Source: a virus. Taken from it: a stretch of 64,000 bases of DNA. The notes under the pieces were generated by a model, which saw only the letters and a program-made list of their open reading frames with translations, was not told where the DNA came from and made no database searches. Below, piece by piece: positions 1 through 64,000 of this stretch. Location: the IMG/VR virus record IMGVR_UViG_3300020172_001601, positions 1 to 64,000 of that record; one strand, 5' to 3'. Both the position numbers and the translations under genes were made by a program. Within the stretch, counting starts at the first letter, position 1; each line of letters starts with the position of its first letter.

Positions 1-594
1 CAAGGCAACCAAGGCAGACAGGGATTCCAAGGCAACCAGGGTTTTGCCGGTAATCAGGGCGTACAAGGCACGCAAGGCAACCAGGGCTTCGTTGGCAACC
101 AAGGCGCTCAGGGCGCACAAGGAAACCAAGGTTTCGTCGGCAATCAGGGTGCGCAGGGTCCGCAAGGCAACCAAGGTCGTCAAGGTAATCAAGGAAATCA
201 AGGCACACAAGGCAACCAGGGTTTTGTCGGTAATCAAGGCGCTCAGGGCGCACAAGGAAACCAAGGCGCTCAAGGTACGCAAGGTACTCAAGGATTCCAG
301 GGCAACCTTGGAAACCAGGGCAACCAAGGTTTTATTGGAAACCAAGGCAACCAAGGCGCACAAGGCACTGCGATGACATCGCAAAACTTTAGTTTCACTA
401 ATGCGAACTTGTCGTCTGGTGTATACACGGCAAACCATAACTCTGGTCGTCAGTATTGGACTGTGGAAGTATATGACAACAACAATAGGTTGGTTATGCC
501 TGACAGTATAACTTGTACCAACACCAATAACTTGGCAATTGATTTGACGACATTCGGAGTAATCACAGGCACTTGGACAGCGAGGTTATCATAA
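1..594 (+). CDS. Collagen-like fibre/appendage protein, C-terminal part (partial)
   Basis: The frame is open from the first base and ends at TAA 592-594; the N-terminus lies outside the window. About 120 residues of uninterrupted Gly-X-Y repeat (mostly GNQ, with GFV, GAQ, GTQ) are followed by a roughly 75-residue globular tail containing VYDNNN and a final TGTWTARLS. The tail is clearly homologous to the tail of the next gene, so the two are tandem paralogues. Such proteins form trimeric collagen-like rods on phage fibres and capsid decorations (family knowledge). Y positions are nearly all Gln and charged residues are rare. The role as a surface fibre is inferred from architecture and from the neighbouring glycosyltransferase. 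Confidence 0.85.
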   Translation, partial: QGNQGRQGFQGNQGFAGNQGVQGTQGNQGFVGNQGAQGAQGNQGFVGNQGAQGPQGNQGRQGNQGNQGTQGNQGFVGNQGAQGAQGNQGAQGTQGTQGFQGNLGNQGNQGFIGNQGNQGAQGTAMTSQNFSFTNANLSSGVYTANHNSGRQYWTVEVYDNNNRLVMPDSITCTNTNNLAIDLTTFGVITGTWTARLS

Positions 595-595
595 T

Positions 596-1966
596 ATGAG
601 AATAGGATCATTCCAATTCGCAGGGACACGTCTAAGGGACGCCTCAACAATCAACCTTACGAACGTAAGCACTAGCTTGACTATTGCTGGTTCGTATCAC
701 TTGATTACGGTGTCTACTGGTGCGTGTACTTTGACGAGCATCAGCGGACCTGCCACAAACGGCACGACCGTTCAGTTTATTCTGACGACCGGCTCACAGA
801 ACTGCACCTTCAATACAGGTGGAAACATCACAGATGCCGTGACGCTCGCAGCGGGCGGCATGGTTTCGTATATGTATGACGGAACAGCATGGCTCATGCT
901 TCATACAGATGGTCCACAAGGCGCACAAGGAAACCAGGGAGTACAAGGATCACAGGGAAATCAGGGCTTTATAGGAAATCAAGGCAACCAAGGTCATCAA
1001 GGAAATCAAGGTAATCAGGGTTTCCAAGGCGCACAAGGATTCCAGGGTTTCCAAGGCTCACAAGGCAATCAAGGCTACCAAGGCAACCAAGGAAACCAAG
1101 GTCATCAAGGCAATCAAGGAAACCAGGGTTTCGTTGGCAACCAAGGCGCTCAAGGTCCACAAGGAAACCAGGGTTTCGTTGGCAATCAAGGCGCTCAAGG
1201 CCCGCAAGGAAATCAGGGCTTCGTCGGCAACCAGGGTGCGCAAGGCGCACAAGGAGTTCAAGGCAACCAGGGCTTCGTCGGCAACCAAGGAAACCAAGGT
1301 AATCAAGGCAACCAAGGAACCCAGGGCTTCCAAGGCGCACAAGGCTTTCAAGGCAATCAGGGATTCGTCGGAAACCAAGGAAATCAAGGCGCTCAAGGCA
1401 CCCAAGGCGCACAAGGCAACCAAGGTAATCAAGGCTTCGTCGGCAACCAAGGAAATCAGGGCAATCAAGGAAACCAAGGATTCCAAGGAAACCAAGGAAA
1501 TCAAGGAAATCAAGGTAATCAAGGTTTCCAGGGCAACCAAGGAAATCAAGGAAATCAAGGTAATCAAGGCTTCGTCGGCAACCAAGGAAACCAGGGAAAT
1601 CAAGGCAATCAAGGCTTCCAAGGAAACCAAGGCTTTGTTGGAAATCAAGGTCCGCAGGGCTTCCAGGGCAACCAAGGCGCACAGGGAAATCAGGGCAACC
1701 AGGGCAATCAGGGATTTGTTGGCAACCAAGGTACGTTTGCTTGGAATTTAGCTGGGGCCTTTACTACGTTTAACAATGCCAGCTTATCTGGCTCGACGTT
1801 CTCGTATACTCACAGCCGAGCGGTCGATTGTGCCTTCGTGGTATATGATAACAATAACATAGAAATCATCCCGGCAGCGATTACCCGAACTTCTACCTCT
1901 CAGGTGACGATAGATTTACAGGGCTTTACACCGTTAACGGGGACATGGACATTGGTAGTATTGTAA
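596..1966 (+). CDS. Collagen-like fibre/appendage protein
   Basis: 456 residues in three parts. Residues 1 to ~100 form a Thr/Ser-rich beta domain, residues ~102 to 378 are a continuous Gly-X-Y repeat, and the last ~75 residues are a globular cap with VVYDNNN and TGTWTLVVL. The repeat is dominated by GNQ, interspersed with GFV, GFQ, GAQ, GPQ and GHQ. Proline, where present, sits in X and not Y, so classic prolyl-4-hydroxylation sites are absent. The ATG lies one base after the upstream paralogue's stop. The next gene, a glycosyltransferase, starts directly at its stop codon, suggesting co-expression and possibly glycosylation of the fibre (inference). Opposite-strand frames through the repeat are long only because of the repeat composition. 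Confidence 0.9.
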   Translation: MRIGSFQFAGTRLRDASTINLTNVSTSLTIAGSYHLITVSTGACTLTSISGPATNGTTVQFILTTGSQNCTFNTGGNITDAVTLAAGGMVSYMYDGTAWLMLHTDGPQGAQGNQGVQGSQGNQGFIGNQGNQGHQGNQGNQGFQGAQGFQGFQGSQGNQGYQGNQGNQGHQGNQGNQGFVGNQGAQGPQGNQGFVGNQGAQGPQGNQGFVGNQGAQGAQGVQGNQGFVGNQGNQGNQGNQGTQGFQGAQGFQGNQGFVGNQGNQGAQGTQGAQGNQGNQGFVGNQGNQGNQGNQGFQGNQGNQGNQGNQGFQGNQGNQGNQGNQGFVGNQGNQGNQGNQGFQGNQGFVGNQGPQGFQGNQGAQGNQGNQGNQGFVGNQGTFAWNLAGAFTTFNNASLSGSTFSYTHSRAVDCAFVVYDNNNIEIIPAAITRTSTSQVTIDLQGFTPLTGTWTLVVL

Positions 1967-3190
1967 ATGAAAATCTCGATCTTTACACCAACGCATAAGC
2001 CGGTCTATCTCGACCGGCTTTTTCGTTCTCTTCAAGAACAGACATATTCAAATTGGGAATGGGTAATTGTTCCCAATAATGGTGCAGTAGTTGAGCCAAT
2101 TGATGATGAGCGAGTGAAGATATTTCCTTGCAATGATTCAGATAACATTGGTTTTCTAAAACGATTTGCTGCTGGCAAAGCCACTGGTGAAGTTGTTGTT
2201 GAAGTCGATCATGACGACGAGCTTTTCTCAACTGCCATTGAAGAATGTGCGAATGCTTTTGCGGACCCCACTGTTGATTTTGCATATTCCAATTGCTGTG
2301 ATGTGCGAGAGAATTATGTCCCTCGTTGTTTCGGTCCAGAATGGGGTTGGATCAATCGTGTTTGCAAATTCAAGAATCATGATTTGATTGAAACTGTTTC
2401 GTTCCCGCCAGACCCCGCTTCAATTAGCAAAATATGGTACGCTCCGAATCACTTCCGGGCGTGGCGTAAAGAGTTCTATGATCGTATTGGCGGTCATGAC
2501 GCCTCTTTGGATGTGTTGGATGACCAGGATATTATGTGTCGCACATATATTCAGGGCAAAATGTTCCACATCGACAAGCCACTTTATGTTTATCATTTGC
2601 ACCAGGAAAACACCTGCTATGGCGAGAAGAATGCCAAGATTCAAGAAGGCACGTTGATGCTTCACGACAAGTACATCTACCAACTTGTCGAACGATGGTG
2701 CGATCTGAACAATTTGCGCAAAATTGACTTATGCGGTGGTCACAGCAAGCCCGAAGGTTATGAAAGCGTCGATCTCGAACGTGGCGACATACAAGCAGAC
2801 TTGAATGGGCGATGGCCTTTTGAAGATGGTTCGGTAGGCGTGTTTCGTGCGCATGATGCTCTCGAACACTTGAAAGACCCAATCAATACGATGAAGGAAG
2901 CATATCGGTGTCTGGCTCCAGACGGTTGGTTCTTGACTCAAACGCCGTCTACAGATGGTCGTGGGGCCTTCCAAGACCCAACGCACGTTAGTTTCTGGAA
3001 CAGCAATAGTTTCTGGTATTACACCCGTGCAGAGCAGGCGAAGTACATCAATACTCCGGCTCGTTTTCAATTGAATCGCATCAAGAATTTCTTCCCAAGC
3101 GATTGGCATCAGTTCCACAATATCATGTACGTCAAAGCAGATTTGCTGAAGCTCACTGATACTCGGATTCCTGGTGGAGTAGAAATCTGA
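1967..3190 (+). CDS. Family 2 glycosyltransferase fused to a SAM methyltransferase
   Basis: Residues 1 to ~230 are a GT-A/GT2 domain: it opens MKISIFTPTHKP, then SLQEQTYSNWEW, and a metal/nucleotide-sugar site VEVDHDDE near residue 77. Residues ~255 to 400 resemble a class I (type 11) methyltransferase, with LCGGHSKPEGYESVDLE, a DGSVGVFRAHDALEHL segment and LAPDGWFLTQTP. The fusion suggests transfer of a sugar and its methylation by one polypeptide, probably on a virion surface protein. Its ATG abuts the stop of the collagen-like gene, so that fibre is the obvious candidate acceptor (inference). Sugar donor and acceptor cannot be read from the sequence. Confidence 0.85.
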   Translation: MKISIFTPTHKPVYLDRLFRSLQEQTYSNWEWVIVPNNGAVVEPIDDERVKIFPCNDSDNIGFLKRFAAGKATGEVVVEVDHDDELFSTAIEECANAFADPTVDFAYSNCCDVRENYVPRCFGPEWGWINRVCKFKNHDLIETVSFPPDPASISKIWYAPNHFRAWRKEFYDRIGGHDASLDVLDDQDIMCRTYIQGKMFHIDKPLYVYHLHQENTCYGEKNAKIQEGTLMLHDKYIYQLVERWCDLNNLRKIDLCGGHSKPEGYESVDLERGDIQADLNGRWPFEDGSVGVFRAHDALEHLKDPINTMKEAYRCLAPDGWFLTQTPSTDGRGAFQDPTHVSFWNSNSFWYYTRAEQAKYINTPARFQLNRIKNFFPSDWHQFHNIMYVKADLLKLTDTRIPGGVEI

Positions 3191-3228
3191 TTGTAAAGCA
3201 AAATAAATACTTGCTGCACGTCTTGGCC

Positions 3229-3257
3229 TTTATTCAATCTTTGGCTTGGTCTATAAT
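3229..3257 (+). promoter_or_regulatory. Sigma70-like promoter upstream of the AAA+ ATPase gene
   Basis: A perfect TATAAT at 3252-3257 has a weak -35 (TTTATT at 3229-3234) 17 bases upstream. It lies in the 95-base gap before 3286, and AAGGAG precedes the ATG. An ATAAATA string near 3202 could be a second, late-type element. Confidence 0.5.
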
Positions 3258-3285
3258 CCCCTGACCTCGAACAAGGAGTTGTCAT

Positions 3286-4371
3286 ATGTCGAAATCCGAC
3301 AGCCAAGAACTAAATGAAATTCTGAAGAACGCCCCAGATACTCCGTCGTATGACGGAGATGGCGACTCAAATCCATGTTTCAGCAATGATATTGCTGTCT
3401 GTGGTGAACCCGTCGCCTCATTTGATCGTGGTCTGGGTGGATATTGCCAGTGGTCCACATCGGACGGCAAGCGATATATTCCATCCAGCAAGACGGCCAA
3501 GAAGCTCACGCCGGGCGTCTACGATATTCTTCACAGTAACACAATCGGTTTGTATTTTGAACAGATTCCAGTTCTCACAACTGGTTTGATCCGGTTTCCA
3601 GAAACCAATTCCGATAAGGTCGTATCTGAAATTCAGAAGTTCTGGAAAAAGGAAAACATCTTCCGCAGTTACAACCTGACTTACAAGCGTGGCATTATTC
3701 TGTGGGGACCGCCAGGATCGGGCAAGTCTTGCACAATCCAGTTGATTATGCGTGACGTTGTAGAGCGTGGCGGCGTGGTCATCAAGTTTACGCATCCCAC
3801 ATTATTCCTTGAAGGCATTCGCAAGTTCCGAGAGATTCAGCCGGACACGCCTGTTGTCGTATTGATGGAAGATATTGACAGCATCTTGGAGATGTACTCT
3901 GAGAGTGAAGTTCTCAATATCCTCGATGGCGTGAATCAGATCGAGAAGGTTGTCTTCTTGGCGACGACCAATTACCCAGAAAAGCTGGGCGCTCGTATTG
4001 TCAATCGTCCTTCTCGATTTGACAAGCGATTTAAGATCGGCCATCCGAATGCCGAAAGCCGTCGTATTTACTTTGAATACATCATCGGCAAAGACAAGGT
4101 GAAGGCTCTCAAGATCAATCTGGATCAGTGGGTTGAAGACACTGAAGAATTCAGTATTGCTCACTTGAAGGAGTTGTTCACTGCGGTTGTTATTCTCGGC
4201 GACGAATATGAGGATGCCATCGAATCTCTTTCTTTGATGAAAGAAGATAAGCCTGATTCATCCAATGATGAAGCACGGAAGTCAATGGGATTCGGAAATG
4301 GCAAGAAGGCTCGCCGTCACAAGTTGACTGCTGATGATTCATTCATGAAAGAATTAAGGGAGATGGAATGA
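3286..4371 (+). CDS. AAA+ ATPase (BCS1/FtsH-type core)
   Basis: 361 residues. Walker A GPPGSGKS is at 141-148, Walker B VVVLMEDID at ~190-198, then sensor-1 ATTNYPEKL and an arginine-finger-like stretch NRPSRFDKRF. The ~130-residue N-terminal region matches no family I recognise. The C-terminal ~60 residues are charged and basic (GNGKKARRHK). AAA+ proteins of this type use ATP hydrolysis to remodel or unfold protein partners; the substrate here is unknown. Start chosen at the ATG after AAGGAG. The last four bases overlap the next gene (ATGA), so the two are translationally coupled. Confidence 0.85.
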   Translation: MSKSDSQELNEILKNAPDTPSYDGDGDSNPCFSNDIAVCGEPVASFDRGLGGYCQWSTSDGKRYIPSSKTAKKLTPGVYDILHSNTIGLYFEQIPVLTTGLIRFPETNSDKVVSEIQKFWKKENIFRSYNLTYKRGIILWGPPGSGKSCTIQLIMRDVVERGGVVIKFTHPTLFLEGIRKFREIQPDTPVVVLMEDIDSILEMYSESEVLNILDGVNQIEKVVFLATTNYPEKLGARIVNRPSRFDKRFKIGHPNAESRRIYFEYIIGKDKVKALKINLDQWVEDTEEFSIAHLKELFTAVVILGDEYEDAIESLSLMKEDKPDSSNDEARKSMGFGNGKKARRHKLTADDSFMKELREME

Positions 4372-4913
4372 GCGAGTCAATTCTGATCTCGACCGAGTAT
4401 ACCTTGGTCATTCATACAGATGGTTTTTCGGATGCTTTCGCCAAGAAGCTCTGTGCATATTGCACAGGCTTCGTGGATGAAACCGATAGCGATCTCGAAT
4501 TTTCTGATCTGTATTATCTGGAAGAGAACATCGAAGATGATGAGTCTCCGAGAGGTCAAGTGGCCGAAGAAAAGAATCCGTTTTATGGATTTGTCGGCCA
4601 GAGGCTAGATGAAGACCAGATTTATTCTCCTTGCTGTGTCTGGCTCAATAAGCGATACGGATATAACGCCAATGGCGAATACGCCGTGCTGACCGAGAAG
4701 AATTTCGACGAATACAACTTCCCGGCTCCTTTGAGCGTTGGTATTTTCTTCGATGTGGTTCCAGAGCCGGAGCATATCTCGAAGATCAAGGAGCGGGCCG
4801 TGAAGTTTTTCGAGAAGGTCTGGCCTAAGCTCAACGATGGGGCTAAAAAGGTTACGGTCGAAGACTTTCGGTTGGTAATCCACACCAAGTACGGGGAAGA
4901 AGTGGCGGTGTGA
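4368..4913 (+). CDS. Hypothetical acidic protein
   Basis: 181 residues, strongly acidic (runs such as DETDSDLEFSD and ENIEDDESPR) with three scattered cysteines and no signal peptide or membrane segment. I recognise no family. It overlaps the AAA+ ATPase gene by four bases (ATGA), which suggests an adaptor or substrate of that ATPase; this is inference from position only. Confidence 0.75.
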   Translation: MSESILISTEYTLVIHTDGFSDAFAKKLCAYCTGFVDETDSDLEFSDLYYLEENIEDDESPRGQVAEEKNPFYGFVGQRLDEDQIYSPCCVWLNKRYGYNANGEYAVLTEKNFDEYNFPAPLSVGIFFDVVPEPEHISKIKERAVKFFEKVWPKLNDGAKKVTVEDFRLVIHTKYGEEVAV

Positions 4914-4914
4914 T

Positions 4915-4944
4915 TTTACGTTTGAATCGGTTTTGTGGTATGGT
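4915..4944 (+). promoter_or_regulatory. Sigma70-like promoter for the K+ channel gene
   Basis: TTTACG (4915-4920), 18-base spacer, TATGGT (4939-4944), starting at the end of the upstream gene and 23 bases before the channel ATG. The -35 matches the TTTACA form seen at several other sites in the window. Confidence 0.5.
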
Positions 4945-4967
4945 GTAGGTAGTTCAAGGAGAACACT

Positions 4968-5840
4968 ATGCACCATCAGCAATTGTGGGAGATGCCTCTT
5001 GCACGTCGATATTTTGAATATCTCGTTCGGTTCTTCGTATTTTACAGCATCGGCATGTACCTCCTTGAGATGGAGGTTACAAAGGCTCATCATAGCGACG
5101 GATTCTGGCTCTTGAATGAGCGATTCGTCGCTATGTTTTTTACGGTGGAGTACCTTGTCCGATGGGCAATATCGGACAACAAACGGCACTTCCCGTTCAA
5201 ACTATTGTCGATAATTGACCTGATTGCCATCGTGCCTTTTTATGTCGGGTTCTTTGTTGACGATCACACGCTTGATATAATTCGCACGCTTCGAGTGTTG
5301 CGAATGTTCAAGCTGGTCAGGTACAGTCCTGCCCTGATGAACGTCATGGAAGGCATAAAAAAGGTCAAAAGCGAACTGTATGTCGTTGGATATATTGTTT
5401 GTATTGTTGTGGTGTTTAGTTCGGTTTTAATCCTGCAATTTGAAAAGGACGCACAGCCAGACAAGTTCGACAAGCCGTCCGATGCTTTGTGGTGGTCCTT
5501 CGTGACGATGGCCACAGTTGGCTATGGTGATTTGGCTCCCGTGACCCTTGCCGGTCGGGTAGTAGCGATCTTTACTATGGTCATTGGCATTGGTATATTC
5601 GGTGTGTTCGTGAGTCTCATCGGCAGCGCCCTTATAGTGACGTGGAAGGAACAACAAGATGAGCAAAGAAAATCTAATGCAAGCCTGCAATCTAAGCCTC
5701 CAGATGAAGGGCTTGGACGGCGATCCGAAATACAAGAAGCGACTGAAGTGGGAAATCGAGGAAATCTTAGCCAGGAACAAGTCGGACTATTTTTGGAACC
5801 TGTACAGCAGTCGAACACGCTATCCGCAAAATCAAAATAA
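4968..5840 (+). CDS. Voltage-gated potassium channel, six-transmembrane type
   Basis: 290 residues. Hydrophobic segments correspond to S1-S6. An S4-like voltage sensor at ~103-121 has basic residues every third position (RTLRVLRMFKLVR). A pore helix precedes the selectivity filter TVGYGD at 183-188, followed by a hydrophobic S6. This is the canonical Kv architecture: K+ flux through the inner membrane gated by membrane potential (family knowledge). The ~60-residue cytoplasmic tail beyond residue 230 is read from DNA that also encodes the start of the DNA polymerase gene in another frame (5659-5840). It has its own promoter. A role in altering host membrane potential during infection is inference. 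Confidence 0.92.
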   Translation: MHHQQLWEMPLARRYFEYLVRFFVFYSIGMYLLEMEVTKAHHSDGFWLLNERFVAMFFTVEYLVRWAISDNKRHFPFKLLSIIDLIAIVPFYVGFFVDDHTLDIIRTLRVLRMFKLVRYSPALMNVMEGIKKVKSELYVVGYIVCIVVVFSSVLILQFEKDAQPDKFDKPSDALWWSFVTMATVGYGDLAPVTLAGRVVAIFTMVIGIGIFGVFVSLIGSALIVTWKEQQDEQRKSNASLQSKPPDEGLGRRSEIQEATEVGNRGNLSQEQVGLFLEPVQQSNTLSAKSK

Positions 5841-8460
5841 TCTGTTGATCTGTTGGCTTTTGGGCATCGTCCCCGATCACAATATCGACCAAGAGCCTAA
5901 GTGCGAATACGGCGAATATCCCGACATTGACGTGGATTATTTGCCTATTGTTCGAGACTACCTGAAGACCGTGTGGGCCAAAGACACATTTGGTTCTGAC
6001 TATGTTTGTAATATCGGCAACTACACCACGTTCGGCATTAAGTCGGCTCTGATCGACATGGCCCGTGTTCACGGAGAAAGCCGAGAAGAAGTCCAGGCTC
6101 TCACAAAGAATCTCGACGCCAAGGACGATGAAGGCAAGGTTCTCACTTGGGATGCAGCGATGAAGCTGTATCCTGAGTTGAAGAAGTATTGTGAAATAGA
6201 TGATACTCACAAGCGTATTGCTGACGCAGCCAAGCGACTTCTTCACCGCAATCGAGGCATGGGCGTTCATGCTGGTGGTTTGATTATTGCCAATGCTCCT
6301 CTCTCTGATCTCGTTCCGCTCGTCAAGCGTAAAGACAGTCCACAAGCATCTGCATGGGTGGAAGGGCTGCATGGTCAGGACTTAGGCCCTATGGGTCTAG
6401 TTAAGTTTGACTTGTTGGTTATTTCCAATCTGCTTCAGATTGCTCGTTGCTGTGAGATGGTCAAGAAGCGGCATGGTTTAGTTGGCATTTGCAATAAGCC
6501 CGGCGAACCTGACTGGACCGATGTTCCAGCTTGGCGTGATGACCCCACATCATTGGCTATGGCCAATATTGGTGACTTGAAGTGTATCTTCCAATTTGAT
6601 TCTGAAGGTATGCGTGGACTCGTTCGTGCGGGTGGCGTAGACCGATTTGAAGACTTGGTTGCATACACCGCTTTGTTCCGTCCAGGTCCGCTCGGCATGA
6701 AGATGCAGGAGCGATACGTCGAACGTAAGCGTGGTCGTGAAAAGTATACACTTCACCCGCTGGTGAAGCCTATTCTTGATAAGACTTACGGAGTTTTGAC
6801 TTATCAAGAACAAATTATGCGTATCCTCAACGTGGTAGGTGAAATCCCGTTGAAGGATTGCGAATTGGTTCGTAAGGCGATCAGCAAGAAGAAGGTTGAA
6901 GGGTTCATCAAATACAAGGAGATGTTCGTTCTCAACGGCCAGAGAAACCTGGGCTGCAACGAAGAAGAAATCAATCACTTGTGGAATCAGATTGAAGCCT
7001 TCGCTGAATACGGTTTCAATCTCAGTCACGCCGTCGCATACACCTATATCTCGGCATGGTTGTTGTATCTCAAGGCTCACTATCCTCATGAGTTCTATGC
7101 TTCGATGCTGAGTTGTGAAACGCTCAGTGAGAAGATTAAAGAATACAAGATGGAAGCCAAGATTCACGGCGTCGATATGAATCGTTTGGACATCAATAAG
7201 TCCGATGTGAATTTCGATCTCCAAGGCGACATGATCTATTTCGGCCTGAGCAACATCAAGGGTTTAGGCGAGGCTCCGGCCAAGCGTATTGTTGCCGCTC
7301 AACCTTACAAGTCTTTTGAAGACTTCGTAACTCGGTTCGGCACAGATGCCAGCGTATTGAAGCCCATTTTGGGACTTCGATGTTTCCGTGATCGTGACCC
7401 TGTTACTTTGTGGAAGTTTGCTGAACACTTCAAGGATTGTGCCAAGAAGATTGAGGACAAGAAGAAGCGTTATCATGCGTCGATGATTAAATACGATCAA
7501 GAGTTCAAGGAACTCTTGCCGTTGGAAATCCGCACACTGGCTCAGTTGGAGAATGGACTGGACAATGCCTTCGATAGTGAAGGCTGGCGGGTTCAATGTG
7601 ACAAAGATGAAGAGATTGAAGTCGATAAGGAAGTGCTATGTGAGAAGGATTCCCCAGGGGCCACAGAGCGAGTAGTGGTGGAAGATATTGAGGTTGAAGG
7701 AACTGGTTTATATCTCCAGCGGGAAATCATTAAGTATTACCATGTCGGAAAAGTAAAAAAGACGTGGAATTTGTGGAAAGAATTACGCAAACTATGGCAA
7801 CGTAGGAAAAAGAGCATTGAGCGATACCAGAGCATCGAACGGGGCAACCTGCCGACGCTTCTCAATTTTGACGCTAATGCGTGGGATATTGACGAAGACT
7901 TGATGAAAGAATTCCGTGATCCGGTTGCCTGTGAGGAGAAGTATTACGGATTCGCCTGGATTCACGATCTGGAACGTAGCCCGGATTACAGGGGAAACCT
8001 TACTTTTGCCGATCTGAAGAATAGCATTGATGCTGTTGTTGGCCCGGTTGAACTTCGGGTCAAAAAGGTGGTAAAAACTCAAAGTAAAAAGCGAAAAGAG
8101 TTTACATACTACCAAGTTCTAGCGGAAGACGTGACCGGACAAGAGAATAGGATCAACGTATGGCCAGACGATTGGGAATGGTGGCATACAGAGTTTGGCT
8201 GGGAAGAAGTCGGCGGGAAATCGAAATTCACCGCTGGTAACTTACTTAGAGTAAGGCTCCAGCCTCCGACTGGTGGTTTCAATACTTTCACCCTGGAAAG
8301 CAATCAGGTTGGCAAGTGGCGAAGCCAAAAGCGGTATCACGACAAAGCTGACGATCCACGAGTGTTCGTTATGCAGAAGGGACAGAAAGAAGAAGAAAAA
8401 TTTCTGAGTGATGATGAGGCGATGGAGCAGTTCACAAACTGCACTATGGAACAAAAATGA
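5659..8460 (+). CDS. dnaE: DNA polymerase III alpha subunit (C family), lacking the PHP domain
   Basis: 933 residues. The first ~70 align with the region that precedes the DnaE palm. The catalytic aspartates PDIDVD are at 88-93 and the third in VKFDLL at D251. Fingers motifs include ALFRPGPLG, YGVLTYQEQIMRI and FAEYGFNLSHAVAYTYISAW. A helix-hairpin-helix (KGLGEAPAKRIV) follows, and an OB-like segment lies near the C-terminus. It would be the replicative polymerase. The N-terminal PHP domain of bacterial DnaE (~300 residues) is absent, and no candidate for it lies in this window. GGAAGGA precedes ATG 5659, supporting this start despite a 182-base overlap with the channel gene. The 3' end overlaps the next gene by four bases. 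Confidence 0.93.
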   Translation: MSKENLMQACNLSLQMKGLDGDPKYKKRLKWEIEEILARNKSDYFWNLYSSRTRYPQNQNNLLICWLLGIVPDHNIDQEPKCEYGEYPDIDVDYLPIVRDYLKTVWAKDTFGSDYVCNIGNYTTFGIKSALIDMARVHGESREEVQALTKNLDAKDDEGKVLTWDAAMKLYPELKKYCEIDDTHKRIADAAKRLLHRNRGMGVHAGGLIIANAPLSDLVPLVKRKDSPQASAWVEGLHGQDLGPMGLVKFDLLVISNLLQIARCCEMVKKRHGLVGICNKPGEPDWTDVPAWRDDPTSLAMANIGDLKCIFQFDSEGMRGLVRAGGVDRFEDLVAYTALFRPGPLGMKMQERYVERKRGREKYTLHPLVKPILDKTYGVLTYQEQIMRILNVVGEIPLKDCELVRKAISKKKVEGFIKYKEMFVLNGQRNLGCNEEEINHLWNQIEAFAEYGFNLSHAVAYTYISAWLLYLKAHYPHEFYASMLSCETLSEKIKEYKMEAKIHGVDMNRLDINKSDVNFDLQGDMIYFGLSNIKGLGEAPAKRIVAAQPYKSFEDFVTRFGTDASVLKPILGLRCFRDRDPVTLWKFAEHFKDCAKKIEDKKKRYHASMIKYDQEFKELLPLEIRTLAQLENGLDNAFDSEGWRVQCDKDEEIEVDKEVLCEKDSPGATERVVVEDIEVEGTGLYLQREIIKYYHVGKVKKTWNLWKELRKLWQRRKKSIERYQSIERGNLPTLLNFDANAWDIDEDLMKEFRDPVACEEKYYGFAWIHDLERSPDYRGNLTFADLKNSIDAVVGPVELRVKKVVKTQSKKRKEFTYYQVLAEDVTGQENRINVWPDDWEWWHTEFGWEEVGGKSKFTAGNLLRVRLQPPTGGFNTFTLESNQVGKWRSQKRYHDKADDPRVFVMQKGQKEEEKFLSDDEAMEQFTNCTMEQK

Positions 8461-8969
8461 GCGATACAACAAACGCAGAGTTGGTCATTGATGAGTCTAA
8501 TTTCTCGCAATACTTTAGGGACTGCCGCATCTCCAAGCCTGAGCGTGGCGATGTGATGGCTCGGTATTCCGCACGAGCGGATTTCCTTGATGGTCAAATG
8601 AAGCGAGACATTATTGACTTGGTTCATAACCGTGATAAAGCGTTTGCGGCAACCCAGGTCATGAGAAAGCTGGGTTGTGCTACCCAAATGGATTCAGTCA
8701 GAATTTGCAAAGAAATTTGCAAAGACTTGGCCTCTGGTATGAGTCTGAAAGAAGTAGAACAGAAAGTCTATACATATGACATTGAACTGTTCTACTATAC
8801 CAAGAAAGAATACATCCCTATTGACGATCCGCACTGGACGCCTATCGGCATAGCTAATCTGGATGAGTTCTTGGATCAGGCAGGTACTCGGCTTACTCTC
8901 AAATCGAAAATCATCGAGAAAGAAAAGGAGCCGGAAACAGAGGAAATTGATGACGAGCAAATTCGGTGA
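8457..8969 (+). CDS. Hypothetical protein downstream of DNA polymerase
   Basis: 170 residues, ATGA-coupled to the polymerase gene. It contains a Lys/Arg-rich helical middle (GDVMARYSARADF, QMKRDIIDLV, VMRKLGCA), a YTKKEYIPIDD segment and an acidic C-terminus. No cofactor motif or known domain is recognised. Tight coupling to the polymerase suggests a replication accessory role (inference). Confidence 0.75.
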   Translation: MSDTTNAELVIDESNFSQYFRDCRISKPERGDVMARYSARADFLDGQMKRDIIDLVHNRDKAFAATQVMRKLGCATQMDSVRICKEICKDLASGMSLKEVEQKVYTYDIELFYYTKKEYIPIDDPHWTPIGIANLDEFLDQAGTRLTLKSKIIEKEKEPETEEIDDEQIR

Positions 8970-9510
8970 CGTGGTTTATATCGACACGCCGTATAGACCT
9001 GAAGCTGGCAGCTTTTGCAAGCCCAAGGACATTGACGGCGATAGATATAAAGTTGGACAGTGGTATTATTGTCGAGATTTATTCCACGGCCAACTATACA
9101 ATCTGAGTTTGTTTTTCTTTTCCCATGATTCCACCAAAGGGCATTGCGTAGCCGCTTTTATGCGGAAGGTTGAAGAAATGTTGAATGTGGAGCCACGTTC
9201 AACATTTGGCCCAACTCAACGCAAAACCATTATGTGGATTGAACCGTCTCGGTGGTGGACAGTTCGAGCGATGCGTAGATCATTGTTCACAATATTGCTC
9301 CGAGCAGGATGCCAATATTCGCCAAGCAAGGATAATTTTGAAGAAGCACTCTTCAGCGATCCTTACACCATGAGTACCAAGTATGCAGTTAAAAGATTCT
9401 TTGCTGGTAATACAGCATATACTGGAAGAAAGCGTGGTTGGTACAAACAGTTTTATGAAAGTAAACCAACAGAACAAGAAGTCAATTCTTTGTTAGTTGA
9501 GCCTTACTAA
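8950..9510 (+). CDS. Hypothetical protein, paralogue of the 52248-52886 product
   Basis: 186 residues from ATG 8950, which has GAGG upstream and whose product opens MTSKFGDV like its paralogue (MKASFGEV). Shared blocks are a Trp-rich WIEPSRWW segment, RRSLFTILLRAG, the SKDNFEEALF motif and a final KRGWYKQF. An earlier in-frame ATG (8863) would add a basic stretch that the paralogue lacks and was rejected. Function unknown. The gene ends 18 bases inside the convergent methyltransferase gene. Confidence 0.8.
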   Translation: MTSKFGDVVYIDTPYRPEAGSFCKPKDIDGDRYKVGQWYYCRDLFHGQLYNLSLFFFSHDSTKGHCVAAFMRKVEEMLNVEPRSTFGPTQRKTIMWIEPSRWWTVRAMRRSLFTILLRAGCQYSPSKDNFEEALFSDPYTMSTKYAVKRFFAGNTAYTGRKRGWYKQFYESKPTEQEVNSLLVEPY

Positions 9511-10017
9511 TTGTGGTTTGCGTGCAAACCAAACGCCGTCCTCTTCTTTGAATTCTTTTACGCCTAACGATTCAATTGTTTTCTTTATTGAATCATTCAT
9601 GGTAAAGTTGTGTCCAGCAATGATTCCTCCGGGTTTGATTTTTGGATACCAGTTTTTTATGTCTTTGATTTCGCCGCCGTCTATAAAGACAGCAAAGACG
9701 GCCTCGTGTCCTACGTTGTGGGATGCAACTTCAGGCGTTACCATCATCGTACTGATACAGTCGATCACTCCAGCCTTGGTCATATTTTCGTTGAACTTGG
9801 CCAATGTTTCTCTAAAAGTATCGACACAGACAATTTTCACGTTCTTGCCAGACATTTTTGCTCTGGATGCCAAATAGCATGACGACTTGCCCAGCCATGT
9901 GCCGATTTCGATAATCGTGTCATTTTTGCTGGCTTCTCGAATGATTTGATCGTATATCTTGGCATATCCGAACCATCCCTCGATGTCCTGCCAGCCGAAT
10001 TTGTTGTTTAAGTCCAT
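9493..10017 (-). CDS. Class I SAM-dependent methyltransferase (Methyltransf_24-like)
   Basis: 174 residues. The SAM-binding motif IIEIGTWLGKSSCYLA lies near residue 35, followed by an acidic loop VCVDTF, then FIDGG and PKIKPGGIIAGHNF. This layout is typical of small phage methyltransferases that accompany glycosyltransferases and methylate sugars. It is a single minus-strand gene, convergent with the 8950 gene and divergent from the 10093 gene. The acceptor is unknown. Confidence 0.85.
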   Translation of the reverse strand: MDLNNKFGWQDIEGWFGYAKIYDQIIREASKNDTIIEIGTWLGKSSCYLASRAKMSGKNVKIVCVDTFRETLAKFNENMTKAGVIDCISTMMVTPEVASHNVGHEAVFAVFIDGGEIKDIKNWYPKIKPGGIIAGHNFTMNDSIKKTIESLGVKEFKEEDGVWFARKPQLVRLN

Positions 10018-10024
10018 GTGCTTC

Positions 10025-10053
10025 TTTCATAATTTGTTGGGTAGCTCTATATA
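10025..10053 (+). promoter_or_regulatory. Sigma70-like promoter before the 10093 gene
   Basis: TTTCAT (10025-10030), 17-base spacer, TATATA (10048-10053), followed by a GGAGAGG ribosome-binding site before ATG 10093. It sits in the 75-base divergent gap. Confidence 0.45.
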
Positions 10054-10092
10054 AGAGAGGGGAGATTGCCCTAAATTGGAGAGGAAACAAAT

Positions 10093-10677
10093 ATGAGCGA
10101 CATGATGGATGACATCAACAAATACGCTGCGATATGGGATGCTGCCCAAGAGAAGGGGATTTTCAAGGACGCTCCTAAGCCACCGCAGCCTCGTAACCAG
10201 GACGACGAAGATTCGTTCTTTGGTGCGGACTTCTTTGGACAGAACCGTTCTGCCGAATACGATATGGACGAGCCGATCAATGAAGTCGATTCAAAATATT
10301 GGGCCACCGTATCTCGTATGGCCGATCCTACCGGCAAATACATTGACCCTTTGTTGGCTGAGGAATCTGTTCCCTCCAAAGAAAACACAAAGAAAGCAGC
10401 CGAGAAAATGTCTGGTGCGCACAACCCTGTATATCCAAACAGCGTTGGAAAAGACCAAGATATGAACGTAACCCAGAATTGGGGCGTTGGCGGCAAAGAA
10501 CATTTCCAACTTGAGGATTTGAAGGTTCGTTTAGAGAAGCTGGAAAGCAAACTGAACGGTATTGAATCCAAAGGTGACTCTGGGAAAGGTACACAGGATA
10601 AGATCGACAGCCTCAAGAAGCAAATTGATGAATTAAGTGATTCTCTCAATGGCGACCGATTCTCAAACGATGGCTGA
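10093..10677 (+). CDS. Hypothetical acidic protein with C-terminal coiled coil
   Basis: 194 residues. The N-terminal half is acidic and low complexity (NQDDEDSFFGADFFG). Residues ~140 to 190 carry heptad-like hydrophobics in charged sequence (LEDLKVRLEKLESKL, DSLKKQIDELSD), indicating a coiled coil. No signal peptide or membrane segment. It could be a scaffold or adaptor; family unknown. Strong ribosome-binding site GGAGAGG. Confidence 0.7.
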   Translation: MSDMMDDINKYAAIWDAAQEKGIFKDAPKPPQPRNQDDEDSFFGADFFGQNRSAEYDMDEPINEVDSKYWATVSRMADPTGKYIDPLLAEESVPSKENTKKAAEKMSGAHNPVYPNSVGKDQDMNVTQNWGVGGKEHFQLEDLKVRLEKLESKLNGIESKGDSGKGTQDKIDSLKKQIDELSDSLNGDRFSNDG

Positions 10678-10679
10678 TC

Positions 10680-10708
10680 TTGTTTATGTCCATTGCATAG
10701 TTTAGAAT
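10680..10708 (+). promoter_or_regulatory. Sigma70-like promoter before the 10739 gene
   Basis: TTGTTT (10680-10685), 17-base spacer, TAGAAT (10703-10708), followed by a TAGGAGAA ribosome-binding site 10 bases before ATG 10739. Confidence 0.5.
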
Positions 10709-10738
10709 TCAAGCTCCTCTAACTCATAGGAGAATGCA

Positions 10739-11287
10739 ATGGCAGTGAATCCCTGGAAAGCTCCCACCGAAATTGTCGAACTGCTCGATCAAATCAAAGA
10801 TAAGCATCACTCAAGGCTTGCTAATGCGTCCATTGCCGTGTGCATGGATGACAGCAAGCCTTTTTTGCGTAATAAACTCAATCTTGGGAAAGTGACGAAG
10901 TTCAGCCCATTGGCGAGGCTCTGGCAAGGCCAGCAGCATGATTTCTGCCTGTCCATTCCAATGGACTTGTGGCATTCTGTCCTGAAAGGGAACCAACGTG
11001 AGGCTTATCTCGATTTACAACTGTCCCGTTGTGGGGTAGAATATCTCCCGGAAGAAATCGAGGAGAACGGCAAGAAGAAGCCAATCAAGGATGAATGGGG
11101 TCGTGTTCAGTATACGCAAGAGGTAAAAGTCGATGACGAAGGGAATCCGAAGTGGAAAGTTGTTCCACTCGACCTTGAGGTTTTCGCTGATAACGTGCGT
11201 AGATATGGATTATGGTGCGACGATCTTTTGGAGTTAAAAAACGCCATTATCGCAGCACCAGATACCGGAGGGGTGAATGGAGCGTAG
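10739..11287 (+). CDS. Degenerate phage metallopeptidase-like protein
   Basis: 182 residues. The arrangement DFCLSIPMDLW, then a helix, then CGVEYLPEE, and later KWKVVPLDLEVFADNVRRYGLW parallels the putative phage metallopeptidase family (PF18894) as I remember it. That family carries a His-Glu-Leu-x-His zinc site in the helix and a conserved RPHDIEEF...RRYGLW tail. Here the zinc site reads LDLQLSR, so both histidines and the glutamate are missing. The fold is probably kept and catalysis lost. Family assignment is inference; own promoter upstream. Confidence 0.6.
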   Translation: MAVNPWKAPTEIVELLDQIKDKHHSRLANASIAVCMDDSKPFLRNKLNLGKVTKFSPLARLWQGQQHDFCLSIPMDLWHSVLKGNQREAYLDLQLSRCGVEYLPEEIEENGKKKPIKDEWGRVQYTQEVKVDDEGNPKWKVVPLDLEVFADNVRRYGLWCDDLLELKNAIIAAPDTGGVNGA

Positions 11288-11717
11288 GCGAGTAATAGAA
11301 CTGGTTATCGTGGGCCTGTGGCTGACCATAGCTGTAGTGCTGTTTATTCACTACCAAAAGGACACCAACAAGACTGTCCCCATCCCTGACAAGTTGGTTG
11401 CTCCAACTGTGCCGGAATCCGAAAAGGGAAAGCGATTTGATGTTCGCAAGGTAACTGTTTTGCGTGGAGATTCTTTCGACATAACCATGAAGGATGAGGC
11501 GAATACCCGAATCCTGGGCAAGTTGCCCGTCATGGCCACTGAGAATGCGAAAGGAAAAGTGCTGGACCTGTTGAACCACAGCACGAATCCGAAAGTTGTT
11601 TTGCGTGAGAAGCAACCGGATGGCCGCTGGACTATTGATTTCTTTTTCACAAATAATGAAGGAAAAGAAATGAATTTGGTCGAGTGGCTGAGTTCCAATA
11701 ATCTGGTATACAAATGA
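11277..11717 (+). CDS. Membrane-anchored protein, possibly SNase-like fold
   Basis: 146 residues with one N-terminal transmembrane helix (residues ~5-26) and a short basic cytoplasmic tip, so the body should lie outside the inner membrane. The body has a beta-rich pattern (VLRGDSFDITMKDE, RILGKLPVMATENAKGKVLDLL, then NLVEWLSSNNLVYK) that resembles the order of elements in staphylococcal-nuclease-like domains. The catalytic Arg/Glu set is not convincing. Overlaps the previous gene by 11 bases and the next by four. Confidence 0.55.
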   Translation: MERRRVIELVIVGLWLTIAVVLFIHYQKDTNKTVPIPDKLVAPTVPESEKGKRFDVRKVTVLRGDSFDITMKDEANTRILGKLPVMATENAKGKVLDLLNHSTNPKVVLREKQPDGRWTIDFFFTNNEGKEMNLVEWLSSNNLVYK

Positions 11718-12904
11718 ACGAACAAGAGGGTGTAGTGACCGAACAACGGCGTCGTCGGTCCTCGGATGATCTGGCAATAGAAGCAGCGGAAGAGGATGGT
11801 AGTAGACAGGAGCCGCAGAAGCGTGGACGAGAAAATGTTCTCTCCAAAACTCAGCGGCTCTTATCGGAAAGGATCAAGGCGGCTCTTACGGAAAAGGGCA
11901 TGGCTAAGATCGCTATATTTACGCATCCTTGCCCTGACCCCGATGCCATTGGGTCACAAATGGGGCTTGCTTGGCTGCTTCGCAAAGCATATGAGGGTGT
12001 AGATGTTGACTGTTTTTACGATGGTCATCTTTCACACCCGCAGAACCAGCGAATGTGCAATTTGCTGGACCCGGAGTTGAAGCTCTATACAGACTGTCAA
12101 CCCGACGAATATGATCTTCGTGTATCTGTAGATACCGTGCCAGCGCACGCTAGTTGTCCAGATAACACGACATTCGATTTGGTTATTGACCACCATAGAG
12201 AAATACCAAATGGTGGATTCAAGGGCCTGTTCTTAAACCTCAAGGGTGGCAGTTGTTGTGCCACCATCTATCAACTCATCAAGGCTCATGGCCTTGGCTT
12301 CGAGGAAGACAATGATGCTGATTCCAAGGTAGCCACGGCTTTGCTGGTGGGCATCATCACTGATACTGAATATCAAACTTCAGACGATACCACTGATCTC
12401 GAACACGAAGCCTATCGAGAGTTATTTGAATATCGTAACTCTGCACACCTGAAGGAAATCACCCGATATAAACAGCCCCGTGAATGGGTTCAGGCTCGTG
12501 CATGTGTGGCTCAGAAGGCCCATGATCGCATTAAGGACGGCGTATTGATTCACGGTATTGGCTTCATCACTGGAAGCAATCGTGATTTGATCGCTGCTGT
12601 AGCCGATGATATGCTTTCCTGGGAGAACGTCGAAACCGCTGTGGCTTTTGCTGTAGTTGATGGCGACCGCATTGAAGGTTCAGTTCGCAGCATGAATGCT
12701 GCCCTTGCCGTACCAACACTCTGTAAAGAGTTGGGCCACGCTCTTGGTGGCTCTGGTGGCGGTAAATTGGGCAAAGGTGCATATGCCTATGCACTTGGCA
12801 GTTGTGCCAACGATGGCGAAATGGACGAAAGCATTAAAGAGAAGTTGTGGGAATTCATTCACGAACGAGAACTCAAGAGGCTCCACAAAATCATCAAGAA
12901 GTAG
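11714..12904 (+). CDS. DHH/DHHA1 family phosphoesterase (NrnA/RecJ-like)
   Basis: 396 residues. An acidic or basic ~60-residue N-terminal extension precedes the DHH domain: FTHPCPDPDAIGSQMGL (motif I, with His and two Asp), YDGHLSHPQN, RVSVDTVP and the signature VIDHHRE. The C-terminal DHHA1 domain carries GGSGGGKLGKGAYA. Such enzymes hydrolyse short oligonucleotides (nanoRNA) or pAp using Mn2+ and would recycle nucleotides from degraded host nucleic acid. Overlaps the upstream gene by four bases. Confidence 0.88.
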   Translation: MNEQEGVVTEQRRRRSSDDLAIEAAEEDGSRQEPQKRGRENVLSKTQRLLSERIKAALTEKGMAKIAIFTHPCPDPDAIGSQMGLAWLLRKAYEGVDVDCFYDGHLSHPQNQRMCNLLDPELKLYTDCQPDEYDLRVSVDTVPAHASCPDNTTFDLVIDHHREIPNGGFKGLFLNLKGGSCCATIYQLIKAHGLGFEEDNDADSKVATALLVGIITDTEYQTSDDTTDLEHEAYRELFEYRNSAHLKEITRYKQPREWVQARACVAQKAHDRIKDGVLIHGIGFITGSNRDLIAAVADDMLSWENVETAVAFAVVDGDRIEGSVRSMNAALAVPTLCKELGHALGGSGGGKLGKGAYAYALGSCANDGEMDESIKEKLWEFIHERELKRLHKIIKK

Positions 12905-12908
12905 GAAT

Positions 12909-13205
12909 ATGAACTTCAACGAGTATTACCACTACTATCTCAGCTTGCATCAAAACAAGACTTGTCGCCGCTTGCACGTTTTAGGGCAATTGGCGACAAT
13001 CTCGTTTTTGATTTTCATTATCTACATGGGCGGGTGGTATTGGCTTTTGCTGCCCTTGTTGCCTTTTGTAGTGTATCCATTTGCTTGGAGTGGTCACTAC
13101 TTCTTTGAGCATAACGAACCTGCCGCTTTCAAGAACCCTATATGGGCGAAGCTGTGTGATTGGCGAATGTTATTCGACATTATCAGAGGCAGGATCGAAC
13201 TGTGA
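12909..13205 (+). CDS. Mpo1-like (DUF962) membrane protein
   Basis: 98 residues from ATG 12909. It opens with a Tyr-rich NEYYHYYLSLHQNKTCRRLH segment, has two hydrophobic helices, and ends with a conserved block (SGHYFFEHNEPAAF, KNPIWAKLCDWRMLFDI). This matches the DUF962/Mpo1 family. Yeast Mpo1 is an Fe2+-dependent dioxygenase in alpha-oxidation of 2-hydroxy fatty acids; bacterial members are mostly uncharacterised. The histidines (HQNK, RRLH, SGHYFFEH) that would bind iron are present. It follows the DHH gene by four bases. A lipid-modifying role is inferred. Confidence 0.8.
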   Translation: MNFNEYYHYYLSLHQNKTCRRLHVLGQLATISFLIFIIYMGGWYWLLLPLLPFVVYPFAWSGHYFFEHNEPAAFKNPIWAKLCDWRMLFDIIRGRIEL

Positions 13206-14006
13206 TTATTCCACAGGAACCTTTTCTCGTTGACGTTCCTCAGCCCAAGCCTTAGAAAAGGTTGGGTGTGGATATGGGATGGTTGCCAGCATTTCTCTGG
13301 TCTTCATAACCTCCCATTCAAAGCGTGGATTTTCTTTCTTTGACATTTCCACCACTCTATGGTCGGGCTGGCTTCCTGGTCCCCAAAACCAACTTTGCAT
13401 ACTGATCGTCTTGTCGATCATATTAGCATCACGTCGAACGAAGCCATAGTGATAGATGATGATTTCGTCAACTTGACGACCCATATATCGTGGATCGCAT
13501 TGCAATACTTCGGCGTCACCAAAAGCCGGACAATCCAGAGTCGCCAGTCGAACCACTTCGTCACTGACAGGTTTGTGTTCTTGTGCGATGTCATATCGTA
13601 AATAGTGATTGCAGTCACCCCAAAGGTTACAACGGCGAATCATATAGGAACGATTTGTCGGATGTTGTATGGCCTTTCTGATGGCCGGGAAACTGCGTTC
13701 ATGAATAACCTCATCAGCCTGAAGCATGAAATGCCAGTCTGTATTGAGGTATGACTTGGCAATATCGGCCAAGATTCTAAGTCGCTCGAATTTTTCGTGA
13801 CACTCCCAATTCGCTCCAGGGATTACCCTCAGCTTTGGCTGGCGGGCTTGAACCTGGGCAAGAAGGTCGAGTGTTCCGTCTGTGCTGCTGGCGTCTACGA
13901 CAACTACATCGTCGCATACAGCACAAAGACTGTCGAGGGCTTCAGCAACGCAATAATCAAACTGAATAGCGTTGCGAATAAACATTGAACCGCCAAGTGT
14001 AGGCAT
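13206..14006 (-). CDS. Family 2 glycosyltransferase
   Basis: 266 residues from ATG at 14006; the product opens MPTLGGSMFIRN, as is usual for GT2 proteins of the waaE type. VVVDASSTDGT follows, then the LQADEVIHE (DxD-like) site near residue 100. The longer frame to 14063 would overlap the upstream methyltransferase gene and was rejected. It should transfer a nucleotide-activated sugar, probably to a virion glycan. It forms a two-gene minus-strand unit with the methyltransferase at 14024 and ends back-to-back with the + strand Mpo1-like gene. Confidence 0.87.
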   Translation of the reverse strand: MPTLGGSMFIRNAIQFDYCVAEALDSLCAVCDDVVVVDASSTDGTLDLLAQVQARQPKLRVIPGANWECHEKFERLRILADIAKSYLNTDWHFMLQADEVIHERSFPAIRKAIQHPTNRSYMIRRCNLWGDCNHYLRYDIAQEHKPVSDEVVRLATLDCPAFGDAEVLQCDPRYMGRQVDEIIIYHYGFVRRDANMIDKTISMQSWFWGPGSQPDHRVVEMSKKENPRFEWEVMKTREMLATIPYPHPTFSKAWAEERQREKVPVE

Positions 14007-14023
14007 GTGCTTTCTCTCTCTAC

Positions 14024-14650
14024 TTATTTTTTGAGTAGGCTTATGAATAGTCCGTTCCACCATCCTTGATCTAGCTCCTTTTCAAACAAGGTCTTCAGAT
14101 TGAGTTCTTGGATTGCTTGGCGGGTTCCCCGTTGAGGATCGGGCCAGTTCCAGTCATCGACCAAAAACAGAAAAGTATCATCCAACAGTGGATAGAAATA
14201 CGTTAGTGCTTTTAGTTGAGATTCGTAGCTGTGACAGCCATCATATAGGAAGAAATTGACAGGGTTAGGCAGTTCTTCTTTTGTCAAAGAAAAACAATCT
14301 TGCTCGTAGAATTTGTAACTGTTGGGCGTCAGAAGGCTGCTTGTATACTTAATGAATTCCTTCTTTGTCTCGCCGTCTTGGGCAAATTCTGACCAATTAT
14401 CTACGGCGATTGACGAAAGCAGCTTATTTTTGAAGTTTGTTGCAACAAAAGTTGCTCCTTTATGGACGCCGACTTCCAGGTAGTGTGATCCTGGAAGCTC
14501 GCCCAAATTATTCAATAAGTGTCTTATTTTGGGACTTGTGAAGCCAGGAGCTTCAAAAGCCTGACTGGTGAGTTTGGATTGTTCAGCTTCGGCCTTTTGG
14601 ATGGCTTCTTCGATGAACTTAACGATTGAGTCTTCTAGTGGTCTTTGCAT
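14024..14650 (-). CDS. Class I SAM-dependent methyltransferase
   Basis: 208 residues. Motif I LEVGVHKGATFVA lies near residue 56, then SIAVDNW, a FFLYDGCHSYE segment and FLVDDWNWPDP. This family is commonly found beside glycosyltransferases in phage and surface-polysaccharide loci. First gene of a minus-strand pair with the GT2 at 13206. A TATATAAT box ends three bases before its ATG, suggesting a leaderless transcript. Confidence 0.82.
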   Translation of the reverse strand: MQRPLEDSIVKFIEEAIQKAEAEQSKLTSQAFEAPGFTSPKIRHLLNNLGELPGSHYLEVGVHKGATFVATNFKNKLLSSIAVDNWSEFAQDGETKKEFIKYTSSLLTPNSYKFYEQDCFSLTKEELPNPVNFFLYDGCHSYESQLKALTYFYPLLDDTFLFLVDDWNWPDPQRGTRQAIQELNLKTLFEKELDQGWWNGLFISLLKK

Positions 14651-14653
14651 GGG

Positions 14654-14661
14654 ATTATATA
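14654..14661 (-). promoter_or_regulatory. TATATAAT box immediately before the 14024-14650 gene
   Basis: On the minus strand TATATAAT ends three bases before ATG 14650. No good -35 is present, so it may belong to the late class. Transcription from it would start at or inside the start codon. Confidence 0.4.
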
Positions 14662-14705
14662 CCTCGCTCTTTCAGCTTTTTATCGTGGCTACTCTCTAAT
14701 ACAGT

Positions 14706-14891
14706 ATGGACAAAAACTTTATCATCAGGTGTCCCAAGTGCCGGTGGGCTAGAATGTCTACGGGCCTCTCGGAAGACCTTAAAGACCTCAAAGAAATTGT
14801 GACTTGCTCAAATTGCGGCAAGCCACGGACTTTTCGTTGCCCTCAATGCGGGCAAATCGCAAAGCAAACCAGAATAAAGAGCAATAGTTAA
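14706..14891 (+). CDS. Small zinc-ribbon protein
   Basis: 61 residues with three CxxC pairs: CPKC near 9-12, CSNC near 34-37 and CPQC near 45-48. At least one zinc-binding ribbon is therefore likely. No ribosome-binding site is visible before ATG 14706; a TAATAC string lies three bases upstream. It overlaps the next gene (ATG 14891 within its stop). The neighbour carries its own zinc ribbon, suggesting the two work together. Confidence 0.7.
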   Translation: MDKNFIIRCPKCRWARMSTGLSEDLKDLKEIVTCSNCGKPRTFRCPQCGQIAKQTRIKSNS

Positions 14892-16057
14892 TGAAACTCG
14901 TCAAGGCTTATCGTCGCAATCCCGGTGATGGGAAACCTGTCGCTAAGGAAGAGTTGGTCCCTGAGATCAAGTTCCATAAGCACAAGTTCAATAACCGGCC
15001 CCAACCCAAAGACAAGCGCCGAATCTTATTCATCACTTGTTTTAGTGAGTTCGGCTGTGAGTCATTGGCGTTGATGTATTGCATTCCCAAGATCATCCAA
15101 CAAAACCCAGGCACATACGTTATTTGTGTGGGCTGGTTCGGCAGAGAGTATCTGTACCGGCATTTGGTTGATGAGTATTGGGAGATGCACGAAGAGTTTC
15201 AATGGCTTCGTGAACACACTCAGGCGTTCCAGCACACATCCAAGAACCTGTCTAAGCTCGAAGAGTCCTTAAAGGACTTGGGACAGGTTTATAAGGGTGC
15301 CAGCATGGGGCAGATTTGTCTTGGCAACACTTGCCTTGATTGCCGCCATTTCTGGGGCAGCGAAAGTGAGTTGGCGCAGTGTGAAAAGTGTGGTTCTGAC
15401 AATATTGATCGAGCATTATTGGCAAACATTCAACACAATAAGAAGTTTGCGGTTCACATACCACAGCCTAGCTCTAAGGTTTTGGTTCAGGCTAGGTCTT
15501 ATTTGAAACCAAATTCGGTGGGCATTTTTGCTCGTGGTCGAATCTGCTATGGTCGTAATTTGCGACCGGAGTTTTATGAGCGATTGATCGCAAACCTGGA
15601 AGAACAGGGCTACAACCCTATTTGGCTGGGCGAGAAACAAAGTGTATTGCCGTGTCCGGTTCCGCATATCACTGACTTCAGCCGTTTGCCGGAGTCTCGC
15701 AACCTGGAGTTGACATTAGCAATCATTAGCCAGCTAAGGTTCACTGTTCAGTTCTGGACAGCCAGCACACGCCTTTCGTCTATGATGAATGTGCCTTGGA
15801 TATTGTTTGAGTCGCCAGACCAAATCGTTGGCATGGGGCAGGAAGGCAAGCGTATTGCTTTGACTACAAACAACGACAAGAAGAAGCTGGTGCTTTCCCA
15901 ATACCACAATGTAATGGAAAAGGAAGACGAAGCACTGAAGCTAGTCAATCAAGCCATATCAGAGATGAACTTGAATAATTGGGATGACATCATTGGCTTA
16001 GTCGATCAACCGGAAATCATCAGAATGATGCTACTCAGACAGAGTATGTGGAGGTAA
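14891..16057 (+). CDS. GT-B-like glycosyltransferase with inserted zinc ribbon
   Basis: 388 residues. The N-terminal half (RILFITCFSEFGCESLALMYCI) and C-terminal half (VGIFARGRICYGRNLRPEFYERLI, ESPDQIVGMGQEGKRI) look like the two Rossmann domains of a heptosyl/GT9-like transferase. Between them lies CLDC...CEKC, a four-cysteine ribbon. The sugar donor is unknown. It overlaps the small zinc-ribbon gene and lies two bases before a second GT-B-like gene. Confidence 0.65.
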   Translation: MKLVKAYRRNPGDGKPVAKEELVPEIKFHKHKFNNRPQPKDKRRILFITCFSEFGCESLALMYCIPKIIQQNPGTYVICVGWFGREYLYRHLVDEYWEMHEEFQWLREHTQAFQHTSKNLSKLEESLKDLGQVYKGASMGQICLGNTCLDCRHFWGSESELAQCEKCGSDNIDRALLANIQHNKKFAVHIPQPSSKVLVQARSYLKPNSVGIFARGRICYGRNLRPEFYERLIANLEEQGYNPIWLGEKQSVLPCPVPHITDFSRLPESRNLELTLAIISQLRFTVQFWTASTRLSSMMNVPWILFESPDQIVGMGQEGKRIALTTNNDKKKLVLSQYHNVMEKEDEALKLVNQAISEMNLNNWDDIIGLVDQPEIIRMMLLRQSMWR

Positions 16058-16059
16058 AC

Positions 16060-17202
16060 ATGAGTTCCGTTGTCGAATTTCTAAAGCGATCTGCCGAACG
16101 TAACGGATTTGCCCGTGAGCGGTTTGAGGAACGCAAAATCCCTACTGACCATAGCAACTTAATCGTTATGCCGTTCTTTGGCGATTTAAGAAGCACTATG
16201 GTTATGTCCAGTCTATTGCTTCAACGATATAGACAAGAAGTCAAAAACTCTAAGTATTTCATTCTTGCTTCTTGGCCAGGGTTCCAGGGCATATTCCCTT
16301 ATGTGGATGAATATTGGGCCATCAATGATGAGGCTCACATTAAGAAGTTCTACGAACAGTCTGATGGTTTTAGGAACAAGTCCGACTTAACAACGATTTA
16401 TACTCGCAATCTCAATGAGTTCTTTCGTGACGTTGTTGATTACAAAGAATTGATCCCATATTACCAGAATGGTTTCACAAGTCAGTTCTTTGAAAAGTTC
16501 AGCACCACTAAAAGGTTCCTTCCTTTCGTGCCGTCCTCGACAGCATTAGGCAAAGACTTTAATCGGGAACTATCCACAAAGGCTGGCTACAAGGTATTCA
16601 TTCATCCTTCGATATTCGCCAAGCAATGGCATATCGGCAGAAGTCAAAATGTTCGCACTAAACGAGAGTTCTGGACTGAACTGGTTGAGAAGCTCTTGGC
16701 GAACAATTATGTCCCTGTTATTTGGCAAAATTATCTTTCCTATGATATTTCGCAAGAATTCGTAGGTCGATGCCTATTTATAGGAGAGACAGATGTGGTT
16801 CGTGTCTTATCGGCGATGCGGACCACGGGCTGTGTTCTGGACGTGTTCAATGGTTTGTCACGTCTGGCAATATTGGCCCGATGTCCATTCGTAGCCGTTG
16901 ATGAGCGTTCTAGGTATACGAACCTCAAAGAATACGAGATTGACGACTTGTGTGCCTCGGACATTCCGAAGGAATATATTTTCACTTTTTCCACTATAAT
17001 ATCAGACGGCAACCCATACAACTGGAGCCAGGATATTTTCCAGTCGATATTGAAAAAGTTGGATAATTTCCTGCCTGAGTTAAACCGAGACGAGTGGCCT
17101 TCGACGGGTGAAACCACTGAGGTCGTACCGTATAAAGAGTATGTGCGAACCAACGAGCGAATCAAGCTCGGCACACGACTTTTGAAGATTACTAGAGATT
17201 GA
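16060..17202 (+). CDS. GT-B-like glycosyltransferase
   Basis: 380 residues from ATG 16060, chosen because GGAGGT lies five bases upstream. It has the same overall plan as the preceding gene, without the zinc ribbon: N-terminal LIVMPFFGDLRSTMVMSSLLL, central KVFIHPSIFAKQWHIGRS, then ELVEKLLANNYVPVIWQNY and AMRTTGCVLDVFNGLSRLAI. The order suggests a distant GT9/GT-B fold. It is probably the second enzyme of the same glycan pathway. Confidence 0.6.
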   Translation: MSSVVEFLKRSAERNGFARERFEERKIPTDHSNLIVMPFFGDLRSTMVMSSLLLQRYRQEVKNSKYFILASWPGFQGIFPYVDEYWAINDEAHIKKFYEQSDGFRNKSDLTTIYTRNLNEFFRDVVDYKELIPYYQNGFTSQFFEKFSTTKRFLPFVPSSTALGKDFNRELSTKAGYKVFIHPSIFAKQWHIGRSQNVRTKREFWTELVEKLLANNYVPVIWQNYLSYDISQEFVGRCLFIGETDVVRVLSAMRTTGCVLDVFNGLSRLAILARCPFVAVDERSRYTNLKEYEIDDLCASDIPKEYIFTFSTIISDGNPYNWSQDIFQSILKKLDNFLPELNRDEWPSTGETTEVVPYKEYVRTNERIKLGTRLLKITRD

Positions 17203-17216
17203 TTAAGGAGCCTAAA

Positions 17217-17492
17217 ATGGCGTGCAAAGTTGAACTGCGTGATCTGCCACCTAATGCAAGCTGGCAGGAAAGAGATATTGCCTTCAAGAAGATGTTTTCA
17301 GTCTTCAAGAAACAGGTTGCTGAGGCAGGAATACTGCAACAGTGTAAGAAGCACGAATTTTATGAAAGTCCTGGCGAAAAGAAACGCCGCAAGAAGAAGG
17401 AATCCCATAACGCACGGCTCAAGGCCAAGCTCCGGGAAAGTTTCCCAGAGCGAAAGCCTAAGAAAGATACCAAGAACAAAGGTGATAAATGA
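17217..17492 (+). CDS. rpsU: Ribosomal protein bS21
   Basis: 91 residues from ATG 17217, with AAGGAG upstream. bS21 features in order are VELRDLPPNASWQERDIAFKKM, a FKKQVAEAGIL helix, the near-invariant HEFYESPGEKKRRKKKE, and a long basic C-terminal helix. bS21 binds the 30S platform near the anti-Shine-Dalgarno helix and affects initiation. Phage-encoded bS21 is known in large phages, where it is proposed to replace the host copy. It is four bases upstream-overlapped with the ribbon-helix-helix gene and close to peptide deformylase. Confidence 0.93.
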   Translation: MACKVELRDLPPNASWQERDIAFKKMFSVFKKQVAEAGILQQCKKHEFYESPGEKKRRKKKESHNARLKAKLRESFPERKPKKDTKNKGDK

Positions 17493-17773
17493 GTACCGCT
17501 AAGAAATCCAATATTATGAGCCTATCGGTTGATCTTGAAATTCAAGATCGACTGAAGGCGGTCGCAAAGAAGCGAAATGTCAGCGTTTCTAAATTGGTGC
17601 GTGATATGGTTGAGAAAAACCTATCATCTACCGATGAAGACGTGGACACGGTTATTTTCAAGGTTCCCAATAGTGCCAAAGTCACAGAGGTTGAATTGCG
17701 TAAGTGGTTGGCACCACGGATTGAAAATATTGTCAGGGCATTGGCTATGGACGTTGCCAACGGCAGGGGGTGA
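17489..17773 (+). CDS. Ribbon-helix-helix (CopG/Arc-type) DNA-binding protein
   Basis: 94 residues. Residues ~8 to 50 read as a beta strand then two helices (NIMSLSVDLEIQDRLKAVAK, NVSVSKLVRDMVEK), the RHH_1 pattern of dimeric transcription regulators. The C-terminal ~45 residues are unassigned. ATGA-coupled to bS21. It probably binds a palindromic operator, but which promoter it controls cannot be told. Confidence 0.8.
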   Translation: MSTAKKSNIMSLSVDLEIQDRLKAVAKKRNVSVSKLVRDMVEKNLSSTDEDVDTVIFKVPNSAKVTEVELRKWLAPRIENIVRALAMDVANGRG

Positions 17774-17782
17774 TGATACAAT
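17754..17782 (+). promoter_or_regulatory. Sigma70-like promoter giving a leaderless deformylase mRNA
   Basis: TTGCCA (17754-17759), 17-base spacer, TACAAT (17777-17782). ATG 17789 is six bases after the -10, where transcription would begin, and no ribosome-binding site precedes it. Confidence 0.55.
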
Positions 17783-17788
17783 TTCCCA

Positions 17789-18292
17789 ATGAAACCAAAA
17801 GCCGCACCCCTTGCGATAGTTCCCGTAGCCGATATTCCACAGGCGGTGGATGTCCCTGTCGATAATTTACTTCCTGTCTTTCGCACCATCACGCAGATGG
17901 AACAACTTTGCACAGCACAAGAAGGAATTGGCCTATCAGCGGTTCAGGTAGGCATTCCCTGGAAGTTATTTATCGTCCAAAGAGGCCACGGTTACGAATA
18001 TTACATCAACTGTGAGTATAATGGCATTGGTGAAAAACAAAAATCTATCGAAGGATGTTTATCTCTTCGAGACTCGCAGGGCAATTTGCGACGATTCGAG
18101 GTTGACCGATATTCCTCGATTGCCGTAAAGGGCAAGCAACTGAAAATATCATCCGACTCCCCTTCTTTGGTTTTGGATGATGTGGATCACATCGAACACG
18201 ATCTATATGCAGTTGTTTTTCAGCACGAGATAGATCACCACAATGATGTCCTTATCAGCGACATTGGCACCGAAGTCGAACTCACGAGGTAA
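17789..18292 (+). CDS. def: Peptide deformylase
   Basis: 167 residues with all three family motifs: GIGLSAVQ at 46-53, EGCLS at 88-92 (Cys90 as metal ligand) and HEIDH at 146-150 (His-Glu-x-x-His). It removes formyl groups from new N-termini. Phage versions are known from marine myoviruses, where they are thought to support maturation of particular proteins. The ATG sits just after a TACAAT box with no ribosome-binding site, so the mRNA is probably leaderless. It lies in a translation cluster with bS21. Confidence 0.95.
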   Translation: MKPKAAPLAIVPVADIPQAVDVPVDNLLPVFRTITQMEQLCTAQEGIGLSAVQVGIPWKLFIVQRGHGYEYYINCEYNGIGEKQKSIEGCLSLRDSQGNLRRFEVDRYSSIAVKGKQLKISSDSPSLVLDDVDHIEHDLYAVVFQHEIDHHNDVLISDIGTEVELTR

Positions 18293-18297
18293 GATAT

Positions 18298-18573
18298 ATG
18301 CTCAGTCAGAAACAATTGCGAGATGTTTGTTTGGTGTACGACACCACTTTTCAGAAGTGTCGATATTTGTCGCAGGACGAAAACGATTACACCAAGTTTT
18401 ACTGTTTGAAGAAAACGGCCAGAGCCAACGATATTGATGTTGAGTTGGACGACTTCATTCGTGACGCTCGGAAGAAGGGCAAAGACCCACGCAAAGAAAA
18501 TGTTCCCTTGGGAGATAATTGCCAAGGGTATCCATTGTTGCGACATATCGAACAAGGCTACGACAAGCCATAA
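18298..18573 (+). CDS. Hypothetical small cysteine-containing protein
   Basis: 91 residues with four cysteines (about 11, 21, 36 and 75) spread too widely for an ordinary zinc ribbon. It contains QKCRYLSQDEN and GDNCQGYPLLRH. Family not recognised. It follows peptide deformylase by five bases and is closed by a terminator that begins at its stop codon. Confidence 0.7.
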   Translation: MLSQKQLRDVCLVYDTTFQKCRYLSQDENDYTKFYCLKKTARANDIDVELDDFIRDARKKGKDPRKENVPLGDNCQGYPLLRHIEQGYDKP

Positions 18574-18600
18574 AAAAGGCCCGCATTTCTGCGGGCCTTT
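18572..18600. terminator. Bidirectional intrinsic terminator
   Basis: An 11-bp stem (18575-18585 with 18590-18600) with a TTTC loop. On the minus strand it is followed by a run of six T, so it ends the lipoprotein gene well. On the + strand the T-tract is short (CCTTT), so it also serves the 18298 gene but less strongly. Confidence 0.85.
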
Positions 18601-18604
18601 CCAT

Positions 18605-19111
18605 TTACTTTGCCATTGATTTCTGAAGTCGCATCAGCATGTGATATACATGGCCTTCCGACTCTGTATTCATTGCTGCTCGAAGTACATTGTCGTTTAG
18701 CACCGGATCGTTGAAGCGGGCGATTTCTTTCGCCATGATTTCAGCGGTCTTTTCGCTTTTGACCGCACGATCTCGATACCAATAAAGTAGCATCCCGATA
18801 ACGGCCAGAGAGAACACGAGAATCAAAGCCCCGTCTCCCTGGAGAATTTGTACGCCACTGTTCTCGTTTCGAGACAATGAGGCGTTCAAGTTAAGAAGTC
18901 CATTCTGAACTTCCTTTAGTTGACTGTTCTGTATTTCGGCTGATTGCTTTAGCTTGCCAATTTCGGCCATTACGCCGTTTTGGTTATTGCGTATTTCGTC
19001 AATCCTACCGTTGTTGTTGTCGATTGGCGAGTTGTTCCGTGGGTTTAGGTTTGCGCATCCGCTCATTCCGACCGACAGAGCAATCACCAGAATTGTAAGA
19101 ATCCTTCTCAT
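18605..19111 (-). CDS. Lipoprotein with coiled coil and transmembrane segment
   Basis: 168 residues from ATG 19111, chosen because TAGGAGG lies ten bases upstream; the longer frame to 19210 has no ribosome-binding site. The product begins with a lipoprotein signal (MRRILTILVIALSV) and a lipobox MSGC, so it is lipidated at about Cys19. A Gln/Asn-rich coiled coil with NGRIDEIRNNQNG repeats follows, then a hydrophobic helix near residues 105-125 (ALILVFSLAVIGMLLYW). It spans or bridges the envelope; a spanin-like or exclusion role is possible but unproven. Confidence 0.8.
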   Translation of the reverse strand: MRRILTILVIALSVGMSGCANLNPRNNSPIDNNNGRIDEIRNNQNGVMAEIGKLKQSAEIQNSQLKEVQNGLLNLNASLSRNENSGVQILQGDGALILVFSLAVIGMLLYWYRDRAVKSEKTAEIMAKEIARFNDPVLNDNVLRAAMNTESEGHVYHMLMRLQKSMAK

Positions 19112-19136
19112 GGTGTAAATCCTCCTACAGTATGTA

Positions 19137-19165
19137 TTGACAACCCAAAGTTTTTCTCGTATCTT
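19137..19165 (+). promoter_or_regulatory. Sigma70-like promoter before the 19212 gene
   Basis: Consensus TTGACA (19137-19142), 17-base spacer, TATCTT (19160-19165). It faces away from the lipoprotein gene and drives the operon that ends with the indoleamine-dioxygenase-like gene. Confidence 0.65.
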
Positions 19166-19211
19166 TCTCACCAACCACCCCTCTACGCCAGACCAAAAAG
19201 GAGGTTGCAAT

Positions 19212-19700
19212 ATGGCGCAACAAAAATGGCAGGATGCAGACCTGGATTACGACGAGATCGAAGTTCAGGGTGGCGATGAATCGCCGGAAGAATATACGCC
19301 AGAGCAAGAACGTGCCATCAAGGTCTTTGCCCAGGATTTCTACAGTGATGTGAAAGCCCTGGCTCGACAATATATGGAGCAGTTCTTTCAGGATAAGATG
19401 CTTCACTGCGGCGGCAAAATTCCCAAATCACTTCTCTTCGCTGAACGCCGGGTTTCGATGGTCTTGAATTACGATATAATCAAGGGCGTCGAGCGAGCAT
19501 ACAAATATCTTGAACCCACATTGCGGATTCAAGATGTCGAATCCGCAAAGCAGACAGGTGAGGCCACAGACGATATTAAGCTCGTCAATGAAACCCTCAG
19601 TTTACTCGCTCGGTCAGGCATCCCACAGCAATTTGCTGGCGGTATGATGTGCTTGTACTTAGAGTTTATTGAGGGCGTCCATATTGGCACAGAACCGTGA
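19212..19700 (+). CDS. Hypothetical protein, first gene of the IDO-like operon
   Basis: 162 residues from ATG 19212 (AAGGAGG upstream). The N-terminus is acidic (DLDYDEIEVQGGDESPEEYTP), followed by predicted helices with LARQYMEQFFQDKML and VNETLSLLARSG. No known domain recognised. It overlaps the next gene by 32 bases and shares the TTGACA promoter. Confidence 0.75.
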   Translation: MAQQKWQDADLDYDEIEVQGGDESPEEYTPEQERAIKVFAQDFYSDVKALARQYMEQFFQDKMLHCGGKIPKSLLFAERRVSMVLNYDIIKGVERAYKYLEPTLRIQDVESAKQTGEATDDIKLVNETLSLLARSGIPQQFAGGMMCLYLEFIEGVHIGTEP

Positions 19701-19986
19701 TCTCAGTTTCCTAGCTCGACAATGGGAAACTGTTGAACTGCCCAAAGAGAAGAAGTATTTGCTCAGATACTTCAATACGCCGCTTCAAGCGGCCTTCTTA
19801 AAGTACGTCCACATCTTTGGAGATTACTCTAATTTCGTTGACCATACTGGCCTAGCAAGTAGCCCTCGATGGCTCGCAATCCTGTACAATAGATTGCAGA
19901 CATTGCAAACACTACACCGTGAAGCTAGGGCTAATATGGATATGACGGCCCTGGCTCACATTGAATCAGGGAATTACAAATTATGA
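19669..19986 (+). CDS. Hypothetical helical protein in the IDO-like operon
   Basis: 105 residues, mainly predicted helix, rich in aromatic residues (RQWETVEL, YLLRYFNTPLQAAFLKYVHIFGDYSNF). The start is uncertain: the open frame begins at 19669, 32 bases inside the previous gene. It overlaps the IDO-like gene by four bases (ATGA), so the two are coupled. Function unknown. Confidence 0.65.
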   Translation: MRASILAQNRDLSFLARQWETVELPKEKKYLLRYFNTPLQAAFLKYVHIFGDYSNFVDHTGLASSPRWLAILYNRLQTLQTLHREARANMDMTALAHIESGNYKL

Positions 19987-21170
19987 GCATGTGGGATATT
20001 ACAGATCGTGGGTTTCTAGGCGTGGCCGATCCACTCGTTTCGCTCACGGCTAAAAACGAAAAGTATATTCCAGCCGCCGTTAGGTTGGAAAATATTGCTT
20101 CTGTTTTGCCGTATTGGATTGAAGAAAGATGTATACGAGAAGAACTCGTACACAACCTGCGTGAGATTGCCCCGTTGATTGATGGTGAGTTTTTACTGAA
20201 TCAAGATGAGGTAAAAACCGAACGGCTGATGCACCTGTATTCCTATATGGCCAGTGCTTATGTCTTCGCTAGACATGAGAATGCCGCCACGAGAATACCG
20301 TCAGAGATCGCTGTTCCACTTACTATGGTCGCTGAAAAGCTAGACCGCAAACCGATCCTTTCTTACGCTTCATATTGTTTAACCAATTGGGAGCGTATAG
20401 ACCCTAATGATGAAATCAAGTTGGGCAATATAAAATTGCTTACAAACTTTTCATCGCCAGAGTCGGGAAAATCAGATGAGGACTGGTTCATTCTGGTTCA
20501 TGTCGATATTGAAAATTGTGCTGCCGATGGTGTTGGTGCCTGTAAACAACTTTTGGAAAATCCCTGGAAGCAAGGCAACGAAGTTCACAATATTGTCACG
20601 GCCAACGATATTCTTACCAAGATTTTCGTCAGCTTGGCGAAGATGAATAAGACAATGGCAAAGATGCCAGATGAATGCAGTCCAGACAATTACTTCCGAT
20701 GGGTGAGGCCGTATATCTTCTCGTTCAATAACATGGTCTATAAAGGCTGTTTCCAAGATCAGCCAATTACCTGTCGAGGGGAAACCGGGGCGCAAAGTAG
20801 CATCATTCCTGCTTTTTTGGCGGCTCTCGAAATCAACCATCAGGATTCCATGCTGACGCATCACCTTATGGAGATGCGTGATTACATGCCAGCCCCTCAC
20901 CGACGATTTCTTTCAAATCTTGTGATCCAGACAGCGAATAATTCCGTTGTGGGGGTAGGTCTGCGAGATTTTGCTCGGCGTGACCCGGTGTTGAAGGACA
21001 TCTACAACGAGTGCGTCAATGAGATTATTGCCTTCCGAAACAAGCATTTCGAGTACGCAGTCAACTATATCTCCAAGAAGGTTGAAAATCCTTCCGGGAC
21101 GGGCGGTACGCCCTATGTCCCGTGGCTGAAACAACTTAGAGAAGAAACCGAGTCACACCTGATCCCGTAA
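19983..21170 (+). CDS. Indoleamine 2,3-dioxygenase family haem protein
   Basis: 395 residues, close to the length of cellular IDO. Family blocks in order: FARHENAATRIPSEIAVPL (~95-113), ILSYASYCLTNW (~125-136), DWFILVHVDIE (~167-177), RGETGAQSSIIPAF (~265-278), MRDYMPAPHRRFL (~298-310), the FRNKH segment with proximal-haem-ligand candidate His355, and GTGGTPYVPWLKQLREET (~372-389). IDO opens the indole ring of tryptophan with O2, giving N-formylkynurenine. The main motifs are kept, so it is probably folded and haem-binding; the true substrate is unknown. It is the last gene of a three-gene operon. Confidence 0.93.
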   Translation: MSMWDITDRGFLGVADPLVSLTAKNEKYIPAAVRLENIASVLPYWIEERCIREELVHNLREIAPLIDGEFLLNQDEVKTERLMHLYSYMASAYVFARHENAATRIPSEIAVPLTMVAEKLDRKPILSYASYCLTNWERIDPNDEIKLGNIKLLTNFSSPESGKSDEDWFILVHVDIENCAADGVGACKQLLENPWKQGNEVHNIVTANDILTKIFVSLAKMNKTMAKMPDECSPDNYFRWVRPYIFSFNNMVYKGCFQDQPITCRGETGAQSSIIPAFLAALEINHQDSMLTHHLMEMRDYMPAPHRRFLSNLVIQTANNSVVGVGLRDFARRDPVLKDIYNECVNEIIAFRNKHFEYAVNYISKKVENPSGTGGTPYVPWLKQLREETESHLIP

Positions 21171-21176
21171 GTTTGC

Positions 21177-21205
21177 TTTACAGCACGGCAAAATCAGGGT
21201 AGAAT
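21177..21205 (+). promoter_or_regulatory. Sigma70-like promoter of the PspA module
   Basis: TTTACA (21177-21182), 17-base spacer, TAGAAT (21200-21205), located seven bases after the IDO-like gene and 41 bases before ATG 21247. It starts the three-gene membrane-stress-like unit. Confidence 0.65.
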
Positions 21206-21246
21206 TGCGGCGTTGACACACAGAAAATTAGACGGGAAGCACAAAT

Positions 21247-22455
21247 ATGCTCAAGCGCTTAATGAGTCTCTTTTTGATGGCGAGTATGATTCTCGCAACC
21301 ATGCCAGAGGAGGCTTTTGCTGGGAAAGGAAGGTCTTATTCTTCCGGCAGAAGCTCGTCGTCGAGTCGGTCTTCGTCCTCGTCCTCGTCAAGTAGTCGTC
21401 CTTCCGGCAAGTCGTACTCTTCTGGTTCGTCCAATAAGGGTTCGTCGTTTGCTACGAAACCGAGTTCGCCGCCCAGCAAGCCATACTCGCCGCCCCAGGC
21501 ATCGAGTCCTAGTGGCAAGAAGTATTCTTCAGGGAGCAGCGCACCACCGGCTGCAAAGTCCAGTCCCCCAGCGGGCAAAAAATATTCATCTGGAAATTCG
21601 TCGCCGCCTGTAAAGTCGAGTCCACCGCCAGTTGCATCTGGTACGGATGGCAAGAAGTATTCATCAGGTTCACCGGGATCGCCACCACCATACACACCGG
21701 GAAAGCAATACACAGCCGGAAGTCCACCGCCATCAACTGGACCGCCAGTTGCCAATAAGTCTGCTGACGGCAATAGTCGTAAGCCAAGTGGTAGTGGGTT
21801 CGGCAATGCAATGAGCAGTGACGCCAAGCGTGTTGAAAGTCAGAAGCGATACGAGGCAGCAACCACTCCGAAGTCAACATATACGTCAAAGGGTGCTGAT
21901 GGCAAAGTCGTTCAGCAAACAATCAAGCCAGATTCTCCCCAGGTTCAAACTGTTCGTCGGAGTGTCACTCATGAACGATATGTGACCTACGACAATCGTG
22001 CCAGTGTGTTTTATGGTGGATACAGCCCGATGTATTATCATGACCCATTCAGCCCATTTTTGATGGGATGGATTATGTCTGATGCCATCAATAGCCATCA
22101 ACGGGCAATGTGGATGTATCATCATCAGCCAGTGTCGGCGGGTGGCACGATTGACGACGCTCGGTATGCTGAAATGCTCAAAAAGGATGCAAAACTACAA
22201 GCTGAGATTGACCAATTGAAGGCGCAGAATATTACTCGTGATCCGAGTTATGTGCCGCCTGAAATGGCCGACAATCCTGACTTGATGTTCAATAAAGATT
22301 TCGTGGATGCTTCTTACAATCCTGTAGAAGTAGAAGCGAATACTCCATCGGGGAGTAGCGGAGCAGGGGCATTCTTCTTCTGGATGTTCATCGTCTTCGT
22401 GGTGGTTGTTGTTGGTGGCTTGGCCGTCTACTTCCTGTTCATGAAGGAATACTAA
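21247..22455 (+). CDS. Secreted Ser/Pro-rich repeat protein with C-terminal membrane anchor
   Basis: 402 residues. A signal peptide (hydrophobic ~5-20, cleavage near AFA-GK) is followed by ~170 residues of Ser/Pro/Gly low complexity with repeated GKKYSSGSS and PSSPP units, then VTHERYVTYDNR and a Tyr/His-rich central stretch (YYHDPFSPFLMGWIM). A C-terminal hydrophobic helix (~375-397) ends with a short basic tip. It should be a membrane-anchored envelope protein. It heads an operon with a possible DUF2491-like protein and PspA, suggesting envelope stress (inference). Confidence 0.75.
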   Translation: MLKRLMSLFLMASMILATMPEEAFAGKGRSYSSGRSSSSSRSSSSSSSSSRPSGKSYSSGSSNKGSSFATKPSSPPSKPYSPPQASSPSGKKYSSGSSAPPAAKSSPPAGKKYSSGNSSPPVKSSPPPVASGTDGKKYSSGSPGSPPPYTPGKQYTAGSPPPSTGPPVANKSADGNSRKPSGSGFGNAMSSDAKRVESQKRYEAATTPKSTYTSKGADGKVVQQTIKPDSPQVQTVRRSVTHERYVTYDNRASVFYGGYSPMYYHDPFSPFLMGWIMSDAINSHQRAMWMYHHQPVSAGGTIDDARYAEMLKKDAKLQAEIDQLKAQNITRDPSYVPPEMADNPDLMFNKDFVDASYNPVEVEANTPSGSSGAGAFFFWMFIVFVVVVVGGLAVYFLFMKEY

Positions 22456-22458
22456 GCG

Positions 22459-23163
22459 ATGAAATTGTACGAGCTTCTGTTGAGAAAGATCGGCTTGTGG
22501 AGTGATTCCTCTCAGCCAGCCGAGGTCGATAAGGCCCAAGAGGATTTGATTTATAATCCCATCGGTTGTAAAATCGGTGGGGTGGTCAAGATCGACTCTT
22601 TGGACTTTCGAGATCATCGGTTTACGGTGAGGGAGATTCGAGAATACTCTCTGTCTCTCGGCGGGAACAAACACCGTATGGTCGATTATGTCCTGTTGGC
22701 CCGTCCCATCGGGAAGCCCGACTTCACTTGTCGGCTCCGTATTGTGCCGAACCCGGACAGCAAGAGCAAAACGACGCATCGAGCGTTGCTTATGTCGCTG
22801 TACGACGATCTGGCGTACAATGAGGGCCTTCATGAAGTCGTGAAAGATGACACGAAGAAGTTCGTGATTGATGATGACACCGATCCGAACAACATCATTC
22901 ATGATGAGTTTTGGCGGGTGAATGATGTAGGAACTTCCTACGTCAGCAACATCAAAATCCTTGCTGATTCCGATGGGAGTGGCAAGGTGGACGAGAGTGA
23001 AGTCTCCAGAGGTTCAGTCGAGTTTTGGGATTACTCCCGAAACACCGACATGGACGGCGTTGAAGTCGAAGAGTTCGTCTTCGTGGAGATGGACAAGAAA
23101 GATGGTTGGTTCAAAGTCTGGCGTGGGTCTGAGGTCAACCCGGAACGCATCGACGTGTTCTAA
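22459..23163 (+). CDS. PspA-neighbour protein, possibly DUF2491/YjfK-like, with EF-hand-like loop
   Basis: 234 residues, soluble. NPIGCKIGGVVKIDSLDF near the N-terminus and DEFWRVNDVG plus GSEVNPERIDVF at the C-terminus recall the DUF2491 proteins encoded next to PspA-family genes in bacteria; the match is from memory and weak. Independently, DSDGSGKVDESE near residue 173 fits a DxDxSxxxxxxE calcium-binding loop of EF-hand/dockerin type. It lies between the secreted repeat protein and the PspA homologue. Confidence 0.5.
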   Translation: MKLYELLLRKIGLWSDSSQPAEVDKAQEDLIYNPIGCKIGGVVKIDSLDFRDHRFTVREIREYSLSLGGNKHRMVDYVLLARPIGKPDFTCRLRIVPNPDSKSKTTHRALLMSLYDDLAYNEGLHEVVKDDTKKFVIDDDTDPNNIIHDEFWRVNDVGTSYVSNIKILADSDGSGKVDESEVSRGSVEFWDYSRNTDMDGVEVEEFVFVEMDKKDGWFKVWRGSEVNPERIDVF

Positions 23164-23222
23164 AGTTGCCCCGGCGTCGGGTGTCAACGTGATTCAAACT
23201 TCTCACAAAGGGGATTCTGGTT

Positions 23223-24014
23223 ATGAGTATTTTCTCTGCAATCGTGTTGGGTGGTGTGGTTCTTTTGGTGCTGGCAGCAGTCAGCCCTCCGGCTCGTCGG
23301 TTCTTCAAGGCCCTTGGCCTTTGGGGTGGGGCGCAGGCCGATAAGAGTGCTGAAGCGGTGTTGAATGCTGACCCGCTGGGAGTTCTCAAGACGCAGATTG
23401 CCAATGCTGCCGAGAACGGCAAGCAGGCCAATTCTGTGGTCGAGGCTGCTGCCAAGCAGTTGATTTCTTTGGAAAATCAGATTGCTGATGGACTGAAGGA
23501 GCAACAGCGACTTACCAATCGCATCGAGTCGGTTTTGGCAAAGGGCGATCCGAACAAGAACGCTCCGAAGTATGCCGCTGATCTTGCTCGTGTCGAAGAA
23601 AACCTGGGGATCAACCAGGAACAGAAAGAGCTTGCTCAACAGCAGTACGACGACAACCTCAAGTTGGTCGAACGCTTCGAGCGGGAGATTCAAGAGGCCC
23701 GTAAGGACGCCGCTGATCTCGGTCTGCAACTTCAGCAGTCTGAAGCTGAGAAGAACCTGCACCAAATGTCGGCTTCTCTCAAGGACAAGTTGAATGTGGG
23801 CGACTTGGCTGCTGCTCGTCAGCGTGTCAAGGACCAGATCAACTCCAACAAGGGTTCTGCCAAGGCTGCTCGTGACCTGAACCGGGTCGGTCTGGCCGAA
23901 GAGGAAGACGAAGAGTTGGAACGCAGTGTCGCCGCCGATGCTGTTCTGGCTCGCTTTAAGAAAGCCGATGGTGCTGATGCCGGTGGCTCCGGCTCCACCT
24001 TTTCTGGTAGCTAA
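23223..24014 (+). CDS. pspA: PspA/IM30 (ESCRT-III-like) family protein with N-terminal membrane helix
   Basis: 263 residues. An N-terminal hydrophobic helix (residues ~4-22) is followed by long heptad-rich helices (ADPLGVLKTQIANAAENG, QNRI-type and EERY-type segments such as YAADLARVEENLGINQEQKELAQQQYDDN). The tail is acidic, then Gly/Ser-rich. PspA/Vipp1 proteins polymerise on damaged inner membrane and preserve the proton motive force. The extra transmembrane helix differs from classic amphipathic PspA. The gene ends 70 bases before a strong terminator. Protecting the infected cell's membrane is an inference. Confidence 0.8.
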   Translation: MSIFSAIVLGGVVLLVLAAVSPPARRFFKALGLWGGAQADKSAEAVLNADPLGVLKTQIANAAENGKQANSVVEAAAKQLISLENQIADGLKEQQRLTNRIESVLAKGDPNKNAPKYAADLARVEENLGINQEQKELAQQQYDDNLKLVERFEREIQEARKDAADLGLQLQQSEAEKNLHQMSASLKDKLNVGDLAAARQRVKDQINSNKGSAKAARDLNRVGLAEEEDEELERSVAADAVLARFKKADGADAGGSGSTFSGS

Positions 24015-24083
24015 GGCCAGCTACCCGAACTTGGAAGTCGGAATTGATTATCCAAGTATTGTGAAGCCTAAGAAGTAACTTGA

Positions 24084-24113
24084 CCCCGCTGTGGAAACAC
24101 AGCGGGGTTTTTT
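24084..24113 (+). terminator. Intrinsic terminator of the PspA operon
   Basis: 10-bp GC-rich stem (CCCCGCTGTG with CACAGCGGGG), GAAA-type loop and six T. It separates the PspA unit from the CTAAATA-driven genes downstream. Confidence 0.95.
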
Positions 24114-24126
24114 CGTTTATGGCACT

Positions 24127-24133
24127 CTAAATA
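24127..24133 (+). promoter_or_regulatory. CTAAATA late-type promoter before the 24141 gene
   Basis: CTAAATA lies seven bases before ATG 24141, directly after a terminator and with no -35 or ribosome-binding site. It matches the core of T4-type late promoters (TATAAATA). The transcript would be leaderless or nearly so. Confidence 0.6.
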
Positions 24134-24140
24134 TCAAGTA

Positions 24141-25169
24141 ATGAGCAACTTCAATAAATATCTCAGTTCCCGACGAGTCGATGTAGACGTAGACCGTATT
24201 GCTAGGCTTATGGTTCAAAAGAACGTCGATCCCAATTGGTATATTCGTCGCTACTTAGAAGCGATGGAATCTGATGATGGTTTGATCCTTGAAGGTTGGC
24301 TGGGGAGTTTCTTCAAACGTATTGGCAATGCGTGGAGTGGGTTTTGGAAAGACCCTAATCCTCAAGATTCGCCATCGACCCGTTTAGAGGCCGCAAAGAA
24401 GGCCCTGCAAGACCTTGTACAGATGGTACAACAGAACCAAGGCGCTGAATCAAACGTCTTAGGCGTCGTCCTACGAGGTCTGGAGCAGTCTTTGGGCATC
24501 ATTGATAAGATTGAGCCGCCTCTCAAGACAGCCGAACCACGAATCAAGCAATTTCAAGCGGCCCAGGCAGGTGGACAAGCTGGCACCGTCATGTTCCAGG
24601 GCGATCCCAACAATCGACTGCCGGATGACCTTCATCAGAAGTTTGAAGACATCATGCACCGTCGCAATATGCTGATTCAGCAGCCCGATAGTGAAGCCAA
24701 GGCGACCAATCTGGTCAAGAATGATGATGAGCTATTGCAGTTCAGGCAGCAACTTGAGGATCAATATCAGCAAATGGCCCCCAAGACGCCGCAGGATCAG
24801 CAAAATAAAGAACGTATTAAAACATTTCTAACCCGGATAGATACCGATGCAACCTTCCGAGAGATCGAGAGTTTACTTGATTTTGCTCGAAAGCGGACTC
24901 AAGGCAACAATTTGATGGTGTCTCGTCCGCAAGGTTACGAACAGGCAGTATTGGCTTTTAGGAACATAGCGGCCACAACAACGGACCCTAAACAACAAAA
25001 AGATCAGTTGTTGCATTGGTATCAGTCGTTGCCTGCCAATAATCCAGTAAAGCAATTCGTTATGAACGACGTTCGGGAACATCCTGAGTTGGGCAACGAG
25101 TTGGAATTGTTTTGGAAATACTCCCAAGAATGGATAAATAAACTACCACATTTTTTGGCTTCGAGGTAA
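24141..25169 (+). CDS. Hypothetical protein, possible virion component
   Basis: 342 residues. Short N-terminal region, a hydrophobic/aromatic segment (GWLGSFFKRIGNAWSGFW, ~50-67) that could contact a membrane, then a Gln-rich helical body (LVQMVQQNQGAES, QLEDQYQQMAPKTPQD). Family not recognised. Its late-type promoter suggests a structural or packaging role. It is four bases upstream of a coiled-coil gene. Confidence 0.7.
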   Translation: MSNFNKYLSSRRVDVDVDRIARLMVQKNVDPNWYIRRYLEAMESDDGLILEGWLGSFFKRIGNAWSGFWKDPNPQDSPSTRLEAAKKALQDLVQMVQQNQGAESNVLGVVLRGLEQSLGIIDKIEPPLKTAEPRIKQFQAAQAGGQAGTVMFQGDPNNRLPDDLHQKFEDIMHRRNMLIQQPDSEAKATNLVKNDDELLQFRQQLEDQYQQMAPKTPQDQQNKERIKTFLTRIDTDATFREIESLLDFARKRTQGNNLMVSRPQGYEQAVLAFRNIAATTTDPKQQKDQLLHWYQSLPANNPVKQFVMNDVREHPELGNELELFWKYSQEWINKLPHFLASR

Positions 25170-25172
25170 AGA

Positions 25173-26207
25173 ATGAAAGATTTTCAGCAAGTATTGAGGA
25201 TGTTGATGGAAGGCGACGAAAGCGTGCCTGATAAGGCTGCGCCGCCCCCAACTTCATTTTCGGGTGGGGTAGAAGATGCTACCAATGCCGCCGAAGCATT
25301 TTCTGCGTTTGCGAATGAACACAAGCAGATATATGGTCAATTCAAGGGTGTGATCGGCACTGCCGAGAAGCAACTCGACGCCTTGCAGCAGCACTCTGTA
25401 TCGTTCAATCGTTCTATGGGTAGTCGTCCCGATCCAAGTACGTTCGCAGCCCAGGCTCCACGTCCTAAGTTTGATCGTAGTCGTGTTGCCGCTTTGCAGT
25501 CTGATCTATCTGGCATGAAGCCACCAGTTACTCCTGGGGCCGTGCCAGAACACACCAGCATCCTCGAAGCTGATGGTGCGGATATGATGAAGACTAGCGA
25601 ATTCATTAAGGGTGCAAAAGAAGCCCTGACTGGTGCATTAGCACAATACGAAGCCCACTTAACTGATCTCATCAAGAGAACAAAGGGCAAGATGCAAGAG
25701 TTCGCAGGTCAAGTTACAGGCATGGCAGCGAATCAAGAGTCACTACAGAAGAAGGTCGAAGAACTTCAGGCCAACTTCGAGCAGGCCAGTGGTCAGGTTG
25801 GAAACCTTGTACAGCGTGTTTCGTCTCTCGAACAACATGGCCGTGCAGAAGATCAAGGCGAAATCAAGAAGCTCAGTGGCGAATTGCAGAACCTTGGTGC
25901 TGCTCTCCAACAGAAGCAAGCCGAAGCAGAAGAATTGGCCAAATCTTTGGGCGACGTTTCTACTCGTGCCAGCGATGCAATGCAGGATATGATGTCCAAG
26001 ATTGAAGAACTGGAACAATACAGTGATGAACTATATCAGCAATACGAGAAGCTGCACGCTGCATATTCCAGCTTGCACAAGCGAGCCAAGGAACAGCAGA
26101 TGATCTCTGCTCCTGAACACGTTAAAAACTATGGCAAGTTCGATTTGATCGAACACCTGTCACGAGCCAAGGCAAAAGACTTCAAAAAGAATTCAGCCGA
26201 TTGGTAA
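25173..26207 (+). CDS. Long coiled-coil protein
   Basis: 344 residues. The first ~130 are low complexity with Pro/Ala. Residues ~160 to 320 form an almost continuous coiled coil (LQKKVEELQANFEQASGQVG, QRVSSLEQHG, KLSGELQNLGAALQQKQAEA, MSKIEELEQYSDELYQQYEK). It could be a rod, scaffold or tape-like virion protein. Co-transcribed with 24141 and closed by the terminator at 26229. Confidence 0.75.
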   Translation: MKDFQQVLRMLMEGDESVPDKAAPPPTSFSGGVEDATNAAEAFSAFANEHKQIYGQFKGVIGTAEKQLDALQQHSVSFNRSMGSRPDPSTFAAQAPRPKFDRSRVAALQSDLSGMKPPVTPGAVPEHTSILEADGADMMKTSEFIKGAKEALTGALAQYEAHLTDLIKRTKGKMQEFAGQVTGMAANQESLQKKVEELQANFEQASGQVGNLVQRVSSLEQHGRAEDQGEIKKLSGELQNLGAALQQKQAEAEELAKSLGDVSTRASDAMQDMMSKIEELEQYSDELYQQYEKLHAAYSSLHKRAKEQQMISAPEHVKNYGKFDLIEHLSRAKAKDFKKNSADW

Positions 26208-26228
26208 TGAATTAAGTGGTTTACAGAA

Positions 26229-26255
26229 AAGGACGGCGAGAGCCGTCCTTTTTTT
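26229..26255 (+). terminator. Intrinsic terminator after the coiled-coil gene
   Basis: AAGGACGGC pairs with GCCGTCCTT around a GAGA loop and is followed by T7. It closes the 24141-26207 unit. Confidence 0.95.
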
Positions 26256-26266
26256 GTTTGTATGGT

Positions 26267-26273
26267 CTAAATA
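26267..26273 (+). promoter_or_regulatory. CTAAATA late-type promoter before the 26279 gene
   Basis: CTAAATA ends five bases before ATG 26279 and lies just after a terminator. There is no room for a leader or ribosome-binding site. Confidence 0.6.
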
Positions 26274-26278
26274 GCTGT

Positions 26279-26500
26279 ATGGCACTATTAAGTTTCAAAG
26301 ATTGGCGATCTTCGTTGGGCGAAGCAAGCTCCTCAACCAGACAAAGAGCGGGATGGGCGTTAGGTCTATATCCTCCAAATGCTGGAGTTATGTCACGATC
26401 AACGCCTTCTCCGTTTATTGTGGATAAAGCACAACAGGAATTCGGTACGCCGGAACATCCTAAGAAGAAGCGTAAAAAGAAAAAGAAAAAGGAAGACTAA
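26279..26500 (+). CDS. Small basic hypothetical protein
   Basis: 73 residues from ATG 26279, chosen because the open frame's earlier ATG (26216) lies upstream of the terminator and promoter. It contains SFKDWRSSLGEASS, and the last ~15 residues are almost all Lys (KKKRKKKKKK then ED). The polylysine tail suggests nucleic-acid binding, perhaps packaged with DNA. Overlaps the next gene by one base. Confidence 0.65.
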   Translation: MALLSFKDWRSSLGEASSSTRQRAGWALGLYPPNAGVMSRSTPSPFIVDKAQQEFGTPEHPKKKRKKKKKKED

Positions 26501-27069
26501 TGAATTTTTCCGAGTGGCTGATAGATGAAGCACGGCGGGGACATAAGCCCCATCCAGATCAACGCACGTTGTTTGATCGTGGGGATTTCGTGCCTAAGAA
26601 AGCACCAGCCAAAAAGAAGATTTCATCTGTCGCACATACAGATATTGATCGCTGGCTCAAGTCAGTAGACGGTCTTGCGAAAGACCTGAGTGCTTTGAAA
26701 GACGCAGAAGTGAAGGCAAAAGGAAAAATGAATCAGATTGGCAAGCCTAAGTCTGACAAGCCCGATGACGACAAGTCTATTGAAAAAGAGAAGGACAATG
26801 AAAAGCCAGGACTTGAGCGAAAGGCTACTGAACGGCCCCGGCCTGAAGCCGATAGAAAAGTTTTGTCGCTCCGATCTAAGCCTGACGCAAAACCAGAAAG
26901 AGAACCAGAATCAAAACCAAAATCAAAACCAGAGCGCCAATTTAGAATGCGGCGACCCGATGCGGAGGATAGCACCGATGTCAAACGAGTCATTGAAGAC
27001 CAACCAACCCCAAGAAAGTCCAAGCCCAAAGCCGTTAAAAACGTCGATGTGGAAGAGGATATGGAATAA
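26500..27069 (+). CDS. Highly charged hypothetical protein
   Basis: 189 residues. The N-terminus (MNFSEWLIDEARRG) resembles the start of the previous product (SFKDWRSSLGEA). The remainder is Lys/Glu/Pro/Arg-rich and probably disordered (KPEREPESKPKSKPERQ). Its last 92 bases also encode the N-terminus of the next gene in another frame. Possibly a DNA-associated virion protein (inference). Confidence 0.65.
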   Translation: MNFSEWLIDEARRGHKPHPDQRTLFDRGDFVPKKAPAKKKISSVAHTDIDRWLKSVDGLAKDLSALKDAEVKAKGKMNQIGKPKSDKPDDDKSIEKEKDNEKPGLERKATERPRPEADRKVLSLRSKPDAKPEREPESKPKSKPERQFRMRRPDAEDSTDVKRVIEDQPTPRKSKPKAVKNVDVEEDME

Positions 27070-27373
27070 TTTCTGCGTTGCCACATTTTCTTTTTGTTGG
27101 ATATTTATTGGCGGGGTTGGGGCGATAGACACTGGATTGACAGTTCATTTACGGGACGGTCTTGAAGAAAACGAAAGAAACCCAATTGCCCGAATGATCT
27201 TGGCAAGCGATGGCTGGGAAGTCTCACGTTTCATTGGATTGAAGATGTTTGGCACTATATTGGTGTTGGGCATCGTCATTTGTCTTTTCAAGCGAGATGC
27301 CAAGCATGGCTTGATTGTTATTGGCTCTTTAGCTGTATTTCAGGCTTTCTTGCTGCTTTACCTGTCATTATAA
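26978..27373 (+). CDS. DUF5658-like membrane protein
   Basis: 131 residues from ATG 26978, chosen because GGAGGA lies nine bases upstream. The open frame continues further 5' but only as a shadow of the previous gene. Three or four hydrophobic helices surround the block DTGLTVHLRDGLEENERNPI, similar to small membrane proteins with a conserved ENEXNP motif (DUF5658). Function of that family is unknown. The 5' 92 bases are dual-coding. Confidence 0.7.
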   Translation: MSNESLKTNQPQESPSPKPLKTSMWKRIWNNFCVATFSFCWIFIGGVGAIDTGLTVHLRDGLEENERNPIARMILASDGWEVSRFIGLKMFGTILVLGIVICLFKRDAKHGLIVIGSLAVFQAFLLLYLSL

Positions 27374-27390
27374 TTTACAGGAGGGAGAAT

Positions 27391-27858
27391 ATGCCTGATG
27401 AGATCATTTTAAGCTCGATGTCGGAGCCTGATTATGTCGTGGTTACACCAGACTTTAAGGCTAAGACCGCCAAAGAATTGCAACATTTTTTGGAAGTTGT
27501 CCCATCATTTGAGCGGACGTATATTATTGTGACGGCACACCATCGGGAGCGTGGTCGTAACTTTGTGAATAGAATAAGTTGCAAGAAAGGTTTGCCCATT
27601 GGCGGCTACACCTACGATTCGCAGACTGACAGCTATCATGTAGAGTGTTCTGACTATCTCCACTTAGGTTATGTTCCTATTTCTTTCACCACACGGGTCA
27701 AGGGATTGATTGGATGGGAAATGAGAGTGCCTATGCCCGAAAACGTGTTGAAGAAATATCTGTCTTCTTTACAAAAGAAAGAACTCAAGAATTTCAAAAA
27801 CCACTTCAAGGTCGAAGACTATGAAGTTCAGTTCATCCAGATGATTGACCCGAATTGA
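27391..27858 (+). CDS. Hypothetical protein
   Basis: 155 residues from ATG 27391 (GGAGGGAG upstream). It contains YIIVTAHHRERGRNF and a basic Lys-rich C-terminus (KKELKNFKNHFK). The sequence looks globular and soluble; no family recognised. It lies in an operon with the dCMP deaminase. Confidence 0.7.
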   Translation: MPDEIILSSMSEPDYVVVTPDFKAKTAKELQHFLEVVPSFERTYIIVTAHHRERGRNFVNRISCKKGLPIGGYTYDSQTDSYHVECSDYLHLGYVPISFTTRVKGLIGWEMRVPMPENVLKKYLSSLQKKELKNFKNHFKVEDYEVQFIQMIDPN

Positions 27859-27866
27859 AATGAGCG

Positions 27867-28316
27867 ATGAATAAGGTACGCAGACGTTTCAAAGAAACGG
27901 TTAATCGAGATGATTACTGGATGGCGATGGCATTTATGCTGTCAGCCGGTTCCTCTTCTAATCGTCCACAAGGCTGCATAATCGTTGGCACGAACAATGA
28001 ACCACTGGCTATGGCCTGCGATGGCTCGCCCAGGTCCATGCAGGACAGCAGCCATGTGGTTCATGCCGAGATGAATGCAATATTCAATTGCAAAGGCCCC
28101 ATTCCTGGCGGCACAGCATATTTGACTCACACGCCCTGTTATCATTGCGCCCTGAGTTTAATCGGGGCAAATATCAAAAGAATAGTATATTTTCCCACCA
28201 AATCTATAGACCCAGACACTTTAGATGCTGTACGATGTGCATACGCTCAATCAGATGAGTTCAAGGGCAACCTGAACTGGATGAGGGACTATCTCAAGAC
28301 CCTCAACATATTTTGA
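27867..28316 (+). CDS. dCMP/cytidine deaminase family enzyme
   Basis: 149 residues. Zinc site: HAE at 66-68 (His ligand and catalytic Glu) and PCYHC at 90-94 (two Cys ligands). Deoxycytidylate deaminases of phages convert dCMP to dUMP, feeding thymidylate synthesis. With the dUTPase at 39079, both dUMP-producing routes are present. No thymidylate synthase is visible in this window. The exact substrate, dCMP or a free nucleoside, is inferred from phage context. Confidence 0.88.
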   Translation: MNKVRRRFKETVNRDDYWMAMAFMLSAGSSSNRPQGCIIVGTNNEPLAMACDGSPRSMQDSSHVVHAEMNAIFNCKGPIPGGTAYLTHTPCYHCALSLIGANIKRIVYFPTKSIDPDTLDAVRCAYAQSDEFKGNLNWMRDYLKTLNIF

Positions 28317-28326
28317 TCGCCGAAAC

Positions 28327-28334
28327 GATAAATA
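28327..28334 (+). promoter_or_regulatory. GATAAATA late-type promoter before the 28340 gene
   Basis: GATAAATA ends five bases before ATG 28340, inside the gap after the deaminase stop. Same spacing as at 26267. Confidence 0.55.
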
Positions 28335-28339
28335 ACCGT

Positions 28340-29125
28340 ATGACATGCACATCATCAGGAATCGGTTGCTCTCCTCAGCCACAGGGTTGCCCAGATCAGT
28401 TAGGCTGCGTTCCGGGCATTTGCCCGGACTTTACTCTTCGTAGACATGACACAAAGCCTGCATTCAAGGTGAAGATGGAGGATTGCGATGGTCCTATGGA
28501 CCTGACCGATCTGATATTGGAAGCTACGATGTGGGCCAAAGCCAAGCTCAAGAAGACGATCACGCCCAGCGACACATATTTTGCGTTAGCTGACAATATC
28601 GGCTTTAACCAAATAATGGTTGGCGATATAATTTTCATGGACCAAGCAAGACTTCCAGAAAAGATGCTGGTTATTGCTTTCGACGAAACCAACAGACTTA
28701 TTGAAGTCCAACGTGGGTATCACGGAACAAGTATTCAGACTTGGAAAAAAGGCACTCCGTTAAGAATTATGAAGTTTATCGGAGCAACAGCAGAAACGGA
28801 AATGTTGTACCAAGATATACTTGAAATGGATGGTACTACAACACCGAACGTCTTGATGGATAGTTTCTTCGTGTACGAATGGGGTCCGACAGATACCTGT
28901 CTTCCTGGTTGCTACTACTTAGAATTCAAACTTCTCAAATTACTCGATGTTGCCCCGATTATGCCGTTGGCAGACCCGATAGTGCCAAGTTTTACCGACC
29001 CAAGTTTGACGCCAGTGGATTTCGGCTGTGGTCTTGGGATCGGAGTTGAATGGGTTCGCCGCTTTCCGGTGGATAGCGAAGGATTCCTGATAAAGATCAC
29101 GGATTCACCAACAGCCGAAAACTAG
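28340..29125 (+). CDS. Probable virion (baseplate/fibre-associated) protein
   Basis: 261 residues from ATG 28340 (the earlier in-frame ATG 28313 lies before the promoter box). The N-terminus is Cys/Pro-rich (GCSPQPQGCPDQLGCVPGIC). Then RRHDTKPAFKVKMED and DLTDLILEATMW resemble the immunoglobulin-like first domain of baseplate upper proteins, and VQRGYHGTSIQTWKKGTPLRI follows. Assignment as structural is inference from that pattern plus the late-type promoter. Confidence 0.6.
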   Translation: MTCTSSGIGCSPQPQGCPDQLGCVPGICPDFTLRRHDTKPAFKVKMEDCDGPMDLTDLILEATMWAKAKLKKTITPSDTYFALADNIGFNQIMVGDIIFMDQARLPEKMLVIAFDETNRLIEVQRGYHGTSIQTWKKGTPLRIMKFIGATAETEMLYQDILEMDGTTTPNVLMDSFFVYEWGPTDTCLPGCYYLEFKLLKLLDVAPIMPLADPIVPSFTDPSLTPVDFGCGLGIGVEWVRRFPVDSEGFLIKITDSPTAEN

Positions 29126-29136
29126 GGAGAAGCCTA

Positions 29137-30768
29137 ATGCCATCAGTAGCCGAATTTTTGATCGAACGCCTGGAGAATGCCGGAGTTAAACATATCTTCG
29201 GTGTCCCAGGCGATTATGTTTTACAGTTTATTCAGCAGGTTTCTCAAACCGACAAGATTAAGTTCATCAATACGACTGACGAAAATCATGCCGGATTTGC
29301 AGCAGACGCATATGCGAGAATTCATGGCATTGGTTGCGTGTGTGCCACATATAACGTCGGAGCTTTGAAGCTCTGTAATTCAGTGGCCGGAGCATACGCT
29401 GAAAGATCGCCAGTATTGGTTATCAGTGGCTCGCCAGGACTGAAGGAAAGAAACGATGATTTTCTCCTTCATCATGTTGTCAAAGGGTTCGATAACCAGT
29501 TGAAAATATTCAATCATATAACCTGCCACAGTGTTATATTGGATGACGCCACGACAGCAGGTTGGAAAATCGACCAAGCTCTCGAAATGCTCAAGCACTA
29601 TAAGCAGCCGGTATATATCGAACTGCCTCGTGACGTAGCCGATCAGCCATTGAGATATGACGTATATCGTCAGGGGACTCCTGTGGAGCCGCCGAGCGAT
29701 GAAGAAAATCTCAAAGAAGCTCTGACTGAAATTTCCCAATGGATCAAAGATGCCAAGAATCCTGTCATTATGGCTGGAGTTCAGGTCGCTCGATTTGGAT
29801 TGGGCGGTGCGTTGGTTCGGTTTGCCGAGCGGCACAATATTCCAATGGTCACAACTTTATTGAGCAAATCAACAATCAATGAGCATCACCCATTGTTCGC
29901 CGGAGTATATTGTGGCAATCAAACGTCTGAGGAATCTCTACGAAAATTAGTGGACGATTCAGACTGCCTTCTGATATTCGGCGAAATGCTTACGGATATG
30001 ATGCTAGGGTTCCAATCCCCTAAATTTGCCAAGCGACAAACCGTATCTTGCTCTATTGAAGAGTTGAAGATTCGTAACCATTCTTATACGGACGTGCGGT
30101 TCTTGGATGTCTGCAATCATTTGTTCAAATCTGACTTGGGCAAGCGAGAGGCACCAAATATTCCTGTTCGTAAGAAGGCTGAATCATTTGTGCCTGTGGC
30201 TGACGCCAAGATCACCACAACTCGATTCTTTGAGAAGATCGACAGCATGTTGACCGACCAGATGGCGGTCGTGGCAGATATTGGCGAATGCTTATTTGGT
30301 GCTGCTGAACTCACTGTTTCACATCATCACTTTATCAGCCCCGCATTTTATTGTAGCATGGGTCCAGCCATCCCCGGAGCGTTGGGCTTGCAGATGGCGA
30401 AACCTCATTTGAGGCCAATTGTGCTGGTTGGTGACGGTGCATTCCAAATGTCTGTGACCGAACTGAGTACAATATTAGAACATAAATTGAACCCCATCGT
30501 ATTTGTCCTGAATAATCAGGGCTATACAACAGAAAGATTTCTGTTGGATGGAGACTTCAATAACATAAGAAATTGGGATTACCACAAAGTAACTGAAATG
30601 TTACGAGGCGGTCAGGGAGTTAAAGTAGAGACGGAAGACCAGCTTGAAGCTGCCATCGCTACTGCCTTGAAATGCACTACGTTGTTCGTAGTGAATGTCT
30701 CTGTTGATTCCAAAGACATAACTCCAGGTTTAAGGAGAATGGTTGAAAACCTTTCTAAGAGAGTCTAA
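29137..30768 (+). CDS. Thiamine-diphosphate 2-oxoacid decarboxylase (pyruvate/indolepyruvate decarboxylase-like)
   Basis: 543 residues, full length for the family. GVPGDYVLQF is followed by catalytic Glu49 in TTDENHAGFAADAYAR, then the paired histidines LLHH at 110-113 that distinguish the decarboxylase branch, and the TPP/Mg site GDGAFQ...NNQGYTTE near residues 430-465. Such enzymes turn a 2-oxoacid into CO2 and an aldehyde. Pyruvate, phenylpyruvate and indolepyruvate are all plausible substrates; I cannot separate them. It is one base overlapped with the IF-3 gene. An aldehyde dehydrogenase 2.5 kb downstream could take the product. Confidence 0.88.
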   Translation: MPSVAEFLIERLENAGVKHIFGVPGDYVLQFIQQVSQTDKIKFINTTDENHAGFAADAYARIHGIGCVCATYNVGALKLCNSVAGAYAERSPVLVISGSPGLKERNDDFLLHHVVKGFDNQLKIFNHITCHSVILDDATTAGWKIDQALEMLKHYKQPVYIELPRDVADQPLRYDVYRQGTPVEPPSDEENLKEALTEISQWIKDAKNPVIMAGVQVARFGLGGALVRFAERHNIPMVTTLLSKSTINEHHPLFAGVYCGNQTSEESLRKLVDDSDCLLIFGEMLTDMMLGFQSPKFAKRQTVSCSIEELKIRNHSYTDVRFLDVCNHLFKSDLGKREAPNIPVRKKAESFVPVADAKITTTRFFEKIDSMLTDQMAVVADIGECLFGAAELTVSHHHFISPAFYCSMGPAIPGALGLQMAKPHLRPIVLVGDGAFQMSVTELSTILEHKLNPIVFVLNNQGYTTERFLLDGDFNNIRNWDYHKVTEMLRGGQGVKVETEDQLEAAIATALKCTTLFVVNVSVDSKDITPGLRRMVENLSKRV

Positions 30769-31346
30769 TGATGAATAGCCCTAACTTCGGTAGGAAGTTC
30801 TATGGTGGTCGAGACGGTGGTAATCGTCGTAACGAAGATGAAAACCGTATCAATTGGCAGATTCGAGTCCCACAGGTTAGGGTCGTCAAAGATGAAGAAC
30901 AACTCGGCATAATGCCGACCGATGAGGCTCGCAGACTAGCTCAAGATGAGGGTCTGGACCTTGTTGAGATTGCTCCCCAGGCCCGTCCTCCGGTGTGCCG
31001 GATTATGGATTACGGACGGTTCAAATATGAGGAGAAGGCAAAGAAAAAGGAAAGCGCCAAGAAGCAGCGTGAGTCGCAAGTGCAATTGAAAGAATTGCGT
31101 TTGCGTCCCGGTATTGCCGAACACGACACCGATACCAAAATCAATCAGGCCAAAAAGTTCCTGGAAGAAGGTAGTCGTGTGCAGTTCACTTTGCAGTTTA
31201 GGGGACAACGAGAGATGTCTCATAAGGATCAAGGCTTTTCTGTCATGAAAAGAGTGACAGATGCTCTTGAACCCGTCTGCATCGTGGAGAAGGCACCCAA
31301 GCTAGAGGGAAACCGGATTATATGCTATTTAGCGCCCAAGGCTTAA
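30768..31346 (+). CDS. infC: Translation initiation factor IF-3
   Basis: 192 residues, with both IF-3 domains. The N-domain shows NWQIRVPQVRVV, a DEARRLAQDEGLDLVEIAP helix and CRIMDYGRFKYE. A Lys-rich linker and the C-domain follow (KELRLRPGIAEHDTDTKINQ, FLEEGSRVQFTLQFRGREMSH-like segment). IF-3 keeps 30S subunits free and checks initiator codons; it also disfavours leaderless mRNAs in E. coli. A 20-residue Gly/Arg/Asn-rich extension precedes the core. Two adjacent ATGs (30768, 30771) are both possible starts. Confidence 0.95.
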   Translation: MMNSPNFGRKFYGGRDGGNRRNEDENRINWQIRVPQVRVVKDEEQLGIMPTDEARRLAQDEGLDLVEIAPQARPPVCRIMDYGRFKYEEKAKKKESAKKQRESQVQLKELRLRPGIAEHDTDTKINQAKKFLEEGSRVQFTLQFRGQREMSHKDQGFSVMKRVTDALEPVCIVEKAPKLEGNRIICYLAPKA

Positions 31347-31357
31347 TGGAGCTTTAT

Positions 31358-32635
31358 ATGGCGAACGGGTTATCCGCTGAAAAAGTCCTGGAGCTACAAA
31401 ATGAATTCTTGCGGCGGCTGGCTCGTCATGAGCCACCGCCGAAGCATTGTGTTCCTTCATTGCTTTGTCGTGTCGTGGAATGCGATGATGCCCTCTTAGA
31501 GTTCACGCTCGGCAAGGTGGGCCAGAAGCTCCGTCTGTTCGCTCAAAATGTTGATTTCCAACACCCTGAGATTGTGTCCATATTTGATGGCGTCATTGCC
31601 AACGACCAGGACTTCGCTCAGGAGTGTATGGAGCTATTGGTCCTTGGGCAGTTTGCTAGAGATCACAATCTTCAAAGAATCATTCCAGCATTGGGTCGAG
31701 CATTAACTAAAGAATCGCTCACTCGGAATATCATTAAGAAGATTGACATTCCGGCCAATAATAGAATGCACGTTCGTCTCCTTAAAGACTGTAAGGAGAG
31801 AGAAGAAATACGCATGACCAAGCGTATGCAGACTATTGACCTTCAGTCCGTCTATAAAAAAGGCGAGGAAATCTGGAACGCCCAACCTGACAATTTTACT
31901 AAATTCCTACGCTTCGACACAGCGTATCAGGACGACCTCAAGGTGGCCGAGAAGAAGGCTCTGAGGTATGACGAACTTGGCTGCACATCGTTGGCTGCTG
32001 AAGTCCGCAAAAGCATTGAAGCATTCCGTGAGCATATGGAACAGTCCTATTACGGCTTCAATCGCATCACCATGACGAATGCGGCTGTCATCCTGGCGAA
32101 ATCATTAGGGTATACTTACACCCCTCCTCATGACGCCGGGGGTGCGTCCTACGGCACTTGGAGGACTGAAGGCAAAATCACCATCAACCGGAAGTTCTTC
32201 GGCAAATACAATTTCGATCCTGAGCAAACAATGGAGTTCTCTCCAATCGTTAGTTCTGTCGCTGGGTCGCCAATATTCACACAAAAAGTTCAAAGCCCAT
32301 ACAATTATGAACCTCGTGTATATCCTCTGCACGAATTCTCCGATATTGTAACCGATAATGTTCGCAAGACAGTATCGTTATTGGAGAAGTTCCCGGATGC
32401 GGGCGATAAGCCGATATTCGATCACTTTGGAGTGATCGTCCCTGGCGTAGCGTTCCCACTGGAAAAGCAAACGATGTATACGTTTTCGGACGAACGAGGT
32501 ATGGTGCAGTCTTATACGGCTCGTGAAGACGCACTGAAAACTCTGGATTCAATACTCATTAAAGGTGAGTATTTTCATCCCATCATTGTTGGTGAACGTG
32601 ATGGTAAGTGTTACTTCATTTGCTACTGGAACTAA
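31358..32635 (+). CDS. Hypothetical protein
   Basis: 425 residues from ATG 31358 (GGAG eight bases upstream), chosen over 31322, which lies inside IF-3. Mostly helical first half with ENLQ-type repeats (IVSIFDGVIANDQDFAQECMELL), a Lys-rich middle and a beta-rich second half (PIFDHFGVIVPGVAFPLEKQ, GEYFHPIIVGERDGKCYFI). No family recognised. It is co-transcribed between IF-3 and the Fe-S carrier. Confidence 0.75.
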   Translation: MANGLSAEKVLELQNEFLRRLARHEPPPKHCVPSLLCRVVECDDALLEFTLGKVGQKLRLFAQNVDFQHPEIVSIFDGVIANDQDFAQECMELLVLGQFARDHNLQRIIPALGRALTKESLTRNIIKKIDIPANNRMHVRLLKDCKEREEIRMTKRMQTIDLQSVYKKGEEIWNAQPDNFTKFLRFDTAYQDDLKVAEKKALRYDELGCTSLAAEVRKSIEAFREHMEQSYYGFNRITMTNAAVILAKSLGYTYTPPHDAGGASYGTWRTEGKITINRKFFGKYNFDPEQTMEFSPIVSSVAGSPIFTQKVQSPYNYEPRVYPLHEFSDIVTDNVRKTVSLLEKFPDAGDKPIFDHFGVIVPGVAFPLEKQTMYTFSDERGMVQSYTAREDALKTLDSILIKGEYFHPIIVGERDGKCYFICYWN

Positions 32636-32638
32636 ATT

Positions 32639-33010
32639 ATGGCTCTCAAACTGACTGACAAGGCCGTTGGCCAAATCAAAGAAATCATTGCATCTCAGAA
32701 TATGTCCTTGGACACCACCAATGTCCGAGTTGGCATCCGTGGAAAAAGCTGTTCTGGTCCCGTCTATGCTTTTGGGTTGGACGAAGAAACCGATCCTGAA
32801 CACGATGAATTGATCGTTCAGGATGGCGTCAAGATTGTCCACCACAAGCAGTTTGCCGACGACCTTAGTGGCGTCACTATTGACTTCAAAGAAGCTGATG
32901 ACAAGCGAGGATTTACTTTCAGTAATCCTCTTCAGGTTCTTGGTGGGTGCAGTAGCGGCGGGTGTGGAAGTGGTGGCGGCGGTTGTGGAAGTGGAGGATG
33001 CAGTGCGTAA
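32639..33010 (+). CDS. A-type Fe-S cluster carrier (IscA/ErpA/HesB family)
   Basis: 123 residues. The fold pattern LTDKAVGQIKEIIASQ, RVGIRGKSCSGPVYAFGLDEE and IDFKEADDKRGFTFSNP matches HesB/IscA. The first ligand Cys is in KSCSG. The usual CGCGxSF end is replaced by a Gly/Ser/Cys tail with CSSGGCGSGG repeats and four spaced cysteines. A-type carriers deliver Fe-S clusters to apo-enzymes. Homologues occur in cyanophages and other phages. The altered tail could hold a different cluster or metal. Confidence 0.85.
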   Translation: MALKLTDKAVGQIKEIIASQNMSLDTTNVRVGIRGKSCSGPVYAFGLDEETDPEHDELIVQDGVKIVHHKQFADDLSGVTIDFKEADDKRGFTFSNPLQVLGGCSSGGCGSGGGGCGSGGCSA

Positions 33011-33296
33011 TTTTTGGTTAGATCGCAAGAAGCCAGTCGATGCTGACACGACGCCTTTGTTGAAAGTCGGCGTTCGCCGACTCATGGTTTACATTGAGCG
33101 ACGAACTCATTACTTGTGGCAGGAAGATGCGTCTATGTACACATTTTCTTCCAAGGTCAAAGAGTTGTTAGACCAGCTACGTCGTCGTGGTGCTTTTTGT
33201 GATTACAACTTCATTTGTTCTGAAAAGACAATGGTGATCGGCATTCAGCCCAATGAAAGAGTTCCTTGGGTATATCTGGAACAGGAATTAGTATGA
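33003..33296 (+). CDS. Hypothetical protein with GTG start
   Basis: 97 residues. GTG 33003 is preceded five bases upstream by GGAGG and overlaps the Fe-S carrier's end by eight bases; the product would open MRNFWLDRKKPV. The next ATG (33085) would give only a 70-residue protein and lacks a ribosome-binding site. Basic protein with YIERRTHYLWQEDASM; no family recognised. It ends four bases inside the aldehyde dehydrogenase gene. Confidence 0.6.
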   Translation: MRNFWLDRKKPVDADTTPLLKVGVRRLMVYIERRTHYLWQEDASMYTFSSKVKELLDQLRRRGAFCDYNFICSEKTMVIGIQPNERVPWVYLEQELV

Positions 33297-34780
33297 GTCA
33301 ATATGTTGGCATGAATTATATCGGCGGGTTTCTCCCATCCCGTGCCGATTTCGGCAGTTTCAATCCTGCCAATGAAGAACCCATCGGATATTTCCCTCAA
33401 TCGACTGATGCCGAAATTGATGAAGCCCTGGTCGCCGCTCAGAAGGCTTTTCCATCGTGGAAAGCTCTTAGCCGGGTCCAGAGGGCCGAATACTTCTGGC
33501 GTCTAGCGAAGCTGTTGGAAACCAAGGTGGATTATGTCGCTAAGGCCATCTCGCTTGAAACTGGCAAATCATTGAACGAGAGCAAAGCAGAAGTCATTGA
33601 GGCTTTGCATATGACTCAGTTCTGTTTTGGCAAGGGTCGTGAGCCGTCTGGCGACATTGTTGCTTCAGAGCTTCCAGAGCGGGACAGCTATGTGATCCGC
33701 AAGCCCAAGGGTGTTGTGGGCGTCATTGCTCCGTGGAACTTTCCATTCGCCATTGGTGGATTCTGGTGTTCTGGCCCATCTCTTCTGGAGGGCAACACCG
33801 TTGTCTTCAAGCCAAGCGAATTGACTCCAATGGTTGGACAGATCACAGCAGAACTCTTTCAAGACGCTGGCTTCCCACCGGGCGTCTTCAACTTATTACA
33901 CGGCGATGGCGACGTAGGTGCGAAGATCGTCAATGACGAACGAGTGGCACATATTGCTTTCACTGGCAGTGCTGAGGTTGGCCGATATATTCGCATTGCT
34001 TGTGCGAAGAGTTGGCACAAGACCTGTAGTTGTGAAATGGGCAGTAAGTCCGCAGTGATGGTCTTTGCCGATTGCGATTTCGATCTGGCAGTATCAGCCT
34101 GTGTTAACAGTGCGTTCAAGTTGAGTGGTCAGAGATGTGTATCGGCGGGCAGGCTGCTCGTTCAGCGATCAGTATTGGAAAAGTTCAAAGAACGGTTCTT
34201 GTATGAAGTCGGCACAGCGGTAGCCATTGATCCTTTTGATACGCCGCCCGGCGTTTGCTCTGTTGCGTTTGGTCCATTGATTAGCCAGGAGCAGATGAAT
34301 AGGGTTGCAGAGTTCAACGATCTCGTGCGATCAGACCCGGACGCCACAGTTTTATTTGACGGCGATAAAGATGGAAGGATGGATGGAAAGGGATATTTTT
34401 TGCGGCCATTCGTATATCAATCGGAATGGGCTGATAAGATGTATCTAAAACAAGAAGTATTTGGCCCGCATGTGGCAATTATTCCTTTCGATACCCTTGA
34501 AGATGCGATCAGAATATACAATGATACTGAGTACGGGTTGGCGTTGGGCGTTATTACCAACGACTTTCGTACTGCCAGAGAAGTAAGGAACCGATGTGAT
34601 TTCGGTTTAGGATATTGGAACGGCGGCAGCATTGCTGCCGAGAGCCATAATCCATTTGGTGGCGTGAAAAAGTCTGGTAATGGATGGCCTTCTGCTGCCG
34701 GTATGTTTGACGCAATCACGCACAAGGTAGCGTGGTCTGCGAATCACGGCGGGTTGAGCTTTCCACAAGGACTGAAGTAA
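33293..34780 (+). CDS. NAD(P)-dependent aldehyde dehydrogenase
   Basis: 495 residues from ATG 33293, full family length. It shows PWNFPFAIG, FKPSELTP, the cofactor segment FTGSAEVGRYI, general-base Glu in CEMGSKSAV and the catalytic Cys at about 282 in SGQRCVSAG. Near the C-terminus are EVFGPHVAI and NPFGGVKKSG. It oxidises an aldehyde to a carboxylic acid; the substrate is unknown (the aminoadipate-semialdehyde/P6C branch is one possibility). Together with the decarboxylase at 29137 it could convert a 2-oxoacid to the shortened acid (inference). Confidence 0.92.
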   Translation: MSQYVGMNYIGGFLPSRADFGSFNPANEEPIGYFPQSTDAEIDEALVAAQKAFPSWKALSRVQRAEYFWRLAKLLETKVDYVAKAISLETGKSLNESKAEVIEALHMTQFCFGKGREPSGDIVASELPERDSYVIRKPKGVVGVIAPWNFPFAIGGFWCSGPSLLEGNTVVFKPSELTPMVGQITAELFQDAGFPPGVFNLLHGDGDVGAKIVNDERVAHIAFTGSAEVGRYIRIACAKSWHKTCSCEMGSKSAVMVFADCDFDLAVSACVNSAFKLSGQRCVSAGRLLVQRSVLEKFKERFLYEVGTAVAIDPFDTPPGVCSVAFGPLISQEQMNRVAEFNDLVRSDPDATVLFDGDKDGRMDGKGYFLRPFVYQSEWADKMYLKQEVFGPHVAIIPFDTLEDAIRIYNDTEYGLALGVITNDFRTAREVRNRCDFGLGYWNGGSIAAESHNPFGGVKKSGNGWPSAAGMFDAITHKVAWSANHGGLSFPQGLK

Positions 34781-35019
34781 TGATTGACATCAAGTATGGA
34801 ATTTTGGCGGTTGATTCTCGACAAGACGCAGAGGGCATGAATCCTATTCTTCATTTTTGTGGATATGAAGACCCGCCCAACGAAGATGATTTTGATGATT
34901 TGAGACATGAGTTATCTACAGACCAGGAGTTTGGCTTAACTGAAATGATGGATTATGTTGTTTTGGTTGAAGCGAGTTCTGAAGTTGTAGCCATGTATAG
35001 GGAAATGCTAAATGAATAA
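34780..35019 (+). CDS. Small acidic hypothetical protein
   Basis: 79 residues from ATG 34780 (TAATG overlap with the dehydrogenase stop). It is acidic, with DDFDDLRHELSTDQEFGL and no recognised domain. Overlaps the next gene by eight bases, so it is part of the same operon. Confidence 0.65.
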   Translation: MIDIKYGILAVDSRQDAEGMNPILHFCGYEDPPNEDDFDDLRHELSTDQEFGLTEMMDYVVLVEASSEVVAMYREMLNE

Positions 35020-35860
35020 AATTGGAGTAGTCGGTGCCGGTATTGTGGGCAATGCCTTTTATGAAGGCATGAAGCACGCTTTCGATGTCATCAGATACGA
35101 CAGACGGCCAGAGTGTTCGGACGTAGACAGCCTACTCAAATTGGCCCACCGTCTCGACGGACCTGTTTTCGTGTGCGTTCCGACCCCGATGAACCCAGAC
35201 GGCAGTGCGAGTACGGCGATTGTCGAAAGTGTCCTAGCTGAGTTGGAGTATGCGTTTTCGTTGATGCCGGAGGCTAGTCGCATTGTAGTCATCAAGTCTA
35301 CCGTTCCACCGGGGACGTGCGACCGCTTGGGCGAGCAGTTCAAGTCCCTTCAGGTCGTATTTAATCCTGAGTTTTTGACTGAAGCCCAGCCAGTCGAAGA
35401 TTTCAAAAATCAGGATCGTATTATTGTGGGTGGTAAGTCAGAGGCTACACAGATTGTGGCCGACATTTACTCAGTTGCTTATCCTGGCGTTCCTCAATTC
35501 CAGTGTGACGCAACGACCGCAGAGATGGTCAAGTATGTCGGAAATTGCTTCTTAGCTACCAAAATTAGTTTTGCAAATGAAATTAGTCAAATTTGTGAAA
35601 AGTTAGGCGTGGCATATGATGGCGTAATCAATTTGGCAATGCTGGATAAACGCTTGGGACGATCTCATTGGAAGGTTCCAGGCCCAGATGGTCATTATGG
35701 ATTTGGGCTTACATGCTTTCCGAAGGACATTAACGCTCTGATTGCTGTCGCCATCGAATTGGGAGTTGACCCTAAGATTCTTCGAGCAGCTTGGGAGAAG
35801 AACTTAGAAGTTAGACCCGAAAAAGATTGGGAAAAGATGAAAGGCAGGGCTGTCTTATGA
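35012..35860 (+). CDS. Short UDP-glucose/GDP-mannose dehydrogenase family protein
   Basis: 282 residues against ~400-450 for the family. NAD-binding GAGIVG sits at the N-terminus; then VCVPTPMN, STVPPGTCD, NPEFLTEAQ and the central helix. The active-site block is GFGLTCFPKD with Cys235. It stops just after this, so the C-terminal nucleotide-sugar domain is missing. These enzymes oxidise a nucleotide sugar to its uronic acid. A truncated form may work as a dimer or on another substrate. Likely part of glycan synthesis. Confidence 0.88.
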   Translation: MNKIGVVGAGIVGNAFYEGMKHAFDVIRYDRRPECSDVDSLLKLAHRLDGPVFVCVPTPMNPDGSASTAIVESVLAELEYAFSLMPEASRIVVIKSTVPPGTCDRLGEQFKSLQVVFNPEFLTEAQPVEDFKNQDRIIVGGKSEATQIVADIYSVAYPGVPQFQCDATTAEMVKYVGNCFLATKISFANEISQICEKLGVAYDGVINLAMLDKRLGRSHWKVPGPDGHYGFGLTCFPKDINALIAVAIELGVDPKILRAAWEKNLEVRPEKDWEKMKGRAVL

Positions 35861-36267
35861 CGCACTATAAATTTAGTCAAGATGAATTGTTGGCATTTGC
35901 CAAGAAGATTTACGAGGAAGCCTGTTATGGATACATGGACCTCAAAGAATCGGTTTGTGATGTATTGGTTCGTGAATTTATTGATGGAAGACAAATAGTT
36001 TCACCAATTGACACTAACATAATGGCAGTGCCAGAAAATGTTGTTAGTGGCTATATGGGTCACGGCAATGCTTATACTGGTAGTGTTGTATCGTTTACGA
36101 CTACTAACACGGCGATGATCCCAGGCAATTTGAGCATGGGAAGCATCAGTGTAAACGACATACCCGCAAGTGGGCCAACTTGGGAAGTCAATGCTCCTCA
36201 AGTTCGCACAGAAGAGTATGTTCGACCAGAACAAAATTTCCACGGCAACGAATCCGAAAGGTTTTAA
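35857..36267 (+). CDS. Hypothetical protein
   Basis: 136 residues from ATG 35857 (ATGA overlap with the dehydrogenase). An N-terminal helical part (FSQDELLAFAKKIYEEACYGYMDL) leads into a Thr/Ser/Asn-rich beta-like C-terminus. No family recognised. It sits in the operon leading to the GroES-like gene. Confidence 0.7.
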   Translation: MTHYKFSQDELLAFAKKIYEEACYGYMDLKESVCDVLVREFIDGRQIVSPIDTNIMAVPENVVSGYMGHGNAYTGSVVSFTTTNTAMIPGNLSMGSISVNDIPASGPTWEVNAPQVRTEEYVRPEQNFHGNESERF

Positions 36268-36269
36268 CA

Positions 36270-36653
36270 ATGGCAAAGAGCAAGATTTTAGCCCCGTCAG
36301 GGCTTTCGATTTCCAGCACCACACCGATTATCGGTCAGCAGACTTTCACTCCTGTTCCAGAGATCACAGGCGTTAAGCCATGTGGTGCGCAGGTGTTGAT
36401 CGAGATGTTGACAGCACAGGAATTGGCAAATACGCCGATTACCATTTCCGAAAAGACGGACCTCAAGGTTCCGCTTCAGGGATATGTTCGAGCAGCAGGC
36501 CCATCCTTCAAGAGTGAGGATTGGGGTTTCAAGGTTGGCGACCGAGTGTTGATTTCAGGTGGTGGCGTTATTGCTCCCAACTATGATGATTCTCACCGTG
36601 ATCGCTTCTTCATGGAAGCACACGCTGTTAAGTGCGTGCTGAATGAGGAATGA
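36270..36653 (+). CDS. GroES-like co-chaperonin
   Basis: 127 residues from ATG 36270. GAQVLIEMLTAQELANTPITI corresponds to the GroES core with its mobile-loop region, then GYVRAAGPSFKSEDWGFKVGDRVLISG. An extra ~40-residue N-terminal extension is present. Phage GroES replacements (T4 Gp31, RB49 CocO) cap host GroEL to fold the large capsid protein; that role is likely. It is ATGA-coupled to DnaJ, giving a phage chaperone pair. Confidence 0.82.
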   Translation: MAKSKILAPSGLSISSTTPIIGQQTFTPVPEITGVKPCGAQVLIEMLTAQELANTPITISEKTDLKVPLQGYVRAAGPSFKSEDWGFKVGDRVLISGGGVIAPNYDDSHRDRFFMEAHAVKCVLNEE

Positions 36654-37732
36654 AAGACTACTACGAAGTCCTTGGTGTAGAGAGGGGCGCAACTGACGAA
36701 GAGATCAAGAAGGCGTATCGCAAGAGAGCCAGGACTCATCATCCCGATATGAATCCTGGCGATCCTGACGCCACTAAAAGATTTCAAGAAGTCCAAGAGG
36801 CATATGATACTTTAGGCGATCCGATAAAGAAGTCTAGGTATGATGGTGCCGCTCCGCACATGCGATTTCGTCGTAGGCCGCAAACAAAAACAAATCCTGG
36901 TACACCGCCACCAGGATTTGCTTTTGAAGAAGTCATGGAAGAGTTCTTCGGTGGTAGCACTTTCAAAGGCAGAAACATTACTGTCCGTTTGGAAGTAGAT
37001 TTTAAGGAGGTCTTGACTGGTTGCACGAAGCACATCAAGATCAAAAAGCGAAAACGATGTACAGGTTGTATGGGCAATGGGTTCACAGGTTTTCAACCGT
37101 GTCCTAATTGCGAAGGCAGCGGCGCTGTACAGGTTGCTGATTCCCCATTTGGGTTTCGCACTGCTTGTCAAGTTTGTAGTGGAACGGGCAAGGCGAGTGT
37201 AGTAAAGTGTGGGGACTGTATTGGCTCTGGGTATCTCCCAGGCTACCACGAAAAAGCTCTCGACATAAACATCCCTGCTGGTATCGACAACGGTATGCAG
37301 GTTCGGTTGGCCGGAGAAGGTGAGGAATCCCTTCGAGGCGGCAGGGCCGGAGATGTCATGGTCTTTGTTCTTGTTAAAGAACACCCTTTGTTCAGCAGAG
37401 AAGGGCCTCATTTATCTGTTGAAGTCCCTGTTTCCTATACACAACTGGTCCTTGGGGATGAGATTGAAATCCCTACTTTAGCCGAAGGCTCCTTGAAGGT
37501 CAAAGTTCCTGCTGGGAGTCAATCGCACACAAAGTTCCGTCTGAAGGGGAAAGGTTTTCCGGCTGGCAATGGCTCGCTGGGCGACCTAATAGCTACTTTG
37601 AAGATCGAAACGCCTAAATCTTTTGATGAAGACTACAAGCAGGCGTTAGAAAGGCTTTCTGAGCTAGAAAAGAAGAACATCACACCCCGACGAGAACAAT
37701 GGGCGAAAAAAGTCAGCGGCGAGGGTAAATAA
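36650..37732 (+). CDS. dnaJ: DnaJ-type (Hsp40) co-chaperone
   Basis: 360 residues with complete type-I DnaJ architecture. The J domain has HPD at 31-33. The four zinc-binding CxxCxGxG repeats are CTGCMGNGF, CPNCEGSGA, CQVCSGTGK and CGDCIGSGY. A beta-barrel substrate-binding C-terminus (DVMVFVLVKEHPLFSREG, VPVSYTQLVLGDEIEIPT) follows. The G/F linker is short. It stimulates host DnaK ATPase. Coupling to the GroES-like gene suggests a phage-controlled folding system for virion or replication proteins. Confidence 0.95.
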   Translation: MKDYYEVLGVERGATDEEIKKAYRKRARTHHPDMNPGDPDATKRFQEVQEAYDTLGDPIKKSRYDGAAPHMRFRRRPQTKTNPGTPPPGFAFEEVMEEFFGGSTFKGRNITVRLEVDFKEVLTGCTKHIKIKKRKRCTGCMGNGFTGFQPCPNCEGSGAVQVADSPFGFRTACQVCSGTGKASVVKCGDCIGSGYLPGYHEKALDINIPAGIDNGMQVRLAGEGEESLRGGRAGDVMVFVLVKEHPLFSREGPHLSVEVPVSYTQLVLGDEIEIPTLAEGSLKVKVPAGSQSHTKFRLKGKGFPAGNGSLGDLIATLKIETPKSFDEDYKQALERLSELEKKNITPRREQWAKKVSGEGK

Positions 37733-37773
37733 AAGGATAATGGAGTGTTACTTTACCGCCGTCAGGAGTTCTC

Positions 37774-38058
37774 ATGAACAATAACAATAAATTACTCTGG
37801 GTCGTTATCGCATTGACGATAGCCATGATTGGGATCGGAGTTGGCAACAAGGTTTTTGTGGACAAGGTTGCTGACAGGGTTATTCAAAAGTTGCAGAAGG
37901 AATATTCTCCTTCTCCTTATGGTCCCGGAATTGATCCTGATAAACTAGATGCAGAGAAGCTGAAGAAGGCCCCTAATGCTCCAGCAGAGCCGCCATTTAA
38001 GGCAATTCAGCCTACTGGCGGTAATTGGACCGAAGATTGGGAAAAGCAGCGTAAGTAA
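37774..38058 (+). CDS. Small single-pass membrane protein
   Basis: 94 residues: one N-terminal hydrophobic helix (residues ~7-25) and a charged, Pro-rich extramembrane tail (SPSPYGPGIDPDKLDAEKLK). AGGAG precedes ATG. It ends back-to-back with the minus-strand gene at 38059. Function unknown. Confidence 0.65.
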   Translation: MNNNNKLLWVVIALTIAMIGIGVGNKVFVDKVADRVIQKLQKEYSPSPYGPGIDPDKLDAEKLKKAPNAPAEPPFKAIQPTGGNWTEDWEKQRK

Positions 38059-38412
38059 TCAGATTACTTGGCATTTAACTATTTGAGACGGTAAGTCAGA
38101 AGTATCGTGGCCTAGACGTTGCATGGTAACAACCATAGTCTTGCCTCGTTCTGGCTTGCCGTCTATTCTTTTGAATTCGTCATGTGAGAAGAACAGCTTG
38201 GAATTATCTGAGAGTTGCACATAGATTGGGTTCTTCTTATCCATGATAAGCTCTATTTTGCCTCGTTTTTCAACGCTCGGCAGTTCTAATTGGTGTGACG
38301 GCAGCGATTGCGAAATCGACTTAGCCCAGGCGAAATTCTCTGGAATAAGGACTGCGCCGTGCTTCTCAACGCACTCGATCAAATCTATGTAATTTTTGAA
38401 ATTGTTTTTCAT
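38059..38412 (-). CDS. Hypothetical protein (single minus-strand gene)
   Basis: 117 residues, soluble, beta-rich C-terminal half (KIELIMDKKNPIYVQLSDNS, GKTMVVTMQRLGHD). No family recognised. It stands alone on the minus strand with its own CTAAATA box upstream, like the genes at 41318 and 55088, which suggests independent late expression. Confidence 0.7.
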   Translation of the reverse strand: MKNNFKNYIDLIECVEKHGAVLIPENFAWAKSISQSLPSHQLELPSVEKRGKIELIMDKKNPIYVQLSDNSKLFFSHDEFKRIDGKPERGKTMVVTMQRLGHDTSDLPSQIVKCQVI

Positions 38413-38422
38413 GGTACTACCT

Positions 38423-38429
38423 TATTTAG
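38423..38429 (-). promoter_or_regulatory. CTAAATA late-type promoter of the 38059-38412 gene
   Basis: On the minus strand CTAAATA ends ten bases before ATG 38412. The only genes it can serve are on the minus strand. Confidence 0.6.
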
Positions 38430-38457
38430 CAGCCCCCTAGATGTTTTCAGGACTAAT

Positions 38458-38772
38458 ATGGAACGTAAATACCAAGTCACGTCAGCGACCAGTTTGATGA
38501 AAATGATTGTCACATTCAATAAAACTGAAGATGAAATCTCTGAGCCAACCATTATCCATGTTGGCGTGGACTATTTCAACGACCGGGTATTCTTTGAGGG
38601 CGATCCAATTCCTGGCGTTGATTACCAGGATTTGGAACAAGAAATACTTGTTTATTTACGCCCACCAATGATTGAACAGCCTAAATTGAACCCGGAAATG
38701 ATGCAGAGAATATCTGATGTCAAAGCAGGCAATTATGGTACAGACATAAAGAAATACGGAGTTGGTCAATGA
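38458..38772 (+). CDS. Hypothetical protein
   Basis: 104 residues from ATG 38458; the frame is open further 5' but only inside the divergent minus-strand gene. Acidic, with VGVDYFNDRVFFEGDPIPGVDY. No ribosome-binding site is obvious; the sequence GACTAATATG spans the start. ATGA-coupled to the next gene. Confidence 0.6.
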   Translation: MERKYQVTSATSLMKMIVTFNKTEDEISEPTIIHVGVDYFNDRVFFEGDPIPGVDYQDLEQEILVYLRPPMIEQPKLNPEMMQRISDVKAGNYGTDIKKYGVGQ

Positions 38773-39254
38773 GTACAAACAACACAGAGAATTTAGGCTT
38801 CAAAGTCTTGACAATGGGTCGAGAGGATTTTGATGCACGAAAGCCATGCAACTTACGTCCTATGACTTTAGCAAGGCTTCATGCCTGGATTGATGCTAAG
38901 ACCATTGATGTTCGACTAAAGGCCGAGTTGAAAAAATCTTCTGCCGCTTATCCGCAGCAGGCACTTGGAACATGGCTGAAAATGTTTTCACGCCATTTGG
39001 CGACAGCGCAAAATTCATTACAAAATTCATTAAAAGATAAGCCTGCGGCACCGAAAGAGTTTTTGGTGGAACTAGGCGATGAACCAGAAAGAGAAATCCA
39101 TGAAGAAGAAAACAACGTCCCCTTCAACGACGAATTTGACGCTGGGTGGGAGAATCCAAGTAAAGATCAAGGCCGACAGCCCCCAATTTATCCCAATGTA
39201 CAAGACGAAGGGTTCAGCAGCGGCAGACTTGATAGCGAACATCCCGGCGAATGA
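38769..39254 (+). CDS. Hypothetical protein overlapping the dUTPase gene
   Basis: 161 residues. The N-terminal ~100 residues look globular and helical (LRPMTLARLHAWIDAKTIDV, LGTWLKMFSRHLATAQ). The last ~58 residues are acidic and probably disordered, and they are encoded in the region that also carries the start of dUTPase. No family recognised. Confidence 0.6.
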   Translation: MSTNNTENLGFKVLTMGREDFDARKPCNLRPMTLARLHAWIDAKTIDVRLKAELKKSSAAYPQQALGTWLKMFSRHLATAQNSLQNSLKDKPAAPKEFLVELGDEPEREIHEEENNVPFNDEFDAGWENPSKDQGRQPPIYPNVQDEGFSSGRLDSEHPGE

Positions 39255-39600
39255 TGTAGGCGAACGAATCCTTCGTTTGGCCCCTGGTCACATTGAAACT
39301 ATTGATTGTGGTTTCAGCATGGCTTTGCCGCCCGGTTGGGAAGCTCAGATTCGTCCTCGTAGTGGATTGGCTCAAAAGGGCATCCAAGTCACCAATAGTC
39401 CCGGAACCATTGATGATGACTACCGTGGTCGGTTGATGGTTGTTCTCAACAATGCAGGACGAGAAATAGTCAACATTAAGCATGGCGACCGTTTCGCTCA
39501 GATGGCCCTCAAGCCAGTTTGGTATTTCTCTTGGAATATTGTTAACGAACTGGAATCTACTGAGCGTGGTGAAGCTGGATTTGGCAGCACAGGCGTTTAA
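39079..39600 (+). CDS. dut: dUTP pyrophosphatase (dUTPase)
   Basis: Trimeric dUTPase with all five motifs: GSAAADL, RPRSGLA, NSPGTIDDDYRG (catalytic Asp), GDRFAQM and RGEAGFGSTG. It hydrolyses dUTP to dUMP, keeping uracil out of DNA and supplying dTMP synthesis with the dCMP deaminase at 27867. Two starts are possible: ATG 39079 and ATG 39100. Either way the first 155-176 bases lie inside the upstream gene in another frame. The family core begins at RIQVKIKADSP, so the first ~24 residues are an extension. Confidence 0.95.
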   Translation: MNQKEKSMKKKTTSPSTTNLTLGGRIQVKIKADSPQFIPMYKTKGSAAADLIANIPANDVGERILRLAPGHIETIDCGFSMALPPGWEAQIRPRSGLAQKGIQVTNSPGTIDDDYRGRLMVVLNNAGREIVNIKHGDRFAQMALKPVWYFSWNIVNELESTERGEAGFGSTGV

Positions 39601-39615
39601 CACAAGGGAAGAATT

Positions 39616-39828
39616 ATGAAGGTATTTGCAATCATTTCCATTGCCCGTCAGGTCGATGGCGAGTATGTCGTGGTAAAGGCCGAGAAAGCCTTTAAGCAAG
39701 CATCTAAGGCTGATGAGTACGCTAAGAGTTTGGCAAAGCGATATACTGAATCAATTCCTACTCCAAGCGGCCCGATGGCCTGCATTTGTGAGCGAGGAGT
39801 TTTTGAATTGGACGTAGACGAAGAATGA
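39616..39828 (+). CDS. Hypothetical small protein
   Basis: 70 residues with a beta-alpha pattern (MKVFAIISIARQVDGEYVVVKAEKAF, KADEYAKSLAKRY) and an acidic C-terminus. AAGGGAAG precedes ATG. Family unknown. It is followed by a hairpin-forming intergenic stretch. Confidence 0.65.
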   Translation: MKVFAIISIARQVDGEYVVVKAEKAFKQASKADEYAKSLAKRYTESIPTPSGPMACICERGVFELDVDEE

Positions 39829-39877
39829 TTGGGGATGCACTCTCTTAGCTCAAAGCAGGGTGCATAATTTTCCCCAA
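39829..39877 (+). promoter_or_regulatory. Long hairpin in the leader of the 39886 gene, ending on its ribosome-binding site
   Basis: TTGGGGATGCAC (39829-39840) pairs with GTGCAT (39860-39865) and CCCCAA (39872-39877), leaving a six-base internal loop. The 3' arm overlaps the first two bases of AAGGAG (39876-39881), the ribosome-binding site of the GT2 gene. It could control translation or mark processing. No U-tract follows, so it is not a terminator. Confidence 0.5.
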
Positions 39878-39885
39878 GGAGTAAC

Positions 39886-40641
39886 ATGGCAAATTCAATT
39901 ACGCCGCACACGAACCAAGCGGTCCACAATCCCCTAGAGGGCGACAGGCCAGAACTGAGCGTCAAACTTCACGAGAATACCGACGAGCATGTTTCGATCA
40001 TCGTGGTTCACAAGGACAGACCTGAATACCTCAACATCTGTCTCCAGTCTATTGCAGTAGCTTCTTTTAACAACAACTATGAAATCATCGTTGTTGACAA
40101 CGGCTCTGGCAAGGAGTCTCAGGAGTTTCTGGACGAGATTGAAGGCGAAGTGAAGGTTGTTCGCAATGAGAAGAACTTGTATTGGTCAGCCGCAGCCAAC
40201 AAGGGCGTGCAAGCTGCTGACAAGAACAGCAAGTATTTTATTTTCATGCACTGTGACGTGGTTGTTCTCAACCCAGCGTGGATTGACTTGTTGATTAACG
40301 TCTCCGAGGCACAACAGTCTGGATTCGTTGGTATTGATACTCAGACCTACATGATGGGAAACCAGCGAGTTGACTTCTTGCAGGAATATGTCCTATTGAT
40401 TACTCGTGAAGCGTGGGACGATATTGGCCCTTGGCCAGAACAGTTGCCGCAGATCGGGCCATCTTTCATCATGACGTTAAAGGCTCAGAATCGTGGACAC
40501 AAGCCACAGATCATGAAGAATCAGATCATTCACCATTATCGCATTTTCAGTTTGGACATCAGCGAGTTTGAGCGAATGACTGAACAAGCTATGGTGACAT
40601 TGCCCAAGTTGATGAGCGACGTACAGTCGAGGCCACTATGA
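39886..40641 (+). CDS. Family 2 glycosyltransferase
   Basis: 251 residues. A ~30-residue extension is followed by SIIVVHKDRPEYLNICLQSI, IIVVDNGSGKES, NLYWSAAANKGVQAA and the DxD-like site MHCDVVVL near residue 123, all typical of GT2. ATGA overlap with a 2-oxoglutarate oxygenase gene makes a two-gene unit. Acceptor unknown. A hydroxylation-then-glycosylation pathway is possible (inference). Confidence 0.88.
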   Translation: MANSITPHTNQAVHNPLEGDRPELSVKLHENTDEHVSIIVVHKDRPEYLNICLQSIAVASFNNNYEIIVVDNGSGKESQEFLDEIEGEVKVVRNEKNLYWSAAANKGVQAADKNSKYFIFMHCDVVVLNPAWIDLLINVSEAQQSGFVGIDTQTYMMGNQRVDFLQEYVLLITREAWDDIGPWPEQLPQIGPSFIMTLKAQNRGHKPQIMKNQIIHHYRIFSLDISEFERMTEQAMVTLPKLMSDVQSRPL

Positions 40642-41321
40642 AAGTAACTGCTAAGGATTCCAGTCTGGCTGTATTGGATGAAGTCTTTGAACAAGAGCGA
40701 TTTCAATACTTTTGGAACTACTTTAATGGTTTGGAATACGCTTATAAATCAAGCACTGCTTGGCATAAAGTGTGGCGAATCAATGACGGGCAGGTTTTAG
40801 CCAGTCTGTCTTCACATCATTCAAAGGCTCCTTTTAACAGCCCAATGGATTGGATTGACCAAGCCGTGACTGCTGTGGCAGGTCAGCTTGAAGATGTGGT
40901 CGGCAAGAAGGGCGAAGACTGGAACGACATCATTTATACGCCGTACATATATCCTGCCGGAACCAAGATTTCTTGGCATGATGACACTGGATATACTGGA
41001 GCGTGTATTTTTTACCCACACCAAGAGTGGAGTCCGCATTGGGGCGGCGAGCTTTATATCGCTAAAACACCGCCTCCAGAAGAGAGCAAACAGCTTGTTT
41101 TGAATAACGCCAAGGGATCAGTGGTAGACACGATGACTCGTGATTACGTTGCTCCTCTTTTGAACGCTTATGGAATGGGAACTTACATTGCTCCGTTGCC
41201 TAATCGCATGGTGTTCACTTCGGGAGCCGTGTGGCACGCTGTCAATCGTGTAGACGTAGCGGCGGGCGACAAGATGCGATGTTCTATCGTGGCTTTCTTT
41301 TTGCCTGAGAAGGTAAGCTAG
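40638..41321 (+). CDS. 2-oxoglutarate/Fe(II)-dependent oxygenase (prolyl-hydroxylase-like)
   Basis: 227 residues. The iron facial triad is HDD (His114, Asp116) and His200 in SGAVWHAVNRV, with Arg214 as the probable 2-oxoglutarate anchor in KMRCSIVAFF. GGELYIAK lies on the jelly-roll between. These enzymes hydroxylate proteins or small molecules. Coupled by ATGA to the GT2 gene. Convergent with the minus-strand zincin gene, sharing four bases. Confidence 0.9.
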   Translation: MKVTAKDSSLAVLDEVFEQERFQYFWNYFNGLEYAYKSSTAWHKVWRINDGQVLASLSSHHSKAPFNSPMDWIDQAVTAVAGQLEDVVGKKGEDWNDIIYTPYIYPAGTKISWHDDTGYTGACIFYPHQEWSPHWGGELYIAKTPPPEESKQLVLNNAKGSVVDTMTRDYVAPLLNAYGMGTYIAPLPNRMVFTSGAVWHAVNRVDVAAGDKMRCSIVAFFLPEKVS

Positions 41322-41752
41322 TCAGGAATTTTTTTCATGAATTCATGCCATGCTGGATGGTCATGCACTTTAATTTTGTGCTTGGCGTAGTGGCAGGCAT
41401 AGGCCATAGCGAATAATTCTTCATCATTTTGCTTTTGGCGATCTGGGTTCTTTTTGACTACTTCGCTCCATTCTTTCTTCAATTTGGGAGTCATTTTGTA
41501 TTCCCAAACCAAGTGGGCGATTTCATGGAGCGTAGTGAATTCACGTCCGTAGTTCCACGGAGCAGCCACAACGATCTTATCCTTATGGATATAGCCAATA
41601 TGATCGTCATCGCCCTTCAGTGTATTGCCAGGGGTGTATTTGAACTTGTAGCCATTCAATAATTTTTGATGGCCCTTCGGCAGCTTAGAGATCATCGCCT
41701 TGACGTTCTCATGCTCCTCGCTTTCCAGAAATGTTCTAAATCCGTCCATCAT
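41318..41752 (-). CDS. Zincin-like metallopeptidase
   Basis: 144 residues with HEIAH at 76-80 (two zinc His and catalytic Glu) and a downstream helix with NDEELFAMAYACH as third-ligand candidate. Otherwise no signal peptide or known family. Small zincins in phages may act as peptidases on host or virion proteins. Single minus-strand gene with GGGAGA ribosome-binding site and a CTAAATA box 18 bases upstream. Two adjacent ATGs can start it. Confidence 0.78.
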   Translation of the reverse strand: MMDGFRTFLESEEHENVKAMISKLPKGHQKLLNGYKFKYTPGNTLKGDDDHIGYIHKDKIVVAAPWNYGREFTTLHEIAHLVWEYKMTPKLKKEWSEVVKKNPDRQKQNDEELFAMAYACHYAKHKIKVHDHPAWHEFMKKIPD

Positions 41753-41770
41753 GTTATTTTCTCCCTGGTG

Positions 41771-41777
41771 TATTTAG
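41771..41777 (-). promoter_or_regulatory. CTAAATA late-type promoter of the zincin gene
   Basis: Minus-strand CTAAATA followed after 18 bases (containing GGGAGA) by ATG 41752. This site has a normal leader, unlike the leaderless ones. Confidence 0.6.
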
Positions 41778-41819
41778 AACTCTCTGATGTTTTTTGTCGG
41801 CAAGCATACAATACATTAT

Positions 41820-42297
41820 CACGGCCCCATTTGGGGAGGAGTCGATTGCCTTAAACATCGAGAGCCACTTGTGGTTGGCTACAAATATTCCACGATGCGG
41901 AGTCTGCAATAAGACCTGGAGTATCATCTCCTCAAAACTGATCGCTTGTCTTTTAGCGTTAGATCAGGCCGCATGTCTATTGGCGATACAATAGCAGGGT
42001 GACGACAACGACCTTAACTGACGGACAGCCCTAAGAGAGCGGCAATCTCTTAACCGTGGTCTTGGAAGGTACGGGTATCCGTGGTAGGAGCAGAAATAAA
42101 ACACATCAACTATTGTCTGATCGAGGAAGTCCCCAATGTCGTATCGGGGAACTTTAACCCAAGCTGGCCTTGGTTAGTCTATGACGTATTTTCGACATTC
42201 TGCAATAACCAGCCCATTCTAAATGCGCCGGAAAAGAACAATTTCGTGGAAAACTGACCATCCTGGGGAGCTTGTGTAAACAAGCTCCCTTTTTTTA
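41820..42297 (+). ncRNA. Candidate large structured non-coding RNA
   Basis: The only gene-free stretch longer than 300 bases here. It holds about a dozen consecutive local hairpins: CCCC/GGGG 41825-41836, TCGAT/ATCGA 41842-41861, AGCCA/TGGCT 41863-41880, GTCT/AGAC 41902-41915, GGAG/CTCC 41918-41931, CTGATC/GATCAG 41938-41967, CTATTG/CAATAG 41977-41994, TAAGAGA/TCTCTTA 42032-42052, ACGG/CCGT 42071-42082, AAGTCCCC/GGGGaACTT 42127-42154 and CCAA/TTGG 42159-42173. It ends at a strong + strand terminator. The 66-residue frame at 41794-41994 has no ribosome-binding site. No match to tmRNA, RNase P RNA or a tRNA was evident by eye. The 5' end is uncertain; TACAAT at 41807 is a possible -10. Confidence 0.6.
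42267..42297 (+). terminator. Intrinsic terminator of the structured RNA
   Basis: GGGAGCTTGT pairs perfectly with ACAAGCTCCC around a four-base loop and is followed by T7. No protein gene lies directly upstream on this strand, which is why the region before it is read as an RNA gene. Confidence 0.95.
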
Positions 42298-42306
42298 TCT
42301 TTGATA

Positions 42307-42313
42307 CTAAATA
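42307..42313 (+). promoter_or_regulatory. CTAAATA late-type promoter of the PhoH gene
   Basis: CTAAATA begins ten bases after the terminator U-tract and 33 bases before ATG 42340. A weak AGAGG lies in the leader. Confidence 0.55.
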
Positions 42314-42339
42314 AGAGCAGAGAGGTTCTACATAATAAC

Positions 42340-43065
42340 ATGGCACGACAAAAACCCCAACGGCCTGAAAAGGCCACCAGCAGACGAGATACCGCAATCC
42401 CTCAAGCTCAGGGGAAACGACATCCGTTTCATCTCGAATTTCTCAATCAGGCTCAGAAAATGGCCTGGGGCGCATTCGATCAACACGATGTATTGTTTCT
42501 CTTAGGCCCAGCCGGTTGCGGCAAAACCCACTTGGCGTGTGCATTCGCCATCAGTGAAATTCTTGCGAAACGTAAGAAGAAGTGTGTTCTGACTCGACCT
42601 ATTGTTGAAGCAGGAGAGGCACTAGGCTTCTTGCCAGGAACCTTCGATGAGAAGGTTATGCCTTACATGATGCCTATGTACGACTGTATTCAGAAGTGCG
42701 TTGGTCTTGAAGGCCCTCAAAAAGAAATCATTGACCGCAGTATTGAAGTTGCACCAATCGCTTATATGCGTGGTAGAACCTTTGACAGTTCCGTGTGTAT
42801 ATTTGACGAAGCTCAGAACGCTACCAAGTCTCAACTCAAGCTATTCATGACCCGCTTTGGAGAGAATAGTAAGATCATCATCACTGGTGATCCGAATCAA
42901 AGCGATCTTCGCCCCCAGGATCAGGGCTTGATGCACATTGTCAATAAGCTCGAAGATTTACCGGGTGTAGGAGTTATATACTTCAAAGCTAGTTCTATTG
43001 TTCGTCACCCACTGATTGCAGCAATCTTGGAGCGGCTTGAAGAAAAGGCCCCAGACCAACAGTAA
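42340..43065 (+). CDS. phoH: PhoH-like ATPase
   Basis: 241 residues from ATG 42340. Walker A GPAGCGKTHLA, Walker B VCIFDEAQNA and sensor motif ITGDPNQSDL, followed by GLMHIVNKL. The PhoH-like family is widespread in phages; it is an ATPase/helicase-like protein linked to RNA metabolism, of uncertain function. It lies immediately downstream of the structured RNA locus, so an RNA-related partnership is possible (inference). Confidence 0.93.
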   Translation: MARQKPQRPEKATSRRDTAIPQAQGKRHPFHLEFLNQAQKMAWGAFDQHDVLFLLGPAGCGKTHLACAFAISEILAKRKKKCVLTRPIVEAGEALGFLPGTFDEKVMPYMMPMYDCIQKCVGLEGPQKEIIDRSIEVAPIAYMRGRTFDSSVCIFDEAQNATKSQLKLFMTRFGENSKIIITGDPNQSDLRPQDQGLMHIVNKLEDLPGVGVIYFKASSIVRHPLIAAILERLEEKAPDQQ

Positions 43066-43074
43066 AGGAAATTT

Positions 43075-43488
43075 ATGCCACTCGTAATAGCAAACGTCGG
43101 AGAGTTAGAGCTTCTGGACAAGATGTTGAAAGACGCTCTAACTGTAGACGAAAATTACACATTGAAGTTGTTTAACAACAACGTAACTCCCGACCAAGCA
43201 TCGGTTGCTGGTACGTTTACTGAAACCGCATTCACAGGATATGTGGCTAAGACTTTGACTCGCACTGGTTGGAGTGCCGCCACAACTGTTTCTAACAAGG
43301 CCCAAAGCAGTTATTCACAGCAAAGTTGGACTTGTGGTGCTACGGGTGACACGATCTATGGATATTATGTGATCGCAGCTACGTCTTCTACTCTTCTATG
43401 GGCAGAGCGATTTGCATCTCCAAGAATTGTAGTAAATACAGACGTGTTGAATGTCACGCCGATTTTCACTTTCAATAGCGAAAATTAA
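43075..43488 (+). CDS. Probable virion protein
   Basis: 137 residues, Thr/Ser-rich and beta-like, with YTLKLFNNNVTPD near the N-terminus and GYYVIAATSSTLLWAERF near the end. This pattern is common in small phage structural proteins. AAAGGAAA precedes ATG. Convergent with the 43485 gene, sharing four bases. Confidence 0.6.
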   Translation: MPLVIANVGELELLDKMLKDALTVDENYTLKLFNNNVTPDQASVAGTFTETAFTGYVAKTLTRTGWSAATTVSNKAQSSYSQQSWTCGATGDTIYGYYVIAATSSTLLWAERFASPRIVVNTDVLNVTPIFTFNSEN

Positions 43489-44816
43489 AACAATTCTTCA
43501 TAAGAGATCGAACACAGAGCAGTGGCGCTAGAGCCACTTGCTCTGATCGCTGCCAGAGTCAGTGTGTCAGATGTCCCTGCGATATTAGATGTGATGTTCA
43601 GCCTCGAAATTAAGTTGCTTGCATCAGCGCTGTCTGTGTTTTCTGCATATCCTGAAAGAACAACATCGCCCCCAGTTATGGCAGATGCCGTAACGTCATA
43701 TTCTGATATAGCACTGCTTCCAACCGATGTCCAAGATGGACCCGTCAGAGTTGCATTCCATAGCAATTGCCATTTCAAGGGCTGTGCATTCATTCCTTTG
43801 ACGAATGTTCTGATGAGCCTTAGCTTTGATCTAATATTTGCACTTTTCAATCTTAAAGACAAAAGTGGAATTAAAGTTCCTGCAATTGTTACAGCGGTAT
43901 TTCCATTGTCAATAGACCGCAAGACGCCTGGATAGTTAAAGCCGCCTTCGCTAATCACCGTGCAGCATATTTGTTTCATGCTGGTTGACGAAGCACTTGT
44001 TCCTGTATTGGTGATTTCGTATCGACAAGGGAGAGATGGTCTTGCCATGTATACTGTTGTTTGTACGTTGGCATTCAAAACTTGATGGCAATAGTAAACT
44101 AAACCATTGATTACAAATCCGAATCGAACACGACCGACACCAAGCCACTCAAAGTCAATAATGAAAATTTGAGTTTTTGACATATCCAGAGTGATGCCGC
44201 TGTTTCCGGTTCCGTCTAGTTTGTCGATGTTCCAGGATGATTGATTTACTGCTGTGTCTGTGGGCGATCCACTTGTGCTGCTTCTAACTACAACTCGTAG
44301 ATTGGTTCCATTTTGTTCAAAAAACAGTCCGTTATTAGCATCGAAATATCCAATTCTTTGACGGACGTTAGCTTTGATTGCTCCCATTACGCCAGTCATC
44401 AATATCATTTGGCTTTTGCCGGGCTGATATTGGAAATATTCTTTGGTTTGACGAACTGCTTGGTCGGCGTTTGTGGTTCCAACTTGAAGTTGTTGGGCGG
44501 CTTCAAGGTTTAGCCAAGACACTGCACCGCTGCCGGTTGTCGAAGAGTCCCAAAACAATGATCCATTTGTTTCAACGAGATTTGAATCAAAAAGCGTAAA
44601 TGGAAAACTTGTTCTTAGGCGGCAAAAAGCGTCAATGGCCGCATTGTCTCCAGTGACAAGTTGCACTGGAAGTGGATTGATTTTAGAAACATCTCCGTCA
44701 TTGGTGCCGTCTGGTCCGAAAACGAGTTTGCCTCTTTGATATTGGATGCCTCCAATATCGTCAGATGCCAATTGTGGTCCACCGTTGCCCGGATTTAGTG
44801 TGATGTTGTCAGCCAT
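43485..44816 (-). CDS. Large virion/appendage protein (minus strand)
   Basis: 443 residues from ATG 44816; the longer frame to 44855 lacks a ribosome-binding site. Beta-rich with Asn/Thr/Ser/Gly, opening MADNITLNPGNGGPQLASDD and GGIQYQRGKLVFGPDG. It has the composition of a tail fibre or capsid-decoration protein. No family named. A TATATAA box lies four bases before the ATG. Divergent from the Gly-rich 44861 gene. Confidence 0.65.
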   Translation of the reverse strand: MADNITLNPGNGGPQLASDDIGGIQYQRGKLVFGPDGTNDGDVSKINPLPVQLVTGDNAAIDAFCRLRTSFPFTLFDSNLVETNGSLFWDSSTTGSGAVSWLNLEAAQQLQVGTTNADQAVRQTKEYFQYQPGKSQMILMTGVMGAIKANVRQRIGYFDANNGLFFEQNGTNLRVVVRSSTSGSPTDTAVNQSSWNIDKLDGTGNSGITLDMSKTQIFIIDFEWLGVGRVRFGFVINGLVYYCHQVLNANVQTTVYMARPSLPCRYEITNTGTSASSTSMKQICCTVISEGGFNYPGVLRSIDNGNTAVTIAGTLIPLLSLRLKSANIRSKLRLIRTFVKGMNAQPLKWQLLWNATLTGPSWTSVGSSAISEYDVTASAITGGDVVLSGYAENTDSADASNLISRLNITSNIAGTSDTLTLAAIRASGSSATALCSISYEELF

Positions 44817-44820
44817 GCCC

Positions 44821-44828
44821 TTATATAT
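44821..44828 (-). promoter_or_regulatory. TATATAA box before the 43485-44816 gene
   Basis: On the minus strand ATATATAA lies four bases before ATG 44816, again implying a leaderless transcript. No -35 element is visible. Confidence 0.35.
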
Positions 44829-44860
44829 CTGAAATGAAACAAAAAAAGGATACATAAGGC

Positions 44861-46498
44861 ATGTGGATCACTGCATTCGATAGTTTGAACCTTAATATTT
44901 TTGATGGCGGCGCTGTTGGCGGCGGCACAGCAGATGTATCGGTTGTTTATGGTTCTTTGGCATCGGGCGGTGCTGTTGCTGGTGGAACAGCCCTTAACTC
45001 GGTTGTTTATGGCAATGCGTCATCTGGTGGTGCTATTGGTGGTGGCGAGGGCGGGCTAACCGCTGAGTACAGTTACTTCCCAGATGGCGGGGAAGTTTTA
45101 ACTGGTGGCGAAGCTCTAACCGGCTTTTCTCTCATATTTGATCTTGAGCTTCAGTGGCAAACCAGAGCCACGATTGAGATCGACAAAGAGTTCTCCTGGA
45201 ACACAGGGCTGTTGCCTCTACGATGGTATCGAGTGCAAGGTTGCTGTGTGTTCCCCACGTCAGCAGGCGATGGCATTGGCGCTGGTCAGCCGGGCGGTTG
45301 CGATATAACAGGCATCCAAACTGATGACAACAGTTGCGTAGGAGCTACAGGTAAGCAGCAGTTCATTCAGAACCTCGTTGGCAGCAGCGTTTCGGATATT
45401 TGCCAGCAACTTACAGACAGCAGATTGAATTGGGAAATATGCAGCATCAAGCAATGGAGTCGGCCTGCCGATGGCAGACTTGTTCCTCCAGACGATCAGT
45501 GCAATACATTGACCGAAGTGCCGTTCTGCGAAATTCCTGAATGTCTAAATTTCTGTATTCACACGAATTCAATAACCAACATTGGTGTTACCACATACGT
45601 CATTGAATCGTTTGCTTCTTATATTGCATCTGGCGGTGCAGTAACGGGTGGAGAAGCTCTAACAAGTATTGTCGGTGGCGGCGATACAAATCAGTCATTC
45701 TTTGAATACTTCCCAGATGGTGGCGAAGTGTTGACTGGTGGCGAGGCGTTAACTTCATCTTCGTGGGAAAACGAGTTGTTGACTACGATTGGAGTCACAA
45801 CATACGTTGAAAACCTCGAAGCTGTATTTGGCGCAGGAACAGAAGGGCCTGTGTTGGAGTTGCCTACAATAGTCATAGGCACAAGTTGTGGTTCTTGCGA
45901 TTCGATGCCGGTGGTGTTGTATTTATTCCACAATTTAGCCAACGAAAACGTGTTGGTGAACTACATGCAACGAAATGGATTGGAGTTGCCTAACCCATTG
46001 CCTATGCACTATAGTTCAAGATTGCAATCGTGGGTTGCCAACTTCCACATGACTGGCACCAGTGACGATAATTTAGGCAGCACAGAGACTTGGAGATTTT
46101 CATTTGAGTGGGCATGTGTTAATTCATTTGGTGGCGATGAACTAGGGTCTTCTTCTTGGAAGTTCTCTATGCTTGTTGTTCGCAAGAATGAATTCAGTGG
46201 CATTGATTTCGACACGAGAAACGTGGTTATTTTCCCGCCTGAGCAAATTTGCTTGACGAGTCAAAATTTAGGCTTTGATTTCTCTTTTAAGCTCAACACA
46301 TTGACCAAGTTCGTTTCAAACGACTCGGATATTGTGCCGAATATGACTTTGTTGACGGATAATATCGGATTATTCAAATCCAAGTTTTGGGCAAAGACGC
46401 CGAACTTCACAATTCGTTTGTCCAGGGGAATTACAACAACCGCTGTGCAGCGTCAGGATATTTATCCTATATTCCCTCAAGTGGTCTTGTCGCAATAA
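44861..46498 (+). CDS. Gly-rich repeat virion protein
   Basis: 545 residues. Short repeats of the type SGGAVxGGxAL occur at the N-terminus and again near residue 255. YFPDGGEVLTGGEALT is repeated nearly exactly at ~68 and ~285. GVTTYV occurs twice (near 240 and 308). Cys pairs (QGCCVF, TSCGSCD) are present. The C-terminal ~200 residues are beta-rich and non-repetitive. It looks like an extended fibre or whisker protein; family unknown. It is divergent from the other structural gene at 43485. Confidence 0.7.
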   Translation: MWITAFDSLNLNIFDGGAVGGGTADVSVVYGSLASGGAVAGGTALNSVVYGNASSGGAIGGGEGGLTAEYSYFPDGGEVLTGGEALTGFSLIFDLELQWQTRATIEIDKEFSWNTGLLPLRWYRVQGCCVFPTSAGDGIGAGQPGGCDITGIQTDDNSCVGATGKQQFIQNLVGSSVSDICQQLTDSRLNWEICSIKQWSRPADGRLVPPDDQCNTLTEVPFCEIPECLNFCIHTNSITNIGVTTYVIESFASYIASGGAVTGGEALTSIVGGGDTNQSFFEYFPDGGEVLTGGEALTSSSWENELLTTIGVTTYVENLEAVFGAGTEGPVLELPTIVIGTSCGSCDSMPVVLYLFHNLANENVLVNYMQRNGLELPNPLPMHYSSRLQSWVANFHMTGTSDDNLGSTETWRFSFEWACVNSFGGDELGSSSWKFSMLVVRKNEFSGIDFDTRNVVIFPPEQICLTSQNLGFDFSFKLNTLTKFVSNDSDIVPNMTLLTDNIGLFKSKFWAKTPNFTIRLSRGITTTAVQRQDIYPIFPQVVLSQ

Positions 46499-46512
46499 TT
46501 TAAGGGTGAAAT

Positions 46513-46911
46513 ATGGAATTGATATTGTTGATCTGTTTGACCGTTATATCGGTTCTCAATTTGATATTCCTTGCTGCCATCGGCCTTTTTCTGGTGAGGT
46601 TTCGAGATCGAGTCAACAATATTTTTGCTGATTTAATCGAAGCCCTTGAGGTTATGTGGGGAGCCGTGCCGGTGCCTGCTGCTCCTGAATCTGAACCTGA
46701 ACGTCCAAAAACGTGGGATGAAAAATATGAAGAGGAGCTTGAGTCGATAACAAGACGGCTTCGTGGCGATTCTGGTCTTCGAGATTTGCCCGATCCAGTT
46801 CTCTCTTGGGGAGAACCACCTGCATTGAATACACAAAATACAGATGGTCTGTCGATCAAAGATATAGCAAAATCTCCAATGAACGCTAACAGACTTGATC
46901 GGCCTGAATAG
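46513..46911 (+). CDS. Small membrane protein with acidic cytoplasmic tail
   Basis: 132 residues with one long hydrophobic N-terminal helix (residues ~2-27) followed by a Pro/Glu-rich tail (APESEPERPKTWDEKYEEEL) and a possibly helical end. AGGGTG precedes ATG. Family unknown. Confidence 0.65.
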   Translation: MELILLICLTVISVLNLIFLAAIGLFLVRFRDRVNNIFADLIEALEVMWGAVPVPAAPESEPERPKTWDEKYEEELESITRRLRGDSGLRDLPDPVLSWGEPPALNTQNTDGLSIKDIAKSPMNANRLDRPE

Positions 46912-46923
46912 ATGCCGTAATAT
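46895..46923 (+). promoter_or_regulatory. Sigma70-like promoter of the amidoligase gene
   Basis: TTGATC (46895-46900), 17-base spacer, TAATAT (46918-46923), 24 bases before ATG 46948, with GGAG between. Confidence 0.55.
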
Positions 46924-46947
46924 CCTGGATGGAGCTTGGAGAATCAC

Positions 46948-47949
46948 ATGGCATATTCGGTTGTAAAGTATAAAAAGTTCGTTAGCCAACGTAGATTTGG
47001 AGTCGAGCTTGAAACAGGCAATACGCTTACAAAAGCGAAGGTCAAGTCTGTACTCAAGACGTTATCTGAGCGTACTTCTTTTATCACCAAGTATCAGTTG
47101 AGTGGTGACAACCCTTCTTGGCATGTGAAGGATGATGCGACGTGCGGTCCTCTGGGCAGATTAGGCCCCAAGGGGGTTGAAATAGCGTCCTTTGTAGGCA
47201 AGGGCATAAATGACCTTCAACACATCGCCGATGTCGCTGAGGGCCTTTATAGGGCCGGTTGCAGGGTCAACGACAACTGTGGTCTTCACGTTCATGCTGA
47301 AGCGAAAGATTTGACGACGGCCCAGGTTGGCGTCATTATTGCACATTGGGTTAAGATCGAACCCATTCTCTCTATGGCAATGCCATTGCGACGGTTTGAG
47401 AATCCATATTGTCGAAGTTTGAGAAAGACTAAACTTGACGCATCTCTTCGTTGGAGCGGAGAGGATATATGGGAAATTTTCAAACCCAACAACTTGAACT
47501 TTTACGAGAATGAAGATCGGCGTATGACCTTGAACTTGGTCAACTATGCACGAGCCATTCAATACGACAGCACTCATCGCAAGACGTTGGAGCTTCGCTG
47601 GCCTGAAGGCACATTAGACGGACGAGATGTTCGCTGTTGGGTGAGACTCTTTTTGAGTTTCATCGACACCTGCAAAGATCGTCCGATGCCATCCAACTTG
47701 TACACGGCGAACTTATCTGATGCTCTTACATATCTTGGCATGAATCACGACAAAGATTCATTTGTTATTTTTAGCGAAGGTCTGCATGATACCAAGACAT
47801 GGTTTTTGGAAAGAATAATTCAGTACGGCAGTAGCGAATTGTGCATGGCTTTGCATGGACATCCGGCAATCAATACTCCAGGAGATTCTGTCAAGGAGGC
47901 CAAAAAGATATTGAATCTGATGTGGTCGCCTGTCAAAAAATACGCCTGA
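46948..47949 (+). CDS. Putative amidoligase
   Basis: 333 residues from ATG 46948. RRFGVELETG at the N-terminus, GPKGVEIASFVGKG, NDNCGLHVHAEAK and a late TLELRWPEGTLDG follow the order of the Amidoligase_2 (glutamine-synthetase-like fold) family. Members are predicted to form amide bonds with ATP, for example linking amino acids to peptides or cell-wall components. The substrate is not known. Expressed from its own promoter. Confidence 0.8.
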   Translation: MAYSVVKYKKFVSQRRFGVELETGNTLTKAKVKSVLKTLSERTSFITKYQLSGDNPSWHVKDDATCGPLGRLGPKGVEIASFVGKGINDLQHIADVAEGLYRAGCRVNDNCGLHVHAEAKDLTTAQVGVIIAHWVKIEPILSMAMPLRRFENPYCRSLRKTKLDASLRWSGEDIWEIFKPNNLNFYENEDRRMTLNLVNYARAIQYDSTHRKTLELRWPEGTLDGRDVRCWVRLFLSFIDTCKDRPMPSNLYTANLSDALTYLGMNHDKDSFVIFSEGLHDTKTWFLERIIQYGSSELCMALHGHPAINTPGDSVKEAKKILNLMWSPVKKYA

Positions 47950-47957
47950 CCTTTAAC

Positions 47958-47985
47958 TTGAATGACTACAACTACACTATATAAT
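47958..47985 (+). promoter_or_regulatory. Sigma70-like promoter of the 48022 sigma factor gene
   Basis: TTGAAT (47958-47963), 16-base spacer, TATAAT (47980-47985), 37 bases before ATG 48022. No strong ribosome-binding site follows. Confidence 0.6.
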
Positions 47986-48021
47986 TCACTGTGACTTTCA
48001 CTTACTTTCTAGGACTTTCAA

Positions 48022-48564
48022 ATGACAAATTTTACAACAACGGAGCGACATGCGCTCGTATTGGATCACGTTTCTTTGGCTGAAAAGATTGCCAAAAGCA
48101 GAAAAAAGAAACTTACGCAAGTTTCTTATGATGAGTTGAAATCGGCGGCGTATTTAGGGTTGGTTGAGGCTGCTGCACACTATAATCCGCAGGAAAACGA
48201 CTGTTTCCCAGCGTATGCAGTATGGCGAATTATTGGAGCGGTAAGGGATTATCTCCGAGAACTATCTTGGGGTCCACGTTCCAACCCGGTAAAGATGGTA
48301 GAAATTTTTGTTTTTGAAGAACACATCTTTGACCAAGAAATAGTAGATCGTGCCGGATTTTTCGAGAACGTGATTAGGCAGTTACCAACCGTAAACAAAA
48401 CTGTTCTGAAACTTTACTATCAGGAAGGAATGAAGATTAAGGAAATCGCCAGCGATTTAGGTGTTCACCAATCGAGGGTATCCCAAATTCTATCCGACTC
48501 CCGACTAAAACTGAAGAACATATGGAAAGAGCAGCAGGCTGAATTATGGGCCGCAGCAGCGTAA
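48022..48564 (+). CDS. Sigma70-family RNA polymerase sigma factor
   Basis: 180 residues. Region 2: SYDELKSAAYLGLVEAAAHYNPQ, then FPAYAVWRIIGAVRDYLREL. A short variable linker follows, and region 4 has a helix-turn-helix (GMKIKEIASDLGVHQSRVSQI). It is similar in size and layout to FliA/SigB-type small sigmas. It could direct host RNA polymerase to the CTAAATA promoters; this is inference. Its own promoter is sigma70-like, consistent with early or middle expression. Confidence 0.88.
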   Translation: MTNFTTTERHALVLDHVSLAEKIAKSRKKKLTQVSYDELKSAAYLGLVEAAAHYNPQENDCFPAYAVWRIIGAVRDYLRELSWGPRSNPVKMVEIFVFEEHIFDQEIVDRAGFFENVIRQLPTVNKTVLKLYYQEGMKIKEIASDLGVHQSRVSQILSDSRLKLKNIWKEQQAELWAAAA

Positions 48565-48586
48565 ATATGGTCATCAGGGAGGGATC

Positions 48587-49492
48587 ATGAAAAATTACAT
48601 AGGACTGTTAGTATTGGTAATTGCCTTCGGCTTTGCAGCAGTTGGGCCAAATAGTGTTGGCTCAATTGCTCAAGCCCAAGACGTAATCTATCCATATGGG
48701 GCGGCTGTTCCTACAGACCCAGACCTCAAGAATTTGGAGTGGAACCGATACACGGCAGATAACATTGTCATCTTGAGCATTGACAATGAACAAGGCAAAT
48801 GGCTTGGCGATAATATTGACAAGGTTCGTTCTTGGTGCTTGACTCGTTGGGGATTTCCAGAATCCAAGTTCACAAAAGAATGTCGTATTTTCTGCGTGCC
48901 AAATAAAGAGCTATTCAAGAAGCTGTTCAATTTGGAGCAGTCCAAAGTTGAACTGCGCAAAGACATGACGGTGATATGGGTTGTGTTGGACGACAAGCCA
49001 GCTAAGACTCTCCCACCATTGCTGACGCAAATCTGCCTCGCTGAGTTCGAGGCCAAATACAACGTAAAGATTGGTTGGTGGTTTAAGCGTGGCGCTTCCC
49101 AACTCAATGGTTCTGTTCCCGATATACGACAAAGCGTGTCTGGGCTGAACGATATGTTGAAAAAAGACCAGCCGATATTCGTGAGCGAAAAGATGTTCAC
49201 GATGACCGAAGAAGACTATCTGAAAGAAAGCGTCGAGAACAGAAAGATGTTCGATCAAGAGGCAATTGCTTTGTGCATTATGCTTCGGAAAGAATTTGGA
49301 GAAGCAAAGCTGCAAGGGTTTTTGCGAATCGCAAGTAGGAACAACTCACAGGATGTGCTGAAAGTTGTTTATGGCTTCAGTGGATATGGGCATTTTGATA
49401 GGCAGTACATTAGGTTCATGCGAGACTTGACCTCAGATGTGCTAAATAACAAGACGCCAGATTCATATCTGGAAATCAGACCAGTTCGTTAA
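48587..49492 (+). CDS. Secreted hypothetical protein
   Basis: 301 residues with a signal peptide (hydrophobic ~4-22, cleavage probably after AQA near residue 31). The body has RYTADNIVILSIDN and CRIFCVPNKELFKKLF and is somewhat like DUF1570-type peptidase relatives, but has no HExxH. AGGGAGG precedes ATG. A GTAAATA string lies at 48562. Function unknown. Confidence 0.7.
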   Translation: MKNYIGLLVLVIAFGFAAVGPNSVGSIAQAQDVIYPYGAAVPTDPDLKNLEWNRYTADNIVILSIDNEQGKWLGDNIDKVRSWCLTRWGFPESKFTKECRIFCVPNKELFKKLFNLEQSKVELRKDMTVIWVVLDDKPAKTLPPLLTQICLAEFEAKYNVKIGWWFKRGASQLNGSVPDIRQSVSGLNDMLKKDQPIFVSEKMFTMTEEDYLKESVENRKMFDQEAIALCIMLRKEFGEAKLQGFLRIASRNNSQDVLKVVYGFSGYGHFDRQYIRFMRDLTSDVLNNKTPDSYLEIRPVR

Positions 49493-49501
49493 GGAGGATT
49501 T

Positions 49502-49801
49502 ATGTTTTCACTTTTGATTTGGATTGTCTTCGGCCTTATTGTGGGCCTTATTGCAAAAGCATTGCATCCCGGCGATGAGCCTGTGGGATGCCTATCTACC
49601 ATCGGCATTGGCGTAGGTGGATCGTTTATCGGCGGCGGCATTAACTGGATGTTAGGCATGGGCAACCATTCATTTCATCCATCGGGATTCTTAATGTCTA
49701 TTCTTGGTGGCATTGTTTGCTGCATGGCATGGCGTTGGTATACGCTCAAGACTTCTCCGACCGGGCCTAAAAATTTCTTTACAGGCAAACGATTGAAGTA
49801 A
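49502..49801 (+). CDS. GlsB/YeaQ/YmgE family membrane protein
   Basis: 99 residues, three hydrophobic helices, with FGLIVGLIAKALHPG and VGGSFIGGGINWMLG matching the transglycosylase-associated YeaQ/YmgE family of small stress-related membrane proteins. AAGGAGG precedes ATG by six bases. The C-terminal basic tail is cytoplasmic. The molecular function of this family is not established. Confidence 0.85.
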   Translation: MFSLLIWIVFGLIVGLIAKALHPGDEPVGCLSTIGIGVGGSFIGGGINWMLGMGNHSFHPSGFLMSILGGIVCCMAWRWYTLKTSPTGPKNFFTGKRLK

Positions 49802-49839
49802 GTCTTGATTCAAGTTTACTCGTGGGGTAATATTCAATT

Positions 49840-50070
49840 ATGTTAGACCCTACAATCATCGAAAAACTTCGGGAGCGTTATCCCGATCTTCACCCGTTGC
49901 TTTTTCATCGTTCCGTGGAGCGTGCAAAGAGCAACGGTGATTTATTTGATATACTGGATACTATGCCCAAAAAATATCCTTTGATATGGTGTGAAGACAC
50001 TTATCGGTGGGTCACAGCTAAAGAGTTGTACTTATCTGAAGAATTTTTTGGAGAGATGAAAAGTGAATAG
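49840..50070 (+). CDS. Hypothetical small protein
   Basis: 76 residues with ERYPDLHPLLFHRSVERAKSNG, mostly helical, acidic at the end. No family recognised. Overlaps the next gene by eight bases. Confidence 0.6.
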   Translation: MLDPTIIEKLRERYPDLHPLLFHRSVERAKSNGDLFDILDTMPKKYPLIWCEDTYRWVTAKELYLSEEFFGEMKSE

Positions 50071-50731
50071 CACTCTGTTTCTATTGGTAGCAACATTGCC
50101 AATCACGCAATGTCAAGATGTATACTACGGACCTGTCGTCTATGGCCCACCAATTGTGTGCGCTCCCGCCGATTACAATAACATCCACTATTCCGGTACA
50201 GTATACAGCAAAAAGTATGTCACTGCGGTAATGGATGACGGACAAAAAATGTCCGTGCCAGTAATCAATGGTCTTCTGCCATCTGTTAATTACAAGCGTC
50301 TCCCCAGCGGTGGGATGCAAAGAGACTTCTGGTATGATGAAGGCTTTAAGCATGGTGGCGAGGCCGTTGTTGAATATGGCCCAAATGAAAAGAAAAAAGT
50401 GGTTGTGCCTCCGAAGGCAAGTTACTCAGAAGATTTACCACTTTCTAAGAAGGCTGGCATTCGTGAAGAAAGCAGCCTTGATGACCCGCCCGCCCGTCCC
50501 CCAGCCAAGGCTAGGGTGAGAGAAGATGATGAGTCGCCGCCCAAGAAGGTGCAAATGCCTGATCCTAAGATTCAGCAATTACAGGATTCAATTGGTGAGC
50601 TTCAGAAGACTGTTGTTGAATTGAGAGAAGCGGTCAAGAAGCAACAGGCTCCGGTTGTTCCTGAGCCAAAAAAGGTTGAGGCTCCTTCGCCAATGAAAAA
50701 GCCGTCTGAATTCGATAAAGAACCAAAGTGA
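50063..50731 (+). CDS. Secreted protein with C-terminal coiled coil (GTG start)
   Basis: 222 residues from GTG 50063 with GGAGAG upstream. Short signal-like N-terminus (LFLLVATLPITQC), then Tyr/Gly-rich VYYGPVVYGPP, a Pro/Lys-rich linker and a coiled coil near residues 170-200 (QLQDSIGELQKTVVELREAV). Possibly an envelope or virion-associated protein; family unknown. Confidence 0.6.
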   Translation: MNSTLFLLVATLPITQCQDVYYGPVVYGPPIVCAPADYNNIHYSGTVYSKKYVTAVMDDGQKMSVPVINGLLPSVNYKRLPSGGMQRDFWYDEGFKHGGEAVVEYGPNEKKKVVVPPKASYSEDLPLSKKAGIREESSLDDPPARPPAKARVREDDESPPKKVQMPDPKIQQLQDSIGELQKTVVELREAVKKQQAPVVPEPKKVEAPSPMKKPSEFDKEPK

Positions 50732-50734
50732 ATA

Positions 50735-51373
50735 ATGCGGCCATACGAAGAGTATTTTAAGCGACATTCAATCGCTGATGTTCCTGTGGCGCATCACTGC
50801 TCTGCCGGGTCATTGATTTTACGAACCACCGATCCTTCTATTTGGAAGAGTCGGTGGGTTCTCGTTTCTATGCGGTGGGAGAACCACGACCACCATCCAG
50901 GCCAATACCAAATTGGGATCAACTATCCAATTCACGATGGATACATCAACGATCAGTTGTTCACTCAATCGCCATCCATAGCAAAGAAGTGGCATGAATA
51001 TGAAGATTTTTTTCTTGATTGGAGTGGCAACCTTAAAGCAGCCGTGCCAGTGATTGGCCCACATGAAGTTGTGTTGGCAGCATGGGAAATGTTTGTTTTT
51101 TCTTACGATAGCTGGTTCATCAAGCAGCCCTACGAAATCAAAAGATCGTTATTTGAAGGGCTGGACAAAGACAATCCAATACATCATCGGTATCAACATT
51201 ACCAGGATGTTGCTATATTTCTTTCAACACACCATCCGGCAGTATTGCGTGCGTGGAAATACGAAGTGCTGGCTCGTGTGCAGAATTATTCTGATTGGTT
51301 GGCTGCAATCGTAGATAAGAAATGCAAATTGGAAGAGAAAAATATTCGCCCGTTCAAATTAGAAATCCCATAA
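50735..51373 (+). CDS. Hypothetical protein
   Basis: 212 residues, aromatic-rich, with WENHDHHPGQYQIGINYPIHDG and a helical C-terminal half (AWKYEVLARVQNYSDWLAAIV). No family recognised. Its final 52 bases overlap the next gene in another frame. Confidence 0.65.
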   Translation: MRPYEEYFKRHSIADVPVAHHCSAGSLILRTTDPSIWKSRWVLVSMRWENHDHHPGQYQIGINYPIHDGYINDQLFTQSPSIAKKWHEYEDFFLDWSGNLKAAVPVIGPHEVVLAAWEMFVFSYDSWFIKQPYEIKRSLFEGLDKDNPIHHRYQHYQDVAIFLSTHHPAVLRAWKYEVLARVQNYSDWLAAIVDKKCKLEEKNIRPFKLEIP

Positions 51374-52197
51374 GCCGGGAGCATCTTGTTCGTTTACTGC
51401 CTAAACAGAAGCTCCACCTTGTCTTTACCAAACCTGAATTCAGGTCTTGTAGTGTAAATATTTCCGGCGATTTTCTAAAGCTGGATGACATAGAGCAAGT
51501 CAAGAACGGATGGGTCGCCTCAATATCACAATCATGGGACATTGAGGAGATCATCAACACTAGCCTGTACCTCGGCGAAGTCAATGTGATGGGTGCCGAT
51601 GGTCTTGTGGCTTCTCTCTGTGTTGTTTCTGACGTTGCCAATGCCGACTGCTTACGAGTTGTTCAACCGACCATAAATCAATTCAGGCTCGAACCACATC
51701 AGGTTTTAGATGTGTTGTTTTATTCGCCGGAATGGGGCGACCAATGGGTTTGCACGGCTGGTGCCGGACAATTGAAGATGGAGCAAATTGACCAATGTTC
51801 TCGGACTTTTGGAGGATTTGATGCTCCGGTTTTGCCAAGTGGCGATCAATGGCCGGTGGAGGAACACTACTTTAGATTTAGACTAGACGCTTCAAGTATT
51901 GAACTGATTCAGAGTCTACCACATGGTCGCTATGATGGAGGAAGTCTTTCCTTTTTCAAAACCAATGGCACCCTAAATCGGTCAAACATACAGATTGTGT
52001 TAAACTGGCGTGACAAAAAAACTACCGTATACAAAGCATTACTACTCCCAAAAAATGCCCAATGTGGAGTCAAATCTCAATATAAACAGCAAAACAAGAA
52101 GTCAAAACACGCAATACAGTCCACAATTGTTTTGAAAAAGATAGAATGTGATGAGATGGACGCAGGGTGTAATGTTATTTTTACCAAATGTCGTTGA
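51322..52197 (+). CDS. Hypothetical protein
   Basis: 291 residues, with a beta-rich middle (FRSCSVNISGDFLKLDDIEQ, FRFRLDASSIELIQSLPHG). The C-terminus is basic with Cys (KKIECDEMDAGCN). Start uncertain: the open frame begins at 51322, inside the previous gene. Possibly a structural protein; no family assigned. Confidence 0.55.
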   Translation: MQIGREKYSPVQIRNPISREHLVRLLPKQKLHLVFTKPEFRSCSVNISGDFLKLDDIEQVKNGWVASISQSWDIEEIINTSLYLGEVNVMGADGLVASLCVVSDVANADCLRVVQPTINQFRLEPHQVLDVLFYSPEWGDQWVCTAGAGQLKMEQIDQCSRTFGGFDAPVLPSGDQWPVEEHYFRFRLDASSIELIQSLPHGRYDGGSLSFFKTNGTLNRSNIQIVLNWRDKKTTVYKALLLPKNAQCGVKSQYKQQNKKSKHAIQSTIVLKKIECDEMDAGCNVIFTKCR

Positions 52198-52205
52198 TTG
52201 TCTGG

Positions 52206-52212
52206 CTAAATA
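52206..52212 (+). promoter_or_regulatory. CTAAATA late-type promoter of the 52248 gene
   Basis: CTAAATA ends 35 bases before ATG 52248. GAGGG lies four to eight bases before that ATG. An in-frame ATG at 52221 would be leaderless but is not supported by the paralogue. Confidence 0.55.
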
Positions 52213-52247
52213 AACAGATAATGCCACCTGTAGAGAGCGAGGGTAAC

Positions 52248-52886
52248 ATGAAGGCATCGTTTGGAGAAGTAAAAAAATTCAAGTGTCATGTTCAGCCTCC
52301 TGTTGGCAATTATGCTTTGGAGGCCGAGCCGCCCAAAGATGTGCATTGGGATCATTGTCGAGAGCAGTTTGCCGCTAAGTTCAATGAGTTGACTCCTGGG
52401 TTTTATTTTTCGCACCCTGTAGGCAAGTCACATGATGTGGGAGAGTTTCTTGCTAAATTTGAAACCATCATTGGATTGACTGCTTTTTCGACGTTTTCCA
52501 AGACCGAAAAAGAATCGGTGCTTTGGATCGTGCCAGCCGCATTCTGGACGAATTGTCAAATGAAGAGATCGTTGATGACGATTATTCTTCGCTGTGGGAT
52601 CAACTACGATTCTGCCAAAGACAATTTCGACGATGCTTTATTTGGTGAATACAAAGAAACCACTTATGTAAAAGAAACCCGATCAGCAATGCTTCGTTTT
52701 ATGTTTGGTTTCACGAAATTCACTGGCACCCTCAATCCAATAACTTCTACCAGTTCAGTGATAAAGCATGGCTGGCGTGAAGAGTTTCAAAAATTAGACG
52801 ATTCAACTATTCGCCGCCGACTGGTTCTCCCAGAAGGAGCGGCTAGAGAATCAAGCATCATAGGCGTGGAGTCTCTTTGGACATGA
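52248..52886 (+). CDS. Hypothetical protein, paralogue of the 8950-9510 product
   Basis: 212 residues from ATG 52248, chosen because GAGGG precedes it and because the product then opens MKASFGEV, matching MTSKFGDV in the paralogue. Shared blocks: WIVPAAFWTN, KRSLMTIILRCG, AKDNFDDALF, a FTKFTG-type segment and KHGWREEF. It is longer at the C-terminus. Function unknown. The two copies lie 43 kb apart, each in a different promoter context. ATGA-coupled to thioredoxin. Confidence 0.8.
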   Translation: MKASFGEVKKFKCHVQPPVGNYALEAEPPKDVHWDHCREQFAAKFNELTPGFYFSHPVGKSHDVGEFLAKFETIIGLTAFSTFSKTEKESVLWIVPAAFWTNCQMKRSLMTIILRCGINYDSAKDNFDDALFGEYKETTYVKETRSAMLRFMFGFTKFTGTLNPITSTSSVIKHGWREEFQKLDDSTIRRRLVLPEGAARESSIIGVESLWT

Positions 52887-53185
52887 AATCATTAACAGAA
52901 TCAACATTTGATACAGATGTTACCGCCGATTCAAATTGGCTGGTTATGTTTTGGGCCGCTTGGTGTGGACCTTGTATTGACGTGAAATATCTCGAAGAAT
53001 TTGAAGTGGTCACTCCTGGCACCCTTGTTGGTCGGGTCAATGTTGAGGAAAACCCAGATTTAGCAGCCACTTACTCTATTGTTGCTGTCCCTACTTATGT
53101 CCTTTTTAAGCATGGACAGCCAGTCAAACGGTTGATCGGTTTGCAAACAAAAGAGTCGCTTCAAGAAGCTGTTAGATCACAATGA
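52883..53185 (+). CDS. trxA: Thioredoxin
   Basis: 100 residues from ATG 52883 (ATGA overlap with the previous stop). Active site WCGPC sits in FWAAWCGPCIDVKYLEEF near residues 28-45, and the cis-Pro is in VAVPTYVLFKHG. Reduces disulfides in the cytoplasm. Phage thioredoxins are used as polymerase processivity factors (T7, host-encoded) or to support ribonucleotide reductase; the role here is not known. The next gene overlaps by four bases. Confidence 0.93.
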   Translation: MKSLTESTFDTDVTADSNWLVMFWAAWCGPCIDVKYLEEFEVVTPGTLVGRVNVEENPDLAATYSIVAVPTYVLFKHGQPVKRLIGLQTKESLQEAVRSQ

Positions 53186-54231
53186 AAAGAGTTTTACTTA
53201 CTGGCGTCGGTGGTTTCATCGGCGCTCACTGCGTTGAATATTTCCTCAAAAACACAGATTGGTTCATAATCGGTTTGGATTCCTTCAGACACAAAGGAAC
53301 GTATTCCAGGTTGTCTGAAATAGAAAATCTTGATCCATCCCGATTTCAATTGTTAAGGCATGATCTTTCAGTTCCTCTTGATGTTCAGCTTGAAAACAGA
53401 ATCATGTCTCGTCGCATTGGCGACCGTGGGCAGACAGTTGAAGCAAAGCTCGACTACATCATCAATATGGCCTCTGATAGTGCTGTAGAGCGGTCTGTGA
53501 GCGATCCCGGCTGGTGCTGGCGAAACAATTGCGAACTCGCTTACAACATGCTTGAGTTCGCTCGTCGTGTTAAGCCAAAGATATTCTTTCATGTCAGCAC
53601 TGATGAAGTGTATGGCGACTGTCCAGAAGACTATTCTCATCCAGAGTGGGATGTGATTGTGCCATCGAATCCATATGCTGCTTCTAAGGCGGCACAAGAG
53701 GCTCTGGCAATTTCTTATTGGCGAACTTTTGATGTTCCTGTAGTTTTGACCAATTGCATGAACTGCATTGGTACATGGCAAGACAAAGAAAAGTTCCTTC
53801 CTAAGTTGATTTGGAAAATAGCCACAGATCAACAAATGGAAATTTACGCCGATACGAAGCCAGATGGCGAGTGTGTGATTGGCAGCAGGTTTTATCTACA
53901 TTGTGACAATCACGCTGACGTATTCAAGTATTTGGCGAGTAAACCAATTGCCATGTACAACAAAGGCGATCAAAGACCTGACAGATACAATGTCGTTGGC
54001 GAAGTGGAACTAGACAACTTAGAAATGGCAAAGTTGGTTGCTCAAATCATGGGCAAAGATTTGAAGTGTAAGTTGGTTCCTTCTGAATCTGCTCGGCGTG
54101 GTTATGATCGTCGATATGCTTTAGATGGAAGTAAACTCAAAAACATGGGCTGGACTCCACCTGTTGAATTTCGCAAGGGATTAGAAGACATCGTTAAATG
54201 GACTCTGGAGCATCCGTGGTGGGTAGTCTAG
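53182..54231 (+). CDS. NAD-dependent nucleotide-sugar epimerase/dehydratase (RmlB-like)
   Basis: 349 residues. Rossmann motif GVGGFIGAH at the start; STDEVYGD carries the Asp-Glu pair typical of 4,6-dehydratases; active-site YAASKAA. The substrate-binding domain follows. A dTDP-glucose 4,6-dehydratase-like reaction is the best guess, feeding 6-deoxysugars to the glycosyltransferases. Overlaps the next gene (a glycosyltransferase) by 34 bases. Confidence 0.9.
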   Translation: MKRVLLTGVGGFIGAHCVEYFLKNTDWFIIGLDSFRHKGTYSRLSEIENLDPSRFQLLRHDLSVPLDVQLENRIMSRRIGDRGQTVEAKLDYIINMASDSAVERSVSDPGWCWRNNCELAYNMLEFARRVKPKIFFHVSTDEVYGDCPEDYSHPEWDVIVPSNPYAASKAAQEALAISYWRTFDVPVVLTNCMNCIGTWQDKEKFLPKLIWKIATDQQMEIYADTKPDGECVIGSRFYLHCDNHADVFKYLASKPIAMYNKGDQRPDRYNVVGEVELDNLEMAKLVAQIMGKDLKCKLVPSESARRGYDRRYALDGSKLKNMGWTPPVEFRKGLEDIVKWTLEHPWWVV

Positions 54232-55091
54232 GTTTATTGCCGAACAAAGTGGCTTTTCCTCCTCGTGAAAACTGGCTCAGGCAGCTAGTGCATCACGAGC
54301 AAGACGATTACCATCGTGGATTTTACCAATACTTTGTGAATACGGCTGTGTATGCAGGGCTTGAAGTCATTTGTGATGATAGCTTGGGAGCCATCAGTAA
54401 CCAAGCTATTTCGTTTGTTGTGGACGGCATTAAGTGCGCTTACGATATTTCTGATTATAGCGTTATTCAACCACAAGCCTGGAGCGGTGAATTCAAATGT
54501 TACTTTATGATTCATCATCTGCCTGTATTTGATGTTTACCCTAATCTTGGATCGGTCCCGCAGCAGTCCTTTTTTGATTGGGATGAATACAATCTATTGG
54601 TTGAAGGTCAGTATGATTGTTCTTCAGACTTGATTTTGCATTGTCAAAATTTAGGGCAGATAGCTCGCCGGAAGTTGGCCAGAAAGATATTGGTTGACAA
54701 AGGCTATAACTTAACTACAGAATGTTGGCCGATTTCTGATTTTTGGAAGCTGGGACAAAAATGCTGCGCCAGCGTCCACATCCCTGGGTCTACTCCTCAC
54801 ATACTGGATCGAGGGCAACTTCAATTGATGGCGATGGGAGTTTGCACTGTGTCGCCAAATATCTATTGTTCATTGGGCGAACTTCGACCTGAACCCAATA
54901 TTCATTATGTTTGTGTTCGAGATGACTTTTCTAATCTGATTGAAAAAGTAGATTGGTGTTTGGCCAATCCAACACGTTGTATTGAGATTGGGCAAAATGC
55001 CAAGAAGTTGTTTAATGATTCTTGCACACCACATGCCATATGGAAATACATCAAGAAGCGTATCTCGCCAACCATTAAGATGTTCGCTTAG
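54198..55091 (+). CDS. Glycosyltransferase (exostosin/GT-B-like)
   Basis: 297 residues. The C-terminal half carries RGQLQLMAMGVCTVSPNIY and VDWCLANPTRCIEIGQNAKKLF, a pattern seen in GT1- and exostosin-type transferases where the donor site and final helices lie. The N-terminal half is aromatic-rich (FYQYFVNTAVYAGLEVICDD). Donor and acceptor unknown; operon position after the dehydratase suggests a deoxysugar. Convergent end shared with the 55088 gene. Confidence 0.7.
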   Translation: MDSGASVVGSLGLLPNKVAFPPRENWLRQLVHHEQDDYHRGFYQYFVNTAVYAGLEVICDDSLGAISNQAISFVVDGIKCAYDISDYSVIQPQAWSGEFKCYFMIHHLPVFDVYPNLGSVPQQSFFDWDEYNLLVEGQYDCSSDLILHCQNLGQIARRKLARKILVDKGYNLTTECWPISDFWKLGQKCCASVHIPGSTPHILDRGQLQLMAMGVCTVSPNIYCSLGELRPEPNIHYVCVRDDFSNLIEKVDWCLANPTRCIEIGQNAKKLFNDSCTPHAIWKYIKKRISPTIKMFA

Positions 55092-55648
55092 TATCCTAGT
55101 AGCGATTTGACTCGTTCAAAGTCGGCCTCGATGTTGTCACATCGCCAGACCCAAAAAGCTCCCACGTTGAGTGTAGGGTGGTAGTTCGGGGCGACAATAG
55201 AAGCAAAGCCCTCGAAGTCTTCTGGCCACCATCCTGATTTGTGGCATTTCGGATCAGGGTTGCCCACTTCAACCATGTATTCGCCGAGCGGCGTGAATAG
55301 AATTTGCTTATCAGAAATAGACTTCATTCGTTCTACGAGACGGAATCCGTCTTCTTTGGACAGGTGTTCGATGCCATCAGAGCAGTTTGCCACTGTGTAA
55401 TGTTTGTTGAAGCACTTGTGGTTTCCAAGAACGTCAGCTTGAACAAATCGGTGCATTTGGCCTGGAATATTCCAGCAGTCCAAAGCATCGACATACACTT
55501 TATCTTTGAACTCCAAATTTCTGGTGACAGTTGCCTCGCAAGAACAAAGGTCAATGAGTGTTTGTTCATCAATGGTGTTGCCAATGATAGCCCTGATTAC
55601 TTTCTCATAAAGAGGGAAGCTGCCGTGATCTTGGATGTCTAGTTTCAT
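55088..55648 (-). CDS. SAM-dependent methyltransferase-like protein
   Basis: 186 residues. LIDLCSCEATVTRNLEF followed by VYVDALD and ANCSDGIEHL suggests a class I methyltransferase fold with a degenerate glycine motif I (LCSCEA instead of the usual GxGxG). It may be inactive or have an altered cofactor site. It is a lone minus-strand gene opposite the sugar operon with its own CTAAATA box five bases before the ATG. Confidence 0.6.
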   Translation of the reverse strand: MKLDIQDHGSFPLYEKVIRAIIGNTIDEQTLIDLCSCEATVTRNLEFKDKVYVDALDCWNIPGQMHRFVQADVLGNHKCFNKHYTVANCSDGIEHLSKEDGFRLVERMKSISDKQILFTPLGEYMVEVGNPDPKCHKSGWWPEDFEGFASIVAPNYHPTLNVGAFWVWRCDNIEADFERVKSLLGY

Positions 55649-55653
55649 GAAAG

Positions 55654-55660
55654 TATTTAG
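55654..55660 (-). promoter_or_regulatory. CTAAATA late-type promoter of the 55088-55648 gene
   Basis: Minus-strand CTAAATA ends five bases before ATG 55648, as at 26267. A leaderless transcript is expected. Confidence 0.6.
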
Positions 55661-55767
55661 CTACTTTCTTCGTTTTTCTCCCGATGGTACTAGAGCTAAT
55701 GAATTTTTACCTCACTTCAAAATACATACTCATGTAAAGTAACCCATTAAGTACACGGAGGGCTATC

Positions 55768-56331
55768 ATGGGCATGGAAGAAGAGGAAAAACCCAAACAA
55801 CGCACCAGAAGGGAATTCGAGGAAGATCACACGCCGCTATGGATCAAGATATTCGGCGGTTCAATTTTGAGTATTGCCTTTTTGTGCGTAATAACTCTCA
55901 CTGGATATATCGTAAGCAATATCAACAACATTCAAACGCAAGTGAATTGCGTGAATGCTGACATGATAACAAAAAAAGAATTCACAGATCGTCAAAAATC
56001 TATCTGGGATTCAATGAAGGTTGACAGCGATAATATTGCCGGACTGAAAGAGCGACTGAATGCCATCGAGAGTTTGGCAAAAGAACGACAGTTGTGGATG
56101 GAAAAATACGAAGCCAAGATTGCTGAACAAAATAAGGCACTCGAAGTGGTTAACAAGGAAATTGCGGCTTATAAAGAGCGAGCAAATGGTGCAGAAACAC
56201 AGTTGATGCAAGTCCGAGAAGAGAATCGTCAACTTCAGAAGGACATTCAATCTCTTCGAGAAAGAGTGGCCGCTATTGAGGGCAAAACTGGCGCACCGGC
56301 TCCACCCGCTCCAGAAAAGAAAAAAGAATAA
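55768..56331 (+). CDS. Membrane-anchored coiled-coil protein
   Basis: 187 residues: basic N-terminus, one transmembrane helix (~28-52), then a long coiled coil (LKERLNAIESLAKERQLWME, KIAEQNKALEVVNKEIAAY, LQKDIQSLRERVAAIEG) and a Pro-rich end. CGGAGGG precedes ATG. It should project one long helix bundle from the membrane. Function unknown; a spanin-like or tethering role is possible. Confidence 0.7.
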   Translation: MGMEEEEKPKQRTRREFEEDHTPLWIKIFGGSILSIAFLCVITLTGYIVSNINNIQTQVNCVNADMITKKEFTDRQKSIWDSMKVDSDNIAGLKERLNAIESLAKERQLWMEKYEAKIAEQNKALEVVNKEIAAYKERANGAETQLMQVREENRQLQKDIQSLRERVAAIEGKTGAPAPPAPEKKKE

Positions 56332-56373
56332 CTCCTTCAAGGGAGAGACATATAATCTCTCTAGGAGGACATT

Positions 56374-56673
56374 ATGAAATATCTAGCTTTTGTCGTAGCT
56401 TTGCTTGCGGGCAGCTTTTTCGCTGCCCCAGCAAACGCTCAGTTTGTGCATTATCCACAGCCGCAGGTTTATCCAAGGCCGTATCCGCAAATCAGGGTTT
56501 ATACGGTTTATCCGGTTTATCCCGTCTATCCCGTTTATCGGGTTTATCCGCAATATAACCCATATTTCAACCCATATACGCCGTACTACAACCCGTATCC
56601 GTACCAGCCGTATGTGCCTTATCAGCCGTATCGTCACCAGTACCAGTTCCAGTTCCAAATCTACCGCTGGTGA
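56374..56673 (+). CDS. Secreted Tyr/Pro-rich small protein
   Basis: 99 residues. The signal peptide (hydrophobic ~3-18, cleavage after ANA at ~22) is followed by a run of YPVYPVYP and YNPYxNPY repeats, very rich in Tyr, Pro and Gln, ending in QFQFQIYRW. AGGAGG precedes ATG. Similar Tyr/Pro-rich secreted proteins occur in several bacteria, including planctomycetes. It is probably an envelope or matrix protein. A TATAAT at 56351-56356 (with poor -35) may drive it. Confidence 0.75.
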   Translation: MKYLAFVVALLAGSFFAAPANAQFVHYPQPQVYPRPYPQIRVYTVYPVYPVYPVYRVYPQYNPYFNPYTPYYNPYPYQPYVPYQPYRHQYQFQFQIYRW

Positions 56674-56675
56674 GC

Positions 56676-56704
56676 TTTACAAGAGCGAAAAACCACGGTA
56701 TAAT
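56676..56704 (+). promoter_or_regulatory. Strong sigma70-like promoter of the metallophosphoesterase gene
   Basis: TTTACA (56676-56681), exactly 17 bases, TATAAT (56699-56704). The -35 begins three bases after the previous stop codon. One of the best sites in the window. Confidence 0.75.
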
Positions 56705-56745
56705 GAGGAATCTAAAAACGAAAAGAAAGTCTCAGAGGAAAACAG

Positions 56746-57597
56746 ATGTGGTTTTTCAGTGCGGATTGGCATCTTGGACATGCCAATATCATCAAGTATT
56801 GCAAGAGGCCCTTTCTATCCCGTGAGGAAGAAGGGCTTCTTTCAATGGCAGACCGTGGAGTGATTCCAGCCAGGGAACTGCGTATATCTCAGGAATCCAC
56901 CAATCGGATGACGGATACCATTCTCGACAGCACAAATGCTGTTGTTGGTCCAGACGATACGCTGGTCATTATCGGCGATTTCTGTTGGACCCCAAGGGAT
57001 GACCGATTTGCCGTCGCCAAAAAGTTCCGTGACCGAATCAATTGCAAGAACGTGTATTTGATTTGGGGTAATCATGACGACCGCCGAATCCTTTCCCCCT
57101 TGTTCAAAGCGTGCTACGATCAATACGTTTTCAACGTAGATGGTCAGAACATCTTTACCAGCCACTACCCTTGTCGATCTTGGGATATGGCTCATCACGG
57201 CTCCTGGGATTTATATGGGCATGTTCATGACCTGTATGGCCCGGAAGACAATGGTGATCTGATGCCATATGAGAAGCAAGTCTTTTCGGAAGGTTTCACT
57301 TCCGTCTTGAACCGATATGGCCTACTCCATAACATGGCCGAGCAACTGGATGTGGTAGAAGACCTTCTGGCCGTTTGTGCGTCTCTCAACGGCATTGACT
57401 TGACAGTTGACGTTGGTGTGGATAATCGCATTCGAGGCGAAGCCGTACCATTTGGTACGCCGTGGAGCATGAACGATCTCCGCACCCACATGGGCAAGAA
57501 AAAGGCACGCTGGGATGCTCGACACGAAGGATACAGAAGTCTTCGTCCGGCATCCAGTTTGAAGGGTGGAAACCCTAACGCCGATCCGAAATTCTAA
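56746..57597 (+). CDS. Calcineurin-like metallophosphoesterase
   Basis: 283 residues. Metal-binding motifs in order: DWHLGH at 7-12, GDFCW near 80, GNHDDR near 107, SHYP near 140 and GHVHD near 158. It hydrolyses phosphate esters or diesters with two metal ions; the substrate is not evident. The C-terminal ~90 residues lie outside the core. Driven by the TTTACA promoter. Confidence 0.9.
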   Translation: MWFFSADWHLGHANIIKYCKRPFLSREEEGLLSMADRGVIPARELRISQESTNRMTDTILDSTNAVVGPDDTLVIIGDFCWTPRDDRFAVAKKFRDRINCKNVYLIWGNHDDRRILSPLFKACYDQYVFNVDGQNIFTSHYPCRSWDMAHHGSWDLYGHVHDLYGPEDNGDLMPYEKQVFSEGFTSVLNRYGLLHNMAEQLDVVEDLLAVCASLNGIDLTVDVGVDNRIRGEAVPFGTPWSMNDLRTHMGKKKARWDARHEGYRSLRPASSLKGGNPNADPKF

Positions 57598-57600
57598 ATA
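57594..57600 (+). promoter_or_regulatory. CTAAATA late-type promoter of the TrpF-like gene
   Basis: CTAAATA overlaps the stop codon of the metallophosphoesterase gene and lies 43 bases before ATG 57644. The leader contains a possible AACCT/AGGTT stem. Confidence 0.5.
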
Positions 57601-57643
57601 CGGCCTGAACCTAAAGCGGTTTCGGCCTCTCTAGGTTGGCATC

Positions 57644-58372
57644 ATGAATATCAATAAAGTAACTATAACCGGGGCCGATAACAGTGTTCGCCCTGAAGAC
57701 CTTTTGGCTTTGTCTGCCGAATTCCCATTTGTCGAGTGGGCGATCCTGCTGAGTAGCACGAAAGAAGACAACCCCAGGTTCCCAAGTCGTGCCTGGATTG
57801 ACGAGCTTGCTGCTTTAGGAAAATCTCACAACCTTCAATTAGCAGGCCATGTTTGTGGAGCCTGGGTCCGAAATCTCGTTGTCAAGAAAGACCCTGCTGT
57901 ATTTGTTGAGCGGCCTGAATTTCTCGAATACTTCCCTCGTATTCAATTGAATTTCAGCCCATATCACGCAGCCCAATTGTTTTTGGATGTATTGAAGCCG
58001 TTCAACAACGAGTTCATTTTCCAAGTGGGCAGTCAAGGCAAGACAGACAAAGTAGCCTTGCTTAACCTTGGTCGTAGCTTGGGCTTAAACCTCTCGATCC
58101 TCTTTGATCGGTCGGGCGGCAAGGGCGTGGTGCCATCAGATTGGCCAGAGCCTATTGACCCATTTTACCTGGGTTATGCTGGCGGGCTGGGTCCAGACAC
58201 ATTGTCAGACCAATTGCCGAAAATATCGGAAACGGTGGGCGATAGAACGATTTGGATCGACATGGAATCCAGAGTTCGATCTGATGACGACCAGCAGTTC
58301 GATCTTGATAAGGTTCGTGCATGTCTTGAAATATCAAGACCTTGGGTCGATTCTACAGTACGATTGCCGTAA
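57644..58372 (+). CDS. Phosphoribosylanthranilate isomerase (TrpF)-like barrel protein
   Basis: 242 residues with TrpF-like order: KVTITGADNSVRPEDLLALS at the N-terminus, a central barrel, ILFDRSGGKG near 146, and YAGGLGPDTLSDQL near 175. The general-acid Asp is kept (FDRSGGKG). The catalytic Cys of the family motif (KICG) is Thr (TITG), so normal isomerase activity is doubtful. It probably binds a phosphorylated or nucleotide-like ligand. A link to tryptophan metabolism is speculative. Confidence 0.7.
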   Translation: MNINKVTITGADNSVRPEDLLALSAEFPFVEWAILLSSTKEDNPRFPSRAWIDELAALGKSHNLQLAGHVCGAWVRNLVVKKDPAVFVERPEFLEYFPRIQLNFSPYHAAQLFLDVLKPFNNEFIFQVGSQGKTDKVALLNLGRSLGLNLSILFDRSGGKGVVPSDWPEPIDPFYLGYAGGLGPDTLSDQLPKISETVGDRTIWIDMESRVRSDDDQQFDLDKVRACLEISRPWVDSTVRLP

Positions 58373-58382
58373 AGAAGTCGGT

Positions 58383-58411
58383 TTTACAACCAACAAAAAA
58401 CGTGGTACAAT
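58383..58411 (+). promoter_or_regulatory. Sigma70-like promoter nested in a terminator
   Basis: TTTACA (58383-58388), 17-base spacer, TACAAT (58406-58411). Most of the spacer and all of the -10 lie in the 5' arm and loop of the hairpin at 58395-58440. Confidence 0.7.
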
Positions 58412-58440
58412 GTCTACAAGGGCATTGCCCACGTTTTTTT
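58395..58440 (+). terminator. Terminator-like hairpin overlapping a promoter
   Basis: AAAAAACGTGG (58395-58405) pairs with CCACGTTTTTT (58429-58439) around a 23-base loop that itself contains GGGCATTGCCC. It ends in a T-run. Upstream transcripts would form it; transcripts started at about 58418 cannot, since the 5' arm is missing. Confidence 0.6.
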
Positions 58441-58493
58441 ATTGGTCGGGTTGAACCTGTTCCCCGGTTTCCTCTCTTGGCCTTCAGGAGAAA

Positions 58494-59009
58494 ATGATGG
58501 GCATCGACTACACGACATATATTGGACCTCACGTTCGTTGTAAGACGAAGAAGGTTCCGTCCACCAAGACGATTCGCACTTGTTCCGACGCAACCTGCAA
58601 GTTGTATGCAAGCGAAGTGTACGAGAAGCAGAAGAAGTTCTGTGGTCAATGTGGATCGCCGGTTGAAGATCGTGACCTTCCTATTGAAGTTGATAACGTC
58701 ATTGCCCATGACGTGCGAATGGACTTGTTGGATGAAGCCTTATATGACGTGCCGGGTGATTCTTTTCACTTTTGGATGAGAGACAATAATACCCACATTT
58801 GGCTCGCCAATAGGCATGTTCCTGACGCACGGGAATTCTCATTCGACCCTGAAGCGGACATTCAATATGTCCCCATGAATGCCGAATTGATCGCCAAAGA
58901 AATTGAACAGTTCAGTTCCTTCTACGAGAAGGAAATTACCATACTTCGAGAAGAGTATGGTGCTGAAAACGTAGAGGTTCAGTGGGGCCTCATTCACTAC
59001 ATCAGCTAA
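58494..59009 (+). CDS. Hypothetical protein with zinc ribbon
   Basis: 171 residues from ATG 58494 (or 58497; AGGAG upstream). Cys16, Cys30, Cys35 and the CGQC pair near 50-53 suggest a zinc-binding region. The rest has acidic beta/alpha sequence (FDPEADIQYVPMNAELIAKEIEQ). Function unknown. It leads the operon with DNA ligase. Confidence 0.65.
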   Translation: MMGIDYTTYIGPHVRCKTKKVPSTKTIRTCSDATCKLYASEVYEKQKKFCGQCGSPVEDRDLPIEVDNVIAHDVRMDLLDEALYDVPGDSFHFWMRDNNTHIWLANRHVPDAREFSFDPEADIQYVPMNAELIAKEIEQFSSFYEKEITILREEYGAENVEVQWGLIHYIS

Positions 59010-59046
59010 CAAACCGACTAAACACCTAACTAGGAGATTTTTACCA

Positions 59047-61161
59047 ATGGCCGTCAAGCAGCAAGATCAAGAAGTTTCGGAACTTGAGTCAATCATCGAA
59101 ACCCTCGACACTTTGTATGAATCGGGCGATGATTGTGTGCATCCGATCACCGGGAAGTTGGTTTCTGACCCGGAATACGATACGCTACGCAAGCGGCTGT
59201 TTGACTTGCATCCCAAGTCCTATATCTTCAAGGACGTGACGGCTTCAAACGCTGTACAGCACAGCAGGAAGGTTCCTCACAATCCTCCGATGGTGTCGAT
59301 CTCCAAGGCTATTGGGCCTTTGCAGGAACGCACCGATACGTTGAAGGATTTCGTCGGCAAGGTTCAGGCAGAACTTGCCTATGCCGACAGCGAAGAGAAG
59401 TATCTTGTGCAAGCCTACAAGCGTGATGGCGTTGCCGTGGCATTGTACTATGAGAACGGCGTCTTGACTCGTGCCGGTCTTCGTCCTCGCAATGGTACTG
59501 ATGGTGAAGACGTGACAGAAAACATCAAGCACGTTGAAGGCGTTCCGACTGAATTGTGGGAACATGACAAAGACGGCAACCGGGTGAAGTTCCTGCCTGT
59601 CACTTGTTCCATTCGTGGCGAAATCGAATGCCGCAAGTCTGTCTTCCGCAAGGTCGTGGAAGATTGGAATGATCCCAAGTTCGGCCTCGATTCTGAACCC
59701 AAGAATCCTCGCAACTACTCAGCGGGCAGCATTCGTCAGTTCTCGAATCCGGGTGTCACGAAGGAGCGTCGTTTGACGTTCACTGGATATTCTATCCTCG
59801 GCTGGAATGCCAAGGACAATAGCCCTGCTCCGTTCAAGACGGAGATTGAGCGGGCGAAGTACAGCAATGCCAAACTTCGCATTCCGTTCGTGCAGGTTCG
59901 TCCTTTCCGTTGGTCCGATCTTCAAATCCTCGAAGACTTGTCTTCGCAATTGGATTATGAAGTTGACGGCGTGGTTATTTCCGTCAACAACCTCGAAGAC
60001 GCCGAACAGATGGGTACTCACGGTGGCACGGCTACCGGAAATCCCAAGGCCAAGATTGCTTGGAAGTTCGCCGAAGAGTCGGCAGTGGTCGAAGTCGAAG
60101 GCATCACTTGGACGCCGGGTCGCAGTGGCAAGCTGACGCCTGTGTTGAACTTCAAGGGTGTCAAGCTGGATGGCACAACCGTCAGTCAATGTACTGGTCA
60201 CAGCCTTGGTTTCCTCGACGGAACCAGCAAGGCCAGCCTGGGCGAGATCGGCAAGTGGACGGAAGTTCGCATCATCAAGTCCGGCAAGATCATTCCAAAG
60301 GTGATCGAGATCGTCAAGAAAGGCTTCAGCAAGTTGGAAGTTCCGACGAAGTGTCCTTCGTGTAACTCCAAACTGGAAACCCGTCAGGGCGGCGACGGCA
60401 AAGACTTGGTGTGTACGTCAGACTTCTGTGGCGTTCGGGCCGTTGCTCGTCTTGTTCACTTCCTTTCCACGATTGGAGTGAAGGGAATTTCGGACAGCAT
60501 CCTGACCCGTCTGCTGGACGAGAAGTTGGTTCAATATCCTGATGAACTGTATAGCCTTTCGGTGGGCAAGTTGACGACTATTGGATTTTCCAAGCGTCAA
60601 GCGTTGTTGATTGTGTCTCGGCTGTATCTGCATGATGATCCTGCTCATGCTACTGATGATGAATTGGATCAATTCATCAAGCAGAAGAAGACCATCAAGA
60701 TTCCGGCGTGGCAGTTCTTTGCTTCCTTCGGCATTCCCGGCACGGGCAAGTCCGCAGGGCAGGCGCTTATCAATCACTTCGGGACGTTCGACGCTATTGG
60801 GTCTGCAACCCTGGCTCAACTTCAGGAAGTGGATGGGCTGGGCGAAACTTCGGCCAATGCCATCGTCGCCTTCTTTGGCGAACATGATGATATGGTGAAG
60901 CAATTGCTCAAGTTCATCGAGCCGGAAGGCAAGAAGCAAGGCAAGTTGTCTGGCCAGACGTTCGTGTTCACGGGTGGCTTCGATGGTGGCAAGGCCGCTT
61001 GGGAAAAGAAGGTTATTGACCTGGGTGCCTCGGTGTCAGGATCGGTCAGCAAGACGACCAATTATGTGGTGGTCGGAACCGATGCAGGCAGCAAGGAAGC
61101 CAAGGCCAAGCAACTCGGCATCAAGATGCTGAGTCCCGATCAGCTTGAAAAGCTGCTGTAG
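59047..61161 (+). CDS. ligA: NAD+-dependent DNA ligase
   Basis: 704 residues, full bacterial LigA length. The Ia region is short. Adenylation lysine in KRDG (Lys125), GEIECRKSVF, then NPRNYSAGSIRQ. OB-like segment, Zn-finger CPSCNSKLE...CTSDFCG, helix-hairpin-helix repeats (FASFGIPGTGKSAGQALI, LQEVDGLGETSANAI) and a C-terminal BRCT domain (GQTFVFTGGFDGGKAAWEKK). Seals nicks using NAD+, unlike T4 ligase, which uses ATP. AGGAG precedes ATG; terminator follows. Confidence 0.97.
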   Translation: MAVKQQDQEVSELESIIETLDTLYESGDDCVHPITGKLVSDPEYDTLRKRLFDLHPKSYIFKDVTASNAVQHSRKVPHNPPMVSISKAIGPLQERTDTLKDFVGKVQAELAYADSEEKYLVQAYKRDGVAVALYYENGVLTRAGLRPRNGTDGEDVTENIKHVEGVPTELWEHDKDGNRVKFLPVTCSIRGEIECRKSVFRKVVEDWNDPKFGLDSEPKNPRNYSAGSIRQFSNPGVTKERRLTFTGYSILGWNAKDNSPAPFKTEIERAKYSNAKLRIPFVQVRPFRWSDLQILEDLSSQLDYEVDGVVISVNNLEDAEQMGTHGGTATGNPKAKIAWKFAEESAVVEVEGITWTPGRSGKLTPVLNFKGVKLDGTTVSQCTGHSLGFLDGTSKASLGEIGKWTEVRIIKSGKIIPKVIEIVKKGFSKLEVPTKCPSCNSKLETRQGGDGKDLVCTSDFCGVRAVARLVHFLSTIGVKGISDSILTRLLDEKLVQYPDELYSLSVGKLTTIGFSKRQALLIVSRLYLHDDPAHATDDELDQFIKQKKTIKIPAWQFFASFGIPGTGKSAGQALINHFGTFDAIGSATLAQLQEVDGLGETSANAIVAFFGEHDDMVKQLLKFIEPEGKKQGKLSGQTFVFTGGFDGGKAAWEKKVIDLGASVSGSVSKTTNYVVVGTDAGSKEAKAKQLGIKMLSPDQLEKLL

Positions 61162-61180
61162 GATTCGTGAAATTCTTGAC

Positions 61181-61209
61181 TTTACAACATAGAAGGCAGG
61201 TGGTATTTT
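61181..61209 (+). promoter_or_regulatory. Sigma70-like promoter nested in a terminator
   Basis: TTTACA (61181-61186), 17-base spacer, TATTTT (61204-61209). The -10 lies across the 5' arm and loop of the terminator at 61193-61228. A TAGAAT at 61228-61233 is an alternative -10. Confidence 0.55.
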
Positions 61210-61228
61210 ATACCACCTGCCTTTCTTT
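61193..61228 (+). terminator. Intrinsic terminator after the DNA ligase gene
   Basis: 13-bp perfect stem (61194-61206 with 61210-61222), TTT loop and T-rich end. Strong for transcripts from ligA. Transcripts initiated from the nested promoter start at about 61216 and lack the 5' arm. Confidence 0.92.
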
Positions 61229-61252
61229 AGAATGCTGCTGAATGGAGAGAAG

Positions 61253-62332
61253 ATGGAACGTCAAGAATTACTCAATAGCATTACTGCACAATTGGATGTA
61301 GCTGTTGATGAGAGCGATATTCGCCTACTGGCAAACAAATTGTGGCTTGATGCTGGTTCACCAGAAGGTGACGGAGCCTCTTTCTGGTTGGAGGCAGAGT
61401 CTCAATTGCTTGCCGACAAACGTGAGCAAATTGCCAAGACCATTCTTAATCGGGTGTTGATGCCCGTCATGCAAGAATCGGCAGCGTCTATTCAAGACGA
61501 GGCCCAAAAGTACACGCAGAACGCCGTCGCCGTATTGCAAAAAGAACTATTGGAGAACCAACAGTTGGTTTTGCCAGAAGGCGTTCGTTTTCACAAGCGA
61601 GTCGGCAAACTCGATTATCTTGTCATTGAACAGCAGCCTATGGTTCGCACCGTATTGGTTGATACCAGTTATCACAAAGGCAAAATTGGTGCGTCTCGAT
61701 ATGCAGAAGCGTCGTTGGGTGCAAAGGAATATCGCATTGCTTTGCCTTATGTGGTTTATCAGATTACGTTATCTGATTATCAAATGGCTAAGTTTCACAT
61801 TGCCTTCCGCACGGAACCATTGAAGACGCTCAAGGACAAATTGAGTCTTTGTGTTCTTCCTAACTCACATGCAGAAGGTACTGTGTGCTGTCCTTTCACA
61901 AGGCATAACCACACGAATATCGTTGATGCCGTGAGTCATATCATCGGCTTCTATTGGCAGTCGCAATATCGGTATTGTCTTCATCATAGTTTCCCCAACG
62001 ACCCAGCTTTCAAAACCTGGGATGCGTGGGAAAAAGCCAGTGAAGAAAACCCACTTTTTGTTCTCAATCTGAAGTGGCCGGAGTTGGGATACACATTGGC
62101 CGGATACCTGGGCGATGCTGCCAAGGAACAACCGCCAGCGCCGCCAGCAGGCTTCCAGGACTTGTCCTCGAAGTTCATCCGGGCAGCATCAAACATTCTG
62201 TCTTTCAAGGAAATTCCCAAACCCCAGCCTGTGGTCCAAATGACTGATGGCGATGTTCAAAATAAGGTCAAGCAGGCTCTTGATGCCTGCCTTAGAAGGT
62301 TACGGGAAGAACGGGAAGACGAAGATATTTAA
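61253..62332 (+). CDS. DUF2934-containing protein, paralogue of the 63527 product
   Basis: 359 residues from ATG 61253 (GGAGAG upstream). Residues ~24 to 55 (LANKLWLDAGSPEGDGASFWLEAE) match the short DUF2934 motif. The middle (PEGVRFHKRVGKLDYLVIEQQPMVR, then YRIALPYVVYQI) is homologous to the partial gene at 63527. C-terminus Pro-rich then helical. Function unknown; two copies separated by a sigma-like gene suggest a local duplication. Confidence 0.75.
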   Translation: MERQELLNSITAQLDVAVDESDIRLLANKLWLDAGSPEGDGASFWLEAESQLLADKREQIAKTILNRVLMPVMQESAASIQDEAQKYTQNAVAVLQKELLENQQLVLPEGVRFHKRVGKLDYLVIEQQPMVRTVLVDTSYHKGKIGASRYAEASLGAKEYRIALPYVVYQITLSDYQMAKFHIAFRTEPLKTLKDKLSLCVLPNSHAEGTVCCPFTRHNHTNIVDAVSHIIGFYWQSQYRYCLHHSFPNDPAFKTWDAWEKASEENPLFVLNLKWPELGYTLAGYLGDAAKEQPPAPPAGFQDLSSKFIRAASNILSFKEIPKPQPVVQMTDGDVQNKVKQALDACLRRLREEREDEDI

Positions 62333-62337
62333 TCTGC

Positions 62338-62366
62338 TTTACAGCCAGACCTATATGGGGTATAAT
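62338..62366 (+). promoter_or_regulatory. Strong sigma70-like promoter of the 62375 sigma-like gene
   Basis: TTTACA (62338-62343), exactly 17 bases, TATAAT (62361-62366). The GTG start is eight bases after the -10, so the mRNA would be leaderless or nearly so. Confidence 0.72.
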
Positions 62367-62374
62367 CGGTCATT

Positions 62375-63073
62375 GTGATCGCACGATATACTCCTGGCAA
62401 AGCAAAAGCCATGTTGCTCGAATTAGTGACAATTGAAACACCAGCCGCCTTCAAGGTGGTTAGCAGGGAGGCTATTGATCCGACGAAGTATATTTTCTTG
62501 GTCGAAGCGATTGCGCACAAGTTTCGGAAAAGGTTCCGGGGTAAATTCGAGAAGATCGAGGATACCGAGCCATATTCCATTGCTTCAATGGAGTTGGTCA
62601 AGGCCGCTGCCGGATACGATCCTGAAGTGAATGAAGACTTTAGCCGGTACGCATTTCGTGCGATGCGAAATGGAATTATCGAAGCCATTCGTCATCGTAA
62701 TCGTCAAAAGCGAACTGCTGAATTTGCCAAGTTGACCACTCTTGAGTGGCAAGAATTGCCAGAGAAAGAACAAGTTCTGTCTGCCGATATTCCCTCGGAT
62801 GTATATCAGACCTTGATGGCGAATCACCCGGACGATACCGAACAAGATCGTGCTGATAAGGCACTCTTGACGGAAATCTATATCCAGGGCAAAAAGATTC
62901 CATTCATTGCGGAGAAGTATGGAATCAGCAGAATGACGGTATACAACCGTCTTCGTCGCATCATTGGAAAAATCCGTCAGCGTCACAGCGACCTGATTGA
63001 GTCACACGGGGGAATACTCGATGAATGTCCTGAAAGAGAGCCTTGTCGTCTTCACCGAAGGGGCGAGGGTTAA
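62375..63073 (+). CDS. Sigma70-like transcription factor
   Basis: 232 residues if started at GTG 62375; ATG 62411 is an alternative, and neither has a ribosome-binding site. The middle (IASMELVKAAAGYDPEVNED, FSRYAFRAMRNGIIEAIRHR) resembles sigma region 2. A C-terminal helix-turn-helix (FIAEKYGISRMTVYNRLRRI) resembles region 4. It is more divergent than the 48022 sigma. A late-promoter specificity factor is plausible. Its promoter is a near-consensus host type. Confidence 0.75.
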   Translation: MIARYTPGKAKAMLLELVTIETPAAFKVVSREAIDPTKYIFLVEAIAHKFRKRFRGKFEKIEDTEPYSIASMELVKAAAGYDPEVNEDFSRYAFRAMRNGIIEAIRHRNRQKRTAEFAKLTTLEWQELPEKEQVLSADIPSDVYQTLMANHPDDTEQDRADKALLTEIYIQGKKIPFIAEKYGISRMTVYNRLRRIIGKIRQRHSDLIESHGGILDECPEREPCRLHRRGEG

Positions 63074-63527
63074 TTTCAAGGTATACGGCCATTTGGTTCC
63101 AGTGTTTGCAGGCTTGCTGGATGGTGAGCCTCAGATATTCGGAGTTGTGTGGGAAGATGCCGCTCAGAAAGAGGCGTTTGCCCGTCAGGTTCGTGATTGG
63201 ATCGCCGCAGATCGTCTCAAGGAATATATCATGGTGGTCGAAGCATGGACCGCCAATATTCCAGAGGGCGACCAGTATAAAGTCCGGGATTGGCTCAAAT
63301 CTCACGGAACCCTGCAAAATTGGCCCGACCGCAGCGAAGTGGTCATGGTCCTATATTGTTCGCCAACCGAAGAAATTGAGTATACAGCAGACATTATTCG
63401 TGGTAGAATCCCGGCACCAATGATCGGGGAATGGAAAATCAGCCAGCGTAAAGTGAAGTTCAACCACGAAGACTTCACTACTCGATTTCAAGGTTTGTTC
63501 CTTAAAAGCAAAGCGGGGCAAAACTAA
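63021..63527 (+). CDS. Hypothetical protein
   Basis: 168 residues from ATG 63021 (CGGGGGAA upstream), overlapping the sigma-like gene by 53 bases. It contains FTEGARVNFKVYGHLVPVFAG and VRDWIAADRLKEYIMVVEAW, looks globular, and has no recognised family. One-base overlap with the next gene. Confidence 0.65.
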   Translation: MNVLKESLVVFTEGARVNFKVYGHLVPVFAGLLDGEPQIFGVVWEDAAQKEAFARQVRDWIAADRLKEYIMVVEAWTANIPEGDQYKVRDWLKSHGTLQNWPDRSEVVMVLYCSPTEEIEYTADIIRGRIPAPMIGEWKISQRKVKFNHEDFTTRFQGLFLKSKAGQN

Positions 63528-64000
63528 TGCCATCACAACAAGAAATCGTCGATGCAGTCGCTCGCCAGTTGAAGGGCAAAGACCTCAGCCAGCAAGCAGT
63601 CATGGTTCTTCAGAAGGCTACGGCACGGGTGCTTGAGCGAATCAAGCAGAACGTCGATGCCCAAATCAAAGAAGACTCTTCGCCCATCGTTGAGAAGTTC
63701 GTCAAGAATGCCGCCACGAAAATGTCGGCAATGACCCAGCAATGGGCCGATGGCGTCAAGAATGATCTTGTCGTATTCCCGGAAGGAACTCGATATATTT
63801 GGCGTGATGGTCAAATGACAACCATCATCGTTGAGCAGCAGCCGCAGGTTCGCCATATCAACGTCTATGGCAAGATTTACTTGCTGTCGCTGCCATACGT
63901 CCAGTTCATCATGACGTTCAAGAACCACCAGTTGACACAATCTCTTCGGGTGACTTGCACCAAGAAACCAATCACTGATCTCGATCAGGCGGCGAACTTT
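63527..64000 (+). CDS. Paralogue of the 61253 product (partial at window end)
   Basis: Open from ATG 63527 (TAATG overlap with the previous stop) to the last base; 158 codons seen. Shared with the 61253 protein: PEGTRYIWRDGQMTTIIVEQQPQVRH, then YLLSLPYVQFIMTFKN. It lacks the DUF2934 segment and has a Lys/Gln-rich helical N-terminus. Truncated by the window edge. Confidence 0.78.
   Translation, partial: MPSQQEIVDAVARQLKGKDLSQQAVMVLQKATARVLERIKQNVDAQIKEDSSPIVEKFVKNAATKMSAMTQQWADGVKNDLVVFPEGTRYIWRDGQMTTIIVEQQPQVRHINVYGKIYLLSLPYVQFIMTFKNHQLTQSLRVTCTKKPITDLDQAANF

Follow-up and report, generated by a model that had tools for sequence, protein, structure and literature searches.

Does a bacterial virus encode indoleamine 2,3-dioxygenase (IDO) and, if so, what does the enzyme do for it? 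IDO, a haem enzyme that destroys tryptophan in immune cells, is among the best-studied enzymes of immune tryptophan starvation. The question is raised by a gene in a window of 64,000 bases that opens a virus record of 340,341 bases (bases 1-64000), whose product a preliminary description had placed in the IDO family.

Identity of the gene and of the genome that carries it

The open reading frame begins with ATG and runs uninterrupted for 395 aa (Table 1). Profile PF01231 (IDO) matched the product at E=2.8e-61 with 208 bits (cut-off 26), covering profile positions 5-359 of 412, and solved IDO1/IDO2 chains were matched by sequence with E-values down to 9e-27. An AlphaFold2 model built from 17 homologues reached a pLDDT of 85.2 and a pTM of 0.88. 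Its best PDB match in Foldseek was human IDO1 (TM 0.79/0.83), and among the 50 structure matches listed, all were IDO1 or IDO2 (TMq 0.74-0.82). Because of these E-values, and of homologues with 35-54% identity in other phages, a chance match is excluded. The profile search and the structure prediction that the preliminary description had proposed thus both bore out its assignment, and it is practically certain that the gene encodes a genuine prokaryote-type haem IDO.

Table 1. Positions of the features discussed (window coordinates unless stated otherwise).
Feature	Position	Strand	Evidence
Sigma70-type promoter TTGACA-17-TATCTT of the core operon	19137..19165	+	Sequence; counterpart in IDO-lacking relatives
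Core phage gene 1	19212..19700	+	Homologues at the same place in IDO-lacking relatives
Core phage gene 2 (ORF reaches 19669; probable TTG start 19687)	19687..19986	+	Homologues in IDO-lacking relatives
ATGA stop/start overlap, gene 2/IDO	19983..19986	+	Sequence; same 4-bp overlap in L024 and L042
IDO gene, 395 aa, full length	19983..21170	+	PF01231, IDO1/IDO2 sequence matches, AlphaFold2 model, Foldseek
His173 codon, distal position (S167 in human IDO1; TDO has a distal His)	20499..20501	+	Alignment, invariant
Arg242 codon (human R231, substrate carboxylate)	20706..20708	+	Alignment, invariant
GETGAQSS block, residues 266-273 (human GGSAGQSS)	20778..20801	+	Alignment
His355 codon, proximal haem ligand (human H346)	21045..21047	+	Alignment
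GTGGT block, residues 372-376, including Thr373 (human T379)	21096..21110	+	Alignment
Promoter-like TTTACA-17-TAGAAT upstream of gene 21247, which follows IDO	21177..21205	+	Consensus match only
Core genes 27280, 27867 (deaminase) and 28313, bordering the variable cargo segment on the right	27280..29125	+	Synteny in relatives
Short TrpRS-like gene	About 76,407-77,154 of the 340-kb record (L089/L097)	+	PF00579, TIGR00233

The catalytic residues are intact. His355, earlier put forward as the proximal haem ligand, aligns with human H346 and is invariant across all sequences compared, and the GETGAQSS and GTGGT segments are present as described. R242, T373 and R352 (human R343, the haem-side Arg) are likewise kept and invariant, as is the distal H173 among all phage and prokaryotic IDOs compared. 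The substrate triad of TDO consists of R, T and a distal His. With human IDO1/IDO2 the window IDO has in common the fold (TM about 0.8), the proximal His, R231, T379 and GTGGT; it is only about 25% identical to them and differs in a distal His for Ser167, in GETGAQ for GGSAGQ and in a JK-loop that is shorter in the alignment. The human chain aligned was 6cxu, an S167H mutant; wild-type human IDO1 has S167. The GETGAQSS form is the same in nearly all bacterial homologues compared and sets pocket residues E267/T268 against human G262/S263. Model confidence (pLDDT) was low at residues 365-374, as expected of a mobile loop.

The 340-kb record is a genuine phage genome. It encodes a terminase large subunit at 296 kb (E 9e-26), a virion structural protein (E 5e-111), a collagen-like tail fibre, a DnaE-type polymerase, an NAD-dependent ligase and PhoH, and it shows extended synteny with other large phage contigs. 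Several translation and folding genes were also seen in it: peptide deformylase (17789-18292), initiation factor IF-3 (30768-31346) and DnaJ (36650-37732) in the window, and a full-length TyrRS at about 301.2-302.3 kb of the record.

Insertion site and origins

Probing with gene 19212, and then with core gene 16048, gave about 16 non-redundant relatives that cover the site. Nearly all carry genes 1 and 2 upstream of the IDO slot; in L042 and L076, one of the pair scored below the threshold of the search. About 13 related phages have both genes and their promoter while lacking IDO. Where IDO is missing, the two genes are followed directly by the 27280/27867/28313 genes. IDO occupies the slot in three of the relatives: the window phage; a 134-kb contig (L024), whose IDO is 52% identical and whose flanking genes are conserved over 26 kb; and a 511-kb contig (L042), with 41% identity. 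It was not found at the slot in the others, and was absent from the whole contig in all four IDO-lacking contigs searched entirely. In L073, a sugar-nucleotide dehydratase sits in its place. The core-gene tree places the three carriers on scattered branches. These results indicate that IDO, a host-like gene that some relatives have and others lack at one fixed position of a genuine phage genome, is cargo within a conserved operon of this lineage.

The preliminary description had set IDO and two partners under a TTGACA promoter and had read the overlap with the preceding gene as the sign of a real and intact operon. Both the promoter and the 4-base overlap stand, and gene 2 and IDO are likely to be translationally coupled through the latter. 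Genes 19212 and 19687, in contrast, are not IDO partners, because they also occur in relatives without IDO. A counterpart of the promoter precedes the same core gene in L030, L059 and L062, none of which has IDO. IDO-specific partners and an IDO-specific promoter were therefore rejected; the operon is a core phage operon, not an IDO operon.

A second phage setting was found in the T4-like contigs L025-L029. IDO lies between a saccharopine-dehydrogenase-like gene and a gp43-type DNA polymerase in L027 and L028, near an endolysin in L026, and with gp32 in L029. The gene abuts the saccharopine-dehydrogenase-like gene in L027 (1357-3608), and it follows an FAD-dependent (DAO) oxidoreductase in L026 (1322-4265). 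The dN/dS values of the T4-like IDO genes, about 0.07-0.2, indicate that they are kept under purifying selection.

In a maximum-likelihood tree, the T4-like IDOs separated from the huge-phage IDO clade. A single common phage clade was rejected (AU p = 0.0003), and with it one origin for all phage IDOs; the test did not reject a single origin inside the huge-phage lineage (p 0.13). The trees indicate that phages acquired IDO independently at least twice. The huge-phage clade (100/96) includes a 58-kb tRNA-rich contig (L023) and a Planctomycetota gene (L002), whose neighbour we take to be a planctomycete DUF1549/DUF1553-type protein. L002 is the nearest cellular member of the bacterial IDO clade that probably gave rise to the huge-phage IDO. 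Few Planctomycetota genomes carry IDO (3 of 392). In family, residues and length the window IDO agrees with prokaryotic IDOs (Yuasa et al. 2011, as cited in PMC4217691), being 35-51% identical to bacterial ones, and differs from them in being phage-encoded. Its subclade is set apart by a deletion of 7-9 residues after the VRPYIF block and by a KSDEDWF-type insert, both common to the phages and one Planctomycetota gene. In a tree made without the reference bacteria of PMC4217691, it fell among the prokaryotic IDOs of the distal-His GETGAQ type and apart from human IDO1/2.

A search of INPHARED with either phage IDO gave no match, PHROGs held no family matching IDO, and the open-access literature searched contained no phage IDO. 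The homologue search in phage databases that had been suggested earlier did return at least six other IMG/VR phage contigs with IDO. The earlier remark that no phage IDO had been described therefore holds for INPHARED and the literature searched, and the IMG/VR carriers make "first noticed" the better wording. The enzyme family is known and the phage setting is new, apparently not described before.

A companion TrpRS and its unusual start

A PF00579 search showed that each of the three huge phages with IDO has a short TrpRS-like gene, whose product is about 240 residues long (copies beside that of the window phage are L090/L094, L091/L095, L093 and L096). Its best match was TIGR00233 (E 4e-26 to 7e-31), with scores under the equivalog cut-off. 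The gene was missing from all 14 relatives without IDO, including contigs of 527, 381, 245 and 225 kb, many of the 14 being fragments. The co-occurrence gave a Fisher p of 0.0015, for phages that are related and a search that was among several made; other huge phages are known to have TrpRS but no IDO. A tRNA-Trp gene lies within about 2 kb of TrpRS in two of the three carriers, the window phage and the 134-kb phage. Next to TrpRS lies a large tRNA array (L097, about 72.8-84 kb): 37 tRNA genes were predicted over 20 kb, among them tRNA-Trp CCA. Because the huge-phage IDO carriers also encode TrpRS, the phage may manipulate the tryptophan supply of its host.

The start of this TrpRS gene is unusual. 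In each of the four distinct sequences (five assemblies), the ATG that follows a Shine-Dalgarno sequence lies in the wrong frame for TrpRS: it reads ATG GTG YGT CTT TGG and soon meets a stop, and the frame that holds the HLGH motif continues at +1 relative to it. Upstream of this motif, the window and 134-kb phages have no ATG, GTG or TTG in the TrpRS frame; in the 511-kb phage an alternative in-frame ATG exists. The 15-base block is constant across lineages except for the one Y, while only 20 of 122 invariant TrpRS residues use the same codon in all three lineages. RNA structure prediction at the start was no better than for shuffled sequences. The classic +1 slip site, as in prfB and Ty1, has CUU ahead of a slow codon. 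A conserved slippery site with an out-of-frame continuation was found here in independent sequences, and the conserved CTT-TGG (Leu-Trp) suggests a tryptophan-sensitive +1 frameshift. TrpRS may then be made when charged tRNA-Trp is scarce.

Possible roles and known counterparts

The best-supported explanation for what the computations established (the family, the intact catalytic residues, the cargo position, the recurrence in phages and the co-occurrence with TrpRS) is that a cargo IDO from a bacterial clade oxidises tryptophan and lowers the supply of the infected cell. We favour it tentatively, at a probability a little short of even. During infection, the enzyme would oxidise free L-tryptophan with O2 to N-formylkynurenine, and the tryptophan of the cell would fall. 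Translation of the host, or of competitors, would slow at UGG codons, and the phage TrpRS and tRNA-Trp would protect or re-route the remaining tryptophan, to the benefit of the phage. In favour of tryptophan oxidation, the same locus holds IDO in three divergent, scattered huge phages, and the T4-like clade gained IDO independently. Human cells induce IDO1 and TrpRS together, and the two enzymes act jointly on tryptophan (PMC11346423); tryptophan shortage driven by IDO1 leads to frameshifting (PMC8942854). Against it, the GETGAQ/distal-His type differs from the human enzyme at G262, S263 and S167, and relatives do without IDO. A low-tryptophan proteome as an adaptation was rejected: the window phage is not tryptophan-poor, its proteins containing slightly more Trp than orthologues in IDO-lacking relatives. 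Tryptophan depletion, one of the roles first suggested, is thus the best lead through its link with the phage TrpRS, but it is unproven, since related bacterial IDOs can be very slow.

That slowness is the core of the strongest alternative, which we consider somewhat unlikely. Here the protein would be a slow or redirected relative of IDO, belonging with the haem proteins of low activity found in prokaryotes; its target would be a different indole or O2/peroxide, or it would serve as a sensor of haem, gas or redox state, and tryptophan would not be drained. Of the three IDO branches published, two turn over tryptophan very slowly, namely bacterial IDOs outside the mammal/fungal/Gemmatimonas/S. 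scabiei branch (PMC4217691). The substitution of E267/T268 for human G262/S263 fits such a role, as does the finding that most bacterial homologues are orphan genes with no pathway neighbours. However, none of the known substrate and haem residues is lost, the TDO-like distal His does not vary, and both the TrpRS association and certain haloarchaeal operons point to tryptophan. IDOs of haloarchaeal plasmids fall in the clade that is sister to the huge-phage IDOs (100/100). They have the distal His of the window IDO and adjoin kynureninase in six of six cases, usually with an alpha/beta hydrolase too; neither gene is present at the phage locus. Because of this adjacency, the distal-His IDOs of the wider group probably start tryptophan breakdown.

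The haloarchaeal loci also lend something to the suggestion, made at the outset, that the enzyme feeds kynurenine or NAD synthesis: its N-formylkynurenine would enter kynurenine-pathway enzymes of the host and raise NAD or anthranilate. The window phage has an NAD-dependent DNA ligase, and the 511-kb IDO-positive phage has a nicotinate phosphoribosyltransferase. The latter, of NAD-salvage type, lies at about 375.7-377.1 kb (L092) and scored above the cut-off of NF006629. This suggestion was weakened by the gene content. The kynureninase family PF00266 is absent from the 340-kb record, as is PF04199, the one formamidase family searched for, so a kynurenine operon in the phage was rejected, and no PF00155 aminotransferase was found. 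Curated-level kynureninase was detected in only 3 of 12 IDO-bearing bacteria, and not in the nearest, Planctomycetota. Since the phage lacks pathway genes and most bacterial carriers lack a clear kynureninase, feeding of the pathway is less likely than an effect on tryptophan itself, and we regard it as distinctly improbable. The window also encodes a thiamine-diphosphate 2-oxoacid decarboxylase (29137-30768; best NCBIfam match TIGR03394, indolepyruvate/phenylpyruvate decarboxylase, below cut-off), which pairs with an aldehyde dehydrogenase (33266-34780). Both occur in IDO-lacking relatives as well, and an indole-3-pyruvate route through the decarboxylase was unsupported, given also the lack of PF00155.

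A role in superinfection, defence or deterrence of grazers, in which local tryptophan loss or kynurenines act on competing phages or bacterivores, or serve as a signal, would suit sporadic cargo at a variable site that holds another enzyme in L073; with no defence-gene neighbourhood seen and no direct evidence, it is very unlikely. To a hitchhiking bacterial gene without benefit, or a chimeric or misassembled contig, we give almost no credence: the record is a metagenomic assembly and IDO is known here from sequence, but the gene, its neighbours and the overlap recur in independent contigs, IDO also lies between T4-like phage genes and is there under purifying selection, and the record contains genes for terminase, virion and tail, so that this reading is already largely refuted.

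Tryptophan oxidation by the phage IDO could be extended to a two-part control, which we judge unlikely in this full form. IDO would drain tryptophan, and the shortage would switch on TrpRS: ribosomes would stall at UGG in the five-codon leader with CUU in the P site and slip by +1 into the TrpRS frame, letting the phage secure leftover tryptophan. Control of tryptophan by the phage is an attractive reading, though unproven. The association of IDO with TrpRS and the possible frameshift switch yield a specific prediction on how viruses might sense and exploit amino-acid shortage. The independent gain of IDO in two phage lineages suggests that bacterial viruses also act on the tryptophan pool, and the phage enzymes offer a route to the purpose of the slow, orphan bacterial IDOs.

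Among known systems, phage auxiliary metabolic genes are likewise host-derived metabolic enzymes carried as variable cargo; they differ in that no IDO was present among those, or among the phage records, that the searches turned up. The only other viral protein in BFVD with an IDO-like fold (E 1.4e-17, TMq 0.79) is A0A3G5A0E3 of Harvfovirus, a giant virus and so another kind of virus than the huge phages. It is labelled Trp-tRNA ligase, and from its length of 768 aa and this label it may be a TrpRS-IDO fusion. The leader resembles CUU-UGA of prfB (RF2) and CUU-AGG of Ty1 in placing CUU before a codon, here UGG, that would be slow when Trp-tRNA is scarce, with the reading continuing in +1. It differs in that the slow codon would be a Trp codon and the product TrpRS, and no stimulatory structure was predicted. 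The two-part control, if true, would be a viral counterpart of the human IDO1-WARS1 pair.
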